Both the position numbers and the translations under genes were made by a program. Positions 1-64,000 of a DNA stretch of 64,000 bases are shown here, piece after piece. The DNA is from Acidobacteriaceae bacterium. GTDB taxonomy: Bacteria; Acidobacteriota; Terriglobia; Terriglobales; Acidobacteriaceae. The notes beneath the pieces are model-generated. The model saw only the letters and a program-made list of their open reading frames with translations, had not been told where the DNA came from and searched no databases. Position 1 is the first letter of the stretch; the number at the start of each line of letters is the position of its first letter. The stretch is from assembly GCA_025355505.1 (NCBI GenBank), contig JANXZM010000109.1:1-64000 (forward strand), in the 5' to 3' direction.

Positions 1-91
1 GCAGGGCTACCGGGAGATCCCCGCGCTGCTGACTGCCCTGGCCCACGCGGTTTCTAAGAAGGGCGTTGCCGAGGACGTGAAGGTTGCGTAA
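1..91 (+). CDS. C-terminal end of an unidentified protein (partial)
   Basis: The window opens inside a reading frame (frame 2) that runs about 29 codons to a TAA at 89-91 and ends in ...GVAEDVKVA. It is hydrophilic and partly helical, with no diagnostic motif. Too little is present to name the family. The frame is assumed to be genuine because it is open from the window edge and has a coding-like third-position G/C bias; the two other forward frames were not needed to explain it. Confidence 0.4.
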   Translation, partial: QGYREIPALLTALAHAVSKKGVAEDVKVA

Positions 92-115
92 CCTATGACA
101 GTCGGGAGCCGCTAA

Positions 116-487
116 CTTTCAACGGAGTTCCGGGCAATCTCGCATACGGTTGGAACAAGCACAGCAGATGGGAAGTATTACGCCCTCGCTTACTCAGATG
201 GCCGAAACTTACGGGACAAACTTGCTGTAGACTCCTTGGACTCCGCTCGAGATAACAGCATCAGGAACGTCCAGGGAAGCCTAATTGCCGAGAAGCAGAT
301 TACGGTTGACGGACACCTAGGTCGGGAGATTGAGGCTCGCGCCCGGGATGACAGATTCCTTGACATGCGTCTGATCTTGGCCAAGGATCGGCTATATGTA
401 CTCGAGGTTATGAGCACGAACGAACGGAATCGGGACAGTAAGAACATTCAGAAGTTCTTCGGCTCGTTTAAGCTGAACGGCACTTGA
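116..487 (+). pseudogene. 5'-truncated remnant of a small exported protein
   Basis: The frame is open from the stop at 113-115 to the TGA ending at 487. Conceptually it reads ...DGKYYALAYSD...LDSARDNSIRNVQGSL...GHLGREIEARA...RLYVLEV...KFFGSFKLN. This is the C-terminal two thirds of a secreted protein type common in Acidobacteriota and Planctomycetes (pattern: GREI/V, RLYLVxxRLYxL, FxxSFKL). The N-terminal signal peptide and first ~60 residues are absent, and there is no ATG, GTG or SD in the expected place; a TTG at 236 is the first possible start and lies mid-domain. I read it as a deletion remnant. The family match is from memory, not a search. Confidence 0.55.
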
Positions 488-632
488 GCGGGCGGGTGGC
501 CAACATCTGGTTGGTAAAGACAAGGCGGGTGGGCCACATTAACGTGGGAACCCATTGCAAGATAAGGACTAGCTCGCAATTCGAGATCTCAGGAGAACAA
601 TTCCTCTCCCGAATAGAAGACAGGAGGTCGCG

Positions 633-1700
633 ATGACCAGCCGTTTGCACATCATCGGATTTATCTTTTTGGTGTCGGTTATAGCATGTGCTCAGGACGT
701 GCCACGCATTCCCGATGATGGCCCCAATGAGAATTATCTCAAGCTAGAAAAGCTTGCGGAGCAAGGACTGGTCAAGGGCTGGGATTCGCGGCTAAAGGCC
801 CAAAGCCGGGAACTTAGAGACTACTTTGTGAAAAACGTCACAGTGTGCGTCCCCGTTCTCGCGGACAGGCTCGAGGAGATTTCCCGGCAGGAAACGGAGC
901 ACAAGTCAGATAAGCCCAAGCCTGAAGACCTTGCAACGCTCAGGAAGCAGATCGCGCGCGAGGGGCCCCTTAAATATACATTGGCCATAATACTAGCGGA
1001 GTCTTATTCGCACACTGACACCACCGGCAAGGCACGAATACTGGAAGTGTTAGATTCGATGTACACCCCCTCCAGCTACTACCGAGAAGATCTTCAAGGT
1101 CTCAATTGGGCACTCCTGATCGTAGGTAGGGACGCAATTCCAGTCATGTTCAAGTTGGCAGACCACCAAAGAGACGTTGTCCGCTGCAGTTTACAAGACA
1201 CGCTGAATTCCGTCAGTGAAGAGATTTCTAAGACCGCGCCGAAATTGGACTGCAAGTTGCCGCGTGAGTCGCAAGAACAGCGTCTAGATGCATGGTGGCA
1301 ATGGTGGACGGGGGAGGGGGGAAGGGGACTTTCCCGACGTTTCCCGACCCTTTCTCTGGGGAATGACCGGCGGGTGAGCCAGGCCTTCGCGTTCATCCAG
1401 AGTCTGGGGAGCGCCGCCAGGGATTCCCAAAAGCACAAATACCTCTTTTTCGCCGGCACTTACACGGGAAAGGATAACAGGGGCATTTACGCCTACCGCT
1501 TCAATACCGCGTCCTCGGAACTAACTCCGCCAGGTGGAGCGGCAGAAACCACCAACCCCTCGTTCCTCGCCATCGACCCGACCCTCCGCTTCCTCTATAC
1601 GGTGAACGAAGTCCCGAACTATAAAGGTGGCAACAGCGGAGCGGTCAGCGCCTTCTCGATTGATCTCCAAACCATACCGACAGCCACACCGGCGCTCTAA
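633..1700 (+). CDS. Chimeric ORF: exported hypothetical protein fused to lactonase N-terminus
   Basis: ATG at 633 follows a good SD (aggagg) 7 nt upstream. Residues 1-20 form a signal peptide with a lipobox-like V-I-A-C. Residues ~21-228 are an alpha-helical hydrophilic domain that I do not recognise. From about residue 267 the sequence changes character: KYLFFAGTYTGK, GIYAYRF, NPSFLAIDP, FLYTVNEV and SGAVSAFSID are hallmarks of the first blades of the 6-phosphogluconolactonase-type seven-bladed propeller. The frame then stops at 1700, well short of a full propeller. So the ORF looks like an in-frame accident joining an exported protein to the head of a decayed lactonase. Whether a stable product is made is unclear. 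Confidence 0.5.
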   Translation: MTSRLHIIGFIFLVSVIACAQDVPRIPDDGPNENYLKLEKLAEQGLVKGWDSRLKAQSRELRDYFVKNVTVCVPVLADRLEEISRQETEHKSDKPKPEDLATLRKQIAREGPLKYTLAIILAESYSHTDTTGKARILEVLDSMYTPSSYYREDLQGLNWALLIVGRDAIPVMFKLADHQRDVVRCSLQDTLNSVSEEISKTAPKLDCKLPRESQEQRLDAWWQWWTGEGGRGLSRRFPTLSLGNDRRVSQAFAFIQSLGSAARDSQKHKYLFFAGTYTGKDNRGIYAYRFNTASSELTPPGGAAETTNPSFLAIDPTLRFLYTVNEVPNYKGGNSGAVSAFSIDLQTIPTATPAL

Positions 1701-1904
1701 CTTTAGTGGATCACTTCCCCACCCAAGGCAAGACGCCGCGCAACTTCGAAATCGATCCCCCGGCAAGCTTCTGTTCGTAGCCAATCAACACACCGGCAAC
1801 AGCGTAGTTTTTCGGATCGACCCTAACTCCGGAAGACTAACTCTCACCGGCCAAACGCTCCACGTCCCCCACCCGTGAGCCTGAAGTTCATGCCCGCCGA
1901 ATAA
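1432..1904 (+). pseudogene. 6-phosphogluconolactonase-family propeller, internally deleted and frameshifted
   Basis: N-terminal blade motifs (YLFFAGTYTGK onward) are in one frame to about 1690. A second frame then carries QGKTPRNFEIDP, the late-blade motif of this family. After a frameshift near 1755, GKLLFVANQHTGNSVVFRID follows, and a second shift near 1870 is needed to reach the normal C-terminus PVSLKFMPAE and the TAA at 1902-1904. The middle blades (roughly 150-200 residues) are missing. Intact relatives are ~350-400 residues and secreted or cytosolic lactonases. The pattern shows one large deletion plus at least two frameshifts, so the gene is dead. Confidence 0.7.
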
Positions 1905-1995
1905 CGATCTGCATCTATATATGACCGTGCCCAACGTGCTGCCTGTGCTTCGCTAGCCTCGTACGTAATATTTTTGTAATGTAACCCCGGTCACG

Positions 1996-3717
1996 GTGAA
2001 TAACTCTGCCGACCACTATCCTCCAGCCATGGCATCGATCACACAGGGGTCTAAGGAAACTCAACCGCAGAAACTTCATCCCAAAGGTAGTAACGCGCGC
2101 ATCCTGCTTTGCTCTGTTTTCGGGCCTTATGCGCAAGACGACGAATTTGGCAGCCGCGCCATCAATCCGATGGAGCTTTATCACAACCAGGTCACGCGTG
2201 CCCAAGGCAGCTTCTCGCTGCGCATGTTCCATCGCTCTTGGGGCATCATGATGATTCAGGAAAATGTTTCGGCGCCCTGCTGCGTGCTCGATTTCCCCAC
2301 CCGCGAAGCCTTTGCTCGTGAATTAACCACGCAGCATTACGACGTCGTGGGTATCTCTTCGATTATCGTGAACGTGGGCAAGGTTCGCGAGATGTGTCGC
2401 ATGGTGCGCGAACTATCTCCGCATTCCGTGATCGTGGTGGGCGGACACGTCACTGCCATTCCCCGCGTGGAAACTATGATTGACGCTGACCACATCGTGC
2501 GCGGAGAAGGTATTTCCTGGATGCGCCGCTACCTCGGAGAAGACGAGCGCGCGCCCATCCGCCATCCCGCCATTGTTTCCGGTATAGAAACGCGCATCAT
2601 GGGAATTCGCCTTCCGCAGCGCAAGGGCGGCACGGCAGCCACCATCATTCCGTCCGTGGGCTGCCCCATGGGGTGCAACTTCTGCACCACGTCCGCTTTT
2701 TTTGGCGGCAAAGGAAAGTTTGTCAACTTTTACGAAACCGGCGATGAACTATTTGACGTGATGTGCGGAATCGAAGCAGAACTCAAAGTACATTCCTTCT
2801 TTGTGATGGACGAAAACTTCCTGCTGCACCGCAAGCGCGCCATGCAACTGCTGGAACGCATGAAGCAGGCCGGCAAGAGCTGGGAGCTTTCCGTCTTTGC
2901 TTCCGCCAATGCCATTCGCAAATACACCATGCTCGAACTGGTCGAACTCGGCGTTTCCTGGGTCTGGATGGGTTTGGAATCTCCCAAGTCTGGTTATAGT
3001 AAGTTGCAGGGTGAGGACATTGGGCAACTTACGCGCGAGCTTCGCGAACACGGGATACGCGTACAGGGTTCGACCATCGTCGGACTCGAGCACCATACCC
3101 CCGATAACATCATCGAGGAAATCGAATCGGCGGTCGCCTACCAGACCGACTTCCACCAGTTCATGCTCTACACCCCGGTTCCGGGTACGCCGCTTTACCA
3201 GGAAATGTCCGATCAGGGTCGTCTGCTCAAGGACATTGACCCCGCCGATATCCACGGCCAGTACAAATTCAACTTCCGGCACGCCTCCATCTCCCGCGAC
3301 GATTCCAAGAGGTTTCTGGATTGGGCCTTCTGGCGCGATTTCGAGAGTAATGGACCAAGTCTCTATCGCATGTGCCAGACCATGCTCAAAGGCTGGCAAC
3401 GCTACAAGGACCATCCCGATCCCCGCGTCCGCGAGCGCTTTACAAGAGAAGTAAAGAAGCTCAGCAGCGCTTACAATGCCGCACTTTGGGTAATGGAGAA
3501 AGAATTCAGGAAAGTCAATTGCAGCGTAAGCGACCGCATTCACAAACTGCGCCGCGAGGTCGAGATGGAATTCCCCATCATCGCCCGCCTCGCCGCAGCA
3601 TCGCTCGGCCCCATCTTATTGTGGTTCACCCGCCGAGAGGAAAATCGTTTGGCCAAAGGACGCACCTACGAACCGCCAACCTTTATCGAGCGCCGCAATT
3701 GGGTCTCGGCTTCGTAA
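1996..3717 (+). CDS. B12-binding radical SAM enzyme
   Basis: Protein of ~573 residues (GTG 1996) or ~562 (ATG 2029); neither start has a strong SD. Residues ~35-180 resemble a cobalamin-binding domain (HYDVVGISSI, VIVVGGHVTAIP, DHIVRGEG). The radical SAM cluster motif is C223-x3-C227-x2-C230 (CPMGCNFC), followed by a TIM-barrel region with MDENFLL and GLESP-type strands and a long C-terminal helical region with a hydrophobic stretch near residue 530. This is the class B-like architecture used for methyl transfer to unactivated carbon or for ring and skeleton chemistry. The substrate is not evident. The gene converges on a second radical SAM gene, with a shared terminator between them. Confidence 0.85.
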   Translation: MNNSADHYPPAMASITQGSKETQPQKLHPKGSNARILLCSVFGPYAQDDEFGSRAINPMELYHNQVTRAQGSFSLRMFHRSWGIMMIQENVSAPCCVLDFPTREAFARELTTQHYDVVGISSIIVNVGKVREMCRMVRELSPHSVIVVGGHVTAIPRVETMIDADHIVRGEGISWMRRYLGEDERAPIRHPAIVSGIETRIMGIRLPQRKGGTAATIIPSVGCPMGCNFCTTSAFFGGKGKFVNFYETGDELFDVMCGIEAELKVHSFFVMDENFLLHRKRAMQLLERMKQAGKSWELSVFASANAIRKYTMLELVELGVSWVWMGLESPKSGYSKLQGEDIGQLTRELREHGIRVQGSTIVGLEHHTPDNIIEEIESAVAYQTDFHQFMLYTPVPGTPLYQEMSDQGRLLKDIDPADIHGQYKFNFRHASISRDDSKRFLDWAFWRDFESNGPSLYRMCQTMLKGWQRYKDHPDPRVRERFTREVKKLSSAYNAALWVMEKEFRKVNCSVSDRIHKLRREVEMEFPIIARLAAASLGPILLWFTRREENRLAKGRTYEPPTFIERRNWVSAS

Positions 3718-3766
3718 CTTTCTTACCACATTGCCCGGGTTCGCACACCTTGGTTGAGTCAAAACA

Positions 3767-3793
3767 AAAGGCCGCTCTTTTCGAGCAGCCTTT
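3767..3793. terminator. Bidirectional intrinsic terminator between convergent radical SAM genes
   Basis: AAAGGC at 3767-3772 pairs with GCCTTT at 3788-3793, and GCTC 3774-3777 with GAGC 3783-3786, around a TTTTC loop. A T-rich run (ctttatttctt) follows on the plus strand and an A-rich run (aaaacaaaa) precedes it, so it can terminate both the 1996-3717 gene and the opposing 3836-5989 gene. Confidence 0.8.
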
Positions 3794-3835
3794 CTTTATT
3801 TCTTAAGCGAAGAGCGAACAGCCAGGAGCCGAACT

Positions 3836-5989
3836 CTAGTCTCCCGCCACCGGCTCGCCAACTTCTTCACTTTTCTTCGCCGCGCCATTCCCATTTGCCG
3901 GAGCGATCGCCGAAGTAATCGCGCCCAGCGGAATGAATCCACCTTCCGACGTTGCCGGCTTCTCTTTCAGCACCACTTCCCGATAGAGCTGCGCCATGCG
4001 TGCGTCGTAAGCCGCGTCGTTCTTGACCTTGTTGCTTTCGGCCTTGCTGTCGCGCGCGCGTTTCTTTTCTTCGCGCGCCGTCTTCGCAATGCCCAGCTTG
4101 TCGAGATCGTGCTGCACTTCGTGCGTAACGATCTCTTCCCGCAGGTAGAGCGCGTGCTCTTTGTCTTCCATGTTGACTTTCTTGCCGCCCGCGAAAATCT
4201 CGTGCCGTCCGTGCTCTTCGTACCACTTGGTGAGCGTGGAAGTCATGTGCATCTTCTCAATAATGTTGCGCCAGCCCACGCCCGTGTTGTAAGCGCAGAA
4301 GCTGATCTCGCCTTCCTGCGTAGCGTAAGGAATGATGCACTGCTCGGTCCGCCGGAAGTCGTAGTTGAACAAATCCTGAAACCACATCCCGGCTATGAAC
4401 AGGAAATTCCACCGGTCCTGCCGCCGCTTCATAACGTCGTCAATCGTACGATCCGGACCAACCTTGCCATAGTTCTTGCCCGTAGCATTAAAGTTCTTAT
4501 CGAACTTCTTAAGCAGATCCGTCATCTTGAAATGCTTAGGCGACTGAAACGAGTCGTAGTTCTTCATCAAAGCCAAAGCCATCCCAAACACAGTCCAAAA
4601 CTTCGAACGAGCCGCATCATTGACCTTCGCAATATCCTTAGCCAGCTGATCGCCCTTAAGGAAAGCAGTAACCGGCACCGCCTCCTTAGTCTCCTTATCT
4701 ATCATAAGAGCCATCCCAGTCCCACAGTTCGGATGACATCCGCAGGAGAGTTGGCCCCAGTCGTTGTTGTTGTCTTGGGAGTGCATTACGTCGGCCCAGT
4801 CTGAAAAGGTGCTCATGAAGCTGATTGGGTACCAGTCTCGGGCGGGGACTCCGAAGCCGGTTTGATTTTTTACGTCGTGGGCAAGGTGGGCTAGTGTGTA
4901 ACGCTGCGCTTCGCGACGTTCGTCGGTTATGGCTTCGTCTCTTCCGGTGAAGGAGACTGGTTGGAAGCTTAGGAAGCCGATCTTTTTGGGATTGTCTAAT
5001 GCGAACTGGATGATGCGTCCTACCTGCTCGTTGTTGATGCCGTTGATGATGGTAACCACGGGGACGATTTCGCAGCCGGCGCGATGCAGGTTGTCGATGG
5101 CTTTCAATTTCACATCGAACAGATTGCCTACGGCTCGGTGATCGTTGGCGGCGTTCCCTATTCCGTCGAACTGGAGGTAGGCGTAACGCATTCCGGCTTC
5201 TACTGCTTGCTCGCAGAATTCAAAACTCTTGGCGAATTCGATGCCATTGGTTGCGGCTTGCACGCTGTTGTATCCAACTTTGCGAGCGTAACGAACTGCG
5301 TCCAGGAAATACGGGGAGAGGGTTGGCTCGCCACCGGAGAACTGGACCGACATCTGACGACGGGGCTTGATGGTGATGGCGTTGTCGAGCACGGTCTGGA
5401 TTTCTTCCCAGGTAAGTTCGTGAACGTAGCCGACCTGGTTCGCGTCCATGAAGCAGGGATCGCACATCATATTGCAGCGGTTGGTGAGATCGACGGTGAG
5501 CACCGAGCCGCGACCATACTTCACGGTGGAAGAGCCGTGGTGGTGCAGCTTCTCGTCGTTGTGAGCCTTGATGTCGCGGCCCGGGAAAACGTCTTCGAGG
5601 TGTTGCGAGAATTCGGTGTCGATCGACATCAAGTCTTCGAAGTGGCCGTGCTTGACGCAGTCCTTGACCATCCAAATCTTTCCGTCGCGTTCGATGATCT
5701 GGGCCTTGATCTCTCCTACTTTTTCGTCCATGAGAACGTCAACCGGAAGGTGGCCGTCGAGAATCTGCTGACGGATTTCGGGGACGCACTTGGGACAAAG
5801 CGAATCGGTGGAGCGCGGCCAGCCAAGCGGCGGCTTCGACTTTTCCCAGGACTTGAGCAGCGGCTTGTCGGACCACTTGGGAGTTGGCGACGTATTCGGA
5901 GCAACGCGGTTGAGGCGCTCGAAAACTGCCCATGCGCCTGTGGCGGCAACGGTCACGGCCTTCTCAACATATTTAATCGGCTTGTGCAT
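3836..5989 (-). CDS. Tes/MSS-like radical SAM enzyme, candidate membrane-spanning lipid synthase
   Basis: The ATG at 5989 (717 aa) is preferred over an upstream GTG at 6073 that adds 28 low-complexity residues. Seen: an N-terminal CPKC pair (C65, C68) with a further C111 in an MVKDCVKHG context; the radical SAM motif C172-x3-C176-x2-C179 preceded by DLTNRCN; FSGGEP at 217-222; a later Cys-rich segment (SCGCHPNCGTG); and a C-terminal CIIPYA...FCAYN region. This multi-cysteine layout is the one I associate with archaeal tetraether synthase (Tes) and bacterial membrane-spanning-lipid synthase homologues, which couple two lipid tails by sp3 C-C bond formation. Acidobacteriota make iso-diabolic acid lipids, so the role is plausible but inferred. 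The C-terminal ~90 residues are charged and Ala-rich. Confidence 0.75.
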   Translation of the reverse strand: MHKPIKYVEKAVTVAATGAWAVFERLNRVAPNTSPTPKWSDKPLLKSWEKSKPPLGWPRSTDSLCPKCVPEIRQQILDGHLPVDVLMDEKVGEIKAQIIERDGKIWMVKDCVKHGHFEDLMSIDTEFSQHLEDVFPGRDIKAHNDEKLHHHGSSTVKYGRGSVLTVDLTNRCNMMCDPCFMDANQVGYVHELTWEEIQTVLDNAITIKPRRQMSVQFSGGEPTLSPYFLDAVRYARKVGYNSVQAATNGIEFAKSFEFCEQAVEAGMRYAYLQFDGIGNAANDHRAVGNLFDVKLKAIDNLHRAGCEIVPVVTIINGINNEQVGRIIQFALDNPKKIGFLSFQPVSFTGRDEAITDERREAQRYTLAHLAHDVKNQTGFGVPARDWYPISFMSTFSDWADVMHSQDNNNDWGQLSCGCHPNCGTGMALMIDKETKEAVPVTAFLKGDQLAKDIAKVNDAARSKFWTVFGMALALMKNYDSFQSPKHFKMTDLLKKFDKNFNATGKNYGKVGPDRTIDDVMKRRQDRWNFLFIAGMWFQDLFNYDFRRTEQCIIPYATQEGEISFCAYNTGVGWRNIIEKMHMTSTLTKWYEEHGRHEIFAGGKKVNMEDKEHALYLREEIVTHEVQHDLDKLGIAKTAREEKKRARDSKAESNKVKNDAAYDARMAQLYREVVLKEKPATSEGGFIPLGAITSAIAPANGNGAAKKSEEVGEPVAGD

Positions 5990-6251
5990 TCTGCTCTCGC
6001 TTTCCTCAGCTTGGGAGTTAGAACTGTCCCCGCAGTCCCGCGAACGGGAACCAGCGTAAATAGACTTGTCCACGAAAAAACCTGGAAGGTTCGATCCGTG
6101 GAATGGGTCAGATTGATGCTATTGAATCCGTGAAATTTAGGCACGAAGAAGGCAATGAAGGGAAGAAAAATGCGGTTAAGCGGGGAAATGGGGGATTTTA
6201 TGGGGGTAAGTTGTTGAAAAAGAAGGGAGGGGAGGGGAACCTCACATGAGT

Positions 6252-6521
6252 TCATATCGGTTCTAATTCCACAACATCCACATCCTGACCGAGCGTCTCC
6301 TTCGTTAAATCCACGACGTGTTGATGATGAGTAAACAAGATAGGCTGGATACCCGGACTGAGATCCGCGAGGGCTGTCAGCCCCTAGCCTGTTCGCCCTT
6401 CGTCAAAGGTCGTCAAAATGTCGTCGCCGATAAACGGCATGGAATTGCTCCGCTGAGCATAGTCTTCGATATATGCAAGTCGTACGGCGAGGTAGAGTTG
6501 GCCGCGCGTGCCTTCGCTCAT
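6252..6521 (-). pseudogene. C-terminal relic of a YhaN/SbcC-like AAA ATPase
   Basis: One reverse-strand frame reads MSEGTRGQLYLAVRLAYIED, then PFIGDDILTTFDE, then ILFTHHQHVVDL and ends VVELEPI-stop at 6252-6254. These are the ABC signature, Walker B/D-loop and H-loop of the long coiled-coil ATPases of the YhaN/SbcC type. An in-frame TAG interrupts it after FDEGRTG, and a TAA lies just upstream of the ATG at 6521. The ~900 residues that should precede are absent. It is therefore a 3' stub of a DNA-repair or defence-type ATPase. Confidence 0.7.
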
Positions 6522-6568
6522 ACCTTACTATGCAGTCTGTACGGCCGTCATCCCGCCGTCCTACTGGG

Positions 6569-6625
6569 GAGACGAGGAACAGGTCACTGGAAGAGTTGGA
6601 GCGGCGGCTTGGTTTCTCCGAGTAA
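6569..6625 (+). pseudogene. C-terminal stub of a RelB-like antitoxin
   Basis: The frame reads ETRNRSLEELERRLGFSE followed by TAA at 6623-6625. This is the usual C-terminus of RelB/DUF6290-type antitoxins (TRSLEELERELGL). It sits immediately upstream of, and overlapping, a RelE-type toxin frame, as in intact relBE pairs. No recognisable ribbon-helix-helix N-terminus is found upstream in this or neighbouring frames, so only the toxin-binding tail remains. Confidence 0.5.
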
Positions 6626-6905
6626 AACGTCGCCGGGCAGAGGCTCGCGGGTTGAAATCAACCACAGCGCCGAGAAACAAATACAGAGACTAGACCGCTC
6701 GGCGCAGGGGCCTATCGTCCGATTTCTACGGGGGCGGGTGCAGGCGGCGGACAACCCTCGACAATGGGGCAAGCCGCTCCACGGCGACAAAGGCGGCTTG
6801 TGGCGGTATCGCGTGGGCGACTATCAGCTGATCTGCGACATACAGGATGAGCGCATCACGGTGTTGGTGGTCAGCGTCGGACATCACAAGGATGTGTATC
6901 GCTGA
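6609..6905 (+). pseudogene. RelE-family mRNA interferase toxin, start region degraded
   Basis: Residues encoded from about 6650 read VEINHSAEKQIQRLD, VRFLRGRV, DNPRQWGKPLHG, GLWRYRVGDYQLICDIQD and VVSVGHHKDVYR-stop, covering nearly the whole RelE fold with the catalytic-type Arg and Tyr positions (WRYRVGDYR-like) kept. The expected ATG-x-W start is lost; the only nearby in-frame initiator is TTG at 6609, inside the antitoxin stub. A long upstream extension of the frame to 6318 is antisense to the ATPase relic and not coding. The toxin may be silent, or rarely expressed from TTG; with its antitoxin broken, loss of expression would be expected. Confidence 0.6.
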
Positions 6906-7044
6906 GCTTTTGTCACTAAACTCTTGTCGCCGCGCGCCCGAATCTTCCTCAACAACTCCGCTGGCTCGTTCCTCACAGCCCGGAACCGCTCGCGTGCGCT
7001 ACAATCCGCTCGTACTCTAAAGAACGAATTGCCTGGAGGCATAT

Positions 7045-7845
7045 ATGGAGCTCGGATTCCCGGTAGTCACCGTTGCCATCGTCATCTTCGTCATCTACCT
7101 GCTGAGTTCCATCAAGATCCTGGCCGAATATGAGCGCGGCGTCATCTTCCGGCTGGGACGCCTGCAAGGGCACGCTAAGGGACCGGGCATCATTCTGGTC
7201 TTCACCCCAATCGACCGCATGGTGCGCGTTTCGCTCCGCCAGGAAGCGCTCGAGGTTCCGCCGCAGGACATCATCACCCGCGACAATGTCACCCTTAAAG
7301 TGAACGCGGTCATTTTTCTGCGCGTGATCGATCCCAACAAGGCGGTGGTGGAAGTCTCCAATTACATCTACCAAACTTCACAGTTTGCCCAGACCACGCT
7401 GCGCTCGGTGCTTGGCGAACAGGAGCTCGACGAATTGCTGGCTCACCGCGACAAAATCAACCTGCGGCTGCAGAGCATCCTCGATACGCACACCGCGCCC
7501 TGGGGCGTGAAGGTCACCAACGTCGAAGTTAAGCAGGTGGATATGCCCGAGTCGATGCTGCGAGCCATGGCCAAGCAAGCCGAGGCGGAACGGGAAAAGC
7601 GCTCGAAGATCATCCACGCCGAAGGCGAGTTCTCTGCCGCGCAACGCCTGGTGGATGCCGCGCACCTGTTGTCCACCGAACCGGCCAGCATTCAGTTGCG
7701 CTATCTGCAGACACTCACTGAAATCGGCGTCGAGAAAAACACGACCGTTGTGTTCCCCGTGCCGATCGATTTCTTTTCCGGCATTCAGCGCTGGCTCGCG
7801 TCCGTTCCGGCGCCACCGACACCACCAGCGCCAGCGGGGAAATAG
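7045..7845 (+). CDS. Slipin/stomatin-like SPFH membrane protein
   Basis: 266 aa; ATG at 7045 with SD-like tggagg upstream. One N-terminal hydrophobic helix (residues ~6-24) is followed by the SPFH/band-7 domain: [36 protein letters not shown]-like [15 protein letters not shown] and the long A/E/R-rich helix [19 protein letters not shown]. It ends in a Pro/Ala-rich tail. Slipins form membrane rings that scaffold proteases and lipids; in many bacteria an NfeD partner sits next door, but none is seen here. The next gene, a SPOR protein, starts 18 nt downstream, suggesting one transcript. Confidence 0.9.
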
Positions 7846-7863
7846 AGGTCATCGCCACTTTCC

Positions 7864-8475
7864 ATGCCTACGGCGCAGCAGGATACGGAAATCACGCTTG
7901 GCACCGGCCGCATGCTGGCCATTTTTTTCGGCTTTGTTTTGGTCTGTGCTTTCTTCTTTGCCACCGGTTTTTCTTTGGGCAGAAGAACCACCACCGTCGG
8001 CGGCGCGGGTGGCTCGCTGAGCGCTCCTGCCGGAACACCGGCGACTATCGTTCGGCCCTCGGCCGCAAAGAACGGCGTTCCCCAGCCAACGCCGCAGTCG
8101 GGCGACTTTAGCTTTTACAAGGCCGTAGGCGAAAAAAATACCGACGCCGCGTTCACGCCTCCGCCTCAGGATTCGAAGGCGCAGCCAGCGGCCTCAACCG
8201 TTGAAGCGCCGCCAAAAACGGCCACAGACGCCGCAACCGCAGCACCCTCGATCGGCGGTTACTACGTACAGGTCGCCGCGGTCAGCCGTCAGGAAGACGC
8301 TGAAGCGCTGGTCGAGGCTCTGAAGAAGAAGCAGTATCCAGCCTTCGCCGCTGGCAATGCTCCCGCCGACAAGTTCTATCACGTTCAGATCGGACCCTAC
8401 GCCGACCTGAAAGACGCCGAGGCCATACGCGCCTACCTCATCAGCGATGGCTACAATCCGATTGTAAAAAAATAA
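7864..8475 (+). CDS. SPOR-domain membrane protein
   Basis: 203 aa. Residues ~18-38 are a transmembrane helix, followed by a Pro/Ala-rich linker (~45-130) and a C-terminal SPOR domain (~133-203) with YYVQVAAVSRQEDAEALVEA and YHVQIGPYADLKDAEAIRAY motifs and a terminal NPIVKK. SPOR domains bind denuded glycan strands at the division septum, so a periplasmic cell-division or wall-remodelling role is likely. It follows the slipin gene by 18 nt; no strong SD precedes the ATG at 7864. Confidence 0.85.
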   Translation: MPTAQQDTEITLGTGRMLAIFFGFVLVCAFFFATGFSLGRRTTTVGGAGGSLSAPAGTPATIVRPSAAKNGVPQPTPQSGDFSFYKAVGEKNTDAAFTPPPQDSKAQPAASTVEAPPKTATDAATAAPSIGGYYVQVAAVSRQEDAEALVEALKKKQYPAFAAGNAPADKFYHVQIGPYADLKDAEAIRAYLISDGYNPIVKK

Positions 8476-8481
8476 AGGGGA

Positions 8482-8566
8482 TTTTGTAATCGGGTAATCT
8501 GGCAATCGAAACCGCACCGGCCCCGGGTTTAAAATTACCAAATTACAAATTACACAATTGCCAATT
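8482..8566. repeat. AT-rich intergenic inverted repeat (GTAAT / ATTAC type)
   Basis: TTTTGTAAT and GGGTAATCTGG on the left are mirrored by AAAATTACC, AAATTACAAATTACAC on the right around a G+C-rich centre. It has the same word composition as the element at 63886-63974. Its position between a stop codon and the next gene suggests a dispersed intergenic element, possibly folding as a 3'-end hairpin. Confidence 0.45.
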
Positions 8567-8588
8567 CTCTCTGTTACCCTTCCTCATC

Positions 8589-8888
8589 ATGGCTCACACC
8601 GCGCCCAATCTCGATCGCTTCCTGCACGCCATTGCCGACCCCACGCGCCGCCGCATTCTGCGCGCACTCAAAGAAAAAGGCGGATGCTCCATCGCGAAGG
8701 AAACCGGGCTCTGCGCCGCCGATATCGAGCAGCGCGTAAAGTTGGCGCAGCCCACCGTTTCGCATCACATGCGAATTCTGGAAAAGGCCGATCTGGTGGA
8801 AGCCAACAGAGAGGGCCACTGGCGCTGGTACCAGCGCAACGAAAAACTGATTGCAGAAACGATGCGAGAATTGAAAGGACAACTTTAG
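8589..8888 (+). CDS. ArsR-family winged-helix regulator
   Basis: 99 aa. The order ALADPTRRRILRAL, then a helix-turn-helix with KLAQPTVSHHMRILEKADLV, then the wing EGHWRWYQRNEK is the ArsR/SmtB fold. A cysteine pair occurs (GGCSIAKETGLC, C32 and C39 region), but the classic ELCVCDL metal motif is absent, so a metal ligand is unproven. The segment between helices 2 and 3 (ETGLCAADIEQRV) is slightly longer than usual. It may regulate itself or the wall-associated genes upstream. It converges on the histidine kinase gene 16 nt away. Confidence 0.85.
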   Translation: MAHTAPNLDRFLHAIADPTRRRILRALKEKGGCSIAKETGLCAADIEQRVKLAQPTVSHHMRILEKADLVEANREGHWRWYQRNEKLIAETMRELKGQL

Positions 8889-8904
8889 GCGGATTGGGCG
8901 GCGG

Positions 8905-11900
8905 CTATGATCCCGCACCCGCCATAAACGCTTTTTCCTCGGCGCTTTTGTCTTTGTCTTTCGTCTTTATGGCAGGGTTCCCTTCCCTCTGGCTCAGCTT
9001 ACGCACATGTGAGATCAGGTCCGCCACCTCGAACGGCTTTGCCAGCGATGGCACGCCGTGTTCCTGGAGGAAGCTTCGCGTCTGCGGGTCGGTCACGGTG
9101 GAAAACGTCAGCAGCAGGCCTTTCTCCAGGCCGGGACAGTTTTTCGCGATCCACTCGTACATTTCCCGTGCGCTGCACCCGCCCGGCATACGGCCATTCA
9201 TCACGATCACGTCAAAAGAGCCCTTACGGAGCTGAAGCTGCGTGTCCTCCACGCTCATCGAGGTAGTAACTTCGGCTCCCGCACCGACCAATACGTCCCG
9301 CTCAAATTCCAGTACCGCTTCTTCGTCTTCGACCAACAACACTCGCCCAACCAGCAGCGACTCGCGCCGCGTGGGCATCACCGTCTCCGGCAACGCCGAT
9401 TTCTCGCTCGCCAGCAAGCGAACTTCAATCGTCGCCCCGCCCTCTTCCCGATTACGCGCCACGATTTCCCCGCCATGTTCCTTGACGATCCCATAGCAGA
9501 TGCTCAACCCAAGGCCGGTTCCCTTGCCCACCGACTTGGTGGTATAGAAGGGATCGAAAATCCGGGTCGGGTCCTTGATTCCCGGACCGCTGTCATCGAA
9601 TTCGACACACACGAAAGCGTCTTTCTTGAACACGCGTACTTTCAATACACCGCTGCCCTCACCCTCCACCATGGCATCGAGCGCGTTGTTGATAATGTTC
9701 AGGAAGACCTGCTCCAACTGATGCGGATCGGCTACTACCGAGGGCAGGTCCTCGGGGATTTCGCGTTCCAACGAAACGTTGTTGACCTTCAAATCGTATT
9801 CGCGCAGTGTGAGTGACTCTTCCAGCACCTTGCATAAGTCCACTTCCTGCTTCTGCGGCTTGCTCTGGCGCGCGAAAGAAAGCAGATTCTGCACTACCCG
9901 GTGGGTTCGCTGGGCCTGCTTGAACAATTTGCGGACATAGTCGGCCGAACGGTGATCAAGACCCGCACCTTCCAGCAACTGCGCGTAACCGAGGATCGCG
10001 GTCAGCGGATTATTCAATTCGTGCGCCACACCAGAAATCAATTGGCCAACGGCCGACATTTTTTCGCTTTGCAGCAATTGCTCCTGCGTCCGCCGCAAAT
10101 CTTCGTAGGCCCGGCAAGTCTCCTCGTAGAGCTGCACCTTTTCAATCGTCGTCGCCAGTTGGCGGCTGATGGCGACCAGCAGATTCTCATCGTTACTGGA
10201 ATAGTGCCGGTCTTCCTTGCTGGCAATACCCATGATGCCGATGGGTTTGTCTTTGCTCCAGAGCACAACCCATATCCAGTAAGGCAACCGGTCGGCACAC
10301 ACAAACTCCACCACGGCCGGTGGCAGGTGCGGCATGAAATCCTGGGTCACCACTTCCGCTCGCGAGCGCATCACCAGATCGCCCAGGCCTTCCGGAAAGA
10401 TAACTTCGGCCATGCGCACGCGTGCCTCGCTGCGCGGGCCCCAACCCGCGCGCCGCCGGTAGGTGCCATCCGGTTCCGCAGCCAGATACACCGAACCGGT
10501 CTCCGCGCCAAACAGCGAGATCACCTGGCGCAGCGTCAGGTTCAGAATTTCATCCAGGTCGAACGACTGCGTCGCAATGACTGCCATCGCGTTGAGCGCG
10601 TTCAGTTCGCGATTCCGCCGCCGCATTTCGTCTTCCGAGCGCTTCTTCTCTGTTATGTCGAGAACGAAACCTTGATAGCGTTCAATGTGTCCGCCGGAAT
10701 CGCGCGTTGCAAAGCAGCTCTGCGCCACCACCAGCGGCGTGCCATCCTTGCGCCGCACCGTAATTTCGAAGTTGCGCACGTAGTTGTGCGCCTCGATTTC
10801 CTTGCGAAAAGCCTCTCGCTCCTCGGGAACCGCGTGCAGCACGCTGCCCATGTCGAGCGCCATCAACTCGTCCCGGCTGCCGTAACCAAGCATGGTGACA
10901 AAGGCGTCGTTGCAGTCGAGCAACTCGCCATTTAGCGTGGCTACGAACACGCCTTCCTGCACCTGCTCAAACAGCATGCGGTACTTTTCTTCCGCCACCT
11001 GACGTGCGGTCGTATCGTGCACCACATGGATGGTGCCTTTCTGCTGGCTGCCCTGCTCCGCATACGATGAGGTCGAAACCACCGACTGCCCGCCGAAACA
11101 CGGATCCATGCCCTCCGTCAGCCCCGAGCCGCGCTCGCAATACGGGCATCCGCTCCAGTTGCGTGTTTGCGGCAGAACTTCTTCACACAGATTGCCCAGT
11201 ACATCGGCCGGCGCCTGTCCCAGCCGCTGCAGCAGGGCTTGATTGGTCTTGAGGATGCGGAAGTCCGCGTCGTGCGCCAGAATCAGATCCTGGATGGAAT
11301 CGAAGGTATTCATCCACTGCCGCTGCGAGCGCAGCACCTGCTCCAGCAACCGCAGATTCTCCACCGCAATACCCAGCGTCTGCGCCGCCGTTTCCAGAAA
11401 TTCCAGTTCTTCCCGGGTGTGGCGCCGGCTGCCTGAGCAACCGAGCGACAGCATCCCGATCACCGCCTTCTTGCCCAGAAACGGCAACCGCACCACGTGA
11501 TGAATGCCGTGCTTCTCCAGTTGTTGCCGCTCCGGTTCCGACATCTCCGAGAGTTTCATCACCGCCGCCCGGTTTTCCTGCAGGACGCGGGCCTGTGCTT
11601 CATCGGTTCCGATTTGCCCGATCGCTCGCAGGAATTCCAGTGAGAGGCCTGCATGCTGCGTGGGTACCAGATTGTCACCTTCCATCAACTGGAACCACGC
11701 TGCCCTTGCCCCCACTACGGTCTTCAGTTTCTCCAGCGCAGTCTGCATCATCGGAGCATGATTCTGGCCGCGCGCAATGGTGACCGTCAACTCATTCAGC
11801 ACCGCCAGCCGGCGCAGGCGCAGCCACGAGTCGTCCAACACCACCAGCAGGATGCTCGAACCGAACAACACTTCCGCCAACAGGTAACCTTCAGTGGGGA

Positions 11901-12462
11901 TGCGACTGGTCAATGGAGGCCAGTGCAGATTCAAGGTCAGCAGGCCGGCGCCGAACAGGAGAGGCCCCAGGCCAATCCGTCCGAAGCGATATCGCACCAG
12001 TTCGACGGCTGCCCCGGCCGCAATCAGCCGGCATGCTAGATCCAACCCATGTTCGAGGCTTTTGGAATCGGGAAAATACAGGGGCCGCATGGCGGCGCAG
12101 ACCACCAGCACCCACGCAACCGCCACCAACGCCGTCAGCGCTCGCCGCGCCTGCGCCGACATCAGCGCCGTCGCCGCAAACAACCCCATCGCCAACACAA
12201 AATCCGCCTGCGCGAATGCGGCCATCACCTTCGACGCCGGGTGCAACTCACCCGCGCCCGATACCCACAGAAACGCCCCATAGGCGACCCAGCCCGCTCC
12301 CCACGCCAGCAGAGATCGCTCCCGAAAAACCCGGAAGAAAAGCAGACTGACCGCCACCACGATCAGGGCAGCGGTTTCCCGTGCCGTCAACCAGGGGACG
12401 GTCAACATGCCAACCGAATTCCCAAATAGTCCGGCAGGATCCATAGATAAGCGCACGAACAC
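8905..12462 (-). CDS. Hybrid membrane histidine kinase with degenerate receiver
   Basis: ~1185 aa from a GTG at 12462; ATG codons at residues 7 and 19 are alternative starts. Residues ~28-210 hold about seven hydrophobic helices. Then come GAF (~225-375), PAS (~385-485) containing a cysteine group C439, C442, C455 that could bind metal or a cofactor, PAS (~495-605), GAF (~625-780), HisKA with H814 in GVAHELNNPL, HATPase_c (N926, DSGPG, GTGLGL) and a C-terminal receiver (~1038-1160). The receiver keeps the acidic pair (E1045, D1046) and K1142 but has Asn1089 where the phospho-Asp belongs (VMNGRMPG). It is divergent from an REC-HD-GYP gene 116 bp away, a likely partner. Confidence 0.9.
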   Translation of the reverse strand: MFVRLSMDPAGLFGNSVGMLTVPWLTARETAALIVVAVSLLFFRVFRERSLLAWGAGWVAYGAFLWVSGAGELHPASKVMAAFAQADFVLAMGLFAATALMSAQARRALTALVAVAWVLVVCAAMRPLYFPDSKSLEHGLDLACRLIAAGAAVELVRYRFGRIGLGPLLFGAGLLTLNLHWPPLTSRIPTEGYLLAEVLFGSSILLVVLDDSWLRLRRLAVLNELTVTIARGQNHAPMMQTALEKLKTVVGARAAWFQLMEGDNLVPTQHAGLSLEFLRAIGQIGTDEAQARVLQENRAAVMKLSEMSEPERQQLEKHGIHHVVRLPFLGKKAVIGMLSLGCSGSRRHTREELEFLETAAQTLGIAVENLRLLEQVLRSQRQWMNTFDSIQDLILAHDADFRILKTNQALLQRLGQAPADVLGNLCEEVLPQTRNWSGCPYCERGSGLTEGMDPCFGGQSVVSTSSYAEQGSQQKGTIHVVHDTTARQVAEEKYRMLFEQVQEGVFVATLNGELLDCNDAFVTMLGYGSRDELMALDMGSVLHAVPEEREAFRKEIEAHNYVRNFEITVRRKDGTPLVVAQSCFATRDSGGHIERYQGFVLDITEKKRSEDEMRRRNRELNALNAMAVIATQSFDLDEILNLTLRQVISLFGAETGSVYLAAEPDGTYRRRAGWGPRSEARVRMAEVIFPEGLGDLVMRSRAEVVTQDFMPHLPPAVVEFVCADRLPYWIWVVLWSKDKPIGIMGIASKEDRHYSSNDENLLVAISRQLATTIEKVQLYEETCRAYEDLRRTQEQLLQSEKMSAVGQLISGVAHELNNPLTAILGYAQLLEGAGLDHRSADYVRKLFKQAQRTHRVVQNLLSFARQSKPQKQEVDLCKVLEESLTLREYDLKVNNVSLEREIPEDLPSVVADPHQLEQVFLNIINNALDAMVEGEGSGVLKVRVFKKDAFVCVEFDDSGPGIKDPTRIFDPFYTTKSVGKGTGLGLSICYGIVKEHGGEIVARNREEGGATIEVRLLASEKSALPETVMPTRRESLLVGRVLLVEDEEAVLEFERDVLVGAGAEVTTSMSVEDTQLQLRKGSFDVIVMNGRMPGGCSAREMYEWIAKNCPGLEKGLLLTFSTVTDPQTRSFLQEHGVPSLAKPFEVADLISHVRKLSQREGNPAIKTKDKDKSAEEKAFMAGAGS

Positions 12463-12578
12463 CTAAGCTTTTAAATATCACGCGCACCCCCCATCGTTAC
12501 CGGATTTCCGTGTCCAGTTGGTTACTTTCGGAATGTAAAGGCGTGGCCTAGAATGAGCGATAGAGTCACCCAGCGCCC

Positions 12579-13670
12579 ATGCCTAATGACCGCATCCTCG
12601 TAGTAGACGACGAAGAAACAATCCGCGAGATTGTTTCCGCAATGCTTGGCGGAGCCCATTTTCAGACACGCCAGGCCGCCAGTGGCATTGAAGCCCTCTC
12701 GATTCTGGAATCGGGTGAGGAATTCGATCTCGTCCTCTCCGACCTGATGATGGCCGAAATGGATGGGATCGCCCTTTTGGAACGTGCCAAGGAACGTTAC
12801 CCTGACATGCCCATCGTCATGGTCACTGCGGTCCACGACATACAGGTCGCTCTGCAGGCCCTGCGCAATGGAGCGTACGACTACCTGCTCAAGCCCTTCG
12901 AGAGGGAGCAACTACTCGCCACGGTTCGCCGTGCGCTGGAGAATCGCCGCCTCAAACGCGAAAACGATGCCTATCGCACCAACCTCGAGGCACTCGTTGC
13001 CGCCCGTACCCAGCAATGGAAAACGGCGCTTTCCAACCTGGAGAAGTCCTACGACATCACCCTCGAAGTCTTGGGCGATGCGCTAACCCTCAAGGACGCC
13101 GAGACCCAACACCACTCCCGACGCGTCACCGCATTCACCATCGCCATTGCGCGCAAAATGGGCCTGCCCAAAGAAGAGATCAGCGTCATCGCCCGCGGAG
13201 CCTACCTGCACGACATCGGCAAGATGGCCATTCGCGACGACATCCTGCACAAGCCCGGCAAGCTTACGGACGACGAAATGGCCATCATGAAGGAGCATTC
13301 TTACCGCGGCTACAAGATCATCTCGCGCATCCCCTTTCTGGCGGAGGCTTCCGAAATCATTTATGCCCACCAGGAGCGCTATGACGGACTGGGATATCCG
13401 CGCGGCCTGAAGGGTGAGGAGATCCCGCTAGGGGCGCGAATTTTCGCGATTGCCGACACACTCGATGCCATGAGGTCTGACCGCGATTACCGTAAGGCTC
13501 AGAGCATGCAGGCTGTGCGCGAGGAAATCAAACTCTGGTCGGGTCGCCAGTTCGATCCTGAGATCGTGAAGGTATTTCTCGAAATGCCCGACGATATCTG
13601 GGAAGACCTGCGGAAAGATATCAATGAGCAGAACCCGAATGGGCCGAGCCCGTCTTTCCTGAAAATTTAG
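12579..13670 (+). CDS. Response regulator with HD-GYP c-di-GMP phosphodiesterase domain
   Basis: 363 aa. Receiver residues 5-120: acidic pair D10/D11, phospho-acceptor D55 (LVLSDLMM), T83 and K105 (LLKPF). A helical linker (~120-165) leads into HD-GYP: H178-H179-SRRV, H211-D212 in HDIGK, HKPGKLTDDE, AHQERYDGLGYP (GYP 272-274) and ARIFAIADTLDAM. All metal ligands and the GYP motif look intact, so hydrolysis of cyclic di-GMP is expected. The gene diverges from the large hybrid kinase, the obvious candidate for phosphorylating D55. Possible -10 (TAGAAT, 12549-12554) precedes the ATG at 12579 by 24 nt. Confidence 0.9.
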   Translation: MPNDRILVVDDEETIREIVSAMLGGAHFQTRQAASGIEALSILESGEEFDLVLSDLMMAEMDGIALLERAKERYPDMPIVMVTAVHDIQVALQALRNGAYDYLLKPFEREQLLATVRRALENRRLKRENDAYRTNLEALVAARTQQWKTALSNLEKSYDITLEVLGDALTLKDAETQHHSRRVTAFTIAIARKMGLPKEEISVIARGAYLHDIGKMAIRDDILHKPGKLTDDEMAIMKEHSYRGYKIISRIPFLAEASEIIYAHQERYDGLGYPRGLKGEEIPLGARIFAIADTLDAMRSDRDYRKAQSMQAVREEIKLWSGRQFDPEIVKVFLEMPDDIWEDLRKDINEQNPNGPSPSFLKI

Positions 13671-13708
13671 CTCCAGGCAGCGGTGGCTGAAGCTACAGCG
13701 CCGCCTTT

Positions 13709-13724
13709 CCCGGCAAGCGCCGGG
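13709..13724 (+). terminator. Short G+C hairpin with T run after the HD-GYP gene
   Basis: CCCGGC (13709-13714) pairs with GCCGGG (13719-13724) across loop AAGC, followed by catcgtttta. It lies 39 nt beyond the stop codon of the HD-GYP gene. The T run is short, so efficiency is uncertain. Confidence 0.5.
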
Positions 13725-13780
13725 CATCGTTTTACCCTGATTGCCACATCCAACCGAACAGTGAAGTTAATCCAAACGGT

Positions 13781-13863
13781 CCCCAGCACGGTCGCGTTTC
13801 TCCGTGCTGGGGTGAACGAACCGGTGCCCGCCAGAATGTGCCTGTTTCACGTCTGGCGGGCAC
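13781..13863. other. Two adjacent perfect hairpins in a gene-free stretch
   Basis: The 450 bp between 13671 and 14120 has no convincing gene. It contains CCCCAGCACGG (13781-13791) facing CCGTGCTGGGG (13802-13812), an 11-bp perfect stem with a 10-nt loop, then GTGCCCGCCAGA (13824-13835) facing TCTGGCGGGCAC (13852-13863), a 12-bp perfect stem with a 16-nt loop. Neither is followed by a T run. They could be a structured RNA, a paired REP/MITE-like element or protein-binding palindromes. A 109-codon ORF (13683-14012) spans them but matches nothing known to me. Confidence 0.6.
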
Positions 13864-14063
13864 TTGCCAATGCCAGCGGACGCACACTCGGCGAACTCTC
13901 CTATGCTTCCGTCGATACCTTCGAGAACATCCGCGTGCTCGCGCCCATGCAGCGCCGTGCGATGGCGATGGCAGCGCAAGGCCCCGCCCCGACCGAGGAG
14001 TTCTCGCCCTAGAACGTGACCGTCACCGCGCACGCTATGTTTGCATGGAAGTAGCTCGTGTGG

Positions 14064-14083
14064 CGCGGACACTCTTGTCCGCG
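14064..14083. repeat. REP-like hairpin, CGCGGACA/TGTCCGCG
   Basis: CGCGGACA (14064-14071), loop CTCT, TGTCCGCG (14076-14083): a perfect 8-bp stem in intergenic DNA. The phrase around it (tggcgcggacactcttgtccgcg) is a dispersed intergenic element I associate with Acidobacteriota genomes. It lies 37 bp past the 3' end of the gene on the minus strand. Confidence 0.5.
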
Positions 14084-14120
14084 AACGATGGAAGAGAAAC
14101 GATCGCGGCAAGCAAGCTAT

Positions 14121-14861
14121 TCAGCCGCGAACCGGCGAGTCGCTATTGCGAACAATAACCTCACGTCGTGAGGAAATCCGTGTCGCATCCACCGTCACTT
14201 CCCGCTGGATCTCCATTTCGATTGACGTCCCCGGCCCCAGCCTGACGTCGGCACCCCGCGAGAGCATTCCGATCGCCAGCCCAGCCACTCCGCCAATTCC
14301 CGCTCCGATGCCGGCTCCCTTACCCCCGTTAGTCACCGCACCGATCACCGCCCCGGTGCCTGCCCCTTTGGCAACGGTCCCGACCTTTTTACCCACGTCG
14401 CTGTCCTGGCGAATCGTTCCTTCCGAATCTTTCATCGTCGTCTTCTCCGCCCCGGGCGTGTTCTCCACCGAGCCGCCGAGCATCACCGTATAGCCGCTGG
14501 GATAAATCATGGAGGTGAAGTGGATCAGCAGTTCGGCGCGCCCCTTTACGTGCCCACCGCGCTTCACGCGCTCGATCTTCCCCTGGATGTAAGTCCCCGC
14601 CGGAATCACGACCCGATCGTTGACCACAAACGGAAAGGCAGTTTCGGCGTATACGGGGTCGCCGTCCTTAGCTGTCTTTGTCGAAATCGCCTGCTTCAGC
14701 GACAGTGGAACCCTCGTTCCCGCTGGAATGGTCAGCATAGCTTTCCCAGACTCCACCGAAGGCGCAGCCGGAGCCACCGACGTCTGTGCCGCCGCGACCC
14801 CCGCCAATAGCACAACCGACACACAAGCAGCACGCATCTTCATCAAAGCCTGCCTCTTCAA
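14121..14861 (-). CDS. Exported glycine-zipper protein, function unknown
   Basis: 246 aa with M1 or M7 (MKMRAACVS) as start; the latter gives a clean signal peptide ending AAAQ. The middle (~40-130) is a beta-rich domain (MLTIPAGTRVPLSL, FVVNDRVVIPAGTYIQGKI) that recalls TrbI/VirB10-like or SH3-like export proteins. Residues ~165-215 are a glycine-zipper (GAGTGAVIGAVTNGGKGAGI, GIGGVAGLAIGM) able to enter or line a membrane. The C-terminus is charged. Likely a periplasmic or outer-membrane protein of unknown role; its neighbours give no clear hint. Confidence 0.7.
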   Translation of the reverse strand: MKRQALMKMRAACVSVVLLAGVAAAQTSVAPAAPSVESGKAMLTIPAGTRVPLSLKQAISTKTAKDGDPVYAETAFPFVVNDRVVIPAGTYIQGKIERVKRGGHVKGRAELLIHFTSMIYPSGYTVMLGGSVENTPGAEKTTMKDSEGTIRQDSDVGKKVGTVAKGAGTGAVIGAVTNGGKGAGIGAGIGGVAGLAIGMLSRGADVRLGPGTSIEMEIQREVTVDATRISSRREVIVRNSDSPVRG

Positions 14862-14975
14862 GATAATTTAGCAACACGCTTGCAATCTCAGATGCACCCA
14901 AGGGACTGCTGAGTTAGCTCAGAAACGTTAGAGCTGAGAACCAGCGATAGGGCTTGCGTAGGGACAGCTGTCCGC

Positions 14976-15249
14976 CTACCCGCTACTTCTCCGAATCCGG
15001 TTCTCGATCACATTGCCCATGAACTGCGACTGCAGTTTTTGCGCACATCCATCGCCGCAAGCATGCACCGCGCCTTCCTGCACTACCAGTTTTTCGTTCC
15101 ACGGCGCCAGATGCATCACCGGCACCTCGTAATCGCCAAACGAGCTCCACCATCACCCACCAGCGGTCACTCGCCCCTTTTAGCACCCCGCAATTGGGGC
15201 CGGCGCAACGGTAAAACGAACTCGGAAAGAGCAGTAGATTATCGGTCAT
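14976..15249 (-). pseudogene. Small Cys-rich (zinc-ribbon-like) protein with a frameshift
   Basis: The ATG at 15249 begins MTDNLLLFPSSFYRCAGPNC, then GASDRWWVMVEL in one frame. Past about 15140 the protein-like sequence moves to another frame: FGDYEVPVMHLAPWNEKLVV, QEGAVHACGDGCAQKLQSQF, ending at TAG 14976-14978. Joined, the two halves form a ~85-residue protein with paired cysteines (CAGPNC ... CGDGC), a layout I have seen in small acidobacterial proteins (CxxxxC ... HACGxxC). A single indel separates the halves, so the gene is a recent pseudogene or contains a sequencing error. Confidence 0.55.
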
Positions 15250-15362
15250 GGCCTGCCTGCATACACCGGGTCATTGTAGCTGATAGTTTTCGCGGGACCA
15301 TCGGTTGCGGACCATGGGGTATCGACCATGTCCTGGTGCGTGGGTTGAAGGTTATGCGTCCG

Positions 15363-17762
15363 CTATTTGTAGAGTAAATACTTTTCCCGCAGGCGCACAA
15401 ATCCCTCCAGCCGCTCCCGCCAGTCCTCGGCAATCCGTCTCGGATCCTCTCCCGCCTCGATCGCCTCGAACGCCGCCTGATTCACCAGCAGATCCGCCAT
15501 CCGCTCCAGCTTGAAGTCGTTTGGATACAACCTGTGCAGCGCCGACGCCAGCTCAATCCCCAATTCCGGCGAGTCCAGAGTATTCCGATCCAGAACAATC
15601 AGGTTCACACCTTCACACCGTTCTTGCGCAAAGTTACTCGAAGACGGAGTAAAAACAATCGGCACGAACCGCACACTCTGAATACCGCGCCCGTTTAAAT
15701 AAGCCGCAAATTCCCCGCTCTTGATCCACGGTGCGCCCACCACTTCGAATGGCGTATCGGTACCCCGCCCTACCGAGACATTCGTCCCTTCAATCAGCGC
15801 CACTCCCGGATAAAGCGTTGCCTCCGTCAATCTCCGCAAATTGGGCGAAGGATTCACCCATCCCAAGCCGGTCGAATCAAACCAATCTCCGGGCTGCCAA
15901 CCCTCCATCGCAACCACATCGAGCCGCGCCCCGATGTGCCGCTCGGCATTGAACATTTTTGCGAGCTCGCCCACCGTCATCCCGTGGCGCGGCGGCTCAG
16001 GAAAGTAATTCGTGAAATTTTCCCGTCCCTCGTCCGAAACCGGCCCCTGCACAAACGACCCCGTAATCGGATTCGGCCGATCCAGAATGACCACTTCAAT
16101 TCCCGCCTTGGCGGCCGCTTCCAGGAAATATCCGACCGTGGTTTCGTACGTGTAAAACCGCGCGCCCGCATCCGCCAGATCAATCACCACCGCATCCAGT
16201 CGCTTCAGCACGTCCATCGGCGGCCGCCGTGCCGCATCGCTCGCCCCGTACACGCTGTAGATCGCGACTCCGGTCGCCGCATCCTTCGTATTCTTGATGT
16301 CCGTCGTATCCAGCGTCCCCGTCACTCCATGCTCGGGACTGAAAATCGCATCCAGCGAGATCCCCGGCACGTTCGCCAGCAGGTCAATCGTCCGCCGCCC
16401 TTGCGAGTCCAGTCCAGTCTGATTCGTCAGCACTGCAATGCTTCGCGGAGCCCCGCCCCTGGCTGGATGCAGCGCCGCGAACTTCGTCTCCTTGAGCACG
16501 TCAATTCCCGTCTTCACCGACCCATTCCGCACCGCCAGCTTGCGCGCCGCGCTCTGCATTTCGTTGTAGCCTGTGATGGTTGCCACCCGCATCTTCTCCG
16601 CCTGGGACGGATCGAGCGCCAGCGCCGCCGCCACCGCCGTCGCCACCTTCGTCCGCAGCGACACCGCGCTTCCCTTCTCCTTCGCCGGCAGGTTCGCATG
16701 AACGACGTTCATGTGCACCGCGTTTGTCAGCAGCACGATGTATGTCTTCGTCGCCGGATCGATCCACAGCGACGTGCCGGTGAATCCCGTGTGTCCGTAA
16801 CCGCCTACGGGCAGCAGTTCCCCGCGGTTGGTTGAAAAAGGAGAATCAATATCCCAGCCAAATCCGCGCAGTGACGTCCCATTCACCGGCTGCTGTGGCG
16901 CAGTCATCTTCGCAATCGTTGCCGGAGTCAGCACGCCGCGCCCGCCATCCAGCAGGGCCTGCGCAAAAAGCGCCAGATCGTCGGCGGTAGAAAATAACCC
17001 CGCATGCCCCGCCACTCCGCCCATCCGGCGAGCCGTAGGATCATGCACCACGCGGCGCAGTATGTGATGGTTCTCATCCTCTTCGGTTGGAGCAATGCGA
17101 GGCTCCCACGACCGCGGAGGAACGAACCGGGTCTCTTTCATGGCGAGCGGGCCAAAAACATGCTTCGCCGCATACTCATCAAGCGATTCGCCCGAAAGCC
17201 GCTCCACCAGCGCTCCCAGCACCACGAAGTTGATGTCGCTGTAAACGAACGCCGAACCTGGGGCCCGGTCGGGCGTGACTTCAAACGCCATGCGATACGC
17301 GGTGTCCTTGCCTTTCCACTTCTTCCCCAGTTCGAGATCTTCCGGCAGCCCCGAGTAGTGCACCAGTAACTGCCGGATTGTAATATCCTGCTTCCCATTC
17401 TGCCCAAACTCGGGAAGGTACTTCGCGACCGGATCGCTCATGCGAAACTTTCCCTGCTCCCAAAGCTGCATGATCGCCGTCGTAGTCGCGAGGACTTTGG
17501 TAAGCGACGCACAATCAAACACCGTATCCAGCGTCATCGCCTCCCGCCGAGGTTCAATCGCCCGGCTGCCATAAGCCTTGCGATACACCACCTGCCCGTC
17601 ATGGCCAACGACGAGCACAGCTCCTGGAATCTGCTGTTGGGCGATGGCGTCATTGACGATGGGATCGAGAGCGGCGAGGCGGGAATCAAGCGAAGTCTCG
17701 GAGAACGCGACGACGGAAGACAACAGCGCCAGTAACAGCAGATATTTCGGTAAGTATTTCAC
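15363..17762 (-). CDS. Serine hydrolase (class C beta-lactamase fold) fused to NamZ/DUF1343
   Basis: 799 aa, GTG start at 17762, signal peptide residues 1-22. Residues ~28-385 are a penicillin-binding/beta-lactamase-like domain with S86-x2-K89 (ASLTKV), Y174-S-D and H324-T-G (GYGHTGFTG). Residues ~418-795 are DUF1343, now known as NamZ, an exo-beta-N-acetylmuramidase (LTNQTGLD, FSPEHGVTG, DLADAGARFYTYE, LDRPNP, WVNPSPNLR, LYPG...GTNVSVGRGTD). In Bacillus, separate amidase-like and NamZ genes belong to the MurNAc recycling operon, so the fusion probably strips peptide or releases terminal MurNAc in the periplasm. It diverges from a second serine hydrolase and murQ. Confidence 0.9.
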   Translation of the reverse strand: MKYLPKYLLLLALLSSVVAFSETSLDSRLAALDPIVNDAIAQQQIPGAVLVVGHDGQVVYRKAYGSRAIEPRREAMTLDTVFDCASLTKVLATTTAIMQLWEQGKFRMSDPVAKYLPEFGQNGKQDITIRQLLVHYSGLPEDLELGKKWKGKDTAYRMAFEVTPDRAPGSAFVYSDINFVVLGALVERLSGESLDEYAAKHVFGPLAMKETRFVPPRSWEPRIAPTEEDENHHILRRVVHDPTARRMGGVAGHAGLFSTADDLALFAQALLDGGRGVLTPATIAKMTAPQQPVNGTSLRGFGWDIDSPFSTNRGELLPVGGYGHTGFTGTSLWIDPATKTYIVLLTNAVHMNVVHANLPAKEKGSAVSLRTKVATAVAAALALDPSQAEKMRVATITGYNEMQSAARKLAVRNGSVKTGIDVLKETKFAALHPARGGAPRSIAVLTNQTGLDSQGRRTIDLLANVPGISLDAIFSPEHGVTGTLDTTDIKNTKDAATGVAIYSVYGASDAARRPPMDVLKRLDAVVIDLADAGARFYTYETTVGYFLEAAAKAGIEVVILDRPNPITGSFVQGPVSDEGRENFTNYFPEPPRHGMTVGELAKMFNAERHIGARLDVVAMEGWQPGDWFDSTGLGWVNPSPNLRRLTEATLYPGVALIEGTNVSVGRGTDTPFEVVGAPWIKSGEFAAYLNGRGIQSVRFVPIVFTPSSSNFAQERCEGVNLIVLDRNTLDSPELGIELASALHRLYPNDFKLERMADLLVNQAAFEAIEAGEDPRRIAEDWRERLEGFVRLREKYLLYK

Positions 17763-17843
17763 GTCTGCTGTGACTCTACATCACCCCGGAGACACTGCTC
17801 AAGGCTGAACGTTACAAACGACCCTCTCGAAGTAACTCCCCGT

Positions 17844-19037
17844 TTGCCTCCATCCGCCGCGTTTGCTATAACCCCATCAGTTGACAAAACACCCTTGAAC
17901 CTGACCCTACCCAATCGAGAGTCTGGCTTTTCCTTCCTGGTGCGCAATCTCGTCGCGCAGGAGGATCGCTTTCGCAGCGCCTTCGGCATTCTGGAAAACG
18001 CCATAGCCGCCCGCGCCTTCCCCGCCTGCTCGCTCGCGGTTACCTTCCGCGGAGAGCTCGTAGCCCACAAAGCCCTCGGCCGCTTCACCTACGATCCGGC
18101 GTCGCCCGAAGTCAGTAGCGCGAGCATCTTCGATCTCGCTTCGCTCACCAAAGTCCTCGCCACCAACGCCATGGCCATGATCCTCTACGAACGCGGTCTG
18201 CTCGATCTCGAAGCTCCCGTCACCGCCATCGTCCCCGAATTCGCCGTGGGACTAGCCAACGATGACGCTCGCCGCCGCGTAATCACTCTGCGCATGCTGC
18301 TCGCACACAGCTCCGGCCTGCCCGCCTACAAGAAGCTTTTTCTGCGCGCCCAGACTCGGGAAGACCTTGTGCAAGCCGTCTTCACCACGCCGCTCACCGC
18401 CGCCCCCGGTGCGCGTGCCGAATACAGCGACATCGGCTTCATCATTCTCGGCATCGTCCTCGAACGCCTCGCCGATGAATCTCTGGCTACGTTCTGTCAG
18501 CGCGAATTCTTCGGCCCGCTCGGCATGACGCACACAACCTTCAATCCCACGCCCGCAATGAAGGACTCCATCCCGCCCACCGCCGACGATCGCACCTTCC
18601 GGCACCGCATCATTCAAGGCGTGGTGCAGGACGAAAACGCGAGCGTTCTCGGCGGCATTGCCGGACACGCCGGCCTGTTCTCGACCGCCGAAGATCTAGC
18701 CATCTTCGCCCACGCCATGCTCAACGGCGGACATCCCATCCTCCGCTCAACGACCGTCGAACTTTTTTCGCGCCGGGGATCCGCCCCCGAAGGTACTTCC
18801 CGAGCGCTGGGCTGGGACACGCCATCGACGCCCTCGCAATCCGGAAAATATTTTTCGGAGCGTTCCTTCGGACACCTCGGTTACACCGGCACATCCCTGT
18901 GGATCGACCCGGAGCGCCAACTTTCAATAGCTTTGCTAACCAACCGTACCTGGCCCGACTGCCAGAACCAGGCAATCAAGCAGATACGCCCGGCGTTTTA
19001 CGACGCGGTGATTGAAGCCCTGGGGAAGCAAGCTTGA
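17844..19037 (+). CDS. Serine hydrolase, beta-lactamase/amidase fold, MurNAc-recycling context
   Basis: Up to 397 aa. No ATG occurs in the N-terminal part; possible starts are TTG 17844, TTG 17895 or GTG 17940, the last placing the start just before the conserved fold (QEDRFRSAFGILENAIA). Motifs: FDLASLTKVLA (S-x2-K), AEYSDIGF (Y-S-D) and FGHLGYTG (H-x-G). No signal peptide is evident, unlike the fused enzyme encoded across the divergent gap, so it may act in the cytoplasm. Its stop overlaps the TTG start of murQ by 4 nt (TTGA), so the two are translationally coupled and likely share a pathway: removal of peptide from MurNAc-peptides before etherase action. Confidence 0.85.
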   Translation: MPPSAAFAITPSVDKTPLNLTLPNRESGFSFLVRNLVAQEDRFRSAFGILENAIAARAFPACSLAVTFRGELVAHKALGRFTYDPASPEVSSASIFDLASLTKVLATNAMAMILYERGLLDLEAPVTAIVPEFAVGLANDDARRRVITLRMLLAHSSGLPAYKKLFLRAQTREDLVQAVFTTPLTAAPGARAEYSDIGFIILGIVLERLADESLATFCQREFFGPLGMTHTTFNPTPAMKDSIPPTADDRTFRHRIIQGVVQDENASVLGGIAGHAGLFSTAEDLAIFAHAMLNGGHPILRSTTVELFSRRGSAPEGTSRALGWDTPSTPSQSGKYFSERSFGHLGYTGTSLWIDPERQLSIALLTNRTWPDCQNQAIKQIRPAFYDAVIEALGKQA

Positions 19038-19990
19038 AACGCAAAGCCCCTAGTCGCAAGGCTTCGAAGCGCAAAACAACGAGCGCAGAACTCCGCCGCC
19101 TCGGCACCGAGAAAACAAACTCCGCCTCCGCCGATCTCGATCGCAAGTCCGCACTCGAAATCGCCCGCATCATTAACCGTGAAGATGCCAAGGTCGCCGC
19201 CGCAGTCAAGCGCTCCCTCCGGAAAATCGCGCAAGCAATCGATCGGATCGCCGCCGCCCTCTCCCAAGGCGGCCGCCTCATCTACGTAGGCACCGGCACC
19301 AGCGGACGCATCGCCGCCCTCGACGCCGTGGAATGTCCGCCCACCTTTGACGTCGACCCGCGCATGGTTCAATTCATAATCGCCGGCGGCCCAAAAGCGC
19401 TGGGCGCAGCCGTGGAAGCCGACGAAGACTCCCGCGAGCTAGGCCGCAAAGCAATCGCGGAGAAGAAGCCCACAAAAAAAGATGTCGTCGTAGGCATCGC
19501 GGCTAGCGGACGCACTCCCTTCACCATCGCCGCCATCGAATATGCGCGCGCTCACGGCGCAGAAACCGTTGCCGTCGTCTGCAACCCAAAATCCCCGCTC
19601 GGCAAAGCCGCGCACCTAGCCATCGTCGCCGACGTCGGTGCGGAAGTTGTAACTGGCTCCACGCGCATGAAAGCCGGCACCGCGCAGAAGATGATCCTGA
19701 ACATGCTCACAACCGGGGCGATGACCCGTCTCGGCTACGTCTACGGCAACCTGATGGTCAACCTCCACCCGAAGAACGCGAAGTTGGTCGAACGCGGAGT
19801 AAGCATCCTGGAAGAAGCCGCTGGCCTCAATAACGCAGCCGCGCGCAAAATTCTCGCCGCCGCCGGAGGCCGCGTCCCCGTGGCCCTGGTGATGGCCAAG
19901 GCGGAGATCAGCCGCGCTCTCGCTGTAGATGCCCTGAGAGAATCGCAAGGCCAAGTCCGCAAAGCAATCGCGATCGCAAAGCCCACGTAA
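19034..19990 (+). CDS. murQ: N-acetylmuramic acid 6-phosphate etherase
   Basis: 318 aa. A basic 20-residue N-terminal tail is followed by LGTEKTNSASADLD, then the SIS domain with GGRLIYVGTGTSGRIAALDA, ECPPTF, GGPKAL (family: GAEx ... E), GIAASGRTPF and EVVTGSTRMKAGTAQKMILN. MurQ cleaves the D-lactyl ether of MurNAc-6-P to give GlcNAc-6-P and lactate, the committed step of wall-sugar recycling. The TTG start overlaps the upstream hydrolase stop. No MurK/AnmK kinase or MurP transporter is present in the window, so the source of MurNAc-6-P is not shown here. Confidence 0.93.
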   Translation: MKRKAPSRKASKRKTTSAELRRLGTEKTNSASADLDRKSALEIARIINREDAKVAAAVKRSLRKIAQAIDRIAAALSQGGRLIYVGTGTSGRIAALDAVECPPTFDVDPRMVQFIIAGGPKALGAAVEADEDSRELGRKAIAEKKPTKKDVVVGIAASGRTPFTIAAIEYARAHGAETVAVVCNPKSPLGKAAHLAIVADVGAEVVTGSTRMKAGTAQKMILNMLTTGAMTRLGYVYGNLMVNLHPKNAKLVERGVSILEEAAGLNNAAARKILAAAGGRVPVALVMAKAEISRALAVDALRESQGQVRKAIAIAKPT

Positions 19991-20141
19991 CCCCGGCGGC
20001 GCGCTTCCCCCTGTGTCCACTGTGGTTCGTTTTTTTCGCCGTTTACAAACTAAACTCCGCTCTGCATTTCCGGCCGCCGCCGTCCGCCAATCGTAGTTAG
20101 AATGAAAGCGGCACCCTGATTTTTGAGGAACGACTCAAGCT

Positions 20142-21443
20142 ATGGATAAGCTGGTAATCCGCGGTGGCAACCCCCTGCTCGGCACAGTCCGAATCAGTGG
20201 CGCAAAGAACGCCGCCCTCCCTTGCATGGCCGCAGCCCTGCTCACCGACGAACCGGTGATTCTCGAAAACATCCCGCAGGTGCGCGACATCGAGACCACG
20301 CGCAAACTCCTCGCCGCCATGGGCGCCGAAGTCGAACTGGGCTACGGACGCGCCCAGCACCGCACGACCATCTGCGCGCGCACGCTCGCCGCTCCCGAAG
20401 CGTCCTATGAACTGGTCAAGACCATGCGGGCCTCCACGCTCGTCTTGGGACCGCTCGTAGCCCGCTGTGGCCGCGCCCGCGTCTCGCTGCCCGGCGGATG
20501 CGCCATCGGTGCCCGCCCCATCGATCTCCACATCAAGGGTCTGGAGCGCCTCGGCGCCAAGATCACGCAGGAGCACGGCTACGTCGAGGCCGTGACCGAC
20601 CGCCTTCGTGGCGCCGAAATTGTTTTCGACAGAATTACCGTCACCGGCACCGAAGACCTGCTGATGGCCGCCACGCTTGCCGATGGCGAGACCATCATGC
20701 AGAACTGCGCCCGTGAACCGGAAGTGGCAGACCTCGCCGCGCTGCTCAACGCCATGGGCGCCAATATCGAAGGCGCCGGCACATCCACCATTCGAGTAAA
20801 AGGCGTCACCAAACTCCACGGCGCCCGGCACCGCATCATCCCCGACCGCGTCGAAGCGGGAACCTTCATCGTCGCCGCAGCCCTCACCGGCGGAGACCTC
20901 AACGTTGCCGGATGCGATCCCGCGCACCTCACCGCCATCCTGCAGAAGCTCGTGGAAACCGGCGTGAAGACTGTGGTGAAGACCGACTCCGTCCGCGTCA
21001 TGGGCGATCAGCCGCTGCAAGCCGCCGACATGGATACCGAGGAATATCCCGGCTTTCCCACCGACATGCAGGCGCAATACATGGCGCTTACCACGCAGGC
21101 CGCGGGCACCTCGATCATCACGGAAAATATTTTCGAGAACCGCTTCATGCACGCGCAGGAACTGGTGCGCATGGGCGCCAACATCAAGATCGAAGGCCGC
21201 CGCGCCATCGTTTGCGGCGGAACTCCGCTCAGCGCCGCAGCCGTCCTCGCTTCGGACCTGCGCGCCTCCGCCTCGCTCGTGCTTGCCGCCCTGGTCGCCG
21301 ATGGCGAGACCATCATCGACCGCGTCTATCACCTGGACCGCGGCTACGAGAACATCGAAGAAAAACTAAAAGCCGTGGGCGCCGAAATCCGCCGCGTCGG
21401 CAACATCTTCCCGAAGCGAGCCCCAACCCCAACCCAATCGTGA
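20142..21443 (+). CDS. murA: UDP-N-acetylglucosamine 1-carboxyvinyltransferase
   Basis: 433 aa, standard length; ATG 20142 with SD-like gaggaa upstream. Motifs: [10 protein letters not shown] (K22-N23 region), [22 protein letters not shown] with catalytic C120 (so fosfomycin-sensitive type rather than the Asp variant), DRVEAGTF, and the C-terminal [20 protein letters not shown]. It transfers enolpyruvate from PEP to UDP-GlcNAc, the first committed step of peptidoglycan synthesis, in the cytoplasm. It follows murQ by 151 bp on the same strand, placing wall recycling and de novo synthesis side by side. Confidence 0.97.
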
Positions 21444-21528
21444 CAGGGAATCTTCTGAAAAGCTTGCGGAGTCCGCGTGCCTTTGCACATTCCCCCGCAC
21501 GCGACGACGAAGCAATCCCAAATACAAA

Positions 21529-21548
21529 GGGCCGCATCGCTGCGGCCC
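21529..21548 (-). terminator. Intrinsic terminator after pnp
   Basis: GGGCCGCA (21529-21536) pairs with TGCGGCCC (21541-21548) over a TCGC loop. On the minus strand it is followed by ctttgtattt, a T-rich tail, 37 nt beyond the pnp stop. It may also stop transcripts from murA on the plus strand, although that side lacks a T run. Confidence 0.75.
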
Positions 21549-21584
21549 CTCAGGTTGCTGTCAACTTTCTGCTAGAAACGGACC

Positions 21585-24011
21585 TTACCTTCTTCCGCGT
21601 CCACCGCCGCCGCCAGAGTGGCCGCCACCGTGACCTCCGGGACTGCCGCCACCCGGACCGCGTCCGCCGCGCCGCCGGCGATTACGATCACCAGCGCCAC
21701 CGCCCGCGGGACGTCCTTCACGCGTACCTTCCGGACGCGCGACACTCGCCTCTACCGACGCAACTACTCCATCCACCCGGTTGAAGTTCGGCTCATCATC
21801 CGCATCGAATTTCGCGCCGCCTTCGATCACTGCCGTGGGTGCACCCTGCGACGTTACCGGCACCGCGTCTGCCCCTTCATCCTCATCTGGAGGCGGAGCC
21901 CCGCCCATCTTGGCGCGCTGCTCTTTCAGAATTGCCTTCCGGGAAAGCTTGATCCGGTTGCCCTCGACGGCCAGTACTTTCACCAGCACCTGGTCGCCCT
22001 CTTTCAGTTCATCGCGGACATCCTTGATTCTGTGTTCGGCGACTTCACTGATGTGCAGCAACCCGTCCAAGCCTGGCAGAATCTCGACGAACGCCCCGAA
22101 ATCCGCCAACCGGCTCACCTTACCAAGATAAGTTTTCCCCACCTCAGCCGACGCCGTCAGATCGCGGATAATCTGCAAAGCCTTATTCGCCGAAACTTCA
22201 TCGTTCGAAGCCACGTTGACCTTGCCCGAATCCTCCACGTCGATCTTCACGCCGGTCTGCTCGATGATGCTGCGAATCATCTTGCCGCCGGGCCCGATCA
22301 CGTCGCGAATCTTGTCCACCGGAATCTGGAGGGTGTAGATGCGAGGCGCGTAAGTCGAAACCTTCTCCCGTCCGGCGGTCAAAATCTCGTCCATCTTTCC
22401 CAGAATGAACAACCGCCCACGCTGCGCCTGCGCCAGTGCCTCGCGCATGATCTGCGAAGTGATTCCCGCAACTTTAATGTCCATCTGCAGCGCAGTGATG
22501 CCGTCTTTGGTTCCGGCAACCTTGAAATCCATGTCGCCGTAATGATCTTCCGCGCCCGCGATGTCGGTCAGGATCGCGTACTTATCACCTTCCTTCACCA
22601 ATCCCATCGCAACCCCAGCCACTGGAGCTTTCAACGGCACGCCCGCATCCATCAGCGAAAGCGACGCGCCGCAAATCGTGGCCATCGACGAAGATCCGTT
22701 CGACTCCAGAATGTCGGAGACGACGCGCATGGCGTAAGGCCAATCGTCCAGAGACGGAAGCACAGCCGAAACAGCCCGCTCCGCCAGTGCGCCGTGTCCG
22801 ATTTCCCGCCGTCCCGCGCCACGCATGAATCCGACTTCTCCGACGGAGAAGGGCGGAAAGTTGTAGTGCAGCATGAAGCGCTTCTTGGCTTCGCCTTCAA
22901 AGCCCTCCAGACGCTGCATGTCGTCGCTGGTGCCGAGCGTGGTGGTAACTAATGCCTGGGTTTCACCCCGGGTAAACACTGCGCTGCCGTGCGCCCGCGG
23001 CAGAACACCCGCTTCGATCCAGATCTCGCGGATCTGGTCAAAAGCGCGTCCATCGGGACGGCGGTTCTTGTCGATCACCTGGCCACGGAAAATCCGCTCG
23101 CGCAGCGTTTCGTAATACTGTTTCAGCTTTGCTTTGGCTGCTGCATCATCTACAGGCAGAGCGGCGAGCAGATCCTTCTCTAATGTGCGAACCAACTCAT
23201 AGCTCTCAGCCTTGGGATGCTTCGCGGTATCAAGAGCGTCCGACAAACGAAGACCAATCTGCGATTCCAGACCTTTGAAGTAAGTCTCGTCGAACTCCGG
23301 CGGCGTCACTTTGCGCTTCGGCTTGCCAACCTTGCTGCGCAGTTCGTTGATGGCAGCACAGATCTTTTTGATTTCGGTGTGCCCGAATTCAATCGCGTCC
23401 AGCACCGTCTCTTCTTTTACTTCCTTCGCGCCGGACTCGATCATGACGATCGCATCGGCGGTGCCTACAACCATGATGTTGAGCAGGCCGTCACGCATTT
23501 CGGCGTATGTGGGGTTGACCACGAAGTGACCGTCCACCATGCCAACCCGCACGGCGCCGATCGGGCCAAGAAAAGGAATATCGGAAAGGGTCAGGGCAGC
23601 GGAAGCGGCGTTAATGCCGCAGACATCGGGATCGTTATCGGTGTCGGCGGAGAGCACGAAGGCAATGACCTGGGTCTCGCACTTGAAGCCCTCGGCGAAC
23701 ATCGGACGAACCGGCCGGTCAATCTGACGGCAGGTGAGAACCTCGCGCTCGCTCATGCGCCCTTCGCGCTTGATAAAACCGCCGGGGATGCGTCCGCCGG
23801 CATAGGTGTATTCGCGGTAGTCAACCGTGAGCGGAAAAAAGTCGATGCCCGTGCGCGGCTCGGGATTAGAGGTGGCGGCGGCGAGTACAACGTTGTCGCC
23901 GAACCGCACGACGGCTGAACCGCCGGCCTGCTTGGCAAGTTTTCCGGTTTCGAAGGAAATGTGTTTCCCGCCTGCGAGTTCGACGGAAATTTTTGTGACT
24001 TCAGGCTTCAT
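21585..24011 (-). CDS. pnp: Polyribonucleotide nucleotidyltransferase (PNPase)
   Basis: 808 aa; ATG 24011 with SD aaggatgatct. First RNase PH core (~10-145), alpha-helical linker, second RNase PH core (~320-460) with GRREIGHGALAERA and SDILESNGSSSMA, KH domain (~555-615, VIGPGGKMIRSIIEQTGV), S1 domain (~625-695, GKVSRLADFGAFVEI, GLLHISEVAEHR). The C-terminal ~100 residues are an unusual acidic then Arg/Gly-rich tail (RRRRGGRGPGGGSPGGHGGG), likely RNA-binding or a degradosome contact. It degrades RNA phosphorolytically in the cytoplasm. It lies downstream of rpsO, the classical rpsO-pnp order. Confidence 0.98.
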   Translation of the reverse strand: MKPEVTKISVELAGGKHISFETGKLAKQAGGSAVVRFGDNVVLAAATSNPEPRTGIDFFPLTVDYREYTYAGGRIPGGFIKREGRMSEREVLTCRQIDRPVRPMFAEGFKCETQVIAFVLSADTDNDPDVCGINAASAALTLSDIPFLGPIGAVRVGMVDGHFVVNPTYAEMRDGLLNIMVVGTADAIVMIESGAKEVKEETVLDAIEFGHTEIKKICAAINELRSKVGKPKRKVTPPEFDETYFKGLESQIGLRLSDALDTAKHPKAESYELVRTLEKDLLAALPVDDAAAKAKLKQYYETLRERIFRGQVIDKNRRPDGRAFDQIREIWIEAGVLPRAHGSAVFTRGETQALVTTTLGTSDDMQRLEGFEGEAKKRFMLHYNFPPFSVGEVGFMRGAGRREIGHGALAERAVSAVLPSLDDWPYAMRVVSDILESNGSSSMATICGASLSLMDAGVPLKAPVAGVAMGLVKEGDKYAILTDIAGAEDHYGDMDFKVAGTKDGITALQMDIKVAGITSQIMREALAQAQRGRLFILGKMDEILTAGREKVSTYAPRIYTLQIPVDKIRDVIGPGGKMIRSIIEQTGVKIDVEDSGKVNVASNDEVSANKALQIIRDLTASAEVGKTYLGKVSRLADFGAFVEILPGLDGLLHISEVAEHRIKDVRDELKEGDQVLVKVLAVEGNRIKLSRKAILKEQRAKMGGAPPPDEDEGADAVPVTSQGAPTAVIEGGAKFDADDEPNFNRVDGVVASVEASVARPEGTREGRPAGGGAGDRNRRRRGGRGPGGGSPGGHGGGHSGGGGGRGRR

Positions 24012-24154
24012 AGATCATCCTTTGTATAGGCAGAAGGGCATGCGCGCGGGCACGGCGTTCGCGCTGACAGGCGGATGCCAGGAGTTGGTTGGGTACGCAC
24101 TTTCCTAAGGCTCTCGGAGTCTGGAACCGGCTCCACACGGAACCGGTCGCGCTG

Positions 24155-24421
24155 TTATTTGCGGATGCCGAGCTTGGAAATCACGGTTTTGTACCGTTCC
24201 GAGTCGTACTTCTTAAGGTAGTCGAGCAGACCACGACGCCTGCTCACCATCATGAGAAGTCCGCGGCGCGAGCCGTGGTCTTTCTGGTGCGCTTTGAAGT
24301 GTTCCGTCAACTGACCAATGCGCTCACTCAACAGCGCGATTTGAACTTCGGGACTGCCAGTATCGGTAGCGTGCGTGCGATACGTGTCAACGACGGTTTG
24401 TTTTTGCTCTCTGGCTAGCAC
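24155..24421 (-). CDS. rpsO: 30S ribosomal protein S15
   Basis: 88 aa, GTG start at 24421, full family length. Motifs: [60 protein letters not shown] and [21 protein letters not shown]15 binds the 16S rRNA central domain early in 30S assembly. pnp follows after 143 bp; that gap carries near-repeat GGAACCGG words that could form a hairpin, the usual place for RNase III-type control of pnp, but this is only a suggestion. Confidence 0.98.
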
Positions 24422-24734
24422 TTACCTGTTGCACTCCTGTCTCATCTCGTTTTCGTAACGTCTTCGATGGTAACACGTTGCTGTCGAACGTGGCAAACAC
24501 TTGTACTCAACACTTGTACTCAACAATGGGCAGTTTCAGAATAGAAGAAACAACCCAACGCACCACGAAAGACATTCAGCGTCAGGAAGACTCTTACTCT
24601 TAGCCATTTCCTTCGTGGGGGTTTCCTTCGCGGGACTTCGTGCCCTTTGTAATTTTTGTAATTAAGGTTTCGCAAATCTACCCACGCCCCACTCGTCCTA
24701 ATAAATTGGTGACACCTCTTAATCCCAAGCGGTG
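24422..24734. other. Gene-free 313 bp upstream of rpsO
   Basis: I see no gene here. It holds the rpsO promoter region on the minus strand, a short tandem repeat of ACACTTGTACTCA (about 24497-24524), and a stretch near 24610-24665 (ttcgtgggggtttccttcgcgggacttcgtgccctttg) that resembles degenerate copies of the dispersed 'cacaaagggcacgaag' intergenic element. No hairpin with a T run ends the opposing 24735-25832 gene. Confidence 0.4.
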
Positions 24735-25832
24735 TTAAAAACTGATCTTCAGAATCGTACCTCCGGCACCCACCAGCCATCCAGCTTTTGGACTCGCAAA
24801 AGCCACCGCCCAGTAGCCGGTCACACCGGGCAGAGTGAACCATGTGTTTCCCTCATCGGGAGTCCAGGCCGCTCCTCCCGCATTGGCCGTGATGACGACG
24901 GCGCGGTCGCCGTCGTCGTGTCTTCCTTGATCGCGGCCGTTGCCAATTTGGCGCGCGTAGCTCAGGCCGAAAATGGCTCCTGTCACTGGAGGCGCGCTGG
25001 TAAGCTTCCAAGTTTGACCGCCATCGTTCGACGTGGCCGTCGCCGCGTTATTTGGATCGCTTGGGTCCAAGTCGCCGCCACCCACGATGCCATGCCATGG
25101 GTCGCGAAAATCAACCGTGAACGCGCCTGCGCTGGGCGAGCTCACTAGCGGAGTGTCATACCCGTTCCACGTGTTGCCCTGGTCTCTGGTGGCCAGGATT
25201 CGCGCCTTAGTTGAGCCGCCAGTCGCAATCCAGGCGTTGTTCTCGCCCTGCGTTGCGACGCAAGTGCCGCTCGACGCGAACGACGCTTCACCGGGCAGTG
25301 CCGGCGGCATATTGCCGCTGATGTCCTGCCATGTCATTCCATCGGTGGTACGGAGGTCCGGAAACACTCCGTTCACCGAGTCGCTGTGCGAGATGGCGCG
25401 CTTCGGCGTCCAGAACGCGAAACAATCGTAGAACGCACTCGGGTTCTGGTTCTGGAACTGCATCGTCCAAGTCGCGCCGCCATCGACCGTTTTGTAGATG
25501 CGAAAGTCAGTAGGGTTATCCCCAAGGGATTGCAGATAGGCGATCTTGTCGCTTACACCCTGCACATCGCGGAATTGCAGTGCCTCGGCTCCCGGCACCA
25601 CGGCGGCTTTCCAAGTCTCTCCCCCATCGGTCGTGACCAGAAACGTGCCCCCGCGCCCGGCCGCCCAAACCACGCGCGAGTCCACCGGACTGACCGCAAT
25701 CAGCCCCTGCGTAGTGCCGCTGTTTTGCGCAGTCAGTTTGGGCTGGTGAATTTTCCGGTGGGTTTCCGCAAGGCTCAGAGTGGCGAAGGCGAAGGCGGCA
25801 ATCAGCAAAACCGCCGGCGAACGTTTCCACAT
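24735..25832 (-). CDS. Exported BNR/Ycf48-like beta-propeller protein
   Basis: Start chosen at ATG 25832 (365 aa): it is preceded by ggagagattgcc and opens with a signal peptide (MWKRSPAVLLIAAFAFATLS). The body has repeated Asp-box/BNR-type turns: VTTDGGETWKAAVV, KTVDGGATWTMQF, TTDGMTWQDI, ATRDQGNTWNG, SNDGGQTWKL and TPDEGNTWFTLPG, ending in GWLVGAGGTILKISF. This is the sialidase/Ycf48-type propeller often found as secreted sensors or glycan-interacting proteins. No catalytic sialidase residues (RIP, Arg triad) are apparent. The function is unknown and it stands alone. Confidence 0.8.
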   Translation of the reverse strand: MWKRSPAVLLIAAFAFATLSLAETHRKIHQPKLTAQNSGTTQGLIAVSPVDSRVVWAAGRGGTFLVTTDGGETWKAAVVPGAEALQFRDVQGVSDKIAYLQSLGDNPTDFRIYKTVDGGATWTMQFQNQNPSAFYDCFAFWTPKRAISHSDSVNGVFPDLRTTDGMTWQDISGNMPPALPGEASFASSGTCVATQGENNAWIATGGSTKARILATRDQGNTWNGYDTPLVSSPSAGAFTVDFRDPWHGIVGGGDLDPSDPNNAATATSNDGGQTWKLTSAPPVTGAIFGLSYARQIGNGRDQGRHDDGDRAVVITANAGGAAWTPDEGNTWFTLPGVTGYWAVAFASPKAGWLVGAGGTILKISF

Positions 25833-26146
25833 GGCAATCTCTCCGGAGGCGCAGTATAGGCGGGGCCGCAAACAGTGTCAAACTCGTGTGCTTGTCGGAA
25901 GCGGACAGGTCGTGCGGCAGATCGCAGAGAGTATCTCACAGCACTTGGCTGGGCATTCCCGATGGGGCCGCCGCGGTCGGTGTGCGTCACCGCTCGGTTG
26001 GAGGTTATACTATAGATCAAGACTAGAAACACGCGAGGAATGCAGCAATCTTCTGGTTCATTCCAGGGACAAAAGCTGGGCGCACCCTACAGAACCTTCA
26101 TGTAGCCGGCCATAATAAATGAAAATATAAATACGGGGGATTGTGA

Positions 26147-26404
26147 ATGCCACGAGGCCGATCGACTTTTACCAAACGTCAGAAGGAACAAGCCCGCCAA
26201 CAGAAACAGCGGGACAAGAACGAGCGCAAGACCCAACGGAAGGACGAAAAGCCGGAAGGTGGAGTAGTGGACGAGGCGGAAGAAATGCGTGAGATGCGTG
26301 AACTCGCCGAAGCCCAAGCCGCGCTGTTCCGCATTGACGGCGACGACGAACCCAGTTCTATCGAACTCTCCATCCCACAGGGCACCAAGGCAATCGATCG
26401 CTAA
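26147..26404 (+). CDS. Small charged hypothetical protein
   Basis: 85 aa; ATG 26147. The N-terminal half is strongly basic and Gln-rich (TKRQKEQARQQKQRDKNERK), likely a long helix; the second half is acidic (DEAEEMREMRELAEAQAAL) and ends SIELSIPQG. The layout, with a MPRGRSTFTKRQKEQ start, recurs in Acidobacteriota and deltaproteobacteria to my memory. It could bind RNA or ribosomes, but there is no motif to prove it. AT-rich DNA (aataaatgaaaatataaata) just upstream probably contains its promoter. Confidence 0.65.
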   Translation: MPRGRSTFTKRQKEQARQQKQRDKNERKTQRKDEKPEGGVVDEAEEMREMRELAEAQAALFRIDGDDEPSSIELSIPQGTKAIDR

Positions 26405-26420
26405 ACGTCTTGGGAAGATT

Positions 26421-26443
26421 CGCCGGAGCGCGAGGCTCCGGCG
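26421..26443. terminator. 9-bp G+C hairpin between convergent genes
   Basis: CGCCGGAGC (26421-26429) pairs with GCTCCGGCG (26435-26443) over loop GCGAG, 17 nt past the stop of the small gene and 40 nt from the end of the convergent helicase gene. There is no T run on either side, so it may be a factor-dependent terminator or an mRNA end stabiliser. Confidence 0.5.
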
Positions 26444-26482
26444 AACCCGGTCCAATTTCTACACAAATCTCTAGACAGATTT

Positions 26483-27679
26483 CTAGACGAAGACCTCACC
26501 CGGCAATGCGGTCAATGTCCGCGATGCCAAGGTATTTTCCACAAACCGCTTGGGCTGCTCATTGGCCGAGGCATTGATCTGCTTGCGTTCGATGCGCAGC
26601 TTCAAGGTGCGCTCGATATTGCGCAGTTCCAGAACCTCGACGCCTGTGACCAGCGTCGAGGCCCGTCCCTGCAAGCCTGCCCGCCCGGTGCGCCCGACGC
26701 GGTGAATGAAGTCTTCCGCCATCTTCGGCAAATCGTAGTTGATCACGTGCGCCACGTCATCGCAGTGCAAGCCGCGCGATGCGATATCGGTCGCGACCAG
26801 CACCTGGTAGCGCCCTTCCTGGAATCCGCTCAACGCGGCATTGCGCTGGGACTGCGTACGATCGCCGTGAATCATGGCCGCGGAGAAACCATCCCGCTCC
26901 AGTTCCTTGGCCAGCCTTTGCGAGCCTCGCTTGGTGCGCGTAAAGATCAAGGTCTGTCCCTTTTCCGCATAGAGCAACTGCCGAAGGACATCCAGTTTTT
27001 CAGACGGGCGCACCTCATAGGCTTGGAGTTGCACGCTTTCCGCAGGCTTCAGAGTTGACCCCAGCGCAATCCGCACCGGCTCGCGCATATAGTCGTTCAC
27101 CAGCGCGGCCACCGACTGCTCCATGGTGGCGGAGTAACACAGCGTCTGCCGTTTCTGCGGCAGAACCTGGAGGATGCGCCGGATCGACGGCAGGAAACCC
27201 ATATCCAGCATGCGATCGGCTTCGTCGAGCACGAGTATCTTCACATGACGCAGGTCCGCAAATTTCCGGGTGATGAAATCCTGCAAACGCCCTGGAGTAG
27301 CGATTACAAATTCGCAGCCCGACCGAAGACTGTTGATCTGCGCCTTCTCCGCTACGCCGCCGATCACCAGCGCCGCCTTGGGCATGTTCTTGTCGCGCAG
27401 TTGTTCGTACTGCTCGTGAACTTGCATGGCCAATTCACGCGTGGGCAACAGCACCAACGCGCTGACGTTCTTGGATGGAGTAACGCGCAGCATCTCGATG
27501 ATTGGAATCAGGAACGCCAGAGTCTTGCCGGTGCCCGTCTGGGCGGTGCCGATTACGTCCTTGCCTTCGAGGGCAGGAGAAATGGCTCGCGCCTGGATGG
27601 GGGTAAGAGTAATAAATTGAGCTGCCGCCAACTTCTGCTGCAAGGCAGCAGACAGGGGCAGTTCTGTAAACGTTGTCAT
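26483..27679 (-). CDS. DEAD-box ATP-dependent RNA helicase (RhlE type)
   Basis: Start set at ATG 27679 (~398 aa, MTTFTELPLS), where the family begins; the frame continues 74 codons upstream, but that part is not conserved-looking. Motifs: F-x-LPLS..LQQKLA (Q-motif region), TPIQ, AQTGTGKT (I), PTRELA (Ia), TPGRL (Ib), DEAD (II), SAT (III), LIFTRTK (IV), ATDIASRGL (V) and HRVGRTGR (VI). It lacks a long C-terminal RNA-binding extension. It remodels RNA in ribosome assembly or decay. The long 5' leader (27680-28156) with a strong hairpin would suit cold-induced control. Confidence 0.93.
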   Translation of the reverse strand: MTTFTELPLSAALQQKLAAAQFITLTPIQARAISPALEGKDVIGTAQTGTGKTLAFLIPIIEMLRVTPSKNVSALVLLPTRELAMQVHEQYEQLRDKNMPKAALVIGGVAEKAQINSLRSGCEFVIATPGRLQDFITRKFADLRHVKILVLDEADRMLDMGFLPSIRRILQVLPQKRQTLCYSATMEQSVAALVNDYMREPVRIALGSTLKPAESVQLQAYEVRPSEKLDVLRQLLYAEKGQTLIFTRTKRGSQRLAKELERDGFSAAMIHGDRTQSQRNAALSGFQEGRYQVLVATDIASRGLHCDDVAHVINYDLPKMAEDFIHRVGRTGRAGLQGRASTLVTGVEVLELRNIERTLKLRIERKQINASANEQPKRFVENTLASRTLTALPGEVFV

Positions 27680-27981
27680 TCGATTGTTTTCTTTCTGGAG
27701 GGGCTTAGTCAGATTCTCAAATTCGTTATCGAGAGTTCGCAATGCCCGCTCGCATTGAAATTGGCGCTGGAACCAAACGGCGGACAGGATATGCGGAGGT
27801 GTTACGGATCCAACAGGATCCCCGCTTAACGAGCAAACCGTAGCAAAAGCGTTAACAACAGTATAGCAGATGACAACTGAGAGCGCGGTTACGTTGGTCA
27901 TAAGCTGTTGCGAAACCAGGTACGTAGCCGTGCGGCACGGGTCCCCCCATCCGAGAGCGAACGCCTAGACGCTCGATGGTG

Positions 27982-28007
27982 CCCCGTCCAAGCTCGCTTG
28001 GGCGGGG
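27982..28007. other. 12-bp hairpin in the leader of the RNA helicase gene
   Basis: CCCCGTCCAAGC (27982-27993) pairs with GCTTGGGCGGGG (27996-28007) allowing one G-T pair; the loop is only TC, so the tip probably opens. It is followed by a run of G. The 477 bp between 27680 and 28156 has no convincing gene. The hairpin sits ~300 nt upstream of the helicase start and just downstream of the cyclodeaminase gene, so it could end the latter's transcript. Confidence 0.45.
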
Positions 28008-28036
28008 GGGGGTCACTTCCTCCATCGCCTCGATCC

Positions 28037-28050
28037 GTGACCTGCGTCAC
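28037..28050. promoter_or_regulatory. CRP-type palindrome GTGA-N6-TCAC
   Basis: CGTGA-cctgcg-TCACA, perfect in its 4+4 core (28037-28050). It matches the sites near the Crp/Fnr gene at 40333. It lies 358 bp upstream of the helicase start and 107 bp past the end of the cyclodeaminase gene. Assignment to that regulator is inference. Confidence 0.4.
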
Positions 28051-28156
28051 AGACTTCCGCCCCGCCGCGCGCGACAATCGTCGCAACCAGGTAAGAAAAC
28101 TAAGGTCACCCTCGGGGCGACGAGCAGTTTTCGCTCCAGCGACGAAAGTCGCGTAA

Positions 28157-29140
28157 TTAAAGCGGCAGCCAAACCCCAATTCCCTTCTCCAAAGCACGCT
28201 GGTAGATCAACGGCGCCACGGCGATGTCGTCGAGCGCGAGCCCTAAATTGCAGGCCATCGTGCGCTCTTCCGGCCTCTCCCGGCCAGGTTTGCGTCCGGT
28301 GACAAGCTCTCCCAGGTCCGCGTGGATGGCGGGAATGTCCTGAAAATATCCGAGATCACAATAATGATGAAGCTGCGGCACGTCGTCGGTACAGAACTTA
28401 TCGGCTTCGTGCAGGGCGCCGGAATGCCAGTACGAATCGAAGTCGACCAGCGACGCAAACGCGCCTTCCCTAAGCCAGCCGCGCTGAATGGTGGCGTGCG
28501 GCGTGCGCAGAATCGGGCCCGCTGTTACGACAATATCGCTCGAAACCACCGCCTGCTTCGGGTCGCTGACCGGAACCACCTCGATTCCCAGTTTCCGACT
28601 CATTTCCTGCGCGTAACCAACGGCGCGATCCGCGTGCTTATCATAGGCATAAATTTTTTTCAGCGGGAATAGAACTTGCAGCGCTTCCAGATTGCTGCGC
28701 CCTTGTATTCCACAACCGAGGATCCCGACTGTGCTCGACTCCGACCGCGCCAGATATTTTGCGGCAACCGCCGTGGCAGCGCCGGTCCGCTGCGCGGTGA
28801 TCCACGTGCAATCCATGAGCGCGACGGGGACGCCGGTTTCAGGATTATTGAGGATGAGCAGGCCCGTGATGTACGGCAACCCGCGCTTGCTGTTGTCCGG
28901 ATATCCGCCGACCCACTTCATGCCGGCTGCCTTCTGCACCGGAATTGAAGCCGGCATGGCGTGAATAAACGCGTCAGGCATGGTGTGGATACCGATTTTA
29001 GGCGGCATCTCAACGCGCCCTTCGCCCTTCTCGCGAAACATACTCTCCAGCTTGGTAATGATCTCCGCCATGCCGAGTCCGGCAGAGGCAACATCGGAGC
29101 AGGAAAGGTAGAGAAGTTCTTTTCCGAGCCTTGCATTCAT
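28157..29140 (-). CDS. Ornithine cyclodeaminase / mu-crystallin family protein
   Basis: Start at ATG 29140 (327 aa, MNARLGKELLYLSCSDV); the longer frame to 29272 is not supported. Motifs: LESMFREKGEGRVEMPPK, MPASIPVQKAAGMKWVGGYP, LMDCTWITAQRTGAATAVAA, the NAD(P)-binding GILGCGIQGRSNLEAL and VVSSDIVVTAGP, and DDVPQL(H). The fold deaminates and cyclises ornithine or reduces ketimines, or in some clades makes amino acids by opine-type dehydrogenase chemistry. Substrate residues cannot be assigned from sequence alone. No amino-acid operon partner is next to it. Confidence 0.88.
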   Translation of the reverse strand: MNARLGKELLYLSCSDVASAGLGMAEIITKLESMFREKGEGRVEMPPKIGIHTMPDAFIHAMPASIPVQKAAGMKWVGGYPDNSKRGLPYITGLLILNNPETGVPVALMDCTWITAQRTGAATAVAAKYLARSESSTVGILGCGIQGRSNLEALQVLFPLKKIYAYDKHADRAVGYAQEMSRKLGIEVVPVSDPKQAVVSSDIVVTAGPILRTPHATIQRGWLREGAFASLVDFDSYWHSGALHEADKFCTDDVPQLHHYCDLGYFQDIPAIHADLGELVTGRKPGRERPEERTMACNLGLALDDIAVAPLIYQRALEKGIGVWLPL

Positions 29141-29338
29141 GTGTGAATTGATATGGTCCTCCGAATATCGGTTACTTTCTCTTGTTGCTCGCTTTCGCGG
29201 CGGGCGCGGGCTTTGCTTTAGAGGCTTTCGGCATTGGATTGAAACCGGGCAGTGGCATTCTAATAGGAACAAACGAATGCAATGGAATTGCCGGCAGGAG
29301 TTAAACTATACGATAAAGATATCTGGAGAACCATCGTG

Positions 29339-30466
29339 ATGTGCCCGACGTGCGGTGAGGATAATTCGGACAATTTCCGCTTTTGCGGAATGTGCGGCAC
29401 CTTGCTCGAAGCTCGGCGGCCGGCAGGCGCACCAGTGCCGAGCTTACAATCAGCGGTCCCACCGCCGGTCCCAGCAAAGATGGCGAACGCGCCGGAACCA
29501 CTGCGGCCTCCCGTCATGGAGAACGGGACCAAACCCGTACTGCCGATCAGCGGGCCCTCAATGCTGGGATTGAATCAGCCTGACGCAAATCAGTCGAGAT
29601 CGAATCTGACGAGCCCGAATCTGCCCAGCATGGACTTGCTGCGAGAAACCGCTTTCTCCGGCCTCGATTCTTTTTTTGAGCCCGAGCGGCCTAAGGGCGG
29701 CGGACGGCGGATCCTGCTGATGGTGGCCTTACTGGCAGCATTGGGCGGAGCAGGATGGTGGACGTACACAAACTACCTCGGCGCTGGCGAGAGTCGGAAG
29801 CCGGAGGTCGCGACTTCGAGCACCGGCGAAGCTTCCACCGAAAAGCCATCGACGAAAGCGGCGGCCCCGGCGGCGGATCCAGCGCTCGATGCAGGCTCGT
29901 CGCAGGCGGCGGTTCCGCCAGCAGCAGTACCAGGCGACCGTGTTCCGGAGGGCCAAGCCGAGAACCGGACCGCTGGTCCCGACGCTGCGAAAAATACCGC
30001 GAATGCAGAAGCAAAGCCGGTGGCAGAAGCGAAGCCGGTGAGTTCGGCGCCAGTGACTCCGGCGAGGACCGCGCTTACCGACAAGCGTGCGGCGAAACGC
30101 GAGCCCAGCGTGACCTCGGCCAAGGCTTCGAGCTCCCGCGCGCCCGCATTGGCTGACACCGGGGACGCGGCCTTCCGCAAAGGCGAGGCCTATCTCTACG
30201 GGCGAGCCGTGCCCGAAAACTGTGACGAGGCCGTGAAAAATCTTAAAGCCGCTTCGGCCAAATCTAACGCCAGGGCGCGGAGCGCGTTCGGAACCATGTA
30301 TGCCACCGGCCACTGTGTGCCACGCGATCTGCCGACATCGTATCTATGGTTTGCGCTTGCTCTCCGAGCGGATCCGAATAATCAGATTTTGGAGAAAGAC
30401 TTGAGCGCGGTCTGGAACCAGATGACGCCACCGGAACGGCAAATGGCGACGAGAATGAAACAGTGA
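29339..30466 (+). CDS. Zinc-ribbon, single-TM, Sel1-repeat protein
   Basis: Start at ATG 29339, which has tctggagaa upstream and puts the zinc ribbon at the N-terminus (375 aa). CPTCGEDN...FRFCGMCGTLL is a four-cysteine ribbon (residues ~2-25). A Pro-rich region follows, then a basic stop-transfer (RRILLMVALLAALGGAGWW) TM near residue 125, a ~130-residue Ala/Pro/Lys-rich periplasmic stalk, and a C-terminal Sel1/TPR-like pair (FRKGEAYLYGRAVPENCDEA, ARARSAFGTMYATGHCVPRD). Cytoplasmic ribbon plus periplasmic repeat suggests a transmembrane scaffold. It is divergent from the cyclodeaminase gene. Confidence 0.75.
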   Translation: MCPTCGEDNSDNFRFCGMCGTLLEARRPAGAPVPSLQSAVPPPVPAKMANAPEPLRPPVMENGTKPVLPISGPSMLGLNQPDANQSRSNLTSPNLPSMDLLRETAFSGLDSFFEPERPKGGGRRILLMVALLAALGGAGWWTYTNYLGAGESRKPEVATSSTGEASTEKPSTKAAAPAADPALDAGSSQAAVPPAAVPGDRVPEGQAENRTAGPDAAKNTANAEAKPVAEAKPVSSAPVTPARTALTDKRAAKREPSVTSAKASSSRAPALADTGDAAFRKGEAYLYGRAVPENCDEAVKNLKAASAKSNARARSAFGTMYATGHCVPRDLPTSYLWFALALRADPNNQILEKDLSAVWNQMTPPERQMATRMKQ

Positions 30467-30502
30467 AAAGAGGATCGGGCGATCCTTCCTCCCGTCGCTC
30501 CA

Positions 30503-31075
30503 CTACTCGCTACTCGGGACCAGATTCAACGCTTTCTTGATCGTGCCGCGTTCCATCATGATTTTTTCCTGCAACAGCGTAATCGCATAAATCAGCTGCT
30601 CGGGACGCGGGGGACATCCGGGGACATAAATATCGACCGGGATGACCTGATTCACACTCTGCACCAGCGCGTAATTATTGAAGACGCCACCGGAAGTCGC
30701 GCACGCACCCATCGAGATCACCCACTTCGGTTCCGGCATCTGCTCCCAGAGTTGGCGAATCACGGGCGCCATTTTCTGGGAGACGCGGCCAGCGATGATC
30801 ATTAGGTCGGACTGCCGCGGCGACGGCCGGAACACTTCGGCGCCGAAGCGCGCGATATCGAAGCGCGACGCGCCCATCGACATCATCTCAATCGCGCAAC
30901 AGGCCAGCCCGAACGTCATGGGCCAAATCGAATTCTTGCGCATCCAGTTGACAGTCGAGTCGAGCGTGGTCATGACGATGCCCTCGGGCACGCCGTCTCC
31001 GTAGATGAGTTCCTTGACTACCTTCTTGCCGTTTTCAATATCAACGTAGGGGCCGAAGCTGAGTTCTGGAGCCAT
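30503..31075 (-). CDS. nuoB: NADH-quinone oxidoreductase subunit B
   Basis: 190 aa. All four ligands of cluster N2 are seen: C59-C60 ([10 protein letters not shown]), C125 ([10 protein letters not shown]) and C154 ([10 protein letters not shown]), with [19 protein letters not shown] between. N2 passes electrons to quinone at the membrane junction of complex I. The N-terminus is ~30 residues longer than minimal NuoB. No other nuo gene flanks it: the upstream neighbour is on the opposite strand and the downstream gene is convergent. The gene is thus an orphan copy, possibly the only nuoB or a paralogue of one in a main operon. Confidence 0.96.
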
Positions 31076-31166
31076 GGTGTTGTTATTCTACCTGTTGGCA
31101 CCTGTACGTTCCAAATCGAGTTCGTGGGAGTAGAGCGGGCCATTTTGCCAACGCACGAGTACTGAA

Positions 31167-32036
31167 ATGCACTTTCGGAGCCTGGGTCAAATCTACGTTG
31201 ATACTCTGCGGGCTCGTGACTGGCTCGAAGCGATTGGTATTCCGACTGCCGATACGCGGCTCGAACGAATAATTGCCTACATCGATGGTCTTTTAAATCC
31301 CACAGTGGCCGGGAGCGAGTCGCTTGGAGCGGGCGCCACACCCGAAGATTCGTACTATGCGTTAAGCGACGGCACAGGCTTTGGTCTGATCGCGACCGAG
31401 TTGTCGAAGCTTCCGTCCAATCTGCTGCCACGTCACGCCCTCAAAGACATTCTTAAGGGACCTCTTGCACCTTCTAAGGAGGAACCGACTTCTAGCGATC
31501 CGCGAAACAAATTTGTAGAGCTCGAACTAGCAGCCAATCTATCGTCCGCGGGACTTCAGCTTCTTGCCTTCGATGATGTTAAATTCCAGTTCGAAAACCA
31601 CGCCTACTTGGTTGAGTGTAAACGGCCATCTCAGAGCAACAGACTCGAACACAACATCGAGAAGGCATACACGCAGCTTAGGGCCAAACTTAGTCATTCA
31701 TCTGATCGCGGAATAGTGGCCGTGGCCCTGGAGAAAGTGTTCGACTTGGATAGTCGGATACAGCCAGCTGCGTTGGCGATCTCTCCCATCGATTTCGCGA
31801 AGTCGGTCGCGGAACAATTTCGTAGCAGGATATTGAAATATCAGGCGCAACGGGTCGATCCCAGGGTAATCGGTGTGCTGGCGATTATCCGCTTTCTTAA
31901 TACAGAGAGAGAGCCAGACATAATTGGTTCGAGCTACATTCTCGGCCTGATCAAGTTCACATCCGGCCAGATGACAGATGACGCGAGATTGGACAGACTC
32001 ATTGAGGTATTGCGGGGCAGATTTCAAACACTTTAA
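31167..32036 (+). CDS. Putative PD-(D/E)XK-fold nuclease-like protein
   Basis: 289 aa, ATG 31167. Not a family I can name. Residues ~112-155 fit a restriction-endonuclease core: RNKFVELELAANL (E118/E120 on a helix), LLAFDDVKF (D136/D137), then YLVECKRP with E150-x-K152. That is the D-x(12-13)-E-x-K signature. The following SNRLEHNIEKAYTQL would be the alpha helix after the catalytic hairpin. The N-terminal ~100 residues look like a helical specificity or partner domain. There is no methylase or ATPase partner nearby; its 3' end overlaps the stump of a ParE toxin gene. A solitary nuclease or a defence remnant is possible. Confidence 0.55.
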   Translation: MHFRSLGQIYVDTLRARDWLEAIGIPTADTRLERIIAYIDGLLNPTVAGSESLGAGATPEDSYYALSDGTGFGLIATELSKLPSNLLPRHALKDILKGPLAPSKEEPTSSDPRNKFVELELAANLSSAGLQLLAFDDVKFQFENHAYLVECKRPSQSNRLEHNIEKAYTQLRAKLSHSSDRGIVAVALEKVFDLDSRIQPAALAISPIDFAKSVAEQFRSRILKYQAQRVDPRVIGVLAIIRFLNTEREPDIIGSSYILGLIKFTSGQMTDDARLDRLIEVLRGRFQTL

Positions 32037-32098
32037 GGCGTAATCCTGGGCTTGTCAGAGTCGCAGTCGGCATCCTCGCTCAGAATATACAGCGTCAC
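32033..32098 (-). pseudogene. ParE-like toxin cut to 21 codons
   Basis: A GTG at 32098 overlaps the antitoxin stop (GTGA), the normal parDE arrangement. The frame reads VTLYILSEDADCDSD, close to the ParE opening (MxxYxLSxxADxDLxEI), then PRITP and TAA at 32033-32035, which overlaps the TAA of the plus-strand nuclease-like gene by 2 nt. The remaining ~75 residues of ParE, including its catalytic-site region, are missing, so a deletion or rearrangement joined it to the 31167-32036 gene. Confidence 0.6.
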
Positions 32099-32361
32099 GC
32101 CTTGGCTCGCCGGCGTTGCTCGGATTTACGCTTGAGCCGGGCGCGGGCATCCGCCGGGGAGACATGCTGGCCACGGTCAAGAGTGTCCAGACGACGGCCC
32201 AGCTCATGGTTGAAGCCGGCAAGCTGGACAGAGCGCGCATGGTCATGCTCTTCCAGCAGCCGGAGCGCTTCCCTGACCACTTCGCTGGCGGAGTTGTAGC
32301 GGCCCGATTCCACTTTGGCGTTCACGAATTTCTCAAGCTCGGTGGTAAGAGAGACGTTCAT
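32095..32361 (-). CDS. ParD-family antitoxin (toxin partner truncated)
   Basis: 88 aa; ATG 32361. The N-terminus MNVSLTTELEKFVNAKVESG with RYNSASEVVREALRLLEEHD is the ribbon-helix-helix of ParD/CopG-type antitoxins, and the basic C-terminal tail (ARLKRKSEQRRRAKA) would bind the toxin. The ORF is intact, but its parE is a 21-codon stub, so the protein can only act as an orphan antitoxin or autoregulatory DNA-binding protein. It might protect against ParE toxins encoded elsewhere. Confidence 0.85.
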   Translation of the reverse strand: MNVSLTTELEKFVNAKVESGRYNSASEVVREALRLLEEHDHARSVQLAGFNHELGRRLDTLDRGQHVSPADARARLKRKSEQRRRAKA

Positions 32362-32465
32362 GGTTATGCTCCTGATTTTCTTACTTTAGCGTCGATAACA
32401 AAGGTTGTCACTCTTTGTTATAAAGGCTTGGCACCTCGCGCCGAGGAGAACCCAACATTCTTGCT

Positions 32466-33488
32466 CTACGGGTTCAGCACGATCTTGCCGAACATCTGGC
32501 TCTTCTCCATGTACTCGTGGGCAATGCGGATGTCTTTCAACGGGAAAATATGGTCGATGACGGCCTTGAGGCGTCCGGCGAAGACGTGGCCGAGAACTTC
32601 GTGGAGTTCGCTCATCGTGCCCATGTACGACCCCAGCAATGCAAACTGGCGCGAGAACAAAAACCGCAGATCGAGTTCGACTTTCGGTCCCGTGGTAGCG
32701 CCGCAGGTGACAAGCGTGCCGCCGGTCTTGAGCGACCGCACGCTCTCTTCCCACGTAGCCAGTCCAACGTGCTCGACGACGATGTCGACACCCTCGAAGT
32801 TGGTGATCTTGCGGACTTCCTGCGAAATCTTCTGCTGATAATGGTTGATCACGAAATCGGCGCCTATTTCGCGGGCGCGCTCCATTTTGCGCTCATCACC
32901 GGCGGTAGCGATCACGCGCGCGTGGAACAGTTTCGCGATCTGGATGGCCGCAATGCCCACCCCTGAGTTCGCGCCCAGCACCAGCACGGTTTGTCCGGGG
33001 CGAATCACGGCTCGTCCCGTAAGCATGTGCCACGCGGTAACGAAAACCAGCGGAACGCTGGCGGCCTCATTGAAGTCAAGCCAGTCCGGGATCGGGATGA
33101 CGTTCACCGCGGGCACCGCAATCAACTCACAGTTGCCGCCATCCACCGCGTTGCCGAGCACGGTGAACTGGCGGCACTGATTGTGCAACCCGGCAACACA
33201 CTTCGCGCAGTGATTGCAGAAATGCATGGGCGCGACCAGCACGCGCTGTCCGGGCTTGAGATCGGTGATGTACTCGCCCACTTCCACAATCTCGCCGGCG
33301 ATGTCGCTGCCGAGAATGTGTGGCAGGTTAACGCCGGGCAGTCCTTTGCGCACAAAGATGTCGAGGTGGTTCAGAGAGCAGGCACGCACGCGGATGAGGA
33401 CTTGATCTTTACGCGGTTTGGGCTCGGGAACGTCTTCGTAGGTTAGAACTTCGGGTCCACCGAACTGATGCATGCGAACGGCTTTCAT
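32466..33488 (-). CDS. Zinc-type medium-chain alcohol dehydrogenase / quinone oxidoreductase
   Basis: Start at ATG 33488 (340 aa) with caggagcactcc upstream; MKAVRMHQFGGPEVL is the usual opening. GroES-like N-domain includes GSDIAGEIVEVG and a structural zinc lobe CNHCAKCVAGLHNQC (four Cys). The Rossmann part has VLVLGANSGVGIAAIQIAK, ATAGDERK and FVINHYQQ. The catalytic Cys of true zinc ADHs (GHE-x-xG...) is replaced by a NHLD-type sequence, so an NADPH-dependent reductase of enones or quinones is as likely as alcohol oxidation. It stands alone in the opposite orientation to xdhC. Confidence 0.9.
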   Translation of the reverse strand: MKAVRMHQFGGPEVLTYEDVPEPKPRKDQVLIRVRACSLNHLDIFVRKGLPGVNLPHILGSDIAGEIVEVGEYITDLKPGQRVLVAPMHFCNHCAKCVAGLHNQCRQFTVLGNAVDGGNCELIAVPAVNVIPIPDWLDFNEAASVPLVFVTAWHMLTGRAVIRPGQTVLVLGANSGVGIAAIQIAKLFHARVIATAGDERKMERAREIGADFVINHYQQKISQEVRKITNFEGVDIVVEHVGLATWEESVRSLKTGGTLVTCGATTGPKVELDLRFLFSRQFALLGSYMGTMSELHEVLGHVFAGRLKAVIDHIFPLKDIRIAHEYMEKSQMFGKIVLNP

Positions 33489-33560
33489 GGAGTGCTCCTG
33501 CAACTTCAGACAGCAAGTTTGAACCCTACAAGCTAGCACAAACTACCCGTCAAATTCCTC

Positions 33561-33588
33561 ACCACAGAGGGCACAGAGATCACAGGGA
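33561..33588. repeat. Dispersed 'cacagagggcacagag' intergenic element
   Basis: ACCACAGAGGGCACAGAGAT with a further cacaggga lies between the MDR and xdhC genes. A shorter relative occurs at 42740-42760 (gccacagaggcacagag), and degenerate forms with acgcagag occur at 34540-34555 and 47822-47842. These near-identical words in several gene gaps indicate a low-complexity repeat family rather than chance. Confidence 0.45.
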
Positions 33589-33699
33589 GATGCCTGGATC
33601 GCGGACTCCCTGGATTGTGACGGCACGGATCGGATGGGGATTGACTTTCCCTGATGCCGGCGTTTGACCTTAACTGCTCGCCGAACCATAATCAACGCT

Positions 33700-34539
33700 A
33701 TGGATCTGTACGAGGAGATCGTCCGCCTGCGAAAAGACGGACGCCGCGGAGCAGTGGCGACCATCGTCAACGTGCGCGGATCGATTCCTTCGTTCAAGAC
33801 CGCCAAGATGCTGGTGCGGGACGATGGCTCGATGGTCGGCACAATCGGCGGCGGCTGCGTTGAGGCCGAGGTGTGGCAGGCGGCGCGCGAAGTGATGGAA
33901 TCGGAGAAGCCGCGCACCCTGACATTTGATCTAAATCAGGATCCGAAATACGACACCGGTCTGGTTTGCGGCGGAACGCTTGAGATTTTCGTGGAGCCCA
34001 TTTTGCCTCCAGCAGACCTTTATATTTTCGGCGCAGGTCACGTAGCAGCAAGCCTTTACCAGGTCGCACGTATCGCCGGATTCGACGTCACTGTGGTGGA
34101 TGACCGTGAAGCCTACGCGAACCGAGAACGCTTCCCCGAGGCGCAGCGGGTGATCGCCGAAGATTTCGACAAGGCCGCGGCCCAGCTCGCGCCCGGCGAG
34201 TCTTCCTACATCGTGATCGTCACGCGCGGGCACCGCGACGATATGCGAATGCTGCGGTGGGCAGTGCAGACTCCCGCGCGCTACGTCGGCATGATTGGGT
34301 CGAAGCGAAAGACCATCACCATCTTCAAAGAACTACAGCAGGAAGGTCTGCCGGCGCATTTATTTGACCGAGTCCACGCGCCAGTCGGGCTGGATATTGG
34401 CGCCATTACGCCGGAAGAGATTGCCGTGTCGATTACCGCGGAGTTGATCGCCAAACGCCGGAAAGTAGAGCGCGATCTGCCGCACATGAGCTGGTTCCAT
34501 CGCCGGGCGGCTGAAATGGAGAACAAAGAAAACCCCTAA
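33700..34539 (+). CDS. XdhC/CoxI-family molybdoenzyme maturation factor
   Basis: Start at ATG 33700 (279 aa, MDLYEEIVRLRKDGRRG). N-terminal XdhC_CoxI motif with GSIPSFKTAKMLVRDDG and GTIGGGCVEAEVW; DTGLVCGGTLEIFVEP; then a Rossmann domain YIFGAGHVAASLYQVARIAG, VVDDREAYANRERFP, IVTRGHRDDM, YVGMIGSKRK, and VHAPVGLDIGAITPEEIAVSI. XdhC proteins deliver or sulfurate Mo cofactor for xanthine dehydrogenase/CO dehydrogenase-type hydroxylases. No xdh or cox structural gene is in the window, so its client enzyme must be elsewhere. Confidence 0.92.
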   Translation: MDLYEEIVRLRKDGRRGAVATIVNVRGSIPSFKTAKMLVRDDGSMVGTIGGGCVEAEVWQAAREVMESEKPRTLTFDLNQDPKYDTGLVCGGTLEIFVEPILPPADLYIFGAGHVAASLYQVARIAGFDVTVVDDREAYANRERFPEAQRVIAEDFDKAAAQLAPGESSYIVIVTRGHRDDMRMLRWAVQTPARYVGMIGSKRKTITIFKELQQEGLPAHLFDRVHAPVGLDIGAITPEEIAVSITAELIAKRRKVERDLPHMSWFHRRAAEMENKENP

Positions 34540-34589
34540 ACGCGGAGTACGCAGAGAACTTCTTGCAGGCGGGCGGTTAAGATTTCAAC

Positions 34590-35162
34590 ATGGCGAACGA
34601 AATCGAAATTAAATTTCGAATTGAGAATCTGCCCGCGCTAACCCGCGCATTAAAGAAAGTGGGCTTCAAGCAACTCACCCGCTCCACCCACGAAATGAAT
34701 TCCCTCTACGACCTGTCTGGCCAGAAACTGCGCAAGCGGGGCGACATGTTGCGGCTGCGCAAGTACGGCGATATCTGGGTGCTAACCCACAAAGCGAAAA
34801 CCAAGACCGGTCGTCATAAAGTACGGGTCGAGCTGGAAACGCCTGTCCAGAACGGCGAGCAGATGGACGCCATTCTGCTCGCGCTTGGGTTCGCGCCCAC
34901 ATTCCGTTACGAGAAATATCGCGCAGAGTGGACCGATGGCAAAGGCCGCGTTGTGCTAGATGAGACTCCGATAGGGAACTTCGGCGAGATCGAAGGATCG
35001 TCACGCTGGATCGACCGCACGGCACGAGCGCTCGGGATCGGCCGGAGCGATTACATCACTGAGACCTACGCCCCGATGTTCTTTGCATGGAAGCGGAGCA
35101 CCCACAGCAGCGCGACGGAGATGACGTTTCGTGCGCTCCGCAAGAAATCAAGAAGCGTTTAA
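34590..35162 (+). CDS. CYTH-domain protein (class IV adenylate cyclase / ThTPase superfamily)
   Basis: 190 aa; ATG 34590, 50 bp after xdhC. The signature E-x-E-x-K is at the N-terminus (NEIEIKFRI), followed by the tunnel strands: LRKRGDMLRLRKYGDIWVLT, HKAKTKTGRHKVRVELET, RYEKYRAEW, VVLDETPIGNFGEIEG. CYTH enzymes act on triphosphates (ATP to cAMP, thiamine triphosphate or inorganic triphosphate hydrolysis). The length and the GNFGEIEG motif point to the CyaB-like subgroup; a role in cAMP supply for a CRP-type regulator is an attractive but untested link to the gene at 40333. Confidence 0.88.
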   Translation: MANEIEIKFRIENLPALTRALKKVGFKQLTRSTHEMNSLYDLSGQKLRKRGDMLRLRKYGDIWVLTHKAKTKTGRHKVRVELETPVQNGEQMDAILLALGFAPTFRYEKYRAEWTDGKGRVVLDETPIGNFGEIEGSSRWIDRTARALGIGRSDYITETYAPMFFAWKRSTHSSATEMTFRALRKKSRSV

Positions 35163-35465
35163 CCGCAGCAACGCCGACAGCACGGAGAAAAACTAAAAAC
35201 AATCGTTCACTGTGGACCCCAGAAACCCAAAGAATGGGCCACCCGCCGGTGTGAGGGGTACGGCTGGGTGTGACAACAATCACGGCTGTATGTGAGGACG
35301 CGCACACCTGCAATAACTCGCCTTGCTTTGGGACATTGTTACTTATTGCTTCGTCGTGATGTGAAACACAATCGATTGTGCCTTCGATCACCGCAATCGG
35401 ACAAGCGGTGGACTAAGAATGAGAGTTGGTTGGCGAGTTCGCGTGTGTTGAACAAGAGGGCTGCC
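35163..35465. other. 303 bp without a convincing gene
   Basis: The interval holds a degenerate 'ccgcagcaacgccgacagcacgg' repeat-like stretch and a 'gggccacccgcc' word at 35236-35250 that also appears inverted near 485-530 (gcgggtgg, gggccac) before the 633 gene, indicating another dispersed element. The reading frame of the downstream gene extends into this stretch, but without a signal or SD before 35466. Confidence 0.35.
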
Positions 35466-36140
35466 ATGTTTGAAGCCGAAGTTGAGATGGAACGACGCTC
35501 GTCATTCTTGCCGCTGGTACTCATGATGTGTCTGGTAACTGCGATAGTGGGCTTAGCAACCTACGTGCTACTCCAAGTTCGGGAAAGAACGCCTCTAAGC
35601 GCGGAGCAGGCGAGCGGGATCGTGGCAGCAACGTTACAAGGACCAGGTCCAGCCATCATCCACTTCCGCACTGGTCTGGTGAAACCCAGCGCCGATGAAA
35701 AGCCGGGGGATCCTAATTATCGATTACTGGAAAAAGCAGGGATTGTTAAATTGGCCAAGGCGTCGCAGGGCAGCGTAGTGGTCTCGATCACGCCCGGAGG
35801 AGAGCGCCTGATGACCGGTCTGGCGCGTTTCAAGAAATCGAAAGAAACGGATGGCACGTTCTTGTATCAGGCTCCGCTGGCTCAACGGCAACTCGTGAGC
35901 ATCGCCGGCGTGAACATGAACGGAGTCAACACCGCGATCGTCGAATACAACTGGAAATGGGTACCCAATCAGTTAGGGGACGTGTTCGACGCGGGCGGTC
36001 CGATGGTGAAGAGCTTCAATATGTGGGAACGTCAAACCCTGATCAATAAATATGAAGCCGACTTCTATCACGGGAACCCGACCAGATCCACGCTTGCTCT
36101 GGTGCGGAGCGGTAAGGAATGGAAAATCTCGACGCAATAG
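35466..36140 (+). CDS. Single-TM conserved hypothetical protein
   Basis: Start set at ATG 35466 (224 aa, MFEAEVEMERRSS); the upstream extension to 35292 is not protein-like. One TM helix (FLPLVLMMCLVTAIVGLATY, residues ~14-34) anchors a ~185-residue periplasmic domain containing a winged-helix-like segment (YRLLEKAGIVKLAKASQGSV, VVSITPGGERLM) and a beta-rich end (VEYNWKWVPNQLGDVF, STLALVRSGKEWKIST). No family name comes to mind; similar proteins recur in Acidobacteriota. Function unknown. Confidence 0.65.
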   Translation: MFEAEVEMERRSSFLPLVLMMCLVTAIVGLATYVLLQVRERTPLSAEQASGIVAATLQGPGPAIIHFRTGLVKPSADEKPGDPNYRLLEKAGIVKLAKASQGSVVVSITPGGERLMTGLARFKKSKETDGTFLYQAPLAQRQLVSIAGVNMNGVNTAIVEYNWKWVPNQLGDVFDAGGPMVKSFNMWERQTLINKYEADFYHGNPTRSTLALVRSGKEWKISTQ

Positions 36141-36251
36141 CGGGCGGCAAAGCGGAAGGTCGCAACGTAGTCCGTTTTTAATTCTAAGTGCGCTTGGAGT
36201 TTCCTAGAGTTTCACACAAAAGAGCTATTGGTTAAAAAAGGAGAAAGTGCG

Positions 36252-36698
36252 ATGTCCATGAAGAAACTGATTTTAATGTTTACCACCCTGATGGTATTCA
36301 CCTGCACCGTGGCGGCGCAGGAAACGAAGGGCCAAACAGAGAAAACCATAAAGCATGTCCCGATCAAGCCCATGTCGCCGGTATCGGGCAAGGACATGTA
36401 CACGGCGTACTGCGCCGTTTGCCATGGAGCGGACGGCAAAGGCGGAGGTCCCGCGGCCAGTGCGCTGAAGGTTCCTCCCCCCGACCTTACCCTGCTGAGC
36501 AAGAACAACGGTGGGAAATATCCGTCGCTGAAAGTCTCGGCCTCCATCCGCGGCGAATCCGCTCTTTCCGCGCACGGGTCCAAGGACATGCCGATTTGGG
36601 GACAATTGTTTTGGAGCATGAGTAGTGGACACGAGAGTGAAGTGCAGCAACGCGTGTCGAACCTTACCAAGTACATCGAATCGCTGCAAGCGAAGTAG
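36252..36698 (+). CDS. Periplasmic c-type cytochrome
   Basis: Start at ATG 36252 with aaaggagaaagtgcg upstream (148 aa). Signal peptide MSMKKLILMFTTLMVFTCTVAAQ. One haem site CAVCH within MYTAYCAVCHGADGKGGGPA, the class I cytochrome c pattern; candidate distal Met in KDMPIWGQLF. The C-terminal helix QQRVSNLTKYIESLQ is typical. It likely carries electrons in the periplasm. No oxidase or reductase gene flanks it. Confidence 0.92.
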   Translation: MSMKKLILMFTTLMVFTCTVAAQETKGQTEKTIKHVPIKPMSPVSGKDMYTAYCAVCHGADGKGGGPAASALKVPPPDLTLLSKNNGGKYPSLKVSASIRGESALSAHGSKDMPIWGQLFWSMSSGHESEVQQRVSNLTKYIESLQAK

Positions 36699-36740
36699 TC
36701 CTTCTGCCGAGCACCTGTGGACCGAGCGCGGAAACGGGCG

Positions 36741-36764
36741 GGGCACAAGCGCCAGCTTGTGCCC
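36741..36764 (+). terminator. Hairpin with T run after the cytochrome c gene
   Basis: GGGCACAAGC (36741-36750), loop GCCA, GCTTGTGCCC (36755-36764), then gctgcttttctg: a 10-bp perfect stem with a short T run, 43 nt past the stop. The stem may itself be a copy of the dispersed hairpin family seen elsewhere in the window. Confidence 0.65.
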
Positions 36765-37343
36765 GCTGCTTTTCTGTCGCAGAACTGGAACCCCTCCTAC
36801 AGTGTGCAGGGCCGGACTTCAACCGCTTTCCGCACCTTCGCGATGCCGACATCAAGAGCGTACACGGTCGATAGGGATTGAAATGGTCGGATAAGTTTAT
36901 GTTGGAGGCGGGGCTATGCCCCCAAAGCGCTAACTTAAGGAAGAATTCCTTCCGGTTTGCCCGTCATCCGATCACAATCGCGGATTGGACCCTCCCCAAG
37001 CTACGGTAAACACAACGCGACTTTCAGCGGCCTACCATATCCAGCAGGACAAGGCCGAATGCACTAAGCTGAAGTGGCTGGTCGTACCTGGCCGAACAGC
37101 AACCATTTACTCCGCCGGATTAGGGATATCGGGTCGAGCTATCCACTGTACGAAGAAATCCTGGCGAGCCGTTCACGCTTTGTGGCGAGTCAGGCAATGC
37201 TGCTTGTTCCTGCAGGGAAATGACATCCTTCAACTCTTCGACAAAATCCTCCGCCCAGACCCTGGAAGGCAGAGCTGGAGTCGATCATCTCAATGTTGAT
37301 TCGTATCTAATTTCCCGGCTTCCGGACGTTGCCCTCCAGCACA
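36765..37343. other. ~580 bp without a recognisable gene
   Basis: A 104-codon plus-strand frame (36985-37299) exists but has poor codon structure, no SD and no motif. The stretch lies between the cytochrome terminator and the 3' relic of a kinase-propeller gene, and is probably decayed remains of that gene or of its former neighbours. Confidence 0.35.
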
Positions 37344-37684
37344 TTATGGCAGTGGTATCTGGTAGAGGTTGCGGTGCACGCTGACACGAGAAAACGCGTA
37401 CACCATAAGGATCATAGGCAAACGAGATGTGGGAAATACCCTCGACGTCAAACTTTCGAACAACCGGTAGATCCGACAAATCTTTCTCGCGATCCACCCC
37501 GTCAGACGGAAAGTTGGGAGTAGGCCGGCCAGGGGGTCTGAGCAATTGCAAATACGTTGCTGCCTTCGCCGCTGCCCTCGGCCCGGATCCTCAAGAAGAA
37601 AAACTTGTCATCATGCGACCATGCCGCATCGCAGTATGTACAGATAAGAACCGGCGTCCGATCCGCTCTAGTCCGCCTGCGCAA
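37344..37684 (-). pseudogene. 3' relic of a Ser/Thr-kinase-type WD40/TolB propeller protein
   Basis: Reverse-strand text in three frames gives consecutive pieces: CDAAWSHDDKFFFLRIR then GEGSNVFAIAQTP; GVDREKDLSDLPVV with KFDVEGISHISF; and VYAFSRVSVHRNLYQIPLP ending at TAA 37344-37346. The last piece is the characteristic C-terminus (YAFxRxxxHRNLYxIPL) of acidobacterial serine/threonine protein kinases with PD40 propellers. At least two frameshifts are needed, and the kinase and most of the propeller are gone. Its 5' edge overlaps the end of maeB. Confidence 0.65.
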
Positions 37685-39965
37685 CTTTCGTAATTTCTGG
37701 TAGCGTCGCGCCGGGCTCCGTCTCCCGTGCGTCCACTACCGCGATGGCGACAACGTTCACGATTTCCTCCACTTCGGCGCCGCGCGGCAACAAATGCACG
37801 GGCCGAGTCATACCCATGAGGATGGGGCCAAGCGTCTCGGCGCCGCCGATCGTGGTTAGCAGCTTGCAGGCAATGTTGGCGGATGCGAGGTCGGGGAACA
37901 CCAGCACGTTGGCGCCGCCCTTCAGCGAACTGAAAGGATAGGTCTGCTCAAGAATTTCGGGGGAGACGGCCGCATCGGCCATGATCTCTCCATCCACGAT
38001 TAGGGTTGGGTCGGCCTTGTGGAGCAACTCCACTGCCTTCCGGACCTTGTCGCAGAATGGGTGCTTGGTGCTGCCAAAGCTGGAGAACGAAAGCATGGCA
38101 ACCCTTGGTACTACGTCAAAGCGGCGAGCCTCCTGTGCGGCACACAGGGCGATTTCCACCAGGTCTTCCGCGGAGGGATCGACATTGACGCTGGTGTCGG
38201 CCAGGAACAACAAGTCTCCTTTGCGCGTGATCAAGGGGTAACAACCGGCGACCTTGTGCAGGCCTTCCCGCATACGGACAATCTGCAGGGCGGGGCGAAT
38301 GGTGTCGGGAAAGTGCTGGGTGACGCCGGAAACCAGAGCATCGGCATCTCCCATGTGCAGCATCATCGACGCGAAAATGTTGCGATCGTCGATAAGCGCG
38401 TGCGCTTCGCTAAGCGTCACGCCACGACGCTGACGCAGGCGGAACAGTTCCTGGATGTAGCGTTCGCGAGAAGGCGATGCCGCTGGATCCACGATCTCCG
38501 CATCTTTCAGATTCAATCCAAGCTCAGCGGTTTTGGCATGAATGATTGCAGCTTTGCCGAGCAGGATGGGCGTGGCTATCTTCTCTTCCAATATCGAGTG
38601 ACATGCGCGCAGGATTTTCTCGTTGTCTCCTTCGGGAAAAACAACATGCTTGGGTTTGGCCTGGGCTTTTTGAATCATCATGCGCGAGATCTCGTGGGCT
38701 TTGCCCAGATGACGCTGGAGTTGTTCGCGGTATTCCCTAATGTTGACGGGCTCCTGGGCCACTCCAGCTTCCATCGCTGCCTGGGCTACGGCGGAGGACT
38801 CCCACACCAGCACGCGTGGATCAAACGGCTTGGGAATCAGGTAGTCGGTACCGAACTTTAGCCGCGCGACGCCGTAGGCGCGGCACACTGAGTCGGGTAC
38901 ATCCTCTTTCGCGAGATTCGCCAAGGCGCGGGTGGCTGCCAGCTTCATCTCTTCATTGATCGTGGTGGCGCGCACATCCAGGGCACCGCGGAAAATGAAC
39001 GGGAAGCCCAGCACATTGTTCACCTGGTTGGGATAGTCGGAACGCCCGGTGGCCATGATGACGTCATCGCGACTTGCCATGGCCTCTTCGTAGGTGATTT
39101 CAGGATCCGGATTGGCCATGGCGAAGACGATGGGGCGAGCAGCCATCGACCGCACCATGTCCGGCGTAATTGCACCTTTTACGGACAGGCCGAGGAACAC
39201 GTCCGCGTTCTCCATGGCTTCGGCCAGAGTGCGGAGGCTGGTGTTGATCGCGAAGCGCTCTTTGTAGGGATTCATGCCGGCGCTGCGGCCCTTGTAAATC
39301 ACTCCCTTGGTGTCGCACAGAATTACGTTCTCGCGCCTGGCGCCCAGACGCACGTAGTGCTCGGCGCAAGCAAACCCCGCGGCCCCAGCACCGTTCACCA
39401 CGACACGAACCTTGCTAATGTCCTTGCCGACAATTTCCAAGCCGTTGAGCAAAGCTGCCCCGGAGATGATGGCGGTGCCATGCTGGTCATCGTGAAAGAC
39501 CGGAATCTTCATTGTTTTTTTCAAGGTCTCTTCGATGTAGAAACACTCCGGCGCCTTGATGTCCTCCAGGTTGATGGCGCCGAAAGTGGGCTCCAGCAAC
39601 TGGCAGACCTTGATGACTTCGTCGGGATCATGACTGTTAATTTCAATATCGAAGACATCCACGTCGGCGAAGCGTTTGAATAGAACGGCCTTGCCTTCCA
39701 TGACAGGTTTGCCGGCGAGGGCGCCGATGTCGCCTAGTCCGAGGACCGCGGTTCCATTGGTCACGACCGCGACCAGGTTGCCGCGGGCCGTGTACTTGAA
39801 AGCATCGTGCGGGTCCCGTTGGATTTCCAGACACGGATCTGCCACTCCGGGGGTGTAGGCCAGGCTTAGATCGCGCTGCGTGCGGCACGGCTTGGTGGGA
39901 GTAACTTCAATCTTTCCTGGGCGTGCGCCGAAGTGGTAGTCGAGCGCTTGCTGTTTAGTAACCAT
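37668..39965 (-). CDS. maeB: NADP-dependent malic enzyme with phosphotransacetylase-like domain
   Basis: 765 aa, ATG 39965 with gaggagcac upstream. Malic enzyme part (~1-425): [88 protein letters not shown]-terminal part (~430-765) is phosphotransacetylase-like ([35 protein letters not shown]), a regulatory, usually catalytically inactive domain. The enzyme makes pyruvate and NADPH from malate. Stop overlaps a decayed kinase relic. A CRP-type site lies 150 bp upstream of the start. Confidence 0.96.
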
Positions 39966-40046
39966 TATGTGCTCCTCGCTTATTTCTAACGCCTGCGGAA
40001 CAAATCGGGCTTTGATGCCTGGCCCCTGGAAGGAGATTCCCCGTAG

Positions 40047-40066
40047 AGACGGGGCAAGCCCCGTCT
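40047..40066. repeat. REP-like hairpin AGACGGGGC/GCCCCGTCT
   Basis: AGACGGGGC (40047-40055), AA, GCCCCGTCT (40058-40066), preceded by gtag. It shares the TAGAGAC flank and near-palindromic core with the element at 47844-47865 and, more loosely, with 51027-51048. It lies in the 366-bp maeB/Crp gap. Confidence 0.55.
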
Positions 40067-40116
40067 TTCCACGGCGAATCGCCCATTGAAACTATGGCCC
40101 CTTGCTAGTAGTCGGG

Positions 40117-40134
40117 CGGTGATGTAGCTCACCG
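40117..40134. promoter_or_regulatory. CRP-type operator GGTGA-N6-TCACC
   Basis: CGGTGA-tgtagc-TCACCG is a perfect 6+6 palindrome (40117-40134). It lies ~150 bp upstream of maeB on the minus strand and ~200 bp upstream of the Crp/Fnr ATG on the plus strand, so it could serve either. The core is exactly what a CRP-like R-E-x3-R recognition helix would bind. Confidence 0.55.
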
Positions 40135-40170
40135 TTTGGAGTGAGTTTCCCCGGCCCGCCTGACCCGGTA

Positions 40171-40186
40171 TGTGAGCGGCGTCACA
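40171..40186. promoter_or_regulatory. CRP-type operator TGTGA-N6-TCACA
   Basis: TGTGA-gcggcg-TCACA at 40171-40186 equals the E. coli CRP consensus half-sites with the canonical 6-bp spacer. It is 146 bp before the start codon of the Crp/Fnr-family gene, consistent with autoregulation. Binding itself is inferred, not shown. Confidence 0.65.
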
Positions 40187-40332
40187 CTGGCGTGTGTCTG
40201 GCAGCACAGCCAAGCGTTTCATGCAGACGGAAACTGACTTCAGACGAGGCCGGCTCAAACGGGCTGGTAAACTGCGCAAGATGCAAGCCACGCCAGCGAG
40301 CCGGGCCCGAGGTAGTTACAGGAGGCTGGTTC

Positions 40333-41055
40333 ATGCTCTCGCCATACGGAATGGAGATTGTAGAAAGCTGCATTACATGCAAGCTGCGCACGGATCGCAT
40401 TTTCTGCGATCTGCCTGCGACCGCGCTGCAGGCTTTTGAAAACATCAAGTACGCGACCGCATATCCCCAGGGAGCTGTCCTGTTTGTAGAAGGGCAGATG
40501 CCGCGCGGCATTTTTGTGCTCTGCAAAGGCACGGTAAAGCTCTCCATTAATTCCCCGAGCGGCAGAACGATCATTGTGAAACTTGCCGAGGCCGGGGAAG
40601 TGCTGGGGTTGAGCGCCACCATCTCCGGCAAGCCTTACGAAGTGACAGCGGAAACGATCGATCCCTGCCAGGTCAATTTCGTCAAGCGCGATGACTTTCT
40701 TCACTTTCTGAAAAATGATGTGGAAGTCTGCTTCAAAGTAGCAGAGCAGTTAAGCGAAAAATATCACACTGCTTGTAAGGAAGCGGGCGCGCTCGGACTG
40801 TCACACTCCGCCGCCGAGAAACTCGCTAAGTTGCTTCTGGAATGGAGTTCTAAGAACGGAGATGCCGCCAAAGCGGAGCCCCGGTTGAAGCTTCGGCTCA
40901 CCCACGAGGAAATCGCACAGATGATCGGGACTTCGAGAGAGACAGTTACCCGGCTGTTTGCAGAGTTGAAAAAGCGTCAGATCTTGCTGTCAAAAGGCTC
41001 GACGCTGGTGATTCGCAACACGGCGGCGCTACGCGACATCGCCAACCACAACTAG
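40333..41055 (+). CDS. Crp/Fnr-family regulator with N-terminal cysteines
   Basis: Start at ATG 40333 (240 aa): a strong SD (aggagg) precedes it, and the longer frame to 40141 crosses the operator site. N-terminus: ESCITCKLRTDRIFCDL with C13, C16, C25; further C64 and C112, so an Fnr-like [4Fe-4S] or thiol switch is possible. cNMP-type beta barrel: YPQGAVLFVEGQMPRGIFVL, GTVKLSINSPSGR, LAEAGEVLGLSA. The C-terminal winged helix has LTHEEIAQMIGTSRETVTRL, with R-E-x3-R as in CRP (GTGA recognition), not the Fnr E-x2-S-R pattern. Likely oxygen, NO or redox control of the adjacent haem-type genes. Confidence 0.92.
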   Translation: MLSPYGMEIVESCITCKLRTDRIFCDLPATALQAFENIKYATAYPQGAVLFVEGQMPRGIFVLCKGTVKLSINSPSGRTIIVKLAEAGEVLGLSATISGKPYEVTAETIDPCQVNFVKRDDFLHFLKNDVEVCFKVAEQLSEKYHTACKEAGALGLSHSAAEKLAKLLLEWSSKNGDAAKAEPRLKLRLTHEEIAQMIGTSRETVTRLFAELKKRQILLSKGSTLVIRNTAALRDIANHN

Positions 41056-41168
41056 CGGATGGAGTGCCGGGCGTCCCCGTCCGTCCCACCACCGTAGGAC
41101 TCATCACGCGGTCACTGGAAAACGTCGCCCCTGCCCCAATACCATACATTCACAAAGACTTAAGACTC

Positions 41169-41182
41169 GTGACCGGGATCAC
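41169..41182. promoter_or_regulatory. CRP-type operator GTGA-ccggga-TCAC
   Basis: Perfect 4+4 palindrome extended by A on the right (TCACAA), in the 354-bp gap upstream of the radical SAM gene at 41410. It pairs with a second site whose centre is 22 bp away, two helical turns, so two dimers would sit on the same DNA face. Confidence 0.6.
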
Positions 41183-41190
41183 AATTCCAA

Positions 41191-41204
41191 GTGATGAGAG
41201 TCAC
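41191..41204. promoter_or_regulatory. CRP-type operator GTGA-tgagag-TCAC
   Basis: Second of two tandem palindromes before the radical SAM gene (41410). The core is perfect with the 6-bp spacer. It lies 205 bp upstream of the ATG, which implies a long leader or a promoter between ~41210 and 41300. Confidence 0.6.
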
Positions 41205-41304
41205 CGCTGGACGGCCTGTTCTCTTCTATTGTTGCGCCATGGGTGGGCGGCAGAGCCCCGGTTCACCTAGGCAGCCCGTGGTGCAAGTATGTTTTGTATC
41301 AGGT

Positions 41305-41357
41305 GTATGCCTTCAGGCATACCGTAAGTGCCGTGTTATGAGGGCGCCTTTAGGCGC
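41305..41357 (+). other. Two small hairpins in the leader of the radical SAM gene
   Basis: GTATGCC (41305-41311)/GGCATAC (41316-41322) with loop TTCA, and GCGCC (41344-41348)/GGCGC (41353-41357) with loop TTTA. Both tetraloop-type stems lie between the CRP sites and the ATG at 41410, within the probable 5' UTR. Neither resembles a known riboswitch that I can identify. Confidence 0.45.
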
Positions 41358-41409
41358 TGGTTTTGGGCGCTGGAGTTTCACCACAGGCTGCTAGGGAAGG
41401 AAACCGCAA

Positions 41410-42705
41410 ATGGCATCGTCAAACGGCAACGGGCAACATTCAAATCAGGTAAACCAGAGCAAACCGCGATTGATTTTCTGGGAGTTGACCAAAGGCTGCA
41501 ATCTCCGCTGCATCCATTGCCGGGCCACCGCGACGGAGCTGAGTTCTCCCTCCGACCTTTCAACCCAGGCTGCACGCGATATCATCGATCAAATAGCGGC
41601 CGTGTCCACTCCTATCCTGGTGCTCAGCGGTGGCGAACCGCTCTTCCGCTCGGATATTTTCCAATTGGCGCGTTATGGCACGGACAAGGGTCTGCGCGTG
41701 GCGCTGGCTACCAATGGCACGCTGGTTACGAAGCACATTGCGCGCATGATCGTCGATAGCGGTGTACAGCGCGTCGCCATTAGCCTCGACGGTTCCGATG
41801 CGCTTATCCACGATACTTTCCGCGGCATTCCCGGTGCATTCGACGCCGCCATTGCCGGTTTCCGTAATCTGAAGAATCTGGGCATGTCGGTGCAGATCAA
41901 CACGACGATCGCCCGCCACAATGCCCATCAGCTTCCGCAAGTACTCGAACTGGCAAAGTCGCTGGGAGCGGATGCGCTGCACACATTCCTGTTGGTGCCG
42001 GTGGGTTGCGGCGTGGATATCGCCGCCGAGCAGATGGTTCCACCGGAAGAGTACGAGCGGATGCTGAACTGGTTCTATGATCGCTCGCTCGAAGGTGGCA
42101 TCGAGATGAAGGCGACCTGTGCGCCGCACTACTTCCGCGTGGTTCGCCAACGGCGCGCGGCGGAGCACCGTTCCGAGGCCGCGGCGGCTGCTGCTCACGC
42201 TGCACCGCCAGTCGTTGAAACCCCGCAGGATTCGCAGAGTTTCGGACCCAGCATCGGCCCCACCGAGATGGCGATGCCCGGCTCAACCGGCATCGAACTG
42301 AAACCGCATGGGGTAGGACATGCAGTGGGACACCCGGGAACGCATCCTTCCGACATGAACGCCGTGACCAAGGGATGCCTGGCTGGGACCGCCGTGTGTT
42401 TCATCTCTCATGAGGGCGAGGTCTATCCCTGTGGATACTTGCCGGCCCTGGCGGGGGACCTGAGAAAGCAGGCCTTCGCCGACATCTGGGCGAACTCGGT
42501 GGTGTTCAATCAACTGCGCGACACCAATAATCTTGAGGGAAAATGCGGCTGCTGCGAATTCAAAAACATTTGCCTGGGTTGCCGCGCACGCGCTTTTGCT
42601 GCTACCGGAAACTATCTCGACGAGGAACCGTTCTGCGTTTACCAACCGCAGGCGAAGGGTCTGAAAAAGGAAAAGGAGATTACGCCGGCGGAAGTCTCGG
42701 GTTGA
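41410..42705 (+). CDS. Radical SAM/SPASM enzyme of the AhbC/AhbD/NirJ haem group
   Basis: 431 aa; ATG 41410 preceded by gggaagg. Radical SAM cluster C30-x3-C34-x2-C37 (TKGCNLRCIHCRA), LSGGEPL, ATNGTLV, VAISLDGSD. The C-terminal SPASM/twitch cysteines GCLAGTAVCFI, GEVYPCGYLP and CGCCEFKNICLGCRARAFAA...FCVY match the group that decarboxylates or otherwise modifies tetrapyrrole side chains (AhbC, AhbD, NirJ). A ~75-residue Ala/Pro/His-rich insert (about 250-325) splits the barrel from the SPASM part, unusual for the family. Its location near hemA and CRP-type sites supports a haem role; which step is open. Confidence 0.85.
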   Translation: MASSNGNGQHSNQVNQSKPRLIFWELTKGCNLRCIHCRATATELSSPSDLSTQAARDIIDQIAAVSTPILVLSGGEPLFRSDIFQLARYGTDKGLRVALATNGTLVTKHIARMIVDSGVQRVAISLDGSDALIHDTFRGIPGAFDAAIAGFRNLKNLGMSVQINTTIARHNAHQLPQVLELAKSLGADALHTFLLVPVGCGVDIAAEQMVPPEEYERMLNWFYDRSLEGGIEMKATCAPHYFRVVRQRRAAEHRSEAAAAAAHAAPPVVETPQDSQSFGPSIGPTEMAMPGSTGIELKPHGVGHAVGHPGTHPSDMNAVTKGCLAGTAVCFISHEGEVYPCGYLPALAGDLRKQAFADIWANSVVFNQLRDTNNLEGKCGCCEFKNICLGCRARAFAATGNYLDEEPFCVYQPQAKGLKKEKEITPAEVSG

Positions 42706-42839
42706 ACCGGGGCTTCCCTGATCGTCAAACGACCCTTCGCCACAGAGGCACAGAGAAAGCCCGCGCAAAACCATTCTTTGCGCTACTACAACCTTGGCCG
42801 TTAGCCCGTCGCTTGCATACATCCGATTTATTGAATGCT

Positions 42840-42856
42840 TGTCATTATTAACGACA
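42840..42856. promoter_or_regulatory. Possible HigA operator (TGTC ... GACA)
   Basis: TGTC-attattaac-GACA at 42840-42856 is a short inverted repeat in AT-rich DNA 17 bp before the higB start. HigA proteins usually bind such palindromes over their own promoter. The match is weak and stated only as a candidate. Confidence 0.3.
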
Positions 42857-42873
42857 CCAATTAAACTACTTCC

Positions 42874-43158
42874 TTGATTAAGACCTTCGCGGACAAGAGC
42901 ACGAAAGAGTTCTGGGCCTCGGGGAAAACCAGAGAATGCCCCCCGGCAAACCTGCGAAAAGCTTCCAGAAAGAAACTGGCCATGCTTGACTCAGCCGCGA
43001 GACTGGAGGACTTACGAATTCCTCCCGGCAACAGACTAGAAGAGCTGCAGCATGATAGGAAAGGCCAGCACAGTATTGCCATTCATGACCAATTCCGCTT
43101 GTGCTTTGTTTGGCGGGATGGCGATGCCTGCGACGTGGAGATCACGGATTATCACTAG
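42874..43158 (+). CDS. higB: HigB-type toxin (RelE superfamily)
   Basis: 94 aa from TTG 42874, which begins the normal HigB N-terminus (IKTFADKSTKEFWASGK). Further motifs: ARLEDLRIPPGNRLEELQ, RKGQHSIAIHDQFRLCFVWR, DGDACDVEITDYH. The last segments contain the R-x-x-F-x-W and DVEI-DYH strands of HigB mRNA interferases. It cleaves ribosome-bound mRNA when not neutralised. It precedes higA by 47 nt, the reversed (toxin-first) order of this TA type. Both ORFs look intact. Confidence 0.9.
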   Translation: MIKTFADKSTKEFWASGKTRECPPANLRKASRKKLAMLDSAARLEDLRIPPGNRLEELQHDRKGQHSIAIHDQFRLCFVWRDGDACDVEITDYH

Positions 43159-43205
43159 ATCCAGTGCACAACACGGTCCCATGACCGAAAACAGGAGAAG
43201 CAATC

Positions 43206-43526
43206 GTGAGTATCAAGAATGATGGTCTGGCGGGGTGGGCAGTACATCCGGGAGAAATTCTTCGGGAAGAGTTTCTGGAACCGATGGGCATCTCCGCTTA
43301 CAGGTTGTCGGTGGAGCTTCGTGTTTCTCCCCCTACCGTCAACGACATTGTCAGGGAGAAGCGAGGGGTCACTCCCGAGATGGCCGCTCGTCTAGCTAGG
43401 TATTTCGGGACTTCCGAGCAGTTTTGGCTGAACTTGCAGGATGCCTTTGCAGTTCATCAGGTCAGGAAAAAATATTCCAAGGAACTCAAGGCGATAAAGC
43501 CTCTCGCTGCGGCTGCGGCCCGATAG
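43206..43526 (+). CDS. higA: HigA-type antitoxin
   Basis: 106 aa from GTG 43206 with aggagaag upstream. VHPGEILREEFLEPMGISAY is the HigA opening, followed by an HTH_3/XRE domain (RLSVELRVSPPTVNDIVREK, GVTPEMAARLARYFGTS) and EQFWLNLQDAFAVHQVRKK. It neutralises HigB and represses the operon. An intact C-terminal extension Lys/Ala-rich tail ends AAAAAR. Confidence 0.93.
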   Translation: MSIKNDGLAGWAVHPGEILREEFLEPMGISAYRLSVELRVSPPTVNDIVREKRGVTPEMAARLARYFGTSEQFWLNLQDAFAVHQVRKKYSKELKAIKPLAAAAAR

Positions 43527-43813
43527 CTAACTTTAGTCGGTCGGTCTGGCCTTGCCGACAGGCATCCGGTCGGGTTGAATCTTCTGCTACGGAAACGATC
43601 GAAATCGGCGGCTCTTTCATTTTCCAGCAGTACCGTTGAGGGGCCAAAAGACACGCGGCCAGAGTGATATCCCGCAATTTCGCCTCAACAAGCCCGGATT
43701 CCCTGCTCACCGAAACTTCCCTAACTTATTCAAACTACATGTAGATCACCCCGGCGCGCTTCTTTGGCACGGAGGGTGCCTTTCGTAGTGAGCAGCGTGC
43801 AGGAGATAAAGAC

Positions 43814-45121
43814 GTGGAACCGGCTCTCATGGTCGTCGGCCTGAACTACCGTACAGCCCCGGTGGCAGTGCGGGAACGTTTCTGGATCAGCGAAAGCCAG
43901 CGCTGCGAAGCCTTGGTGCAGTTGTCACGGGCGGAAGGCATCGAAGAAGTCATTGTAATGGCCACCTGTAACCGCACTGAGTTTTGGCTGTGGGCTGCCG
44001 ATGTCACGCTGGCCGCGAACTCGGTTATGCGGCTGCTGGGCGCCGAATATGGACTCAAGCTGTGCGAGTGGAAGCACTTCTACCGCCCGCTGGATGAAGC
44101 GGCGCTCCTGCATATCTTCCGGGTCGCATCCAGGCTCGACTCCATGGTGGTCGGCGAGCCACAGGTTGTTTCCCAGGTGAAAGAGGCTTGGAAGCAGGCG
44201 CAGCAGGTGGGGACAACGGGCCGGTTCCTCGATGCCGTGTTGCAGAAGGCGCTTACCGTCTCTGAGCGCGTGCGCAGTGAGACGGCCATCGGTAACGCGG
44301 CGGTTTCGATTCCTTACGCCGCGGTGGAACTGGCACACCAAGTTTTGGGCACGCTGGAAAACAAGAAAGTGCTTCTGCTGGGCGCGGGCCGGATGAGTGA
44401 GATCTCCGCCCGTGAGTTGCTCAAACATGGCGTTGGCTCCGTCCGGGTGAGCGTCATCAATCGCACCATCGAGCACGCGGCGGAACTGGCCGCGAAGCTC
44501 GGCGGGATTGCGATCCCGTTTGAGGAGCGCTGGCAACACATGGCGGACGCCGACATCATCATCAGCTCGACATCCTGTCCGCACACGATTCTCAGTCGCG
44601 AGGACGCCGATCTTATGGTCCGAGGGCGCAAGGATCGTCCGCTGGTGATCGTGGATATCGCGATGCCGCGTGATATTGACTCCGGGGTGCGCGACGTCAA
44701 AGGCGTTTTCCTCTATGACCTTGACGACCTGGAAAACGTGGCGGACAACAATGCGGGAGAGCGCGAGGCTGCCGCCGCCGACGCACAGAAAATTCTATTG
44801 GCCGAGGCGCACGGCTTCCGTCGCAAGCTGATGGCGGAGCGTGTAATGCCCACCATCATGGCACTGCGCCTGCATCTGGACCAGATTTGCCGGCAAGAAC
44901 TGGATGCCTTTCGACAAGAGAACGGGCCTTTCTCCAAGGACCAGGACGAAATGTTAAATGCAATGATGTCCCGGATGACGCAGAGGATCGCAGGGTCCCT
45001 GGCACGTGAACTCAAGGAGCTTCCAGAAAAAGTGCAGCAGGAACAGATGACCACAGCGTTGCAGCGGCTGTTCCACCTGCAAACCGCCGAACAGGCGATT
45101 GCCGGCACCAGATCGGCGTAG
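43814..45121 (+). CDS. hemA: Glutamyl-tRNA reductase
   Basis: 435 aa; GTG 43814 with caggagataaagac upstream. Motifs: [15 protein letters not shown], catalytic C52 in [40 protein letters not shown], the NADPH-binding [55 protein letters not shown] and a C-terminal dimerisation helix region. It makes glutamate-1-semialdehyde from Glu-tRNA, the first step of the C5 tetrapyrrole route, in the cytoplasm. No hemC or other hem genes follow; it ends 18 bp from convergent thrC. Confidence 0.97.
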
Positions 45122-45139
45122 CGAAGAGCGCGCAGGGAA

Positions 45140-46345
45140 TCAGTACGGGCCGATGATTCCGCCAATGTTGCGCGCAGCCGGCGGCTCTGGCCGCGCTTTC
45201 TTTTCCTGCGCCTCAATCATCTCGAGATACTTGTAGGCTGTTCCCGTATTGAAGAGCACAACCGTATCTTCGGCGCGGAAGAAGCCGCTGGCGCGCAGCT
45301 TCCGATAAGCAACAAGCGATGCGGCTCCTTCGGGCGCGGCAAACACGCCTTCCACGCTGGCCCAGTGCCGCGTGGCTGTCAGGATTTCCGCGTCGGTCGC
45401 TGCGACCGCGGTGCCATGGCTTTTTTTCAGAATGTCGAGGATCAGGTAGTCACCATACGATTTGGGCACGCGCAGGCCGGAGGCAAAGGTCGCGGCGCCG
45501 GTCCACATTTCGGAAGTGCTCTTCCCTGCTTCCCAGGCCTTCACAATCGGCGCGCACCCAGCCGCCTGCACGGTGATCATTTTCGGACGCTCGGAACCGA
45601 TCCAACCCAACTCCTCCATCTCATCGAAGGCCTTCCACATTCCGATCATGCCCACGCCGCCGCCGGTCGGATAGATGATGCCTTGCGGAAGTTTCCACTC
45701 CAGTTGTTCGGCAACCTCGTAGCCCATCGTCTTCTTGCCTTCGACGCGGAATGGCTCTTTGAGGGTCGAGACATCGAACCAGCCTTCTTTCTCCTTGCGT
45801 TCGGCAACCATGCGGGCGCAGTCGCTGATCAGGCCGTCGACCAGCGTGACGTGCGCGCCGTAGTAATCGCATTCCATGCGATTGGCCATGGGCACATCTT
45901 TCGGCATGAAAATGTGAGCTTCGATGCCCGCCGCCGCCGCGTACGCCGCCAGCGCGCCACCGGCATTTCCGGCGGAAGGAGCGGCAAGCTTTTTCAGTCC
46001 ATAATGTTTTGCCATCGTCACGGCTGTGGACATGCCGCGTGCTTTGAATGAGCCGGTGGGATTCAGGCCTTCGTCTTTGATGAAAACGCTCTGGTACTCG
46101 CGGCTGCGAAGCATGGGTGTGAATCCCTCGCCGAGCGTGACGGGCTTGGCGTCCGGCAGAACGTCGGCGTAACGCCACATGCTGGCCACGCGGCCCGATA
46201 GATCTTCGCGGCGCAACTTCCCCTTCAGGCTGGCGAGATCGTAGCGAACGTAAAGCACGCCGCCGTCTTTGGGGCAGACATTCTGCGGGCGGTCGACGGA
46301 GAGATGCTCTCCGCAGCGAGTGCATTCGAGGAAGGAAATTCGCAT
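45140..46345 (-). CDS. thrC: Threonine synthase
   Basis: 401 aa. N-terminal zinc-ribbon-like CTRCGEHL...VCPKDGG, then the PLP enzyme fold: LGEGFTPML, IKDEGLNPTGSFKARGM with PLP lysine K101, APSAGNAGGALAAYAAAAG, YPTGGGVGMIGMWKAFDE and VVLFNTGTAYKYLEM. This is the class with N-terminal Cys ribbon found in archaea and many bacteria. It converts O-phosphohomoserine to threonine in the cytoplasm. The C-terminal 20 residues are Pro/Ala/Arg-rich. Confidence 0.93.
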   Translation of the reverse strand: MRISFLECTRCGEHLSVDRPQNVCPKDGGVLYVRYDLASLKGKLRREDLSGRVASMWRYADVLPDAKPVTLGEGFTPMLRSREYQSVFIKDEGLNPTGSFKARGMSTAVTMAKHYGLKKLAAPSAGNAGGALAAYAAAAGIEAHIFMPKDVPMANRMECDYYGAHVTLVDGLISDCARMVAERKEKEGWFDVSTLKEPFRVEGKKTMGYEVAEQLEWKLPQGIIYPTGGGVGMIGMWKAFDEMEELGWIGSERPKMITVQAAGCAPIVKAWEAGKSTSEMWTGAATFASGLRVPKSYGDYLILDILKKSHGTAVAATDAEILTATRHWASVEGVFAAPEGAASLVAYRKLRASGFFRAEDTVVLFNTGTAYKYLEMIEAQEKKARPEPPAARNIGGIIGPY

Positions 46346-46631
46346 CGGTGGAAGGATAGCATTTCGGCTCTTAGCTCTTAGCTGTCAGCGCTAACTTTGA
46401 GCGGAACGCTGGAACTCATCGTGTGCATTCAATTAAGGATTGCGGGCGTAATGGCGCTTTTTCGGCAGGAATGCCTGTTGGCTGCTCGATGGATCGATGG
46501 CACAATTAGGTGCGGCCCTCAGTCTCCTAATGAATCAGAGTGACAGGCTCTTAATTTATCAACATTCGTAGTAAAGCGTTTCTGAATTTCTGAAGCTGTG
46601 ATGAGGGTGGCGGAGGCGGAAGGAGAAAAGC

Positions 46632-46997
46632 ATGATTAGGAGCTGTTTTGTTTTCTTACTCGTTTGCGGTCTCGTGATGATCGGATCAGTGTCGGCGCAG
46701 CAAAAGGACGCATCTCGTACCGGTTGGATCAGCGATGAGAGTTGCGGAACCCAACACACGAAACCCGGCCGCGCGGATTGCGTGCAGAAATGCTGGCGCG
46801 GGGGTGCTTCGGTGGGCCACCCGGAATGGAAACCCCAACGTGCCGTCTTTGTAGCAGACGATGATCAAACAATCTGGATTGTCGAAAATCCTGAAGCCGT
46901 TCAAAACTTCCCTGCGGCACACGTGGTGCTGGAGGCCAAATTCGATTCTGCGAAGAAGACGATTCACGTTGAGAAGATCGCCCCCGCTGCGCAGTAG
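46632..46997 (+). CDS. Small secreted protein of the acidobacterial 'WISDxxCGxxH' type
   Basis: 121 aa; ATG 46632 with gaaggagaaaagc. Signal peptide residues 1-22 (…VSAQ). The mature part has GWISDESCGTQHTKPGRADC, VQKCWRGGAS, AVFVADDDQTIWIVENPEAV and KKTIHVEKIAP: a compact beta fold with three cysteines (C38, C50, C54 region) and a His. I know this pattern as abundant small exported proteins in Acidobacteriota; the role is unknown. The upstream 286-bp gap includes a 'gctcttagctcttagctgtcagc' low-complexity repeat (46369-46393). Confidence 0.75.
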   Translation: MIRSCFVFLLVCGLVMIGSVSAQQKDASRTGWISDESCGTQHTKPGRADCVQKCWRGGASVGHPEWKPQRAVFVADDDQTIWIVENPEAVQNFPAAHVVLEAKFDSAKKTIHVEKIAPAAQ

Positions 46998-47013
46998 ATT
47001 TGCCCAAAGTTCG

Positions 47014-47745
47014 TCACGCAGGCAATCTCTTGAGCATCGCGTTCGCTCTCCGGAACCAAGGCCGTTCCCGCCGCCGCAGGTAGCCGGGCATGGTGGGTTT
47101 CTTATCGAGCACCTTCTGCGCCCATTCGCGGGCTTCGGCGTTTTGGCCTTCGGAGGCCAGCAGATCCGCGAAATTCAGGTAAGTCTCTGACAACGTCGAC
47201 GTGATCGTCACTTGCCGGAAGAGTTTCTCGGCCTTTTCTTTTTGCCCGGTCTGGGCGTAGGCGTGGGCGAGCAATCCAGCCGCGCGCTGGAAATCGTAAT
47301 CTGGCTCTTTGCCGACCACCCGTTCCAGGTCGGGTAACGCGGCTGCGGCGTCGCCTAACTGGATGGCGCAGACGCCGCGCCGGTAAAAGGGGTCGGGCGT
47401 ATCGGCGCGGGCGGCAATGGCCTTGTCGAACGCTGCTCGCGCCGACTGAAGTTTGCCGTCGTCCATGTAAAGGTCGCCAAGTTCTTCGTGGTTCCCGGCC
47501 GACGGATTGTCGCGAATCGCAGCTTCCAGTTGGCCAATGCGCTTGCGCCGCGGAAACACTTTGAAGGACTGGCCGACAAGCCCAATGTCGGGCAGCGCTT
47601 CGACCGCGAGATAGATAATCGCGCCGAACGGGATAAACAGGATGATAAAAATCCAATAGGTATCCGGCCGCCGACGGATAAAGTGGACGATAGCCAGTCC
47701 CTGGATAAGGAAGCCCCACGGAAAAAGAAAACCTAGAAGTCCCAT
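47014..47745 (-). CDS. Membrane TPR protein with PLDc_N-like N-terminus
   Basis: Start at ATG 47745 (243 aa, MGLLGFLFPWGFLIQGLAIV); the 23 residues before it in the long frame are not membrane-like. Two N-terminal hydrophobic helices separated by HFIRRRPDTYWIF (similar to the PLDc_N/YfgM-type hairpin), then about four TPRs: NHEELGDLYMDDGKLQSARA, PFYRRGVCAIQLGDAAAALP, RAAGLLAHAYAQTGQKEKAE, YLNFADLLASEGQNAEAREW. Probably a membrane-anchored assembly scaffold. It faces away from the NTF2-like gene. Confidence 0.75.
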   Translation of the reverse strand: MGLLGFLFPWGFLIQGLAIVHFIRRRPDTYWIFIILFIPFGAIIYLAVEALPDIGLVGQSFKVFPRRKRIGQLEAAIRDNPSAGNHEELGDLYMDDGKLQSARAAFDKAIAARADTPDPFYRRGVCAIQLGDAAAALPDLERVVGKEPDYDFQRAAGLLAHAYAQTGQKEKAEKLFRQVTITSTLSETYLNFADLLASEGQNAEAREWAQKVLDKKPTMPGYLRRRERPWFRRANAMLKRLPA

Positions 47746-47843
47746 GCCAGTCTTAAGTCCTAGCGTGAGATTACACATTTGTGGAAGATGGAGAAAGTGA
47801 CTGTCGGGTGGCATCCCGCATTACGCAGAGAGTTACGCAGAGC

Positions 47844-47865
47844 GAGACGCGGCCAGCCGCGTCTC
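47844..47865. repeat. REP-like hairpin GAGACGCGGC/GCCGCGTCTC next to an SD
   Basis: GAGACGCGGC (47844-47853), CA, GCCGCGTCTC (47856-47865), then TACAGGAG, where caggag (47868-47873) is the SD of the next gene. Preceded by two 'acgcagag' words. It belongs to the same hairpin family as 40047-40066. In the transcript it would end 2 nt before the SD. Confidence 0.55.
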
Positions 47866-47877
47866 TACAGGAGATTT

Positions 47878-48273
47878 ATGTCGATCGAGAACGACGAACA
47901 ACTGGACGACGAAGCGCAAATTCTGGCGCTGCACGAAGCTGGAGACAAGGCGCTGATGTCGGGCGATCTCGCCGTGCTGGCGCGGATCTTTGCCGACGAT
48001 TACGTGCAGTACAACGAGGCCGGCGTGGCTTTCACTAAACAGGATGTACTAAACAATTTCCGGACGGGAGCGATTCGTTATCCGTCGATTGTTTCCACCG
48101 GGCGTAGGATTCGCGTTTTCGGAGTTACCGCGGTCGTGCATGGCTCGGAATCGGATGAAGTGGAAGTCAACGGAGATCGGTTTACCGTGCGCTACGTTTA
48201 TCTCGACGTCTTACGGAAATGCGATGGGGAGTGGAAGCTGGTGGCGTCGCAGTTGGCTAGGCCGGTGGAGTGA
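47878..48273 (+). CDS. NTF2-like (DUF4440/SnoaL-type) protein
   Basis: Start at ATG 47878 with SD caggag (131 aa). DEAQILALHEAGDKALMSGD, LAVLARIFADDYVQYNEAGV, FTKQDVLNNFRTGAIRY, ESDEVEVNGDRFTVRYVYLD and GEWKLVASQLAR are the alpha+beta cone of the NTF2 superfamily. Such proteins bind small ligands or act as isomerases; no catalytic residue can be assigned. An unusual repeat-derived hairpin directly precedes its SD. Confidence 0.8.
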   Translation: MSIENDEQLDDEAQILALHEAGDKALMSGDLAVLARIFADDYVQYNEAGVAFTKQDVLNNFRTGAIRYPSIVSTGRRIRVFGVTAVVHGSESDEVEVNGDRFTVRYVYLDVLRKCDGEWKLVASQLARPVE

Positions 48274-48333
48274 GGTGGCAGACGCGCTGCGACCTGCTGG
48301 CGACAACTCAGACGATCTTGGTAAAATTCGCTC

Positions 48334-48879
48334 GTGCGCCCGCCTGTAGTCCGGTTTGTCAATCCGATCCGAATCGACAAACTCACCAAAGTTGTGCAGA
48401 TACGCGGGGTAGACACTTACGTTCACTGGAGCGTCTTCCTTGTTGCGGCGCTGATGCTCGCGAATGTTGGCAGCCGGCCAGGAGTGACGCTGGTTGGATT
48501 GGCCTCCTATCTGAGCGTGCTTCTTATTCACGAGGTAGGTCACTTGGTTGCTGCACAGCGCCTTGGATGCAAGGTTAACTCGATCAAACTCTATCCGGTT
48601 TTCGGCGTTACCTGTTTTGAGATTCCGTGGACTCGATTGGACCATTGCGTAATCGCGTGGGGCGGAGTATTGGCGCAGGCTGCGGTGGCAATTCCCTTGG
48701 TCGTGTGGGTGTCAATGTTCGGATATACGCGAATCGATGCGATCAATGCAATCTTTGCAATTCTGGGGTTCTTCAGCCTGGCTGTTGCGCTATTCAACCT
48801 TCTCCCCGTTCCACCTCTCGACGGAGCTACAGCGTGGGGACTATTGCCTGCACTTCGAGCTCGGAAGCGAATTCTTTAG
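48334..48879 (+). CDS. M50/S2P-like membrane metalloprotease
   Basis: 181 aa, GTG 48334. Four predicted TM helices. Zinc motif HEVGH lies in LIHEVGHLVAAQRLGC, and the second motif is NLLPVPPLDG, with the Asp as third ligand. No PDZ, CBS or other regulatory domain, so it is a minimal site-2-type protease, about the size of the SpoIVFB/Rv-like short forms. It may cleave membrane-tethered regulators. Substrate unknown; the neighbours are unrelated. The region before it is short (60 bp). Confidence 0.85.
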   Translation: MRPPVVRFVNPIRIDKLTKVVQIRGVDTYVHWSVFLVAALMLANVGSRPGVTLVGLASYLSVLLIHEVGHLVAAQRLGCKVNSIKLYPVFGVTCFEIPWTRLDHCVIAWGGVLAQAAVAIPLVVWVSMFGYTRIDAINAIFAILGFFSLAVALFNLLPVPPLDGATAWGLLPALRARKRIL

Positions 48880-48929
48880 AGCCATTCAAATGAAGATGCA
48901 CGCGGATGGCAACTCGCCGAGCTACGCTC

Positions 48930-48952
48930 GGGACGAGCGGGGCACCCGTCCC
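48930..48952. repeat. Dispersed hairpin GGGACG ... CGTCCC
   Basis: GGGACG (48930-48935) and CGTCCC (48947-48952) flank a G/C core containing ggggcaccc, in the convergent gap between the M50 protease and DedA genes. The phrase ggggcacccgtccct is another variant of the 'acgggcgcccgtcccta' element at 51027-51048. Confidence 0.45.
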
Positions 48953-48962
48953 TCCACAAACT

Positions 48963-49589
48963 CTACTCCGCGGCGCGCAGGCGGTTCTGCCAGTGCGACC
49001 AGAGGAACCAGGCGATCCCGCCCAGCAACAAAACGCCGATGATCACGTCGAATTGATGGAAGTACTTGCCTAGCGAGCGCCAGTTCTCGCCTAGTTTCAT
49101 GCCAAAGTAGGCTAGCGCGAAACACCAGGGCCACGATCCTAAGAAGGTATAGATGTGGAATTTGCCGCGCGGCATGCGGGCGATTCCGGCGGGCAGCGCG
49201 ATGAATGTTCGGATCACGGGCAGCAAGCGCGCAATGAATACGGCCATGTCTCCCCAGCGCAGAAAGAATCGATCGGCCCAATCGAGTTCACGGCGGCCCA
49301 TCAGGATCCAGCGTCCGTAACGCTCGACCAGCGGACGCCCGCCGTAGCAGCCGATTTCGTAGGCCACCAGCGATCCTAGATTGCATCCGATCGCGCCGGC
49401 CGTTGCCGCCCAGACCAGCTTCATCGTGCCGGTATAGACGAGGTAGCCCGCGAAAGGCATGATCAGCTCGGAAGGCAGCGGAATACACGCGGACTCAATG
49501 GCCATAAGCAGCACGATGCCGGAATAGCCGGTCGCCGCCACGATGGAATGAATGAAGACGAAAAGTAGTGTGAGGATTTTCTCGGTCAT
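48963..49589 (-). CDS. DedA-family (VTT-domain) membrane protein
   Basis: 208 aa, ATG 49589. ESACIPLPSELIMPFAGYLV, GCNLGSLVAYEIGCYGGRP, RRELDWADRFFLRWGDMAVF, ARLLPVIRTFIALPAGIARM (the DedA G-x3-R-x2-P motif region) and FTFLGSWPWCFAL give a complete DedA protein with ~5 TM segments. DedA members flip or recycle polyisoprenyl and phospholipid carriers and affect membrane potential. It fits the wall/membrane content of the window but stands alone. Confidence 0.93.
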   Translation of the reverse strand: MTEKILTLLFVFIHSIVAATGYSGIVLLMAIESACIPLPSELIMPFAGYLVYTGTMKLVWAATAGAIGCNLGSLVAYEIGCYGGRPLVERYGRWILMGRRELDWADRFFLRWGDMAVFIARLLPVIRTFIALPAGIARMPRGKFHIYTFLGSWPWCFALAYFGMKLGENWRSLGKYFHQFDVIIGVLLLGGIAWFLWSHWQNRLRAAE

Positions 49590-49674
49590 GCGATCAGGGT
49601 TGCGGGTTGACGAGAAGCAGGTCCTTCGCTTCGCTCAGGATGACAACTGTAGCCGGAAAATCTATCAACACGCG

Positions 49675-49899
49675 TCAGAACGCCCCTTCCTGCGTAAAGC
49701 TGAAGCCGGGCAAAGTTACGCCATCCGCCGATTTGGCGACCTTCACTTTCACGACCGGAGCGTCGGGCGCGGTGACATCGGCGGGCCGCAGTACCGCGTA
49801 TTGCGTGAACACTTCGCTGTAGACCTTGGTGACAAGATGATCCTGGCCGGTTGCATCCTGGCGCCAGACTTGTCCGAGTTGGATGTTCTTCACGGCCAC
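49675..49899 (-). CDS. Small hypothetical protein
   Basis: 74 aa from GTG 49899 with aaaggaaaaac upstream. It reads VKNIQLGQVWRQDATGQDHL then VTKVYSEVFTQYAVLRPAD and ends TLPGFSFTQEGAF. Beta-rich and small-barrel-like; no family recognised. The reading frame fills the space between DedA and nth. A copy of the dispersed GTCCTTCGCTTCGCTCAGGA element (49621-49644) lies just beyond its stop. Confidence 0.6.
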   Translation of the reverse strand: MAVKNIQLGQVWRQDATGQDHLVTKVYSEVFTQYAVLRPADVTAPDAPVVKVKVAKSADGVTLPGFSFTQEGAF

Positions 49900-50033
49900 A
49901 AGTTTTTCCTTTCGTTCTCAGAGTACTCACCTCGCCGCCAACCCGTCAATCGTAGCGGAGTTGCCTTTCGCAATGTGTGGCCGCCGCACGCCAGCGGCTT
50001 TGTTACCATGAACCCCTGCCCAGGAGGAAACCG

Positions 50034-50960
50034 ATGCCCCGCGGAAATATGCCGCGTCAACCCAGTCGCAGCGGACGACAGGAAGGTGCGCGCCTGGCGA
50101 AGGGTGCGCTGTTGAAGGGTGTGCCATTGCAGGACACACCATCGTCGAAGGCTGCAACATCAAAGAATACGGCTGCGCGTCCCGCCGCCGGTCGAGCGTT
50201 GCTGAACACTGGGAAGACGCCGCAGGCTGCGGTCCTGAAAAAAAAATTTGCATCTGGAAGGAAAGACGCGGCAAGCCGCTTCTCTACTTATGATCCTTTG
50301 GCGCCTGAGCGTGTGCGCCAGATTATCGCGGGCCTTGATCATCTCTATCCCGAAATGACTTGCGCTCTCACTCACCGAAGCGCATGGGAATTGCTGGTGG
50401 CTACGATTCTTTCGGCGCAGTGTACCGACGTGCGGGTGAACATGGTCACGCCCGTGCTTTTTGAAAAATATCCGACCGTGCAGGATTTCGCGGGGCTAGA
50501 GCCGGAACAGTTGGAGCCGGACATCCGCTCGACCGGCTTCTTCCGCAACAAGTCGAAGTCGGTGGTGGGTGCGGCGCGGAAGGTGGTCGCGGACTTTGGC
50601 GGGAACGTGCCACAGACGATGGAGGAATTGGTGAGCCTCCCCGGTGTGGCGCGGAAAACGGCGAACGTGGTGCTTGGGACGTGGTTTAAGAAGAATGACG
50701 GGGTGGTCGTGGATACGCACGTGACGCGGATTTCACGGCGGTTGGAACTGACGAAGCAGGAAGACGCGAAGAAAATTGAAGAGGATCTGATGCGGATTAT
50801 CCCCCGGGAACGCTGGACCGACTTTTCTCACGAAGTGATCTGGCACGGGCGGAAGCTCTGTGTGGCGCGCAGTCCGAAGTGCGCCGATTGCGCTCTGGAG
50901 AAGCTGTGTCACGCCGCGGACAAGACTTGGTCTACGGTTGAGATTCACTCGCAGTCTTAG
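50034..50960 (+). CDS. nth: Endonuclease III with long basic N-terminal extension
   Basis: Start at ATG 50034 with SD aggagg (308 aa). Residues ~1-88 are a Lys/Arg/Ala-rich, low-complexity tail absent from typical 210-residue Nth. The core follows: ELLVATILSAQCTDVRVN, IRSTGFFRNKSKSVVGAARK, LPGVARKTANVVLGTW (HhH; catalytic Lys in ARKTAN), VDTHVTRISRRL (catalytic Asp) and the [4Fe-4S] cysteines in CVARSPKCADCALEKLC. It removes oxidised pyrimidines and cuts the AP site. The tail may add DNA binding or be organism-specific. Confidence 0.93.
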   Translation: MPRGNMPRQPSRSGRQEGARLAKGALLKGVPLQDTPSSKAATSKNTAARPAAGRALLNTGKTPQAAVLKKKFASGRKDAASRFSTYDPLAPERVRQIIAGLDHLYPEMTCALTHRSAWELLVATILSAQCTDVRVNMVTPVLFEKYPTVQDFAGLEPEQLEPDIRSTGFFRNKSKSVVGAARKVVADFGGNVPQTMEELVSLPGVARKTANVVLGTWFKKNDGVVVDTHVTRISRRLELTKQEDAKKIEEDLMRIIPRERWTDFSHEVIWHGRKLCVARSPKCADCALEKLCHAADKTWSTVEIHSQS

Positions 50961-50985
50961 GGTCGGCGGCGTACGAGGAGAGGCC

Positions 50986-51030
50986 GAGCTGGGCTGGGCT
51001 GGGCTTGGCTTGGTTTGGTTTGGTTTGGAC
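50986..51030. repeat. Degenerate pentanucleotide tandem repeat
   Basis: Nine 5-bp units run GAGCT, GGGCT x3, TGGCT, TGGTT x3, TGGAC in order. The gradual change from GGGCT to TGGTT suggests slippage plus point change. It lies just past the nth stop and touches the hairpin at 51027. Confidence 0.7.
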
Positions 51031-51048
51031 GGGCGAGGGCGCCCGTCC
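51027..51048. repeat. REP-like hairpin GGACGGGCG/CGCCCGTCC
   Basis: GGACGGGCG (51027-51035), AGGG, CGCCCGTCC (51040-51048), followed by ctaca, in the convergent nth/phosphatase gap. It shares the TCCCTACA-type flank and inverted G/C core with the other hairpins in the window. It could stop transcription from both sides, though T runs are absent. Confidence 0.55.
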
Positions 51049-51065
51049 CTACACGAGCAAAGGCC

Positions 51066-52712
51066 TTAGCCGCCGGTGTAGGACAGTTCTACTACGGTGC
51101 AATCGTCGTTGAGCGGCGTGCCTCCGCAAAAATCGGCGACTGCAGTGAAAACGTCCTCCATCGACGCACTCTTCCCGGCTACGTCTTCGAGGCGCTCGCT
51201 GTCGAACATATCTCCGTGGGCATTTTCGGCCTCAGTGACGCCATCGGTCACCAGGATCAACCGATCCCCCGGCCGCATCTGGCAGCGGTCGCTCGAGTAA
51301 GTCGCATCCGCCAACAGGCCTACCGGCAGGTTGCCGTGGGATGGCCGGAGCACTTCGTTGCCACAGATCCACACCGGCGGAACGTGTCCGCAATTGACGT
51401 ATTCGAGATCACCGTCGCTGCGCAGGCGCGTGATGATCATGGTCGCGTATTTCTCGCCGATGTGCTTGTAGGTGAAGAAGCGATTGACGGCGTCGACGAT
51501 TTCCACGAGTGGCATGCCTGAAATGAGTTGCGAGTAGACCATCCCCTGGAGAATGGAGGCGAGCAGCGCGGCTGAGACTCCTTTGCCGCTGACGTCGGCA
51601 AGAACAACGGCCAGGCCTTGGGGCGTGTTTACGGCTTCAAAGAAATCGCCTCCGATTTCTTTACAAGACATATTGCGTCCGTTCACCTTCGCAAAAGGGA
51701 CCTCGGGCAGGGTTACCGCTAACAGACGCTGCTGAATGGAGGCTGCAATCGACAGCTCCTGCTGGTAACGGCGGCCGGCTTCTTCGGCCTGCACCAGGCG
51801 CGCGTTCTCGACCAACTGCGCAGCTTCAGTCGCGATCGCGCGCAGAATATCGTGGCTGACGCTGGTGATATCACGCGAGGCAAAGCGGGAGTCCACATAG
51901 AGCGCCCCCATCACTTCTCCGCCGGCCGGCTGCTCGGCACGAGTCGTCTGCACCATCGGCTTGCGCAACGGCATACAGATCACGGTTCGCAGGTCGAAGG
52001 CGACGATGCTTTGCCGCTGCTGCACATCGAGCATCTGACTGGTGTCGGTGATCAGGTATTCGGAATTCGCGGTTAACGCACCGTCGAGCACCGATCGAGA
52101 AATCGTCTTGTCGTCGAGCAGCGGCTCACCCTTCGAGTTACGTCCGGCGCCAAGCGTCAGGTTCCCTTCGATATCGCGAAGGAAGATGTAGCCGCGTTCG
52201 GCACGCGTCAGTTTCAGCGTGGCCTCGAGCAGCGTAACCAGGATTTCATCGAGCACGCCGATGGTGTTCAGCTTGCGCGCCGCTTCCATGAACAACGTGA
52301 GTTTCTCGAGGTCGCTGGCCTCCGGGGCGATCTGGATGCCCGAGATCTGGCTCAGGAACTCCCGCGCCGTGTTCGAGGTCGTGTGCAGTGGATGGAAGAT
52401 CAGGTAGGCAATATCGCGTGCGCCAAATTCCAGCCGGTCGTTGCGTTGGAGCTTGTGCCGGTCAACCTTCTCGCCATTGACAAAGGTGCCGTGCTTGCTG
52501 CCTAAGTCCACGAGAAAAAATTCGCCGTTTTCTGAAACGATCGTCGCATGCTCGCGGGACACGCGCGGATCGGCGATCACCAGGTCGCGGTCCACCTTGC
52601 GGCCCACGGTGTAAGGAGTGTGATTCAGCGACAGCGTCTGCTGATCATTCCCCTGTACAAAGATCGCGATGGGAAAAATGCTGGATATGCCCGAATGCGA
52701 CGAAACCGACAT
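51066..52712 (-). CDS. FHA-GAF-PP2C (RsbU/SpoIIE-like) signalling phosphatase
   Basis: 548 aa; ATG 52712 with aggagagtcc. FHA domain (~20-115): YTVGRKVDRDLVIADPRVSR, EHATIVS, DLGSKHGTFVNGEKVD, whose R and S/H residues bind phosphothreonine. GAF (~135-310). PP2C_SIG/SpoIIE phosphatase (~325-545): KEIGGDFFEAV, VVLADVSGKGVSAALLAS, GDLEYVNCGHVPPVW, DRLILVTDGVTEAEN and NDDCTVVEL supply the Mn/Mg Asp residues. It probably dephosphorylates an anti-sigma antagonist in response to Ser/Thr kinase signals. No sigma-factor partner is adjacent. Confidence 0.93.
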   Translation of the reverse strand: MSVSSHSGISSIFPIAIFVQGNDQQTLSLNHTPYTVGRKVDRDLVIADPRVSREHATIVSENGEFFLVDLGSKHGTFVNGEKVDRHKLQRNDRLEFGARDIAYLIFHPLHTTSNTAREFLSQISGIQIAPEASDLEKLTLFMEAARKLNTIGVLDEILVTLLEATLKLTRAERGYIFLRDIEGNLTLGAGRNSKGEPLLDDKTISRSVLDGALTANSEYLITDTSQMLDVQQRQSIVAFDLRTVICMPLRKPMVQTTRAEQPAGGEVMGALYVDSRFASRDITSVSHDILRAIATEAAQLVENARLVQAEEAGRRYQQELSIAASIQQRLLAVTLPEVPFAKVNGRNMSCKEIGGDFFEAVNTPQGLAVVLADVSGKGVSAALLASILQGMVYSQLISGMPLVEIVDAVNRFFTYKHIGEKYATMIITRLRSDGDLEYVNCGHVPPVWICGNEVLRPSHGNLPVGLLADATYSSDRCQMRPGDRLILVTDGVTEAENAHGDMFDSERLEDVAGKSASMEDVFTAVADFCGGTPLNDDCTVVELSYTGG

Positions 52713-52783
52713 GTACCCTGGACTCTCCTGCGGCCATCATGTCAGCAAAAAACGCCAGCGCCTGACACGGGCTCCCAAGCATT

Positions 52784-54097
52784 CTACGACGAGCGCGGCC
52801 CTGCTGATGCAGTAAAAGTCTTCTGATAATAGTGGACCAGCATCAGGGCAGCCACTGCCACGGGGATCTGAGGCACCGTCCAGGCAGGGATTGCCCAAGC
52901 CCGCTCGACCGTCTCTAGGGGCAAAACGAAGGAAAGCCCGGCCAGAACTGTGCTCGAGAACCACGGCCACACCAGCAATGCGGCAACCATGGTCAGGATG
53001 ACACGGCTGACGACGTTTTTTTCCCAGATCGATCTTCGGTCTCGGGCTATAACAAGGATGGCGGGAAGCAGCAGCACCTGATTGTAGAGAGAAAAAGTGG
53101 GCACCGTGAGTACGGTCAGCGCCATCACGAGACAGGTGGATGACTGGAATGCGCCGGTATTTTCCGGCTGTTTACGCCGCTTCCAGCAAACTAGCGCGGT
53201 GGTTCCCGCAAACAGCACTTCCAGAAGTCTGCCCCAGGGAGAGGGGAGGACCGCCTCCAGCAGCGGGACTGCCTGGGTGTAGCGCCAGTACTCGCCGGCC
53301 GCGTGCCAAAAACGGCCGATCCAGTGCGGCAGCCACCACTCCGAAGCGGCGCAGAGAACTGCCATGGTGCCTAGAAACGAAGCCGCCCAGCGATAGCGGC
53401 GTCTCAAGTCACCGAGGCTCCATATACCGAGCCATAGCAGCAGAGGCAGCACGAGTTGAGGCTTGATGGTCGCCAGGGCCAGCACAATACCCGCGGCAAC
53501 GGGGCGGCCCGCAACCAGCAGCGCCATCGCCACCGCGCACATGGCGGCAACCAGCAGAGTTAGTTGCTGGAGTTTGAGACCCTGCAACACGGGCACACTG
53601 CCCAGGGTTAAGGCCAGCATGGCGGCCTGAACCGAAGGAGCGACCGGCCAACTTAACACACGAAGCCAGAGAGGAACGCTGGCTAACGTCACGCCTACCA
53701 GAATCCAGAAGAACGATCGTTGCACAACTCCGAAGCCAAGATGGACTGTAGGCGCCAAATAAAAAACGACGTACGCGGGATAAGCGAAAGCTTGCTGGTC
53801 TTTTGGATCCGCGGGACGGGAAGGATCGAGGGGGCGGCCGTAGTATCCGGCTTGAATCTCGCGCGTAACTTCGGGGCTGTACGGGTCTCGGCCATGCAGC
53901 AGAAGTTCCTGAGCCCCGATCCAGCGGGGATAGAGGTCAGAAAGATTTCCACGCGGGTTGCCGTGTGCAGCCGCATAAATAACTTGATGAGCCACAAGCA
54001 CGCGCTGGACATACAACCATCCGCCAACTGCGGAGAGCACCGCCGCCAGTACCAACCATATCTGTGAACGGAAAGGGTTGGAACAAATCATGCTCAT
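52784..54097 (-). CDS. GT87-type polyprenol-linked mannosyltransferase-like membrane protein
   Basis: Start at ATG 54097 (437 aa): it overlaps the stop of the upstream gene as ATGA and has ggaggtgccagc as SD. About nine to eleven TM helices. DLYPRWIGAQELLLHGRDPY, FAYPAYVVFYLAP, LVLALATIKPQLVLPLLLWL and PTFSLYNQVLLLP are characteristic of glycosyltransferase family 87 (DUF2029). These transfer sugars from polyprenyl phosphates outside the membrane. Translational coupling to the related gene upstream implies a pair acting together. Confidence 0.85.
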   Translation of the reverse strand: MSMICSNPFRSQIWLVLAAVLSAVGGWLYVQRVLVAHQVIYAAAHGNPRGNLSDLYPRWIGAQELLLHGRDPYSPEVTREIQAGYYGRPLDPSRPADPKDQQAFAYPAYVVFYLAPTVHLGFGVVQRSFFWILVGVTLASVPLWLRVLSWPVAPSVQAAMLALTLGSVPVLQGLKLQQLTLLVAAMCAVAMALLVAGRPVAAGIVLALATIKPQLVLPLLLWLGIWSLGDLRRRYRWAASFLGTMAVLCAASEWWLPHWIGRFWHAAGEYWRYTQAVPLLEAVLPSPWGRLLEVLFAGTTALVCWKRRKQPENTGAFQSSTCLVMALTVLTVPTFSLYNQVLLLPAILVIARDRRSIWEKNVVSRVILTMVAALLVWPWFSSTVLAGLSFVLPLETVERAWAIPAWTVPQIPVAVAALMLVHYYQKTFTASAGPRSS

Positions 54098-55305
54098 GCT
54101 GGCACCTCCGCTGGAGCGGGGGCAAGAACCAGCCTCAGATAGAGCCACAGCAAAACCAGAGAAAACCAGAAATAACGATCGACAACCAACCACAAGAGCA
54201 TATGAAGCGGAGCGAGGAACATGAGCACGACGAGCAAAAATACCCATGCATCGAGCTTCTTTTCTTTCTCTCTCACATCAACCGTTCGGGAAAGCAAGCA
54301 GAGTGACATCGGAAGCAGCAGACAGAGGTCGTACACAAGCGCATGAAAGCTGACCAGGATGGTAGTGACCGCAGCCAGACTGGACAAGTAGATGATGGAG
54401 TCTCGCCCGTGGTGGATCCGGCGCATAGCTACCAAGAACACAACCACCGACGAGGCGCAGATGAGCAGGGCGATTACCGCTCCTGACGAGATGAATCCAG
54501 GCACCAGCTGTTCGACCAGACCACGGAGGTTCGGCACAGATTCCGGGCCAAAAGCGCGAGCAGCAGGCGTCCCTTCCAGGCGGAGAACAAACCGAGCGTA
54601 GTCGAGCAGGCCGCGCCACCCCACGATGACCACGGAGATGCCAGCCAGAACAAAAGCCACCGGTACGAAGCCGACGAAAACACGCCAACGCCTAATCGCA
54701 AGGAGAACAACCAAAGGCAGGGCAAGTTGAGGCCGGAAAAGACACGCAGCCAAAAGCGCACCGGCCACCGCGTCATTCCCTCGATCAAGGCGAATGACCG
54801 CAAGCACGAAAAGGAGCAGCAACAGAATCATGTCTTGCCCTTGAATTATGCCCATTGCCACAGGGTAGAATGCGGTGGCGCCAAGGCCCAATATAAGGGG
54901 TGGGACAGCCGCGAACTGCGAAAAGTGTCTTCTCAAAAGGGTTACGCTCACTGCCAGCATGATCAAGTTGAGCGCGGTCCAGAGGAGATAGGCCGGCCAA
55001 TACTCCAACCGCGTGAAGGGGAGGAACAAAAGGGCTTCGAACGGCGGGTGATTGAATGGCAGCGGTCCTTGCCGGATGGGGACGTGCGTAAACGTGAGTT
55101 GCATCCGGTATTGAGTTGCCAGATTGTAAAGAGTGGAAGCCTGGCCGCTTCGGAGAAGGCGTGCGGCGGTGTAGAAGATGGTGAAATCCTGGTATCCATT
55201 CTTCAGCAACGGCATCACTCGAAACAGCAGGGTGAGGTTGCAGAACGTCATCGCCAGCAGAAAGGCCGCGACCAGAAACTTGCGCTTTTGGACGAACGCA
55301 GTCAT
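54094..55305 (-). CDS. GT87-type membrane glycosyltransferase
   Basis: 403 aa; ATG 55305. About ten TM helices. The family patterns GYQDFTIFYTAARLLRSGQA, LPFNHPPFEALLFLPFTRL, GIIQGQDMILLLLLFVLAV, ALLAACLFRPQLALPLVVLL and ATTILVSFHALVYDLCLLLP match the GT87/DUF2029 group. It comes first in a two-gene operon with 52784-54097, and is divergent from a third multipass protein with a different layout. The acceptor glycan is unknown, but a surface polysaccharide or glycolipid is likely. Confidence 0.85.
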   Translation of the reverse strand: MTAFVQKRKFLVAAFLLAMTFCNLTLLFRVMPLLKNGYQDFTIFYTAARLLRSGQASTLYNLATQYRMQLTFTHVPIRQGPLPFNHPPFEALLFLPFTRLEYWPAYLLWTALNLIMLAVSVTLLRRHFSQFAAVPPLILGLGATAFYPVAMGIIQGQDMILLLLLFVLAVIRLDRGNDAVAGALLAACLFRPQLALPLVVLLAIRRWRVFVGFVPVAFVLAGISVVIVGWRGLLDYARFVLRLEGTPAARAFGPESVPNLRGLVEQLVPGFISSGAVIALLICASSVVVFLVAMRRIHHGRDSIIYLSSLAAVTTILVSFHALVYDLCLLLPMSLCLLSRTVDVREKEKKLDAWVFLLVVLMFLAPLHMLLWLVVDRYFWFSLVLLWLYLRLVLAPAPAEVPA

Positions 55306-55330
55306 AGAAGCTTTTGCAGAAGCCTGATTC

Positions 55331-55336
55331 TATAAT
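55331..55336 (+). promoter_or_regulatory. TATAAT box right before a start codon
   Basis: A perfect TATAAT at 55331-55336 lies 7 nt before ATG 55344. If it is a -10 box, transcription would begin at or next to the ATG, giving a leaderless mRNA. No good -35 at 16-18 bp is visible, so the site may be an extended-10 promoter or chance. Confidence 0.3.
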
Positions 55337-55343
55337 CCCGGCA

Positions 55344-56855
55344 ATGGCTATGCGTGGAATTTCTGGGTTCGGCAGCCGTCGTGTGTTTGCCGCCGTGTTG
55401 CTGTTCGGCCTGCTGGCGATGACGGCGCGCAACGCGGTCGATCCCGATCTCTGGTGGCATCTGCGCACCGGGCAGTGGATCGTGGAAGCCGGCCAAGTCC
55501 CTCACTCCGACCCTTTCTCGTTCACTCGCGCCGGTCATGCCTGGGTGTCGCATGAATGGCTGACGGAGGTCGTGTTTTACGAACTCTGGAAACGCGGTGG
55601 CGCTGCGGCGCTGATCGTGTTCTCCGCGATGATTACGACGGCTGGTTTTATGCTGCTTTACCTGCGCTGTCCCGGGAAGAAGCAATGGGCAGCCGCAGCG
55701 ACGGCGTTCGGTGCTTTAGCTTCAGCTCCCTCCTGGGGCGTACGGCCGCAGATGTTTACTTTTACGCTGGCCAGCCTGCTTCTATGGCTGGTCCAGGCTG
55801 GCGAGGAGCGTCCGAGACTCCTTCTTTGGGTACCGCCGCTGTTTCTGCTATGGCTGAATCTGCACGGCGGATTCGCGCTCGGCCCCACACTGTTGTTGGC
55901 GTATGGTGTCGGCCTGCTTATGGAGACGGCCTGCGGCAACACACCCTGGCAGCAGACTCGTCCCATCCTCTTGCGGGTGCTGCTGCTTCTGCTGGTTTGT
56001 TTGGCGCTCGTGCCTCTCAACCCCAGCGGCGCCCAACTCTATCGTTATCCGTTCGATACTTTACGCTCTCCGGGGATGCGGTCGTTCATTGGCGAGTGGC
56101 GCTCACCGGATTTTCATGAATGGCTCTATCGTCCATTCTTACTGATATGGCTGTTGGTTCTGGCCGCACTCGCCAGTTTCCGCTCGCGGCCCAGGGGACG
56201 TGTGATCGTACCCCTGCTCCTGACCTCTTTCGCGGCTCTGGATGCCGTCCGCCACATACCAATTTTCGTTTTGGTGGCGATACCGGTGATCGCCGCTGCC
56301 CTCCCGGCTGCTTCAACGTCCTACGCGGTCTGGCAACGGCGTCCAGACTCTTTGCGGTCCAAGCCACTTTTCAACGGGGCGGTTGTCGTTCTGCTGGCGG
56401 TCCTGGCATTGGTGAAGTGGGTCAGTCTTTCCCGCAACCAAAATGCCCGCGAGGCGGAGCAGTTTCCCCAACAAGCTGTCGCGTTCTTGCGGGCCAGCGA
56501 CCAACCCCGGAGAATTTTCGTTTACTACGACTGGGGAGGATATGCGATCTGGAAACTCTATCCCGAATATCGTGTATTCGTGGATGGCCGGGCCGACCTC
56601 TATGGCGACGACCTAATGCATCAGTTTGAGACTGCCGTGCAGTTCCGCACCGGCTGGCGAGACATTCTTGATAGCTGGAAAGTCGAGGCGATACTTGTGC
56701 CCCCTTCCTGCGCGCTGGCTCAAGCCCTCCTTCTGGACTCCAATTGGCATACTGCATTCAGCGACTCTAAGGCGATGATCCTGTTCCGGGCACACGCCGC
56801 CGTCGAAAATGCTGCCACTTCTAAAGGACCGCTCGTCAGAGGGACAAGAAAGTGA
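55344..56855 (+). CDS. Multipass membrane protein of the 'DPDLWWHLRTG' type
   Basis: Start at ATG 55344 or 55350 (~503 aa). Opening: TM helix, then NAVDPDLWWHLRTGQWIVEA, VSHEWLTEVVFYELWKRGG, followed by about ten TM helices (SAPSWGVRPQMFTFTLASLL, LHGGFALGPTLLLAYGVGLL) and a soluble C-terminal domain (RRIFVYYDWGGYAIWKLYPE, FVDGRADLYGDDLM). The DPDLWWHL signature with an early Asp after TM1 resembles GT-C-fold glycosyltransferases. It is divergent from two GT87 genes, suggesting one surface-glycan locus. Enzyme activity is not proven. Confidence 0.75.
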   Translation: MAMRGISGFGSRRVFAAVLLFGLLAMTARNAVDPDLWWHLRTGQWIVEAGQVPHSDPFSFTRAGHAWVSHEWLTEVVFYELWKRGGAAALIVFSAMITTAGFMLLYLRCPGKKQWAAAATAFGALASAPSWGVRPQMFTFTLASLLLWLVQAGEERPRLLLWVPPLFLLWLNLHGGFALGPTLLLAYGVGLLMETACGNTPWQQTRPILLRVLLLLLVCLALVPLNPSGAQLYRYPFDTLRSPGMRSFIGEWRSPDFHEWLYRPFLLIWLLVLAALASFRSRPRGRVIVPLLLTSFAALDAVRHIPIFVLVAIPVIAAALPAASTSYAVWQRRPDSLRSKPLFNGAVVVLLAVLALVKWVSLSRNQNAREAEQFPQQAVAFLRASDQPRRIFVYYDWGGYAIWKLYPEYRVFVDGRADLYGDDLMHQFETAVQFRTGWRDILDSWKVEAILVPPSCALAQALLLDSNWHTAFSDSKAMILFRAHAAVENAATSKGPLVRGTRK

Positions 56856-56971
56856 AAAAATGTTTCCCAGAGCCATCCCGAATCTGCGAAACTAAGGCGC
56901 GTACAGGGATTGGTTCCAATGCGCGTCCCGGGGCAACAACGTAAGTCCGGATTTGTTCCGGAAGGAGAGGA

Positions 56972-57817
56972 ATGAACCGAAGCCGTTTGCTGATGATCGG
57001 AGGCTTGGCGCTGGCTCTCGGCCTGCTCGCCAGCTACACCGTCTATACCCGGCTGCGGAACTTCGCGGGTTCAGCCGGCAATGAGCTCGGAGTGCAGGTC
57101 GTGGTAGCGGCCAACGATATTCAGGTCGGAGTCAAGTTGGAAGCTCACGATATCCGCGTGATCACTCTCCCGCAATCGGCGGTTCCTCCGGGGGCTTTCT
57201 CCGCAACCTCTAAGGTTGTGGGGCGCGGCGCAGTTCTGCCGATGAGCAGCGGCGAATTTATTCTTCCGGGCAAGCTGGCGGCGATAAACGCTGGAGCTGG
57301 ACTGCCCTCAATGATCCCGCCGGGAATGCGCGCTGTTTCGGTGCGCGTCAACGATGTAGTTTCGGTGGCGGGCTTCGTGCAACCGGGTACGCGCGTGGAT
57401 GTGCTGGCTACCGGTGGTCTAGGTGGCAACGACCGGCAGACGACGACCGTCCTCGAAAACGTCGCGGTCATCGCCGTGGGCAAGAGCCTGGACCGAAACG
57501 CTTCCGCGGATGGGCAAACCGCCCCGGTGATTACGCTCCTGGTTTCTCCCGACGACGCGCAGAAGCTGGCCCTGGTTTCGCAGGAAGGACGGATTCAGCT
57601 GTCTTTGCGCAATCCGCTGGACACTAAAAAAGGAGGCATCGGCGCGACCCGGACCAGTTCGCTGTATCTGGGCGAAGCACCGGCAAGAACCGAGCCGAAA
57701 CCCAGGATTCGCAAGGTGGCGGCCAAAGTTCCGGCATCGGCGCCGGCGCCCTACGCGGTAGAAATGATCCGTGGCAGCAAACGGGATGAAATTAAATTTG
57801 AAGAAAAAAAGTTTTGA
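56972..57817 (+). CDS. cpaB: Flp pilus assembly protein CpaB (RcpC)
   Basis: 281 aa; ATG 56972 with gaaggagagg. N-terminal TM, then SAF domain (VVVAANDIQVGVKLEAHDIR, VGRGAVLPMSSGEFIL) and the RcpC part (GMRAVSVRVNDVVSVAGFVQ, PGTRVDVLATGGLGGNDRQT, TTVLENVAVIAVGKSLDRNA, ITLLVSPDDAQKLALVSQEG). It is a periplasmic partner of the Tad secretin. First gene of the tad cluster visible here; the Flp pilin and prepilin peptidase are not upstream and must be elsewhere. Confidence 0.95.
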   Translation: MNRSRLLMIGGLALALGLLASYTVYTRLRNFAGSAGNELGVQVVVAANDIQVGVKLEAHDIRVITLPQSAVPPGAFSATSKVVGRGAVLPMSSGEFILPGKLAAINAGAGLPSMIPPGMRAVSVRVNDVVSVAGFVQPGTRVDVLATGGLGGNDRQTTTVLENVAVIAVGKSLDRNASADGQTAPVITLLVSPDDAQKLALVSQEGRIQLSLRNPLDTKKGGIGATRTSSLYLGEAPARTEPKPRIRKVAAKVPASAPAPYAVEMIRGSKRDEIKFEEKKF

Positions 57818-57909
57818 GCCGTCCATACCGCAATTATTTGCGTCCCCACATTTTCTCGATGGACGCTTTCGACGGATTTGTTCGTGCCACCTCGCAGAGG
57901 TCCGAATTC

Positions 57910-59379
57910 ATGAAAGCTAATAAGCTGGTCGCAGCCGCTTTACTTCTAGGCACGGCAACCATATTCGCGACAACAGTGTTCGCCCGCACCGGGGTTCCCG
58001 ACGGCAATCCGCAGGCCGCTCCGGCAGCGGCTTCGGCTTCTTCTCAGAACGCCGCTCCTCAAAACCAGGACAACGCGCCCGCCGCGCAACCCTCGACCAC
58101 GACCACCTCTGCATCGGGTCAGAGCGTTACTCCGGGTGCTGCTCCGCTGCGCGTGATGGTGGGCAAGTCGCTTCTGATTAACACCACGGAAAGGCTGAAG
58201 CGCGTCTCGGTTACCGACCCCACCGTGGCGGATGCGCTGGTGGTCACGCCAACGCAAGTCCTGGTCAATGGACTCGCTCCGGGCGAGGTTTCACTGCTGA
58301 TCTGGGACGAACTGGAGCGCTCTCGCAGCTTCGATCTTCGGGTGGATGTGGATATCACTGCGGCTTCGGAAGAAATGCATCGCCTTTTTCCGGAGGAGCA
58401 GATCAACGTGACGCCTTCGCGTTCGGCGATTGTTCTCTCGGGTCACGTAACTACTGAAGACGTCTCCAAGCACGCAGGCGCGCTGGCCTCGGCGTATTCC
58501 AAGAATGTCGTCAACGTGCTGACCTTCGGCCCAGTCGGGGCGGATGAAGTCCTTCTGGAAGTGAAGTTTGCTGAGGTGGATCGCACGGCTCTGACCCAAC
58601 TCGGCGTGAATCTGTTTTCCACCGGCGCTGGAAACACCCTCTCCGGCATCACTACCGGCCAGTTTGGCGGGACCAAGATCGGGGAGCTTTCCGATTCGAC
58701 AGCAGGCTCGGGCCCGCTTACCAGTACGACGACGATAAATGACTTACTCAACATGTATTTCTTTAACCCTCAGATTCATCTGGGCGCAGTGATCAAGGCT
58801 CTGCAGGCGCGAAATCTATTGCAGATACTGGCCGAGCCCAACCTGATCGCGGTCAACGGCAAGGAAGCCAGCTTTCTGGCCGGAGGAGAATTTCCGTTCC
58901 CTGTGGTGCAACCCGGTGCAGGCGGAATCTCAACCGTCACAATTCAGTTTCGCGAGTTTGGCGTACGGCTAAAATTCACCCCGGTCATTCAGCCGAACGG
59001 CAACATCCACCTGCACGTCGTTCCCGAGGTGAGCACGCTGGATTTCGCTAACTCCGTCACCGTTTCCGGAACCACTATACCCGCCATTAGTACGCGCAAG
59101 GCGGACACTGAATTTGAATTGCAGGATGGCCAGAGCTTCGTCATAGCGGGCTTGATGGATAACCGGGTCACGGATATTAACAACAAAGTTCCATGGCTGG
59201 GCGATGTCCCGATCCTGGGCAATTTCTTCAAAAGCAAGAGCGCGCAAAAGAGCAACTCGGAGTTGATGGTACTGTGCACGGTGCGCCGGATTTCGCCGAC
59301 TACCCAGGCGCCTAAGGGCCCGGCGAACCCGGTGCCGTATCTGGATCAGGGCAAGTTCGACGCCAAGAAGCCCCAGTAG
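57910..59379 (+). CDS. cpaC: Tad/Flp pilus outer-membrane secretin CpaC (RcpA)
   Basis: Start at ATG 57910, which opens with a signal peptide (MKANKLVAAALLLGTATIFA); the frame runs back to 57814 but upstream residues are unrelated. Then a 60-residue Ala/Gln/Pro spacer, BON/N0-like LRVMVGKSLLINTTERLKRV and VLVNGLAPGEVSLLIWDELE, BON (NVTPSRSAIVLSGHVTTED) and the secretin core EVKFAEVDRTALTQLGVNLF, ILAEPNLIAVNGKEASFLAG, GEFPFPVVQPGAGG, TRKADTEFELQDGQSFVIAG. Gated pore for pilus exit. It overlaps the end of cpaB by frame only. Confidence 0.95.
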   Translation: MKANKLVAAALLLGTATIFATTVFARTGVPDGNPQAAPAAASASSQNAAPQNQDNAPAAQPSTTTTSASGQSVTPGAAPLRVMVGKSLLINTTERLKRVSVTDPTVADALVVTPTQVLVNGLAPGEVSLLIWDELERSRSFDLRVDVDITAASEEMHRLFPEEQINVTPSRSAIVLSGHVTTEDVSKHAGALASAYSKNVVNVLTFGPVGADEVLLEVKFAEVDRTALTQLGVNLFSTGAGNTLSGITTGQFGGTKIGELSDSTAGSGPLTSTTTINDLLNMYFFNPQIHLGAVIKALQARNLLQILAEPNLIAVNGKEASFLAGGEFPFPVVQPGAGGISTVTIQFREFGVRLKFTPVIQPNGNIHLHVVPEVSTLDFANSVTVSGTTIPAISTRKADTEFELQDGQSFVIAGLMDNRVTDINNKVPWLGDVPILGNFFKSKSAQKSNSELMVLCTVRRISPTTQAPKGPANPVPYLDQGKFDAKKPQ

Positions 59380-59445
59380 CAGGGCACCGGCTAACAAGCG
59401 GCGGCGAAAGTTGGAAGCTTTAGAGAGGGCGGTGGGGAACCAGTC

Positions 59446-60618
59446 ATGCCGGAATTGTCAGTAGCCGTATTCGCCACGGACAATGACCAGCGCGCTGTGC
59501 TTCAGGTTCTGGTGGATGGCACCAGCGTTGCCCGCACCGTGTGCAGCAACCCGACCATGCCTGTGACTGCCAGCGACCCGGTCATCCGCAGAACGCAAGC
59601 CTTTGCTCCCGACGTGGTTCTGGTGGATATCGCCGCCGATGGCATCACTTCGGCGCTGCGTGCCGTGGAGTTGCTGCATCAGGAACTTCCCGATTCAGCC
59701 GTGTTCGCCGTCGGCCCCATGACCCAACCCCAGCTGATTGTCAGTGCCATGCGGGCGGGTGTGCGTGAATACATTGAGCGCCCCACCACCACCACCGATC
59801 TGCTGGAAGCTTTCGTCCGCCTAACCGCAACTCGCCGCAAGACCGGGCGCGAAAGTTCACGGGGAAAAGTGTTCACGATCGTGAACGCCAAAGGCGGCAG
59901 CGGTGCTACCACCGTAGCCGTCAATCTGGCTCTTGCCCTGCAGTCGATTCACCACAGCACGGCGCTGGTGGATTTGGCGCCGCTCGGTCACTGCGCCTTG
60001 CATCTCAATCTCAAGCCGACGTTTACCGTCTCGGACGCCATAACGAATCTGCACCGCCTGGACTCGTCCCTGCTCGACAGCTTCATGGCTCGTCACGATC
60101 GCGGCTTGCAGGTACTGGCCGGCGCTGCGAATCCCACGGCTATCGAGCCCTCCGCTTCCGAGTTTGCCCGCCTGTTTGACACCATGGTTGGCTTGTTTCA
60201 CTACATCGTCGTGGACGCTTCCTCCCGTCTCGACAGCGCCACTCGTCTGGTCTGCAATCTGTCGGAGAAAATTCTGCTCATCGCCCACGCCGATGTCGCT
60301 TCCCTGTGGAGCGCCGGAAGAGTGGCCCAGTATCTAGGCGAGAGCGGCTCTCGGGACCGCTTTGCATTGGTATTGAACCGTTATCGCAAGGTGGCTGGCT
60401 TCAATGAAGCTGACACCGAAGCTGCCATTGGATCGCCGGTGCTCTGGCGGATTCCCAATCAGTACTTCGCGGTGTCCACCGCGATCGATCGCGGCGTTCC
60501 CTTGATGCAGCAGGGGAATACCGAAATTGCCCGCTCCATTTCCGGCTTGGCTGCATACTTGACCAAGGACGATCTGGACGTGAAACGCACCGCCTGGTCG
60601 TTGTTTAAGACGGTATAG
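59446..60618 (+). CDS. cpaE: Tad assembly ATPase-like protein CpaE/TadZ
   Basis: 390 aa; ATG 59446, weak SD. Residues ~1-125 are an atypical receiver (VVLVDIAADGITSALRAVEL) with a D-x-A site. Residues ~140-380 are a MinD/ParA-type domain: deviant Walker A KGGSGATTVAVN, where Ala replaces the usual Lys before TT but the signature Lys in KGG stays, as is normal for CpaE/TadZ. Then ALVDLAPLGHCALHL, YIVVDASSRLDSATR and LVLNRY. It positions the Tad machine at a pole or focus. Confidence 0.93.
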   Translation: MPELSVAVFATDNDQRAVLQVLVDGTSVARTVCSNPTMPVTASDPVIRRTQAFAPDVVLVDIAADGITSALRAVELLHQELPDSAVFAVGPMTQPQLIVSAMRAGVREYIERPTTTTDLLEAFVRLTATRRKTGRESSRGKVFTIVNAKGGSGATTVAVNLALALQSIHHSTALVDLAPLGHCALHLNLKPTFTVSDAITNLHRLDSSLLDSFMARHDRGLQVLAGAANPTAIEPSASEFARLFDTMVGLFHYIVVDASSRLDSATRLVCNLSEKILLIAHADVASLWSAGRVAQYLGESGSRDRFALVLNRYRKVAGFNEADTEAAIGSPVLWRIPNQYFAVSTAIDRGVPLMQQGNTEIARSISGLAAYLTKDDLDVKRTAWSLFKTV

Positions 60619-60620
60619 TA

Positions 60621-60693
60621 ATTCATTGAGTCATTCAATCATTGAGGGATTGCTTCAATGACTCAATAACTCAATGCTTCAATGACTCAATAA
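60621..60693 (+). repeat. Direct and inverted repeats in the cpaF leader
   Basis: CTTCAATGACTCAATAA occurs twice (60653-60669 and 60677-60693), 24 bp apart. ATTGAGTCATT at 60625-60635 is the exact complement of AATGACTCAAT inside each copy, so an 11-bp stem can form with either, the second ending 3 nt before the cpaF ATG. No SD is visible in this leader. Confidence 0.65.
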
Positions 60694-60694
60694 T

Positions 60695-61990
60695 ATGGCC
60701 AATCTGCAAGCATTCGAACGGAGCGAGTACCAGCAGGTCAAGGCGGACTTGCACCGCAAAATCCTCGATCGCCTCGACTTGGAAAAACTTGGCCGCTCCA
60801 CCGGAGACTCGGCGCGCGAAGAAGTTCTAATCCTCATCCGCAGTTCGGTAAACAGCGAGGCGGTTCCTCTCAGTTTCGCCGAGCGCGAGCAGTTGTCGCG
60901 GGAAATCCTCGACGAAATTTTCGGCCTGGGCCCACTCGAGCAGCTCCTCAAAGATCCCACCATTTCCGACATTCTCGTCAACCGCTTCGACCGCGTATAC
61001 GTCGAACGCGCCGGCAAGCTTGAAATTACCGGCCTATCGTTCAAGGACAACCAGCACCTAATGCAGATCATCGACCGCATCGTGTCCCGCATCGGGCGGC
61101 GCGTCGATGAGTCTTCCCCAATGGTCGATGCCCGCCTGCAGGATGGCTCTCGCGTCAACGCCATCATTCCCCCTCTGGCGCTCGATGGAGCGTGTCTCTC
61201 GATCCGTCGCTTTGGCCGGGATCCAATCACCGCGCGCAACATGCTCGACAACAAGACCTTGACCGAGTCCATGCTGGACCTGCTCTCGGCCATGGTCAAG
61301 GGCCGCCTGAATTTGATCATCTCAGGGGGAACGGGCGCCGGCAAGACGACGGTTCTCAACGTCCTTTCCGGATACATACCGAATTCGGAGCGCATCGTAA
61401 CCATCGAAGACGCGGCCGAATTGCAGCTCAAGCAGGAACATGTGGTCCGTCTGGAGACCCGCCCTCCCAACATCGAGGGCAAAGGCTCGATCCGCATGCG
61501 CCAGCTTGTCATCAACAGCCTGCGTATGCGTCCCGACCGCATTGTGGTGGGCGAGGTGCGCGGCGAAGAAGCGTTCGACATGCTGCAAGCCATGAATACC
61601 GGCCACGAAGGTTCGCTCACCACCGTACACGCCAACTCCCCGCGCGACGCCCTGTCCCGCATCGAAAATATGGTTTCCATGGCCAACCTGAACATTCCTG
61701 AGCGCGCGATTCGCCATCAGATCGCGAACGCTGTCCACGCCGTAGTCCAGGTCGCGCGTCTTTCCGACGGCTCGCGCAAGCTGATCACGGTGTCCGAGGT
61801 CACCGGCATGGACGGAGACATGATCACGCTGCAGGACGTTTTCATTTTTGAGCGCACCGGCGTTGACGAAAGCGGCAAGGTGCGCGGCGTTTTCCGTTCC
61901 ACCGGCCTCCCGTCATATTTCGCTGAGCGCCTGGCCACCGCCGGTTGCCGCCTGAGTCCCACGCTCTTCGAGTCTCGGATGGAGGTGTAG
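60695..61990 (+). CDS. cpaF: Tad secretion/pilus ATPase CpaF (TadA)
   Basis: 431 aa; ATG 60695. N-terminal domain with [20 protein letters not shown] and [20 protein letters not shown]; ATPase core with [13 protein letters not shown] (Walker A, from ~residue 210), [47 protein letters not shown] (Walker B), [14 protein letters not shown] and RIENMVSMA. Hexameric motor for Flp pilus extension and possibly retraction. Its leader carries unusual repeats and lacks an SD, hinting at translational control. tadB starts 3 nt after its stop. Confidence 0.97.
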
Positions 61991-61993
61991 CGG

Positions 61994-62959
61994 ATGGTGT
62001 TCGTTATCGCCTTGCTGGTATTTGTGGTGGTCACTCTGGCGGTCTTTGCCGCCATGTCTTTGTTTGATCAGCGCAAGGCCCAGGCTCGCGTTCTCCGCGA
62101 TCGCCTCTCCACCGTTCAGAAGCCAGAAGGACAACCGGCGCCGGACATGGCTCTTCTGCGCGACGAATTGCTAAGCCGCATACCGGCATTCGATACCTTT
62201 CTACGCCGTTCTGAGCGCGTCTCACTTCTGCAAAAAATGCTGGCTCAGGGGAACGTGAATGTTCGCGCCGGAAACTTTCTGATGCTTTGCGCAGTCTCGG
62301 CTTTGGTATTCGCCGTCATCGCTTTCATCGCCGGCGGCAACCTGCTGTTTGGCTGGACTGGCGCTCTGCTCGGTTTTTTTATCCCCTACGCCTATGCCTC
62401 GCATATGCGGACCAAGCGCTTCCAGAAATTTGAGGAGAAGTTTCCCGAGGCCATCGATACGCTCGCCCGCGCCGTTCGCGCCGGACACGCCTTTACCACC
62501 GCCCTCGAAATGATTGCCAACGAAGTATCCGAACCCGTTGCCGGAGAATTCCGCCAGCTCTACGAGGAACAGAAATTCGGGCTCCCGGTGCGTGACGCCC
62601 TGCTCAACCTGGCCGACCGCATTCCTCTGGTCGACATCAAGTTCTTTGTGACGGCGGTGATGTTGCAGCGCGAAACCGGCGGCAACCTCGCCGAGATTCT
62701 GGATAACCTCTCCTACGTCATCCGCGAACGCTTTAAAATTCTGCGCCAGGTCCGCGTCCACACCGCTCAAGGACGCCTCACCATGGTCCTGCTCATGGCG
62801 CTGCCGCCCACCATTGTGTTGACCATGCAACTGCTCAACCCGGGTTTTATTCGTCCGCTTTTCACCGACCCGATCGGACACGCTTTGATCGTCGGTGGCA
62901 TCACTTTGCAGACGTTAGGCTATTTTTTCATTCGCACAATTATCAGGATTCAGGTCTGA
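61994..62959 (+). CDS. tadB: Tad inner-membrane platform protein TadB
   Basis: 321 aa; ATG 61994. An N-terminal TM, then ~60 soluble residues, a TM pair (LMLCAVSALVFAVIAFIAGG, LLFGWTGALLGFFIPYAYAS) and the T2SF domain KFEEKFPEAIDTLARAVRAG, HAFTTALEMIANEVSEPVAG, QRETGGNLAEILDNLSYVIR, ending in two TM helices. Partner of TadC in the platform that CpaF pushes. It sits tightly coupled between cpaF and tadC (3-nt gaps). Confidence 0.94.
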   Translation: MVFVIALLVFVVVTLAVFAAMSLFDQRKAQARVLRDRLSTVQKPEGQPAPDMALLRDELLSRIPAFDTFLRRSERVSLLQKMLAQGNVNVRAGNFLMLCAVSALVFAVIAFIAGGNLLFGWTGALLGFFIPYAYASHMRTKRFQKFEEKFPEAIDTLARAVRAGHAFTTALEMIANEVSEPVAGEFRQLYEEQKFGLPVRDALLNLADRIPLVDIKFFVTAVMLQRETGGNLAEILDNLSYVIRERFKILRQVRVHTAQGRLTMVLLMALPPTIVLTMQLLNPGFIRPLFTDPIGHALIVGGITLQTLGYFFIRTIIRIQV

Positions 62960-62962
62960 TTC

Positions 62963-63871
62963 ATGGTGCTGGCATTCTCCATTTTCGTTTTTCTCACCAT
63001 CGCGGTGATCGTGTTCGCTTTTGGAGCGGCCACGGTTGCGCCTTCGTCGGTGCTCGGATCCCGTCTGCGCGAAATCGGCTGGCAGCGCACCAAAGCCCAG
63101 GCAAAACCCGCCATGCGCGAACGCATACAGCAGGCCCTCGATCCGCTAAGCCGCGCTTTGCCGATCTCGCCCTCGGAAGTCTCGCAAACCCGCCTGTGGC
63201 TAATTCAGGCGGGATATCGCAACGCACAGCACCTCACCATCTATCGTGGTTTGCGCGTCCTGTTCGCTGCAATCGGGTTCCTCTCTGTCTTTCTCTTTAC
63301 CGGATTCGATTCGCCCATGCTTCTTCTAGGTATGCTCGCATTCGGCTTTTTTATCCCGCGATTCATCCTGAAAAAGAAGCTGAAGGAACGGCAGCGCCGG
63401 ATTCGCCTCGGCCTTCCCGATGGACTCGATTTGACGGTGATCTGCGTCGAGGCCGGCTTGTCTCTCGATCAGGCCATGATGCGAGTGGGCCAGGACCTGC
63501 GCCACGCCCACCCGGAACTGAGCGCTGAATTCCATCTCTTCGACCTCGAAACTCGCGCCGGAAAACCGCGCGTCGAGGCCCTCCGCAATCTGGCCGAGCG
63601 CACCGGAGTCGATGATGTTCGCTCCCTGGTCGGAACCCTGATTCAGACCGACCGCTTTGGAACCAGCGTTGCCCAGGCCTTGCGCGTCCATTCCGATTCC
63701 CTGCGTACCGAACGCCGCCAGCGTGCCGAAGAGCAGGCCGCTAAGACTACGGTCAAGATGATCATTCCCCTCGTTCTGTTTGTCATGCCCTCCCTGATTT
63801 TCGTCACCGTCGGGCCGGCCGTAATTCAGTTGATGCACATATTCATGCCGATGGCTGGTGGAAAACGGTGA
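62963..63871 (+). CDS. tadC: Tad inner-membrane platform protein TadC
   Basis: 302 aa; ATG 62963, 3 nt after tadB. N-terminal TM, ALPISPSEVSQTRLWLIQAG, YRNAQHLTIYRGLRVLFAAI, a TM pair, then the T2SF domain RRIRLGLPDGLDLTVICVEA, GLSLDQAMMRVGQDL and LVGTLIQTDRFGTSVAQALR, and a C-terminal TM (IIPLVLFVMPSLIFVTVGPA). Completes the TadB/TadC pair. The cluster continues past an AT-rich intergenic repeat to a new gene at the window edge. Confidence 0.94.
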   Translation: MVLAFSIFVFLTIAVIVFAFGAATVAPSSVLGSRLREIGWQRTKAQAKPAMRERIQQALDPLSRALPISPSEVSQTRLWLIQAGYRNAQHLTIYRGLRVLFAAIGFLSVFLFTGFDSPMLLLGMLAFGFFIPRFILKKKLKERQRRIRLGLPDGLDLTVICVEAGLSLDQAMMRVGQDLRHAHPELSAEFHLFDLETRAGKPRVEALRNLAERTGVDDVRSLVGTLIQTDRFGTSVAQALRVHSDSLRTERRQRAEEQAAKTTVKMIIPLVLFVMPSLIFVTVGPAVIQLMHIFMPMAGGKR

Positions 63872-63885
63872 ACCCCTAAATCCAG

Positions 63886-63974
63886 TTTGTAATTTGTAAC
63901 TTGTAATTTGAAATCCAAAAGCCGCCCGTCCCGGTCTTAAATTACAAAGTACAAATTGCCAATTACAAATTTCC
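63886..63974. repeat. AT-rich intergenic inverted repeat (GTAATTTG / CAAATTAC type)
   Basis: TTTGTAATTTGTAACTTGTAATTTGAAATCC on the left is mirrored by TTAAATTACAAAG, TACAAATTGCC and AATTACAAATTTCC on the right, around a G+C-rich centre. Composition and arrangement equal those of 8482-8566. It separates tadC from the next gene. Confidence 0.55.
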
Positions 63975-63984
63975 AGGAGTTGTC

Positions 63985-64000
63985 ATGTCCCCGCGCGGGT
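63985..64000 (+). CDS. 5' end of the next gene (partial)
   Basis: ATG at 63985 with a good SD (caggag, 63974-63979) begins M-S-P-R-G and runs off the window. Its place after tadC suggests a further tad-cluster or neighbouring gene, but five codons cannot identify it. Confidence 0.55.

Follow-up and report, generated by a model that had tools for sequence, protein, structure and literature searches.

Do two convergent radical SAM genes in an acidobacterial genome form one system that builds membrane-spanning lipids and then modifies them? The question arises in a 64,000-nucleotide stretch of an Acidobacteriaceae soil bacterium (GCA_025355505.1, contig JANXZM010000109.1, positions 1 to 64,000; hereafter the window), for which a preliminary description had proposed that the pair could couple lipid tails and then methylate or cyclise them. 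Past temperatures are reconstructed from the membrane-spanning lipids of bacteria and from the additional methyl groups that these carry, and the C5 methylase is still without a name in the available text of PMC10087280. The reading that we favour, with a probability of about 0.68, is that the minus-strand gene encodes a Tes/Mss-type coupling enzyme, that the plus-strand gene encodes a separate class B enzyme, most likely an sp3-carbon methylase, and that their juxtaposition is local to one Acidobacteriota genus.

Organization of the locus

The two genes lie tail to tail, at positions 1996-3717 of the plus strand and 3836-6073 of the minus strand, with 118 bp between them. The features of the locus are as follows.

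1409..1896, plus strand: lactonase gene remnant, with about 600 bp missing inside relative to L046
1996..3717, plus strand: B12-binding radical SAM enzyme, 573 aa, predicted cobalamin-dependent C-methylase; start uncertain
2296..2511, plus strand: B12-binding domain match (Pfam), residues 101-172
2662..2685, plus strand: SAM cluster motif CPMGCNFC (CX3CX2C; C223, C227, C230)
3766..3794, no strand assigned: hairpin with a 12-pair stem between the two stop codons, probable bidirectional terminator
3836..6073, minus strand: Tes/Mss-superfamily radical SAM enzyme, 745 aa; conserved start ATG at 5989 (Met29)
4385..4387, minus strand: Met563, aligned with the labile Met439 of archaeal Tes, beside the C-terminal cluster C450, C579, C593
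5453..5476, minus strand: SAM cluster motif CNMMCDPC (C200, C204, C207)
5786..5797, minus strand: CPKC (C93, C96), first half of a rubredoxin-like metal site (whole site in MjTes: C9, C12, C33, H36)

Both frames are conserved, with 52-77% identity between the window protein and its relatives for the plus-strand gene (alignment of 23 sequences) and 29-96% for the minus-strand gene (alignment of 21), and we therefore regard both as real genes, in agreement with the two large convergent radical SAM genes described initially. The minus-strand gene had been placed at 3836-5989; it is present, although its open reading frame itself reaches 6073, and position 5989 corresponds to Met29, which is invariant in an alignment of 8 sequences. 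Most relatives of the plus-strand protein begin aligning at about codon 20-28.

The hairpin at 3766-3794 is flanked by A-rich and T-rich runs, which makes the proposed shared bidirectional terminator plausible. A terminator scan of window positions 1-9000 returned 14 terminator-like sites, compared with 10.4 (s.d. 3.3) in shuffled sequences, and placed this hairpin on the minus strand only, so the terminator call rests on stem length and location rather than on the number of sites. A search of the same 9000 positions for a cobalamin riboswitch or other RNA ahead of the B12 gene yielded no Rfam match with an E value of 1 or lower.

The minus-strand protein is a member of the Tes/Mss superfamily

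The 3836-6073 protein combines a Radical_SAM domain with an N-terminal zinc ribbon (PF23545) in Pfam. Its residues 121-617 align with the archaeal MjTes, or GDGT-MAS (M. jannaschii MJ0619, 7tol), at an E value of 2.7e-59 using phmmer. The structure model, which is of medium confidence (pLDDT 66.9) and was compared by VIA-align only, superimposes on 7tom with a Z-score of 27.7 (r.m.s.d. 3.8 over 460 aligned residues, 29% identity), and the next family after Tes scores 15.5. Tes is thus the closest solved protein in both sequence and fold, in support of the initial assignment to the Tes/MSS type. Against NF045702 (tetraether lipid synthase), however, the protein reaches 320.9 bits, below the curated threshold of 450, while the same model gives 591.8 bits for L083, a clade II paralogue. 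The protein is a member of the Tes/Mss superfamily, an already-known kind of enzyme, and the single full-length member of the family in its own genome.

The N-terminal CPKC pair and SAM cluster recognised previously correspond to C93/C96 and C200/C204/C207, and the 'two further cysteine groups' to C444/C446/C450 and C579/C593. C139 and H142 supply the second half of the rubredoxin-like C-X2-C ... C-X2-H site begun by C93 and C96. Using the phmmer alignment and the MjTes residue numbering, we matched the C-terminal residues to those of MjTes: Tyr583 is equivalent to Tyr459 of the archaeal enzyme, and C450, M563, C579, Y583 and C593 are invariant in 21 aligned sequences. The fold, rubredoxin-like site, SAM cluster, C-terminal cluster cysteines, labile Met and adjacent Tyr are common to both proteins.

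Unlike archaeal Tes, which has ligands for an N-terminal auxiliary [4Fe-4S] cluster (C73, C77 and C80 in MjTes), the window protein is free of cysteine over the 45 residues that precede its SAM motif. The same absence is seen in 48 of 59 loci, the window included, with four others having CxxxCxxC, one having another form and six being unreadable there; within the window's clade, these ligands were found in no readable sequence. The protein further differs from archaeal Tes by an extra N-terminal helix and a C-terminal tail. A common acidobacterial Tes-type enzyme is without the ligands of one archaeal-Tes cluster and keeps those of the cluster proposed to carry the intermediate in the radical reaction, a loss that bears on the role of the missing iron-sulphur cluster.

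Proposed reaction and lipid product

By analogy with archaeal Tes, from which the mechanism is carried over, two SAM-derived radicals would activate two iso-C15 acyl tails at their terminal carbons. Until the second tail attacks, the first radical would be stored in the form of a C-S intermediate by the C-terminal [4Fe-4S] cluster with its labile Met563, and the product would be iso-diabolic acid, here probably for the most part ester-linked. The window's own family carries orthologues throughout (34 genomes in the phylum draw, with no genome of this family among the 20 misses listed), and the likely job of the protein is therefore to couple iso-C15 tails into iso-diabolic acid. Orthologues also occur in 115 of 124 genomes of another family, f5. 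Pfam PF09989, which we take to be a marker of the ester-to-ether reductase Ger, has no match in the window's genome (96% complete) and matches 4 of 14 control genomes, T. maritima included; an ester-linked lipid is thus likelier than a brGDGT.

We infer that the window's family is that of the cultured iso-diabolic acid producers; the available text of PMC11354219 and PMC12935467 gives 12-49% iso-diabolic acid in cultured relatives. Bacterial Mss, compared here by description, has a Tes-like architecture like that of the window protein and is linked to iso-diabolic acid and fatty acid coupling in the accessible portions of PMC13274423 and PMC11868695. The portion of PMC8941075 (Zeng 2022) at hand describes one Tes homologue in E. 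aggregans (32% to Tes), resembling the single full-length member here, whose orthologues fill the family, and homologues at 40-42% in Koribacter and Solibacter, which may belong to the clade with a full N-terminal cluster (like L081-L084) rather than to the window's clade.

The missed Tes cut-off and the absence of one auxiliary cluster would also suit an enzyme that makes another inter-chain C-C bond, such as a cross-link of the kind formed by GMGT synthase. We find this improbable because no other solved protein is closer than Tes in sequence or fold, because the reactive C-terminal cluster is retained together with the Met and the Tyr, and because the distribution fits iso-diabolic acid if the window's family is that of the cultured producers.

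The plus-strand protein is a predicted class B radical SAM enzyme

The 1996-3717 protein has Pfam matches to a B12-binding domain (residues 101-172) and to Radical_SAM which, with C223/C227/C230 of CPMGCNFC, substantiate the cobalamin-binding N-domain and cluster motif reported at the outset and give the class B combination of an N-terminal B12-binding domain and CX3CX2C. Its nearest solved folds are CysS, MgmA, AprD4, TsrM and TokK, then OxsB, which are mainly sp3-carbon methylases. The N-terminal B12-type domain and radical SAM barrel are shared with the class B methylases CysS, MgmA, TokK and TsrM, whereas identity to these in structural alignments is 14-19% and the C-terminal helical domain is its own. 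The protein is most likely a class B radical SAM enzyme predicted to methylate an unactivated sp3 carbon. The best VIA-align match, AprD4 (Z 21.1), is not known to use cobalamin, which makes methylation uncertain.

A hydrophobic 19-mer at residues 526-544 may mean membrane contact, and a lipid substrate is possible. The best NCBIfam score (BchE, 64 bits) is far under its cut-off, as are the scores for three B12-binding radical SAM enzymes whose names refer to lipid pathways: the hopanoid methylase HpnR (39 bits, cut-off 650), HpnJ (58 bits, cut-off 578) and the lipid-type TIGR04072 (34 bits, cut-off 360). The enzyme family is so far unstudied.

The pairing is probably local to one genus

The relatives kept for the 1996-3717 protein come from 80 named loci, all in Acidobacteriota, with no cultured genome among them. 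Mss lies near the B12 gene in three of these, all in this genus (on the same contigs as G007, G008 and G012), as counted by tblastn at 1e-15 in flanks that reach at most 10 kb on either side and are in many cases truncated at the end of a contig. The surroundings of the B12 gene showed no conserved arrangement, and a conserved operon was rejected, the commonest neighbour cluster occurring in 10 of the 80 loci (home-made gene caller). Within the genus, the B12 gene is within 5 kb of Mss in 4 of the 20 members that carry it, in two orientations, and in the genus tree two of the members with this linkage diverge early within one half (partly low support).

The lactonase remnant at 1409-1896 marks a rearranged locus. 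In the relative L066 its homologue directly adjoins Mss with no B12 gene between them; compared with this arrangement, the B12 gene has moved. Given this movement and the 3/80 and 4/20 counts, we do not take genetic linkage to prove a pathway. Mss and the B12 enzyme are not fixed partners, and the close pairing is, as part of our favoured reading, probably a feature of one genus.

The B12 family is patchy in Acidobacteriota. Across the phylum draw, Tes/Mss is found in 23 of 29 carriers compared with 139 of 268 (Fisher p 0.005), and at a threshold of 1e-60 the association persists (37/49, p 0.0015); both values are uncorrected for shared ancestry and hint at some link between the two genes. At the level of the phylum, 6 of the 29 carriers are without a Tes/Mss match at 1e-40, and no association is seen within f5, where the B12 gene occurs in 49 of 124 genomes and Mss accompanies it in 44 of 49 carriers versus 71 of 75 others (p 0.32), the five remaining carriers having no match at 1e-150. 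In the window's family, 5 of the 34 Mss-bearing genomes of the phylum draw have the B12 gene, which means that construction of the spanning lipid does not require the B12 enzyme. A later draw yielded at least 32 carriers in this family. The preliminary view of the pair as one lipid system retains its Tes/Mss member and a B12 enzyme whose relatives are all acidobacterial, but it conflicts with the scattered neighbourhoods and with the carriers that have no Tes/Mss. A system that first builds and then methylates the lipid is possible, with weak evidence for cooperation between the two enzymes.

Candidate roles of the B12 enzyme

We think it probable that the B12 enzyme modifies an unrelated substrate (a hopanoid, cofactor, peptide or other small molecule) and stands beside Mss by chance, as suggested by the lack of a conserved neighbourhood in the 80 loci, by carriers without Tes/Mss and by family-model scores far under the cut-offs even for the best, BchE (64 bits) and HpnJ (58 bits). 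The repeated closeness to Mss inside one genus, the phylum-level association and the hydrophobic C-terminal segment argue against coincidence. Cyclisation of the spanning chain, a bacterial Grs-like role, is very improbable: according to the available text of PMC10087280, S. usitatus has homologues of Grs and produces brGDGTs with cyclopentane rings, but no model named Grs is among the 12 NCBIfam matches of the protein, its nearest solved folds are mainly methylases, and we find no specific support for this activity. Grs is also not among the Foldseek and VIA-align matches listed, which is uninformative on Grs.

The resemblance to mainly sp3-carbon methylases is instead consistent with an enzyme that adds the extra C5 or C6 methyl to the iso-diabolic acid built by Mss. 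Such methyls are known in Acidobacteria, and the C5-methylating enzyme is referred to without a name, in the accessible text of PMC13274423 and PMC10087280, respectively. A full-text search of open-licence literature, archaeal relatives included, found no published brGDGT methylase among the matches listed. The phylum-level p of 0.005, the linkage to Mss in 4 of 20 genus carriers in two orientations, with two linked members branching early (partly low support), and the frequency of the gene in f5 (49/124) favour this assignment; the 6/29 carriers without Tes/Mss, the p of 0.32 within f5 and the presence of Mss at 3 of 80 loci weigh against it, and we hold it to be tentative and rather unlikely. 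Slightly more doubtful still is the extension that the whole family is a C5/C6 methylator of membrane-spanning iso-diabolic lipids, the copies beside Mss being remnants of a spanning-lipid locus that also holds Elb-like fatty acyl reductases. This B12-type radical SAM family, with a copy next to a tail-coupling enzyme, is nevertheless a concrete candidate for a spanning-lipid methylase and, if C5/C6 methylation proved to be its role, would make the modification underlying the MBT soil and lake palaeothermometer.

Two convergent radical SAM genes

The convergent radical SAM pair of the preliminary description was borne out by two open frames, their domains and the hairpin that intervenes:

1996-3717, plus strand: open frame of the B12 gene (573 aa), with B12-binding and radical SAM domains
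3766-3794: 12-pair hairpin between both frames
3836-6073, minus strand: open frame of the Mss gene (745 aa), with a radical SAM domain and an N-terminal zinc ribbon

The frames lie 118 bp apart, and the Mss start formerly placed at 5989 corresponds to Met29 of the 3836-6073 frame, which is invariant in eight sequences. The window's genome measures 4.16 Mb (96% completeness). The organism is an uncultured acidobacterium. When named relatives of the B12 protein are ranked, the top 80 all come from Acidobacteriota records, nearly all of them MAGs, and the nearest were sampled in soils, fen and palsa among them.

The Mss protein resembles archaeal tetraether synthase

The Mss protein is the sole Tes-type protein of its genome, as the three other matches (24-31% identity) span the radical SAM core only. 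The Tes/MSS-like assignment proposed for it agrees with sequence and fold comparisons, which both place Tes closest: archaeal tetraether synthase is the nearest solved protein by sequence (E 2.7e-59), and the best structural match is 7tom (Z 27.7 over 460 residues), followed by the MoaA family (Z 15.5). Excerpts of PMC9433317 name the metal-site ligands of archaeal Tes. Alignments indicate that those at the rubredoxin-like site, at the SAM cluster and at the C-terminal cluster are all retained, and that residues matching the labile Met439 and Tyr459 are present. On the curated Tes model, the protein scores 321 bits, below the cut-off of 450. We interpret this Tes-like anatomy, combined with a score under the curated cut-off, as reflecting a protein that works like Tes yet falls outside Tes as so defined. 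Bacterial Tes/Mss-superfamily enzyme is the most fitting name, and the protein is likely a known kind of tail-coupling enzyme.

We surveyed the cysteines preceding the SAM motif in 59 loci including the window, some being overlapping stretches of one gene. Forty-eight loci (43 distinct sequences) have zero cysteines in the 45 preceding residues, four (L081-L084) carry CxxxCxxC and one (L085) has a third form; five held only a short frame cut by a stop codon; L074 is interrupted at the motif. L081-L084 come from a different acidobacterial family (f2) and represent a second Tes clade, which is more like the archaeal enzymes and has the complete N-terminal cluster motif; the one member scored on the curated Tes model, L083, reached 592 bits, above the cut-off. 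L085 (9626-11197, from member G010 of the window's genus) is a Tes/TrsS-like form with DPEACDCATTSHNEPC preceding the SAM motif; matches of similar extent (30-32%) occur in G004, G018 and partly G008. In f2 loci L077-L080, genes of cell division and the cell wall (FtsA, FtsQ-type POTRA, Mur ligase and MurG-like) are found in the neighbourhood of Mss.

Mss distribution and the linkage of the lipids

A Tes/Mss match at 1e-40 or better was found in 162 of 297 Acidobacteriota genomes (the phylum draw), 34 of them from the window's own family (f1), and none of the 20 misses listed of 135, which seem ordered by kinship, is an f1 genome. In another family (f5), 115 of 124 genomes hold an Mss orthologue at 1e-150 or better. 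Iso-diabolic acid makes up 12-30% of fatty acids in cultured Edaphobacter (excerpts of PMC11354219) and 27-49% in the cultured Occallatibacter group (excerpts of PMC12935467), and E. aggregans has one Tes homologue, according to part of PMC8941075. We infer that these cultured producers belong to f1; the distribution of Mss is consistent with involvement in iso-diabolic acid formation.

PF09989, which we take to be a marker of Ger/PlsA, had zero matches in the window's genome (96% complete) and was matched in 4 of 14 control genomes, including T. maritima. Passages of PMC13274423 assign tail coupling to Mss and ester reduction to Ger, and cite ester-linked spanning lipids in Koribacter. The absence of PF09989 therefore favours ester-linked spanning lipids, which are likelier than brGDGTs in the window organism. 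An ether route may also be considered: in 6 of the 11 fetched Mss loci of the genus (L046, L068, L069, L072, L074 and partly L073), a pair of fatty-acyl/thioester reductase genes (HAD + NAD_binding_4 + Sterile; NAD_binding_4) shares the stretch with Mss, as in

L046, 2841-6457: fatty-acyl/thioester reductases near Mss, one with a HAD domain

The HAD + NAD_binding_4 + Sterile gene has a 93% counterpart on contig C66 of the window's genome. The pair resembles, as a resemblance only, parts of the Myxococcus Elb ether-lipid operon, which contains FAR-like, HAD and epimerase proteins (excerpts of PMC9131029). By this analogy, the pair could possibly constitute a second, Ger-free ether route.

The B12 protein belongs to an uncharacterised family

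In a genome scan for the B12 family, at least 578 candidates passed tblastn confirmation at 1e-3, and the best 80 of them were retained. The top NCBIfam scores, BchE (64 bits) and HpnJ (58 bits), are both far under cut-off, and the protein belongs to an uncharacterised family. Its predicted model (pLDDT 82.5) resembles CysS, MgmA, AprD4, TsrM, TokK and OxsB. Most are cobalamin-dependent C-methylases; the top VIA-align match (Z 21.1) is the dehydratase AprD4. C-terminal helices (434-553) contain its most hydrophobic 19-residue stretch (526-544). It is likely that this B12-radical SAM enzyme stands alone, and probable that it is a methylase. Among the hits listed in full-text searches of the open-licence literature, there was no named brGDGT methylase.

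Association of the B12 gene with Mss

The preliminary description proposed that both enzymes build, then methylate or cyclise, membrane-spanning lipids. In the phylum draw, 29 genomes carry a B12 orthologue at ≥54% identity, and 23 of these have a Tes/Mss match (only distant ones in G055, G060, G254 and G302) versus 139 of the remaining 268 genomes (Fisher p 0.005 on raw counts, uncorrected for shared ancestry). Taking all 49 B12 matches at 1e-60, 37 co-occur with Tes/Mss (p 0.0015, likewise uncorrected). Six of the 29 carriers (G083, G160, G259, G291, G305 and G314) lack Tes/Mss at 1e-40. Within f5, 49 of 124 genomes carry the B12 gene, and its carriers do not have Mss more often (44/49) than the other genomes (71/75; p 0.32); the five f5 carriers lacking Mss are assemblies in at least 370 contigs, and some misses may be gaps. 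In f1, the B12 gene occurs in 5 of the 34 phylum-draw genomes with Mss. A second draw (397 genomes, completeness ≥98% except the window's own) lists it in 79, 32 of them f1, and it is therefore commoner in this family than the first draw shows.

Mss was found near the B12 gene in 3 of the 80 named loci, whose contigs are those of genus members G007, G008 and G012. Within the genus, 20 of 24 genomes hold a B12 gene or fragment, less than 5 kb from Mss in four: convergent in the window (G000), on the same strand 139 bp from a cut-off Mss end in G007, and on the same strand ~4 kb apart in G008 and G012. In G013, an Mss end lies 16 kb away. No Mss orthologue was found in G006 (98% complete), which has the B12 gene, and no B12 gene in G022 (95% complete), which has Mss. 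By locus comparison, the window's B12 gene is flanked by Mss on one side and a decayed lactonase on the other; in L046 it lies on the far side of the lactonase, and in L066 it is missing from that place. In the genus tree, where several branches have low support, two linked B12 copies branch early in one half. Together with the locus comparison, this suggests that the closeness may be old within the genus group, yet it is not general. The two-enzyme lipid system is possible and weakly supported: the phylum-wide association speaks for it, and the scarcity of neighbouring Mss genes and the six carriers without Tes/Mss speak against it.

The decayed lactonase gene (PF10282; 1409-1896) has lost ~600 bp internally relative to L046, and its 3' part is present once more, close to the end of C66 (L241 11717-11991), which also carries the reductase genes. 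A plus-strand ORF lies at 6318-6905, upstream of Mss; its C-terminal half matches PF05016, a ParE-type toxin domain. A hybrid histidine kinase of 1185 aa with PAS, GAF and receiver domains (8905-12462, minus strand) adjoins an HD-domain response regulator (12579-13670, plus strand).
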